From Dehalococcoides sp. (lineage in GTDB: Bacteria > Chloroflexota > Dehalococcoidia > Dehalococcoidales > RBG-16-60-22): a DNA stretch of 9,927 nucleotides. This document shows, piece after piece, positions 1 through 9,927 of this stretch. Positions within the stretch are counted from its first letter, which is position 1. Each line of letters starts with the position of its first letter. The position numbers were made by a program, and so were the translations under genes. The notes below the pieces were generated by a model that saw nothing but the letters and a program-made list of their open reading frames with translations, had not been told where the DNA came from and did not search any database. Where the stretch lies: NCBI GenBank assembly GCA_030665795.1, contig DAOUZD010000014.1:1-9927 (forward strand), in the 5' to 3' direction.

Positions 1-90
1 TCCTCTCTACTCCGCCGCCCCCCCCACCGCACCACCCCGCCGCCCTGCTGCCCCGCGCGGCGCCCCCCCCCCCCCCCCCCCCCAAAACTC
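1..90. other. C-rich low-complexity contig edge, probable artefact
   Basis: The first 83 bases are almost only C with scattered G, A and T, ending in an uninterrupted run of 21 C (63-83). Composition switches abruptly to ordinary sequence at about position 84, just before the ribosome binding site of the first gene. Nothing here resembles a promoter or a coding region. A long C run at the outer end of a contig is typical of low-quality or poly-G read tails seen from the other strand, so this is probably not genomic. If real, the promoter of the first gene is not visible. Confidence 0.7.
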
Positions 91-107
91 CAAAGGAGGC
101 AACATAA

Positions 108-320
108 ATGAGACTAAGAAAAGGAGTGCTAAGGAGTTTCAATTCCGGTAACTATACCGCCACGGTCCAGCTTGCCGGCAGTTATAAGGTTTATCTGGAA
201 GATATTACCGTAGCCAGGAACCTGCCTCTGGCTGAGATGATTGTGGGCAGAAAGGTGGCCGTTATCTTCTTTGATGAGTATAATCCCAAGGAAGCAGTGG
301 TATTGGCAGTTTATACCTAG
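108..320 (+). CDS. Small beta-rich protein of unknown function (70 aa)
   Basis: I do not recognise this gene. It has a strong ribosome binding site (AAAGGAGG, 92-99) eight bases before the ATG and a TAG stop, so it appears complete. The protein has no signal peptide or membrane segment. It consists of alternating hydrophobic stretches consistent with five or six short beta strands (residues 5-11, 15-22, 25-30, 32-36, 47-55, 63-69), compatible with a small barrel, possibly OB-like; this fold is inference only. Residues 47-54 (GRKVAVIF) and 62-68 (EAVVLAV) are the most hydrophobic. It runs convergently with the signal peptidase gene, with only 29 bases between the stop codons, and is the sole plus-strand gene in the left 9 kb. 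Its link with the surface-protein locus is unknown. Confidence 0.75.
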   Translation: MRLRKGVLRSFNSGNYTATVQLAGSYKVYLEDITVARNLPLAEMIVGRKVAVIFFDEYNPKEAVVLAVYT

Positions 321-349
321 GCAGTCTTCAGCTAAAACTTACGGGGGTT

Positions 350-1285
350 TTACCCTGCCCCGAATATGTCCTGCCTGGCAATGGGCTGCTGACGATTTCT
401 GACGCACCCCGGAGGGAACTTAACCTTTTCTGCCTCAGGAATTGCTGGTTCGGCGGTTGGGGTTACCTCTTCCCTCAGCGGCATTTTCTGTTCCATTGTC
501 GCCGCAAGGCGCTCTAGAACTTTATTCTGCTCGGCGGCACCTTTTTTCAGCTCTTGGGATGCCTCACTGAGGCCTTGGATGGCGCTGGTGTGGCTCTTGA
601 GGTGTTCAGCATACTCGGCTATGGCGGTGGCGAAGCTGCTTAGCGCTTGCTGGGTGTGTTCCATTACCTTTTCCGTGTTGTCCATCCTATGGACCAGTGT
701 TTGGCTACCACGTTGGCTTTCCTCAATGACCGGGGCAAATATTCCCCGGTGCACCTTCTGTCCGCCCCGGCTAAGGTCATTAGCGTAGAGATATAAGGCA
801 AAAAGACTCAGCGCGATAATGACGAAGATTAACCCCTGCTGGCTCTGGAGGAAAAGAAACGGGAAGCCGAGAAAGGGGATTTGTTGACTGACGGTACCCC
901 TCAAGTCATTGGCTCGCACCGTGAACGGGTCTTCCCCGGCATTGTCGCCCTTGGTGCGCCAGGCGATGCCAAACTCGGTATCGCGCACCTCGATTACCCT
1001 GTGGGCGACTACTGGTGGGTAATTGTAATAATCCTGAATCGCGGACGGGACATTGTAGACGATAATATCGCCCTTTTTGACATCAGCCGCTGCTTTTTCT
1101 TCAATCACGATTAGATTACCGGCGTGGAGTTCTGGCTCCATACTGGTGCCGAAAACGGGCATAAACGGCATGACGCCCCGTACTGCCATGAAGCCGATGA
1201 GGCATACCGCGACGATGACCATAAGTGTCAGCGCTCGTTTCCTTTTGCTCAATATGGTTAAGATATGTATCAGCGCCTGTTTCAT
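350..1285 (-). CDS. SipW/Sec11-type signal peptidase I with cytoplasmic coiled-coil extension
   Basis: This is a membrane serine protease that removes signal peptides. TM1 is at about residues 19-39, after the basic stretch KRKR (14-17). The catalytic Ser48 lies in GTSMEP. The general base is His95 in VVAHRVIEV, where ordinary bacterial enzymes have Lys, and Asp114 lies in TKGDN. This Ser/His layout is that of Bacillus SipW and archaeal/eukaryotic Sec11. TM2 spans about 151-168. Beyond it are some 140 residues predicted to be cytoplasmic: a helical region (196-265, TEKVMEHTQQALSSF onward) likely to form a coiled coil, then a Pro/Glu-rich linker and a tail containing FPPGC. SipW-class enzymes normally end soon after TM2, so the extension is unusual. 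The ATG has a weak AAAGGCAG site. The gene has its own Pho-box-like promoter (1331-1392). It follows four proteins with SipW-type signal peptides, its likely substrates (inference). Confidence 0.9.
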   Translation of the reverse strand: MKQALIHILTILSKRKRALTLMVIVAVCLIGFMAVRGVMPFMPVFGTSMEPELHAGNLIVIEEKAAADVKKGDIIVYNVPSAIQDYYNYPPVVAHRVIEVRDTEFGIAWRTKGDNAGEDPFTVRANDLRGTVSQQIPFLGFPFLFLQSQQGLIFVIIALSLFALYLYANDLSRGGQKVHRGIFAPVIEESQRGSQTLVHRMDNTEKVMEHTQQALSSFATAIAEYAEHLKSHTSAIQGLSEASQELKKGAAEQNKVLERLAATMEQKMPLREEVTPTAEPAIPEAEKVKFPPGCVRNRQQPIARQDIFGAG

Positions 1286-1330
1286 TTTGCTGCCTTTGCT
1301 TTATACATTCTGTCTTAAATGTAGCATAGA

Positions 1331-1392
1331 AACATAAAGAAGGGCGTAAAAAAAATAAAGATTTCATAAAGGTTATGTTAAGGTTTCGTAAA
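1331..1392 (-). promoter_or_regulatory. Pho-box-like promoter of the signal peptidase gene
   Basis: On the minus strand there are four half-sites in an 11-bp rhythm: TTTACG (1385-1390), TTAACA (about 1374-1379, here TTAACAT), TTTATG (1363-1368) and TTTATT (1354-1359). The last half-site occupies the -35 position and is followed, after exactly 17 bases, by a -10-like TATGTT (1331-1336). Tandem 11-bp half-sites replacing the -35 are the known layout of PhoB/PhoP-type activated promoters; TTAACA-like half-sites are the Bacillus PhoP form. The start codon lies about 45 bases below the -10. The element begins just 8 bases after the stop of the preceding gene, with no terminator between. The same sequence is present at 6839-6893. 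Confidence 0.7.
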
Positions 1393-1396
1393 TAAG
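1342..1396. repeat. Direct repeat, copy 1 of a 55-bp regulatory segment
   Basis: Aligning this segment to 6839-6893 without gaps gives 50 identities in 55 positions; the differences are at 1346, 1354, 1366, 1375 and 1393. Both copies are in the same orientation and both lie upstream of a minus-strand gene, 57 and 64 bases from the start codon. Similarity stops on both sides, which suggests a conserved regulatory unit rather than a duplicated gene edge. Confidence 0.9.
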
Positions 1397-1403
1397 TGCG
1401 CTC

Positions 1404-2441
1404 TTACCGCTGGGTAGCTTCGCAGTATAGCTCCGGAGTTACCGTATAGTCTGCTTCCCATTCCATTGGCTCTCGGGAAACAAGCTGGTAGGTACCGCCG
1501 TTAACGGAAAGAGTGTAGCTGCCCCCGCTGATACCCACCAGGTTAAAGGTAGCCACGCCATCCTTTAGGGTCATTAGCCGGTAGTTGGGCGTTTTACCGG
1601 CCTCCACCGAGCCCTCTAGGTATAGCTCCATGGTGAGATTACCGTAAGCCTTCAGTAAGGAATCGGTATTGGTCAGGTAGACTCTCACCTGCAGGTTGCC
1701 GCTGTAGCCGGCATCTGGGGTAACTTCAAACAGGTCATCGGTTGGCGTGTTGCCGGTCAACGGCGGGGCATCGAAGCTGACCTCGGTATAGACCTGGGTG
1801 CATAGTGAATCTATGCCCACGCCTGCCTCTCTCATGCCCAAACCTATCTGCAAAGCATCGATTTGATTCCAGGTCCAGGGGTTGCTGGTCTGGGGATTAT
1901 TGTTCCATGCATTGGAGTAGGTAGCGTAGCTGGTGGTCAGATTTTCCGAGGTACCGTTGTGTGAAGCGCCGTTGGTCTTGATGAGGGTGTAAGCACTGAG
2001 TTTCGTTGCGTTAGCTGTTGCTCTACATACCATGTAAACCTCAGCATAGTTTATGTCACCGCCCGCCGTCTGTGTGGAGTGGTCAGGGATATGATATAAA
2101 TCCTCCTCCCAGCCGAGTGAGGGGGTGTAAATGTAGGTGCTATCACCATCAGAGGATATGTCGTCCACTTTGTCCCAGTGGTCCCCAGAAGCTGGATACT
2201 GGTATTTAATATTGGTCACATCGCCAATGGCATTTGGTCGGTAGGTTATCTCATCCGTCACCGGTGTCAGTACTGAATCCCAGTCAGGCTGGGTGGCGGT
2301 GGCATTAACCGTAGCTATGTCCCCGGTTGGTGCCGTAATGCCAATCGTCCATATCGCCGTGGTGTAGCTATAAGCATATATCCCACCACTAACTATTAAA
2401 ACGAGCCCTAAAGCGGCTAGTAGATAGAACTTCTTTGTCAT
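1404..2441 (-). CDS. Secreted TasA-like surface protein with N-proximal lectin-like domain (345 aa)
   Basis: A SipW-type signal peptide (basic TKK, hydrophobic 5-18, GGIYA then Y24) predicts cleavage after Ala23. The mature start (TIGITAPTGDIAT) matches the other three paralogues. Residues about 67-222 form a beta-rich lectin- or jelly-roll-like domain beginning YRPNAIGD and containing HWDKVD, NPWTW, IDALQIG and CTQVYTEV. The same domain occurs at 228-388 of the 644-aa neighbour. The shared family core follows (235-345): DLFEVTPDAGYSGNLQVRVY, LTLKDG-type strand, GGSYTLSVNGGTYQL and the terminal YCEATQR. There is no C-terminal membrane anchor or LPXTG motif, so it is probably released or polymerised. 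The ribosome binding site AAGGAAG is close to the ATG. It lies 51 bases after the previous gene and is probably cotranscribed. Function as a matrix or fibre subunit is inference. Confidence 0.85.
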   Translation of the reverse strand: MTKKFYLLAALGLVLIVSGGIYAYSYTTAIWTIGITAPTGDIATVNATATQPDWDSVLTPVTDEITYRPNAIGDVTNIKYQYPASGDHWDKVDDISSDGDSTYIYTPSLGWEEDLYHIPDHSTQTAGGDINYAEVYMVCRATANATKLSAYTLIKTNGASHNGTSENLTTSYATYSNAWNNNPQTSNPWTWNQIDALQIGLGMREAGVGIDSLCTQVYTEVSFDAPPLTGNTPTDDLFEVTPDAGYSGNLQVRVYLTNTDSLLKAYGNLTMELYLEGSVEAGKTPNYRLMTLKDGVATFNLVGISGGSYTLSVNGGTYQLVSREPMEWEADYTVTPELYCEATQR

Positions 2442-2492
2442 GCTTCCTTACCACCGCGATGTCTTGCCTTAGCTTTCCGGTTGGTTATCCCG

Positions 2493-4427
2493 TCACCTTT
2501 GGGTAGCCTCGCAGTAGAACTCTGGAGTCGTCGTCCATCCCGCCGCCCACTCTGAGGTATTATCGGAAATCAGACAGTAACCGCCGCCGGTAACTTCCAC
2601 GGTGAAAGCCACCAGAGCGACGGTATAGGTGATGGTAATATCGCTCAGTTTCGGTGTGTTAGTGCCCGGACCGGAGAAGTATGCCTTGTACTGAATCCAG
2701 CGGTCACCATCATGCACGGAGTTAATCGCCGTGCCGCTGGTGGTGTAGTAGTCAGTCGTCCCGGTAGGCCCATACCAGGCGGCTAGGTTAAGCCCTCCTT
2801 CAGTTGCCGCTGACCTTAGCTGAAACTTGATATCCGTCGCTGATGGCTCATTTATGGTAAAGGAGATCGTATCCCAGTCCCAGTTACCGTAATCCCCACC
2901 ATCATGGGTAGAGGAAGTCAGGTCGCCCGAGGTATAGTATGTCGAAAAGTAAACCCTTATCTCGTCCAGCACCGGGGTATCGGTTCCGTCAGAGGTAAAT
3001 TCCATATGGTAATAGAAGTTGGCCCCGGACCAGCCCAGGCCGGAAAGACTGATGTTATCCGTTCCCTGAGACATCGTGTCCCAGCCATTGAGCGTGCCTG
3101 ACGAGTTGTACCAGCTGGTGTTATCGGTGGAAAATTGGACTTTCAAGCCGGTTCCGGAAGGAATCGCCGAGGCATCGTAGTAAAAATCGTCGATGCTGGC
3201 CACGGTCTCACCGGATAGCAGATTAACGGAAGTAATGGTTCCCGGCGAGTTGTAAGTTATCTGGGTGTAGTTAATCTCGGCATAGACCTGGGTCATGCGC
3301 GTGTTTCGTGTTGTCAAACCTCCTCCCGATTTGCACCTTCTGAGCCCGGCACCGATTTGCAGAGCATCTATTTCACTCCAGGTCCAGGGGTTACCGGTTT
3401 GCGGGTTGTCATTCCACTGATAGGAATAGGTGGCATAGCCGGTGGTTACCTGCTCCTCAGTCCCGTTATATGTTGCACCATTGGTCTTGATGTGGACATA
3501 ACCCGAAGGTTGCGCCGGCGTACCCATGGCTTTAACCACCATATAAACCTTAACATAATTTATCGTGCCCGAACCGGTAGAGTGGTTGGCGGTGTTATAT
3601 AAATCCTCCTGCCAGTCAAAATAATTAGTTTGAACATAGGTGGTATCATTATCAGATACAGCTTCATCCACTTTATCCCAGTGGGCCCCCGAATCTGGAA
3701 ACTGTTCTAGAATGCCGGTCTCATCACCGGCGGCATTCGGTCTCAGGGTCTCGTTGTCGGAGGCGCCAGGCGCGTAGGTAAGTTTGGCTTGACCACCGCT
3801 AACGGTAACATTGGTGGAAGCGGCAATCTTGGTCTCATCATTAAAGCTATCGGTGACAGTATCGGTAAACTTATCTAGGAGGACATCGCCGGGGCTGGTC
3901 GTTGTATCAAGATTAGTTAGGCTGCCACCCTCGAAGTCAGACTGGGTCGTTTGGACCCAGCTTTTTGCCGTAGATTTGAGACCGGTCAGGGAAAAGTTAG
4001 ACTGTCCATTTTGCAGGGTGAGCAGGCGATAGTTGGGTGTCTCATTCGCCGAAGCCGAGCCCTCAAGGTATAACTTCATATTGAGGTACTTGTAGGCTTT
4101 GGTCAGGTTGCCGGCGTTGGTCAGGTAGACCCCAACTTGCAGGTCACCGGTATAGGCGGCGTTAGGGGTTATATCAAACAGGTCACCGGTGGGCACTTCT
4201 CCGCAGGTGGTGTTTTCGGATAGATTATCGGTAACTGAACTCCAGTCAGGCTGGCTGGCAGCAGTGTTACTGGTGGCAACATCTGCCGTGGGCGCGTCAA
4301 CATTAATTATTCCTACCGCAGTGGCATAGGTGTAAGCAAATGCCCCGCCGCTGATTATCAGGACGAGCGCCAAAGCAACAATTAGATAAAATTTCTTTTT
4401 TGCGTTTCCTTCCCACTGCTTTATCAT
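2493..4427 (-). CDS. Large TasA-like surface protein with core domain split by a ~450-residue insertion (644 aa)
   Basis: The signal peptide has a longer n-region than its paralogues (MIKQWEGNAKKK), a hydrophobic stretch 14-26 and GGAFA followed by Y32, so cleavage after Ala31 is predicted. The family core begins at 80 (TGDLFDITPNAAYTGDLQV, then VYLTN and LLTLQNGQSNF) but breaks off at about 150. It resumes at about 604 (VAFTVEVTGGGYCL) and ends in EFYCEATQR. The insertion contains a spacer (151-227), a lectin-like domain (228-388: LRPNAAGDETG, HWDKVD, NPWTW, IDALQIG, TQVYAEI) and two tandem beta-sandwich-like repeats (about 393-497 and 498-603), each ending in a TPxLxxIxxxY strand. The ATG lacks a good ribosome binding site. 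It begins 26 bases after the 175-aa gene, which suggests cotranscription and perhaps coupling. A displayed sugar-binding subunit is plausible but unproven. Confidence 0.85.
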   Translation of the reverse strand: MIKQWEGNAKKKFYLIVALALVLIISGGAFAYTYATAVGIINVDAPTADVATSNTAASQPDWSSVTDNLSENTTCGEVPTGDLFDITPNAAYTGDLQVGVYLTNAGNLTKAYKYLNMKLYLEGSASANETPNYRLLTLQNGQSNFSLTGLKSTAKSWVQTTQSDFEGGSLTNLDTTTSPGDVLLDKFTDTVTDSFNDETKIAASTNVTVSGGQAKLTYAPGASDNETLRPNAAGDETGILEQFPDSGAHWDKVDEAVSDNDTTYVQTNYFDWQEDLYNTANHSTGSGTINYVKVYMVVKAMGTPAQPSGYVHIKTNGATYNGTEEQVTTGYATYSYQWNDNPQTGNPWTWSEIDALQIGAGLRRCKSGGGLTTRNTRMTQVYAEINYTQITYNSPGTITSVNLLSGETVASIDDFYYDASAIPSGTGLKVQFSTDNTSWYNSSGTLNGWDTMSQGTDNISLSGLGWSGANFYYHMEFTSDGTDTPVLDEIRVYFSTYYTSGDLTSSTHDGGDYGNWDWDTISFTINEPSATDIKFQLRSAATEGGLNLAAWYGPTGTTDYYTTSGTAINSVHDGDRWIQYKAYFSGPGTNTPKLSDITITYTVALVAFTVEVTGGGYCLISDNTSEWAAGWTTTPEFYCEATQR

Positions 4428-4453
4428 TCACTCATTTTTAAGTTGTTCTTGGA

Positions 4454-4981
4454 TTACCTCTGCGTAACCTCGCACCATACCTGTGGCTGGTAACTGCCAC
4501 CGGTCAATGTCTTAAACGGGTGCATGCGGAAGCTACCCCCGACAATGTCCACCGAGAACGGACTGGTACCATTGCCGCTGGTCCAGGTAAACAAGACCTG
4601 AGCATTTTGCAGACTGAGGACCTGGGATTCCGACTGTTCATCTGCCATGGCACCGGTATTGTCTGTATACCGAAGTTCCATGTTGAGGTGGTGGTACTGC
4701 CGAATCAGCTCCCCGGAATTGACTAGATAGACACTTATCACCAGGTCACCGGTGTAGCTTGCGTCCGGGGTTACGGTAAATAGTTTGCTTGTTGGCCAGG
4801 TGCCGGTGAATTTCCCGAAGACGGTCGGTGCCGTGATACTGCTGTTTGCCGTGATATTGGCGAAGTCTGATGTTGGCGCGGTGACGCCAATGGTTGCTGT
4901 CGCCGTGGTGAAGGTATAGGCAAACATGCCGCCAGTAACTGCCAGTAGTGCTATTAAACCGATGAGTAGAAATTTTTTCAC
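4454..4981 (-). CDS. Small TasA-like secreted protein (175 aa), likely major subunit type
   Basis: This is the simplest family member: a signal peptide plus the core domain only. MKKFLLIGLIALLAVTGGMFA is followed by Y22, with predicted cleavage after Ala21. The mature start TIGVTAPTSDFANIT is the clearest form of the segment shared by all four. The core covers 66-175 (KLFTVTPDASYTGDLVISVY, LSLQNAQVLF, VDIVGGSF) and ends in VWCEVTQR. Cys170 in that last strand is the only cysteine in the protein. Translation starts at GTG with GGAGGG (4987-4992) six bases upstream; no in-frame ATG fits. The gene heads a probable three-gene transcript with the 644- and 345-aa genes, driven by the promoter at 5075-5103. 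Its length and make-up resemble TasA/camelysin-like matrix proteins (family knowledge); polymerisation is inference. Confidence 0.87.
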   Translation of the reverse strand: MKKFLLIGLIALLAVTGGMFAYTFTTATATIGVTAPTSDFANITANSSITAPTVFGKFTGTWPTSKLFTVTPDASYTGDLVISVYLVNSGELIRQYHHLNMELRYTDNTGAMADEQSESQVLSLQNAQVLFTWTSGNGTSPFSVDIVGGSFRMHPFKTLTGGSYQPQVWCEVTQR

Positions 4982-5001
4982 TTTTACCCTCCGCTTTTAC
5001 T

Positions 5002-5023
5002 GACAAATGGTTTCTTATTTGCC
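5002..5023 (-). other. Small 5'-UTR hairpin before the 175-aa gene
   Basis: GGCAAAT (5017-5023, minus strand) can pair with ATTTGTC (5002-5008) around an 8-base loop, with one G-U pair. The hairpin sits directly upstream of the ribosome binding site in the roughly 85-base leader. It may protect the mRNA end or tune translation. It is short and A/U-rich, so this is only a weak prediction. Confidence 0.3.
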
Positions 5024-5074
5024 AGAATATTACCTCTTGTCACCTTTTTTATCAACTATTAGGCTTTTGCTAAT

Positions 5075-5103
5075 ATTATACACCTAATCTTGACTGAGTG
5101 GTA
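5075..5103 (-). promoter_or_regulatory. Promoter of the 175/644/345-aa gene group
   Basis: On the minus strand a consensus -10 TATAAT (5075-5080) lies 17 bases after TACCAC (5098-5103), which occupies the -35 position. TACCAC is a poor -35 and is at the same time one arm of an inverted repeat (5098-5143). This suggests an activator-dependent promoter. The predicted transcript has a leader of about 85 bases before the GTG of the 175-aa gene. Confidence 0.6.
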
Positions 5104-5143
5104 GTACTTCCTTGTTTTGCTCCTTTTCTTATATCGCTACCAC
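5098..5143. repeat. Inverted repeat GTGGTAG/CTACCAC, copy B, overlapping the -35
   Basis: GTGGTAG (5098-5104) and CTACCAC (5137-5143) are perfect 7-base arms with centres 39 bases apart. A closely similar pair lies at 5894-5938 upstream of the 191-aa gene. On the minus strand the sequence between the arms is also partly alike (AAAA, GAGC and GGAAG at similar spacing). It may be a two-site operator for a DNA-binding dimer or an RNA hairpin; its coincidence with promoter hexamers in both copies favours DNA binding. Confidence 0.55.
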
Positions 5144-5190
5144 CTTTCTCGTTTGCCCTGCTTTCTCAATCACCCCTTGGCTCTGAGCAT

Positions 5191-5220
5191 ACGGGGCTGC
5201 CTTGAGTAAGACAACCCCGT
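5191..5220 (-). terminator. Strong hairpin after the 191-aa gene (terminator-like, no U-tract)
   Basis: Two 11-base arms (5191-5201 and 5210-5220) pair fully, with two G-U pairs, around an 8-base loop; the outer six pairs are ACGGGG/CCCCGT. It starts 20 bases after the stop codon of the 191-aa gene on the minus strand. No run of T follows, so it may be a rho-assisted terminator or a 3'-end stabilising hairpin rather than a classical intrinsic terminator. It separates the 191-aa gene from the next promoter. Confidence 0.6.
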
Positions 5221-5239
5221 TTACTAGACCCGGCTATTT

Positions 5240-5815
5240 TTACAAGCCAGCCTGGAGCACTTCGGCGGTGATTGACGGGACATATGAACCCCCACTGCCG
5301 GTTAAGTATAACCAGGGGTATGTTCGGTAGACCCCACCGGTCATCTGAATATAGTAGGTAGTCAGAGGGGTCAGACCGTCGCAAGTGAAGCTAACCACGC
5401 CGTTGTGCAGGGTGAGTGGTTTGGTGAGATTCTCCACATCCACCGTGTTGTTGCCGCTGTCCACAATGCGCACCCGCATCAGTAAAAGTCCGTATTTGTA
5501 GCTCAGCTGGTCAAGGTTGTCAAGGTAGACATTCACCTGAAGGTCACCTGAATAGTTGGCGCTTGGACTTATATTGAACAGGTTGCCTTGGGGTATTTTG
5601 CCCCGGTAGCTTCCAAGAACGGGATAATTAGGAACAGTATTACTGACCGTAACATTGGCGAAGTCAGATGAAATAGAAACGGCGCCAAGGGTAGTTGTCT
5701 GTGTGGTGTAGGCATAGGCAAACAAGCCACCGGTAACTGCCAGCGCCGCTACCAAAGCGCCGATAAAATAGCGCCTCAGTGCGCTTCCGCCAGCTCCTTT
5801 AATTATTGCACTCAT
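5240..5815 (-). CDS. Divergent TasA-like secreted protein (191 aa)
   Basis: The signal peptide has a longer n-region (MSAIIKGAGGSALRR), a hydrophobic segment 16-28 and GGLFA then Y34, with predicted cleavage after Ala33. The mature start (TTLGAVSISSDFANVT) matches the family pattern. The core runs from about 76 (QGNLFNISPSANYSGDLQVNVY) through LTLHNGVVSF and MTGGVYRTYPW. The last strand reads SITAEVLQAGL: the Glu and Gln of the EATQ ending are kept, but the Cys and the Thr-Gln-Arg end are lost. It may therefore be a minor, capping or anchoring subunit, comparable in role to TapA (speculation). A strong AGGAGG (5825-5830) lies 9 bases before the ATG. It has its own promoter (5872-5899) and is separated from the downstream genes by the hairpin at 5191-5220. 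Confidence 0.85.
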   Translation of the reverse strand: MSAIIKGAGGSALRRYFIGALVAALAVTGGLFAYAYTTQTTTLGAVSISSDFANVTVSNTVPNYPVLGSYRGKIPQGNLFNISPSANYSGDLQVNVYLDNLDQLSYKYGLLLMRVRIVDSGNNTVDVENLTKPLTLHNGVVSFTCDGLTPLTTYYIQMTGGVYRTYPWLYLTGSGGSYVPSITAEVLQAGL

Positions 5816-5871
5816 TTTTCATTACCTCCTGTTTTGTAGTTAATTGACAAACACTTGTAAATTATGAGAAA

Positions 5872-5899
5872 ATTCTATCAAACTCCTGAAAGGGTGGTA
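5872..5899 (-). promoter_or_regulatory. Promoter of the 191-aa surface protein gene
   Basis: On the minus strand a -10 TAGAAT (5872-5877) is preceded by TG one base upstream (extended -10, TGA then TAGAAT). It lies 16 bases after TACCAC (5894-5899) at the -35 position. As at 5075-5103, TACCAC belongs to an arm of an inverted repeat, so both surface-gene promoters have the same design. The predicted leader is about 50 bases. Confidence 0.55.
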
Positions 5900-5938
5900 G
5901 GTTTCCCTTCCGGCTCTAATTTTAGGAATTCCTGCCAC
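5894..5938. repeat. Inverted repeat GTGGTAG/CTGCCAC, copy A, overlapping the -35
   Basis: The arms GTGGTAG (5894-5900) and CTGCCAC (5932-5938) match in 6 of 7 positions, with flanking GG and CC bases extending the pairing. Their centres are 38 bases apart, against 39 in copy B (5098-5143). It lies between the NarL-type regulator gene and the 191-aa gene. As transcript from the upstream gene it could also form an imperfect hairpin. Confidence 0.5.
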
Positions 5939-5989
5939 CTTCTTTATTATTGTTTTTCACATTTGATCACCCCCCGTTACCTTTAATGC

Positions 5990-6775
5990 TTAACTTGTTT
6001 CCCCGATAAGCGACTTAAAGCGTTCCTTTAAACTTTCTTTGAAAGCGTCGAATTCTTCTTTGGTTATATACTCGGCGGCTGGCTTACCGCTGAAGCTGAC
6101 CCTTGACATTGAGGGCAGACCACTTTGCGTTGCCTCAATCAGCATCTGCTTCTGGTCATTAGCCACCATCTTATGCCGTACCGCCCCGAGTCTATGGCTG
6201 ATAACCCCTTCACTCATGCCTAGCGTCCCGGCCACCTGCTCTTTCGAGTTTCCATCAGCAATGTGGCGCAAAATCTCGGTTTCGCGGGGAGTAAGGTGGG
6301 CCAGCAGGTCAGACACTTGTTTCCCTATTGAGGAGAAAACTTCAAATTCGGCCAGAACCCGGGAAGCAATTTCCGGTCTCAAGAGGGCTTCACTTATCGG
6401 TTGACTGCCTTGAACCACCGCCCGGATGGTATTGACCACAACCTCCGGGTCAATGTCCTTGCTCAGGCAGGCACTCGCCCCGCTCTTCATGGCGGCGAAA
6501 AGTTGCTCATCATTGTCGCTATCCATGATTAAAATCACCGAAACTTCGGGCAGGTTCTGCTTGATGCGGCGCGTTGCCTCAACACCACTGAGCTTATCAT
6601 GGTTGGCATTGAGAATAGCCACCTGCGGCGGGTTTGTTTCAATAAAAGCTAGCGCCTGTTCATTCCCGGTCTCTTCACCAATAACTTCCATATCTTCCTC
6701 ACCAGATAAAGTAAAGTGTATACCTTCTCGGAAAAGCACTTGCCAGTCGGCCAGAAAGACACTAACCTTTTCCAT
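5990..6775 (-). CDS. NarL/LuxR-type atypical response regulator lacking the phospho-acceptor Asp
   Basis: This is a DNA-binding transcription regulator. The N-terminal receiver (about 4-122) has the NarL pattern (LFREG at 14-18, GASACLSKD at 99-107), but Asn56 replaces the phosphorylated Asp in VAILNANHDKLSG. Trp11 replaces one of the two acidic pocket residues and Met84 the conserved Thr/Ser; Asp10 and Lys106 remain. A linker (about 123-158) leads to a LuxR helix-turn-helix (161-215: LTPRETEILRHIADG, then recognition helix about 188-203). A 45-residue tail ends in a charged helix (238-256). Loss of phosphorylation residues marks atypical regulators that respond to ligands, protein partners or abundance instead (family knowledge). 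The ribosome binding site is AAAGGAG (6782-6788). It is placed between the kinase/regulator pair and the surface genes and is driven by a Pho-box-like promoter, so it is a likely local regulator (inference). Confidence 0.9.
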   Translation of the reverse strand: MEKVSVFLADWQVLFREGIHFTLSGEEDMEVIGEETGNEQALAFIETNPPQVAILNANHDKLSGVEATRRIKQNLPEVSVILIMDSDNDEQLFAAMKSGASACLSKDIDPEVVVNTIRAVVQGSQPISEALLRPEIASRVLAEFEVFSSIGKQVSDLLAHLTPRETEILRHIADGNSKEQVAGTLGMSEGVISHRLGAVRHKMVANDQKQMLIEATQSGLPSMSRVSFSGKPAAEYITKEEFDAFKESLKERFKSLIGETS

Positions 6776-6827
6776 CTTTAGCTCCTTTGAAGATAATTTA
6801 TCTTCGATAGTCTAAATTTAACACGCA

Positions 6828-6892
6828 AGTATAAATATGGGCATAAAAAAGATAAAGATTTCGTAAAGGTTCTGTTAAGGTTTCGTAAAGAA
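6828..6892 (-). promoter_or_regulatory. Pho-box-like promoter of the NarL-type regulator gene
   Basis: Read on the plus strand, four 11-base units abut: AAGATAAAGAT (6849-6859), TTCGTAAAGGT (6860-6870), TCTGTTAAGGT (6871-6881) and TTCGTAAAGAA (6882-6892). On the minus strand these give TTTACG, TTAACA, TTTACG and TTTATC half-sites. TTTATC (6851-6856) is at the -35 position, exactly 17 bases from a -10 TATACT (6828-6833). This is the architecture of promoters activated by OmpR/PhoB-family regulators. The OmpR-type regulator encoded immediately upstream (6967-7659) is the obvious candidate to bind here, which is inference. Confidence 0.75.
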
Positions 6893-6893
6893 G
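6839..6893. repeat. Direct repeat, copy 2 of the 55-bp regulatory segment
   Basis: This is the partner of 1342-1396, with 50 of 55 positions identical in gapless alignment. It contains the four 11-bp units and the spacer towards the -10. The -10 hexamers themselves lie just outside the repeat and differ (TATACT here, TATGTT in the other copy), at identical spacing. Confidence 0.9.
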
Positions 6894-6966
6894 ACAAAAC
6901 TGGGCAAGAATTATGAGTGGTAGGGTGATTTCGCCGCAGAGACGTGAAGAACGGTTTGACTAACTA

Positions 6967-7659
6967 TTAGGTTGGCCTCATAAACTTATAGCCCATCCCG
7001 TGCTCGGTGACAATAATGCTGGGTGACTCGACGCTATCCCCCAGCTTCTGCCTCAGATGCTGAATATGTACCCTGAGCAGGTCTCTGGCGTCCCGGTACG
7101 CTTCCCCGCACGCTTTGGATAACAGGTTTTCGTGGGTCAGTAACCGCCCTTCGTTCTTGATTAGGTGGTAGAGCAATTTATATTCCGTAGAGGTGAGCTT
7201 TACCGGCTTTCCGTCTACGGTAATCTCATTGCGGGCGAAATCGACCCGTAGTTTGCCACTGGCAAAAGGCGGTTCTTCAGCGGTAGCTGACAACCCTCGG
7301 GCACGGCGCAGCACCGCCTGTATCCGGGCTATCAGTTCAATATGGCTGAAGGGCTTGGTTACATAATCGTCTGCCCCCAGCTCAAGCCCTCGGGCAATAT
7401 CGGTATCTTCACTTTTAACGGTTAGCATGACCACCGGCACTTGGGAGAAGCGCCGTATCTCGCGGAGAACTTGGAAGCCATCCATATCAGGTAGCCCTAT
7501 ATCCAGAATAACCAGCTCGGGGTTCTCGCTCTCGATAAGGGATAGTCCTTTCGCCCCGTCGTTGGCTGGAATCACCTCAGTACCGCTCCAGCGCAGCTGG
7601 AAACACAGTGAGACAACCTCTATAATCTCGGGAGAATCGTCAATTACGACTACTTTCAT
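6967..7659 (-). CDS. OmpR/KdpE-family response regulator
   Basis: This is a two-component transcription factor. The receiver (1-118) has Asp7/Asp8, phospho-acceptor Asp53 (VILDIGLPDMDG), Thr80 and Lys102 (DYVTKPF), so it is complete and should be phosphorylatable. The C-terminal winged helix (about 135-228) has the OmpR/PhoB pattern: LTSTEYKLLYHLIKNEGRLL, then RDARDLLRVHIQHLRQKLGD and a final GMGYKF hairpin. At 230 aa it has normal length. The family binds 11-bp direct repeats as tandem dimers. Such repeats occur directly downstream (6849-6892) and again before the signal peptidase gene. It follows the histidine kinase gene by 36 bases, so they are a likely cognate pair in one transcript. The ribosome binding site is weak (AAGG). 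KdpE-like by overall look, but no kdp genes are here. Confidence 0.93.
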   Translation of the reverse strand: MKVVVIDDSPEIIEVVSLCFQLRWSGTEVIPANDGAKGLSLIESENPELVILDIGLPDMDGFQVLREIRRFSQVPVVMLTVKSEDTDIARGLELGADDYVTKPFSHIELIARIQAVLRRARGLSATAEEPPFASGKLRVDFARNEITVDGKPVKLTSTEYKLLYHLIKNEGRLLTHENLLSKACGEAYRDARDLLRVHIQHLRQKLGDSVESPSIIVTEHGMGYKFMRPT

Positions 7660-7695
7660 TTTAGACCTTAAAAACGTGTCGGTTTGTGAATGATT

Positions 7696-8406
7696 TTACA
7701 GGGGCAGGGAGAAGAAGAAGTGGCTGCCTTGCCCCGAGCCACTCTCTAGCCAAATATTACCGCCGTGAAGCTCAACCAATAATTTGGTGATGGCTAATCC
7801 CAACCCGCTACCTCTGCCACCATTGACCTGGTAATAAGGCTGAAATATTAGCTCTTGCTTATCCGCCGGGATACCCATCCCGTTGTCAGCTACCTCAATT
7901 ACCAGGCTCTTGTCATTTTGTGAGGCACTGACGGTTATCTTACCTCCTTCCGGAGTGAATTTGCTGGCATTGGTGAGCAGATTTAGCAGAATCTGCTCCA
8001 GATACTGACGGTGTGACTTGACCGGAGGTAGCGACGCCGGTAACTCCACGGCCAGGGATTGCTTTTTGCTTTGCATGATTGGGTAGAGCTGTGCCGTCAC
8101 ACCATGGATGACCGGCTCAATTTCAATTTGCTCTGGTTGAAACGAGAAATCCCCCGCTAGTAATCCGGCCATTTCGGAGAAATTGGTTAGCTTCTCATCT
8201 AAGCTGTGGGCATTTCGGATAATGTTCTGCGTCAATCTTAGGGACATGCTTTTTGGGTACATCTGAAGCTCATCAGACAGAAGCTCCGCAGAAACAATAA
8301 TGGCCGTGAGTAAGGTCTTAAGCTCATGAACGGTAGCATCCCCAAAGCCTATTCTCTTTTCGTCTTGTTCTGTTATTTGGTCGGTATTTTGCTTCAGGTT
8401 CTGCAT
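7696..8406 (-). CDS. Soluble sensor-less histidine kinase (HisKA + HATPase)
   Basis: This is the kinase partner of the adjacent OmpR-type regulator. The HisKA dimerisation helix has phospho-acceptor His27 in VHELKTLLTAI (the usual Pro after the HELKT motif is Leu). The ATPase domain has the N-box Asn146 (LLNLLTNASKFTPEGG), G1 box DNGMGIP (174-180) and G2 box GRGSGLGLAITK (197-208). At 236 aa it lacks any membrane segment, PAS, GAF or HAMP domain. Only about 20 residues precede the HisKA domain, so the signal must come through a partner protein or the kinase core itself. The ATG (8404-8406) has no clear Shine-Dalgarno, and an in-frame TAA lies two codons upstream, so no longer start is possible. 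Weak initiation may keep its level low. It follows the XRE gene by 52 bases, probably in the same transcript. Confidence 0.93.
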   Translation of the reverse strand: MQNLKQNTDQITEQDEKRIGFGDATVHELKTLLTAIIVSAELLSDELQMYPKSMSLRLTQNIIRNAHSLDEKLTNFSEMAGLLAGDFSFQPEQIEIEPVIHGVTAQLYPIMQSKKQSLAVELPASLPPVKSHRQYLEQILLNLLTNASKFTPEGGKITVSASQNDKSLVIEVADNGMGIPADKQELIFQPYYQVNGGRGSGLGLAITKLLVELHGGNIWLESGSGQGSHFFFSLPL

Positions 8407-8458
8407 AATTTACCACAGCAGGGTTGGTCTATACTGTTCGTTTCTGGTCAAACTGGCG

Positions 8459-8854
8459 CTAGTCAATTCCTTTAGTCATCGCTTTGGCGACAATCTTTAG
8501 CGTGTTGAGGATGCCAATCACGGCGCGCTGTACTTCAACCGGCTCCTCAGCCAGCATATTGGCCACATAGGGGTCCAAGCGCCGGCTGCCATAGCCTGCA
8601 CCGCTCTCTTCAGCAACGCCGGGAGTTTGGGGGGACAGGAAACCAGCCAGAGTGAATAGCTCATCCTCATCAAAGCCCAGAGGCTTGGCAATTCTCCGCA
8701 GAATATGGGCTGATGGGAAGCGCTCGCCTCGCTCAATGCGACCCAGATGGGATGATGATACCCCTGAAGTGGTCGAAAGCTCCTGGAGAGTCAGCGGTAC
8801 CGCAATCCTTTGCTGCTTGAGTATTCGGCCTAGATTATTATCATTTCGTACCAT
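8459..8854 (-). CDS. XRE-family transcriptional regulator
   Basis: This is a 131-aa DNA-binding protein. A Cro/cI-type helix-turn-helix fills residues 9-63 (LGRILKQQR, TLQELSTTSGVSSSHLGRIERGERFPS, HILRRIAKPLGF). A Gly/Ser-rich linker (72-90) joins it to a C-terminal helical segment (92-125: DPYVANMLAEEPVEVQRAVIGIL) that may dimerise or bind a partner. AAGGAGTG precedes the ATG. It is the first gene of the presumed xre-kinase-regulator transcript. An 18-bp near-palindrome lies exactly between its own -35 and -10 (8884-8901), so negative autoregulation is likely. Because the kinase has no sensor domain, this protein could be the input that sets expression of the whole module; that is inference. 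Confidence 0.9.
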   Translation of the reverse strand: MVRNDNNLGRILKQQRIAVPLTLQELSTTSGVSSSHLGRIERGERFPSAHILRRIAKPLGFDEDELFTLAGFLSPQTPGVAEESGAGYGSRRLDPYVANMLAEEPVEVQRAVIGILNTLKIVAKAMTKGID

Positions 8855-8877
8855 ATTTACACTCCTTACTTTCTTTT

Positions 8878-8906
8878 ATTGTAATTCGCCAAATGGCAAA
8901 TGTCAA
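8878..8906 (-). promoter_or_regulatory. Sigma-A-type promoter of the XRE-kinase-regulator operon
   Basis: On the minus strand a perfect -35 TTGACA (8901-8906), a 17-base spacer and a -10 TACAAT (8878-8883) lead to a start site near 8871. That gives a leader of under 20 bases before the ATG at 8854. It is one of the two closest consensus promoters in the window. Confidence 0.85.
8884..8901. promoter_or_regulatory. Palindromic operator inside the XRE promoter spacer
   Basis: ATTCGCCA and TGGCAAAT flank a 2-base centre (AA) and match as inverted repeats in 7 of 8 positions. The palindrome fills the spacer between -35 and -10, where a bound repressor would block RNA polymerase. Since the first gene encodes an XRE-type protein, autorepression is the simplest reading. 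I found no second copy in the window. Confidence 0.65.
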
Positions 8907-9044
8907 TACTCCCTTGGATTCTTTTAGATGTTATCCTCTAGCCAGTTGTCCACATACTTTCATCTTAGTCTGCCGATGTTAAGTACCCGTTAAAATATTG
9001 CTGAAATTTCATTAAAATCGGTGAGTTTTTAAAAACCTTATTTC

Positions 9045-9073
9045 TTGACAGGACAATTTCTACTGACTAAAAT
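9045..9073 (+). promoter_or_regulatory. Sigma-A-type promoter of rpsU-yqeY
   Basis: A perfect TTGACA (9045-9050) lies 17 bases before TAAAAT (9068-9073). An A/T-rich stretch upstream (9010-9040) could act as an UP element. The predicted start near 9080 gives a leader of about 100 bases before the rpsU GTG. Confidence 0.85.
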
Positions 9074-9136
9074 GTGATGGGTCAGGGATGTTAGGGGAGT
9101 GAAGTTTGGAGACTGAGTTCCTTTAACCTGGATAGA

Positions 9137-9168
9137 CCTTAAGCTAAAAGTGTGGTTTTAGAAGGAGG
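9137..9168 (+). promoter_or_regulatory. Leader hairpin covering the rpsU ribosome binding site
   Basis: CTAAAA (9144-9149) pairs with TTTTAG (9156-9161) around a 6-base loop. CCTT (9137-9140) can extend the stem by pairing with AAGG (9162-9165), leaving a 3-base bulge. AAGG is part of the Shine-Dalgarno AAGGAGG (9162-9168) of rpsU, so the folded form would partly hide it. Ribosomal protein genes are often controlled at such leaders, but control here is inferred only from pairing. Confidence 0.4.
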
Positions 9169-9178
9169 TTGATGCTAT

Positions 9179-9367
9179 GTGGCTAAGGTAGTGGCCAGTG
9201 AGAATGAGAGCTTTGAAAGTTTACTCAAACGATTTAACAAGAGGGTCCAGCAGACCGGTATTATGTCAGAGTTACGCCGTCGAGAGCATTATGAAAAGCC
9301 CAGCGTAAAGCGTAAGCGGAAAAGAGCTGCCAGGAGACGCAACGTGGCTCGGGCAATGAGAAGATAG
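9179..9367 (+). CDS. rpsU: 30S ribosomal protein S21
   Basis: This is a small basic protein of the 30S subunit, involved in translation initiation. The 62-aa sequence has the S21 signature: [20 protein letters not shown], then [20 protein letters not shown] and an Arg-rich tail ([13 protein letters not shown]). Length is normal for the family. Translation starts at GTG with AAGGAGG (9162-9168) ten bases upstream. Two out-of-frame ATGs (9172 and 9177) lie between the Shine-Dalgarno and the GTG and lead only to very short frames. The next gene starts 18 bases after the stop, an arrangement (rpsU then yqeY) common in bacteria. Transcription is from the promoter at 9045-9073. Confidence 0.96.
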
Positions 9368-9385
9368 TTGACACCTGAGGCTGAT

Positions 9386-9844
9386 ATGGAGCAGGAAGCA
9401 AACCTGAAACAGAAGTTGACTGATGACCTCAGACAGGCAATGAGGAGCGGGGATAAACTAAAGCGTTCTACTATCCGATTGTTGATGGCTGCCATCAGCA
9501 ATGCTGAGATTGCGCGGCAGGCGACTCTAGAGGACGCCGATATCCTCGGCATTATTGCCAGGGAAGTCAGGCAGCGTCATGAAAGTATTGAAGCCTTTAA
9601 GCAGGGAAACCGCCCGGACCTGGTGACTCAGGAAGAAGCGGAGTTAGCTGTCCTTCAGCAATATTTACCGCCGCAGATGACACGGGAAGAGATTGTGGAG
9701 GCAGCTCGCCGGGTTATTGCCGAGGTGGGCGCCGAGGGACCTGGCGATAAAGGCAAAGTTATGCCCAAGCTTATCCCTCAGCTTAAAGGTAGGGCGGATG
9801 GACGCGAAATAAATGCGGTGGTAAGTGAGTTGCTTGGTTCATGA
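9386..9844 (+). CDS. yqeY: GatB/YqeY-domain protein
   Basis: This 152-aa protein belongs to the YqeY family, related to the tail domain of GatB, the amidotransferase subunit that makes Gln- or Asn-tRNA. The free-standing protein has no firmly known reaction; a tRNA- or amidotransferase-related role is assumed from the domain. Visible marks are LKQKLTDDLRQAMRSGDKLK at the start, TIRLLMAAISNAEI, REVRQRHESIEAFKQGNRPDL, VLQQYLPPQMTREEI and the C-terminal GDKGKVMPKLIPQLKGRADG. The ATG at 9386 is chosen because GAGG (9377-9380) is well spaced and the length fits the family. A TTG at 9368 directly after the rpsU stop would add six residues without support. It forms an operon with rpsU and ends before the terminator at 9904. 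Confidence 0.95.
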   Translation: MEQEANLKQKLTDDLRQAMRSGDKLKRSTIRLLMAAISNAEIARQATLEDADILGIIAREVRQRHESIEAFKQGNRPDLVTQEEAELAVLQQYLPPQMTREEIVEAARRVIAEVGAEGPGDKGKVMPKLIPQLKGRADGREINAVVSELLGS

Positions 9845-9903
9845 CCCTGATGCCGCTATTTGTATTCTTATCGGGAAAAAGAATGACGAAGATAGCTTAT
9901 TTC

Positions 9904-9927
9904 GAGGGGCTGATGCCCCTTTCTTTA
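9904..9927 (+). terminator. Rho-independent terminator of rpsU-yqeY (cut by window end)
   Basis: GAGGGGC (9904-9910) and GCCCCTT (9915-9921) form a GC-rich stem with one G-U pair around a 4-base loop TGAT, followed by a T-rich tail that runs off the window. It lies 60 bases after the yqeY stop codon. Confidence 0.75.

Follow-up and report, generated by a model that had tools for sequence, protein, structure and literature searches.

Cannulae are hollow tubes, of about 25 nm, of heat-loving archaea, and Ca2+/Mg2+ induces their polymerisation. They have been described as exclusive to the Pyrodictiaceae (PMC13140500). According to one report they are assembled from paralogous subunits of several sizes (CanA, CanB and CanC), the extended N-terminus of a protomer touches other protomers, and CanA has no significant homologues beyond Pyrodictium abyssi, save for genes in P. 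occultum that may encode cannulae (PMC12326000). In TasA the subunits are reported to be joined through an N-terminal donor strand (PMC9674648), and the archaeal bundling pilus AbpA is described as a donor-strand pilus (PMC9715654). No literature joining cannulae to Chloroflexota was found, and bacterial relatives may already be named in the main cryo-EM study of cannulae.

The stretch of DNA that was analysed (9,927 nucleotides; hereafter the window) carries, throughout on the minus strand, genes for an Xre regulator, a histidine kinase, OmpR-type and LuxR-type response regulators, four secreted proteins and a Ser/His signal peptidase (Table 1). The run of four consecutive secreted paralogues followed by the peptidase, which had been described in an earlier note on this DNA, was confirmed (191, 175, 644 and 345 aa, then the 311-aa peptidase). 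As argued below, this operon probably encodes cannula-fold subunits that join by donor-strand exchange into a surface polymer, together with a dedicated peptidase; the polymerisation itself is what we infer. A search against Rfam gave zero matches in the window, and promoter and terminator scans gave counts no higher than the shuffle level.

Table 1. Coordinates of the genes and protein segments of the locus within the window.
Feature	Position	Strand	Basis or remark
Subunit 1, 191 aa	5240..5815	-	GG-x-F-A-Y signal peptide, N-terminal segment, unsplit core
Subunit 2, 175 aa	4454..4981	-	Smallest subunit; AlphaFold2 model matches cannula proteins
Subunit 2 signal peptide, residues 1-21 (...VTGGMFA)	4919..4981	-	Sequence and alignment A2; predicted cleavage site
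Subunit 2 putative donor segment, residues 22-43	4853..4918	-	Conservation and model confidence; putative function
Subunit 3, 644 aa	2493..4427	-	Inserted domains divide core
Subunit 3 inserted domain A, residues 223-387, jelly-roll	3267..3761	-	Matches PHROG 6368 (unknown function)
Subunit 3 inserted region B, residues 393-602 (~210 aa)	2622..3251	-	Core interruption
Subunit 4, 345 aa	1404..2441	-	N-terminal segment, domain A, core
Subunit 4 inserted domain A, residues 61-228	1758..2261	-	Between N-terminal segment and core
SipW-class signal peptidase, 311 aa	350..1285	-	TIGR02228, 86.9 bits; Ser48/His95/Asp114; alignment
Peptidase C-terminal extension, residues 166-311	353..790	-	Conserved segment in alignment
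LuxR-type response regulator	5990..6775	-	Immediately upstream of subunit genes
OmpR-type response regulator	6967..7659	-	
Histidine kinase	7696..8406	-	No sensor domain predicted in Pfam
Xre-type HTH regulator	8459..8854	-	

Paralogy of the subunits was far above chance in BLASTP comparisons (175 versus 191 aa, E=3e-38; 175 versus 644 aa, E=1e-27; 345 versus 644 aa, E=2e-53), and the core HMM matched all four proteins, the match being broken by inserts in the 345- and 644-aa proteins. The GG-x-aromatic-A/Y signal peptides that the earlier note had seen were present in each, the ends reading GGLFAY, GGMFAY, GGAFAY and GGIYAY, as was its E-x-x-Q terminal strand (C-termini EVLQAGL, CEVTQR, CEATQR and CEATQR, that is, CEATQR or CEVTQR in three). 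The common mature D-F-A motif held in part: it was exact in the 191- and 175-aa proteins only, and the larger two read D-V-A and D-I-A.

The 175- and 191-aa proteins consist of a signal peptide, an N-terminal segment and the core. A feature beyond the earlier note was a domain of approximately 165 aa (domain A) that is common to the 345- and 644-aa subunits and lies at different core positions; in the 345-aa protein it separates the N-terminal segment from the core, and the break in the core of the 644-aa protein comes later and is made by domain A and region B. Judging by alignment ranges, region B and residues ~187-216 of the 644-aa protein appear to form a jelly roll that encloses domain A. 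The inserted jelly-roll domains of the two subunits are probably displayed for binding. Alignment A2 comprised 79 rows, 77 of which were drawn from 178 proteins listed (of 272 and 58 matches), with the omission of proteins shorter than 161 aa (P0177, P0178) and of those at least 85% identical to a kept one; for alignment A3, 120 relatives of the 644-aa protein had been listed and 59 were used, and A4 comprised 28 hand-picked sequences.

The window peptidase passed the TIGR02228 model well above its cut-off of 51.85 bits, and its Ser48, His95 and Asp114 were conserved in the alignment; on the Ser/His pair and the family model it is assigned to the SipW class. The Bacillus SipW equivalog NF046067 stayed below threshold for this protein (59.2 of 190 bits). 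Two membrane spans were predicted, one on either side of the catalytic part, followed by a further feature beyond the earlier note, a conserved, coiled-coil-like C-terminal extension of ~145 aa that is probably cytoplasmic. It carries the conserved motif YAxHLxSHTxAIxGL...ELKxGAxEQN, with PPGC near the end in most alignment rows. Alignment showed that the long forms share the three catalytic positions and the extension, whereas the short, TasA-linked SipW forms of sister genomes are without it. Bacillus SipW is called bifunctional in the title of a 2012 paper by Terra (cited in PMC4551309), and for that reason a regulatory role for the extension is a fair guess rather than a result. One long form, in a metagenome-derived genome (G669), had Ala in place of the catalytic Ser and no recognised adjoining subunit.

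An AlphaFold2 model of the 175-aa protein, compared using Foldseek, had the same core fold as CanA and CanX of P. abyssi and the Hyper2 tube protein (PDB 7uii, 9dlo, 9hdi, 9h8b, 9bab), and the archaeal cannula family gave the best match of the window subunits in both fold and sequence. In a PDB sequence search with A2, CanA was the sole match at E≤10 (0.32); with A4 there were nine matches, with CanA first (0.023) and CanX fourth (1.1). Profile alignment (hhalign) of A4 with a cannula set scored 33.75 (Prob 61, moderate), compared with 21.2 for the best of 199 shuffles, 10.8 for the reversed profile and 13.6 and 12.4 for two unrelated domains. The similarity was detectable along the mature protein, since the mature parts scored 32.1 against 19.4 for the best of 200 shuffles. 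These results point, with moderate strength, to homology with the cannula proteins, to which the core appears nearest by both model and profile. The window proteins also share with cannula proteins a short N-terminal segment on the mature protein and the occurrence of paralogous subunits of several sizes. Unlike the archaeal cannulae, the window system is bacterial, with an adjoining dedicated SipW-class peptidase and regulators, and two of its subunits carry inserted jelly-roll domains. DUF1102 (PF06510), which was sought as a link to Hyper2, was above cut-off in none of seven genomes, and in none of the control genomes either.

The earlier note had proposed a TasA-SipW-like fibre or matrix system, homologous or convergent. 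In the homologous case the locus would encode a true TasA-SipW biofilm fibre, thin and single-start, built from divergent TasA/camelysin homologues. The plan is the same as in the Bacillus TasA/CalY-SipW systems, namely a Ser/His signal peptidase alongside the subunit genes, a similar type of signal peptide and, probably, the donor-strand principle; in addition, AbpA (PDB 7ueg), which has been called TasA-like (PMC9674648), was at Foldseek rank 6 (E=6.7e-3). However, none of the four subunits matched PF12389 or NF046066 at E≤1, whereas TasA scored 84.9 and 513.8 bits, respectively. The SipW-dependent signal model TIGR04088, which the earlier note had suggested running, found none of the 175-, 191- and 345-aa proteins (E≤10) or the 644-aa protein (E≤1), and gave TasA 38.0 bits against a cut-off of 19. 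When A4 was aligned with TasA and two Chloroflexota TasA-type proteins, signals kept, the score was 34.5 (Prob 49, without a shuffle background). Mature parts alone scored 12.7 against the TasA family, below the best of 200 shuffles (16.7), and the likeness therefore sits in the signal region; against single TasA, Prob was 0.2. Since the cannula and TasA sets each consisted of three sequences, partial ones for the cannula set, this contrast is good but not final. The terminal E-A-T-Q agrees with the FEATQ of TasA and was considered as a sign of homology, but, although present in both sequences, it was aligned over 14 columns, at chance level. TasA chains were absent among the best 50 fold matches listed, from which the exclusion of TasA does not follow. 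Furthermore, TIGR04088 matched in only three of 31 family genomes and in none of the 17 that bear subunits, and no TapA-like gene was recognised within the window by Pfam or NCBIfam models. Homology to TasA was not borne out, and a TasA fibre is now very unlikely.

The note had also suggested that the N-terminal segment could act as a donor strand. In the 175-aa family (44 rows) residues 22-43 were the best-conserved mature part (0.89), compared with 0.81 for the signal, 0.78 for residues 44-66 and 0.79 for the core; over all 79 rows the contrast shrank (segment 0.67, core 0.62, signal 0.71). The same residues had the lowest model confidence in the protein (pLDDT ~50). High conservation combined with low confidence is the pattern expected of a strand that folds only inside a neighbour, and is consistent with, but not proof of, the suggested exchange. 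Instead of a filament, the subunits might form an S-layer-like lattice or act as secreted or surface adhesins, as jelly rolls with carbohydrate-binding-like inserts are frequent in non-polymeric surface proteins and S-layers are reported in Dehalococcoidia (PMC10284905). We consider this unlikely: the four proteins share only the small signal-segment-core unit, conservation of the mature sequence peaks in the unplaced segment, the nearest folds are those of polymer subunits, and SipW-class genes adjoin the subunit genes.

For a donor-strand polymer the following course is proposed. The subunits would be exported by Sec, and the neighbouring SipW-class peptidase would cut off the GG-x-aromatic-A signal, freeing the conserved segment of ~20 residues. 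This segment would then quit its own subunit and complete the jelly roll of the next, and a filament or tube at the cell surface would result. Most of the polymer would consist of the 175- and 191-aa proteins. The 345- and 644-aa proteins, which have the same fold, would be minor components bearing phage- or carbohydrate-binding-like jelly rolls on the polymer surface, and the regulator block would switch the operon. The polymer may be a tube or a thin fibre; a hollow tube is possible, although less likely than not. Equally tentative is a fuller scheme: peptidoglycan-poor Dehalococcoidia would build hollow, cannula-like tubes that share ancestry with the Pyrodictium ones; a dedicated SipW-class peptidase would mature them, its cytoplasmic coiled-coil extension linking processing to either regulation or anchoring; and subunits with phage-like binding domains would decorate them. 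The loss of peptidoglycan synthesis has been reported for the order Dehalococcoidales (PMC10284905), and an archaea-like surface polymer would thus presumably suit their envelope. The conserved cluster suggests that filaments like those of archaea are also made on the surface of some bacteria. A bacterial relative of cannulae, with its peptidase encoded alongside, would bridge the export logics of cannulae and TasA-type fibres, give a non-hyperthermophile system for probing cannula function and add a new material to the self-assembling proteins.

Among the matches listed (120 of 272, 58 of 58 and 120 of 283), the source names of relatives were Dehalococcoidales, Dehalococcoidia, Chloroflexota or only 'subsurface metagenome', in agreement with the placing of such a system outside Firmicutes. 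The core profile matched 17 of the 31 genomes of the family centred on G003 and 27 of 156 at the order level, the order being, by its source names, presumably Dehalococcoidales. A narrower profile matched at least four of 294 genomes sampled from the class, and at least one genome (G003) had a match in a phylum-wide sample of 400; these two counts are lower bounds because both sets were samples and the candidates scored were limited in number. A gene-transfer-agent-like phage-capsid module, found family-wide, adjoins the locus, in eight loci including the window, and inserted domain A matched phage families, PHROG 6368 among them. That the subunits are tail or fibre parts of such a particle is nevertheless extremely improbable: the module is convergent to the operon, the capsid gene occurred without subunits in nine of 21 capsid-positive family genomes, the subunits carry signal peptides and have their own peptidase, and the stretches that were read in G707, G722, G273 and G039 showed no such module.

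TIGR02228 was above cut-off in 15 of the 31 family genomes, 12 of which had both peptidase and subunits. In 11 of these 12 the peptidase gene immediately follows the last of the subunit genes; the twelfth locus (G004) is split at that point, with subunits and peptidase on separate contigs that each end there. Subunits were associated with any over-cut-off peptidase (Fisher, P=0.011) and with the long form, judged from frame length where unaligned (P=0.0007), although kin genomes are not independent in either test. Five subunit genomes had no over-cut-off peptidase: in G002 and G660 the locus abuts the end of a contig, and the subunits of G654, G655 and G656 are all of a short, divergent orphan class. 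Homologues were thus not consistently without a SipW-class peptidase, although this orphan class does lack one. In the three genomes that had the peptidase but no subunits (G652, G667, G669), short peptidases adjoined TIGR04088 proteins, two of which were of the camelysin family (Pfam) and the third was cut by a contig end. A weak A4 match (E=2e-4), covering the first 96 positions, fell on the truncated TasA-type gene in G652. The gene order that the earlier note had proposed to look for in Dehalococcoidia was found in several genomes, with the subunits adjoining the peptidase at ~0.65 kb in G273 and G039 and at 10-136 bp in G732, G707 and G722. The same upstream regulators were present in most loci whose contig extends to them.

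A phage head module lies convergent with the SipW-class signal peptidase gene, and runs into it, in the window and at seven loci from related genomes (L036, L030, L099, L104, L105, L112 and L113). The module comprises genes for a portal protein (phrog_64), a scaffold protein (phrog_1793), a major head protein (phrog_212) and an SU10-type adaptor (PF24175), together with those for a LamG protein, a 668-aa tail-like protein and a 70-aa end gene product; the end gene was present in the window and seven genomes. The head gene was found as a single copy in each of 21 of the 31 family genomes, with 75-100% identity in 20 of these 21, and in nine family genomes it was on the same contig as the peptidase gene, approximately 5 kb away. 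The module has the appearance of a gene-transfer-agent-like element passed on by vertical inheritance.

The long-form peptidase of genome G669 had its catalytic Ser replaced by Ala, and occurred without recognised subunits.

Variant subunits were also observed. The precursor of the first subunit carried, in several genomes, approximately 65 additional residues ahead of the signal peptide; in G251 these showed a resemblance to ThiS (Pfam E=0.021, under the cut-off), with no ThiS match in the other four. Orphan subunits of 172-178 aa had a PWP(V/I)A-type signal replacing GG; their genes sat amid histidine kinase and response regulator genes, with no SipW recognised within the stretch read. Two further subunits, one from G039 and relative protein P0248, had different inserts: a phage-tail-like stretch (PF09343 and PF03906, both under the cut-off) and DUF2341 (93.1 bits, above the cut-off).

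Coordinates of the phage head module, variant subunits and long-form peptidase
Feature	Position	Strand
Phage head module, window part	108-320	+
First subunit with ~65 extra residues	L030:3201-3962	
First subunit with ~65 extra residues	L031:3745-4527	
First subunit with ~65 extra residues	L103:1906-2646	
First subunit with ~65 extra residues	L104:2322-3122	
First subunit with ~65 extra residues	L107:5317-6057	
Orphan subunit	L032:5583-6101	
Orphan subunit	L035:1729-2262	
Orphan subunit	L038:1383-1919	
Long-form peptidase, G669	L098:5354-6304	
Subunit with insert, G039	L034:8786-9604
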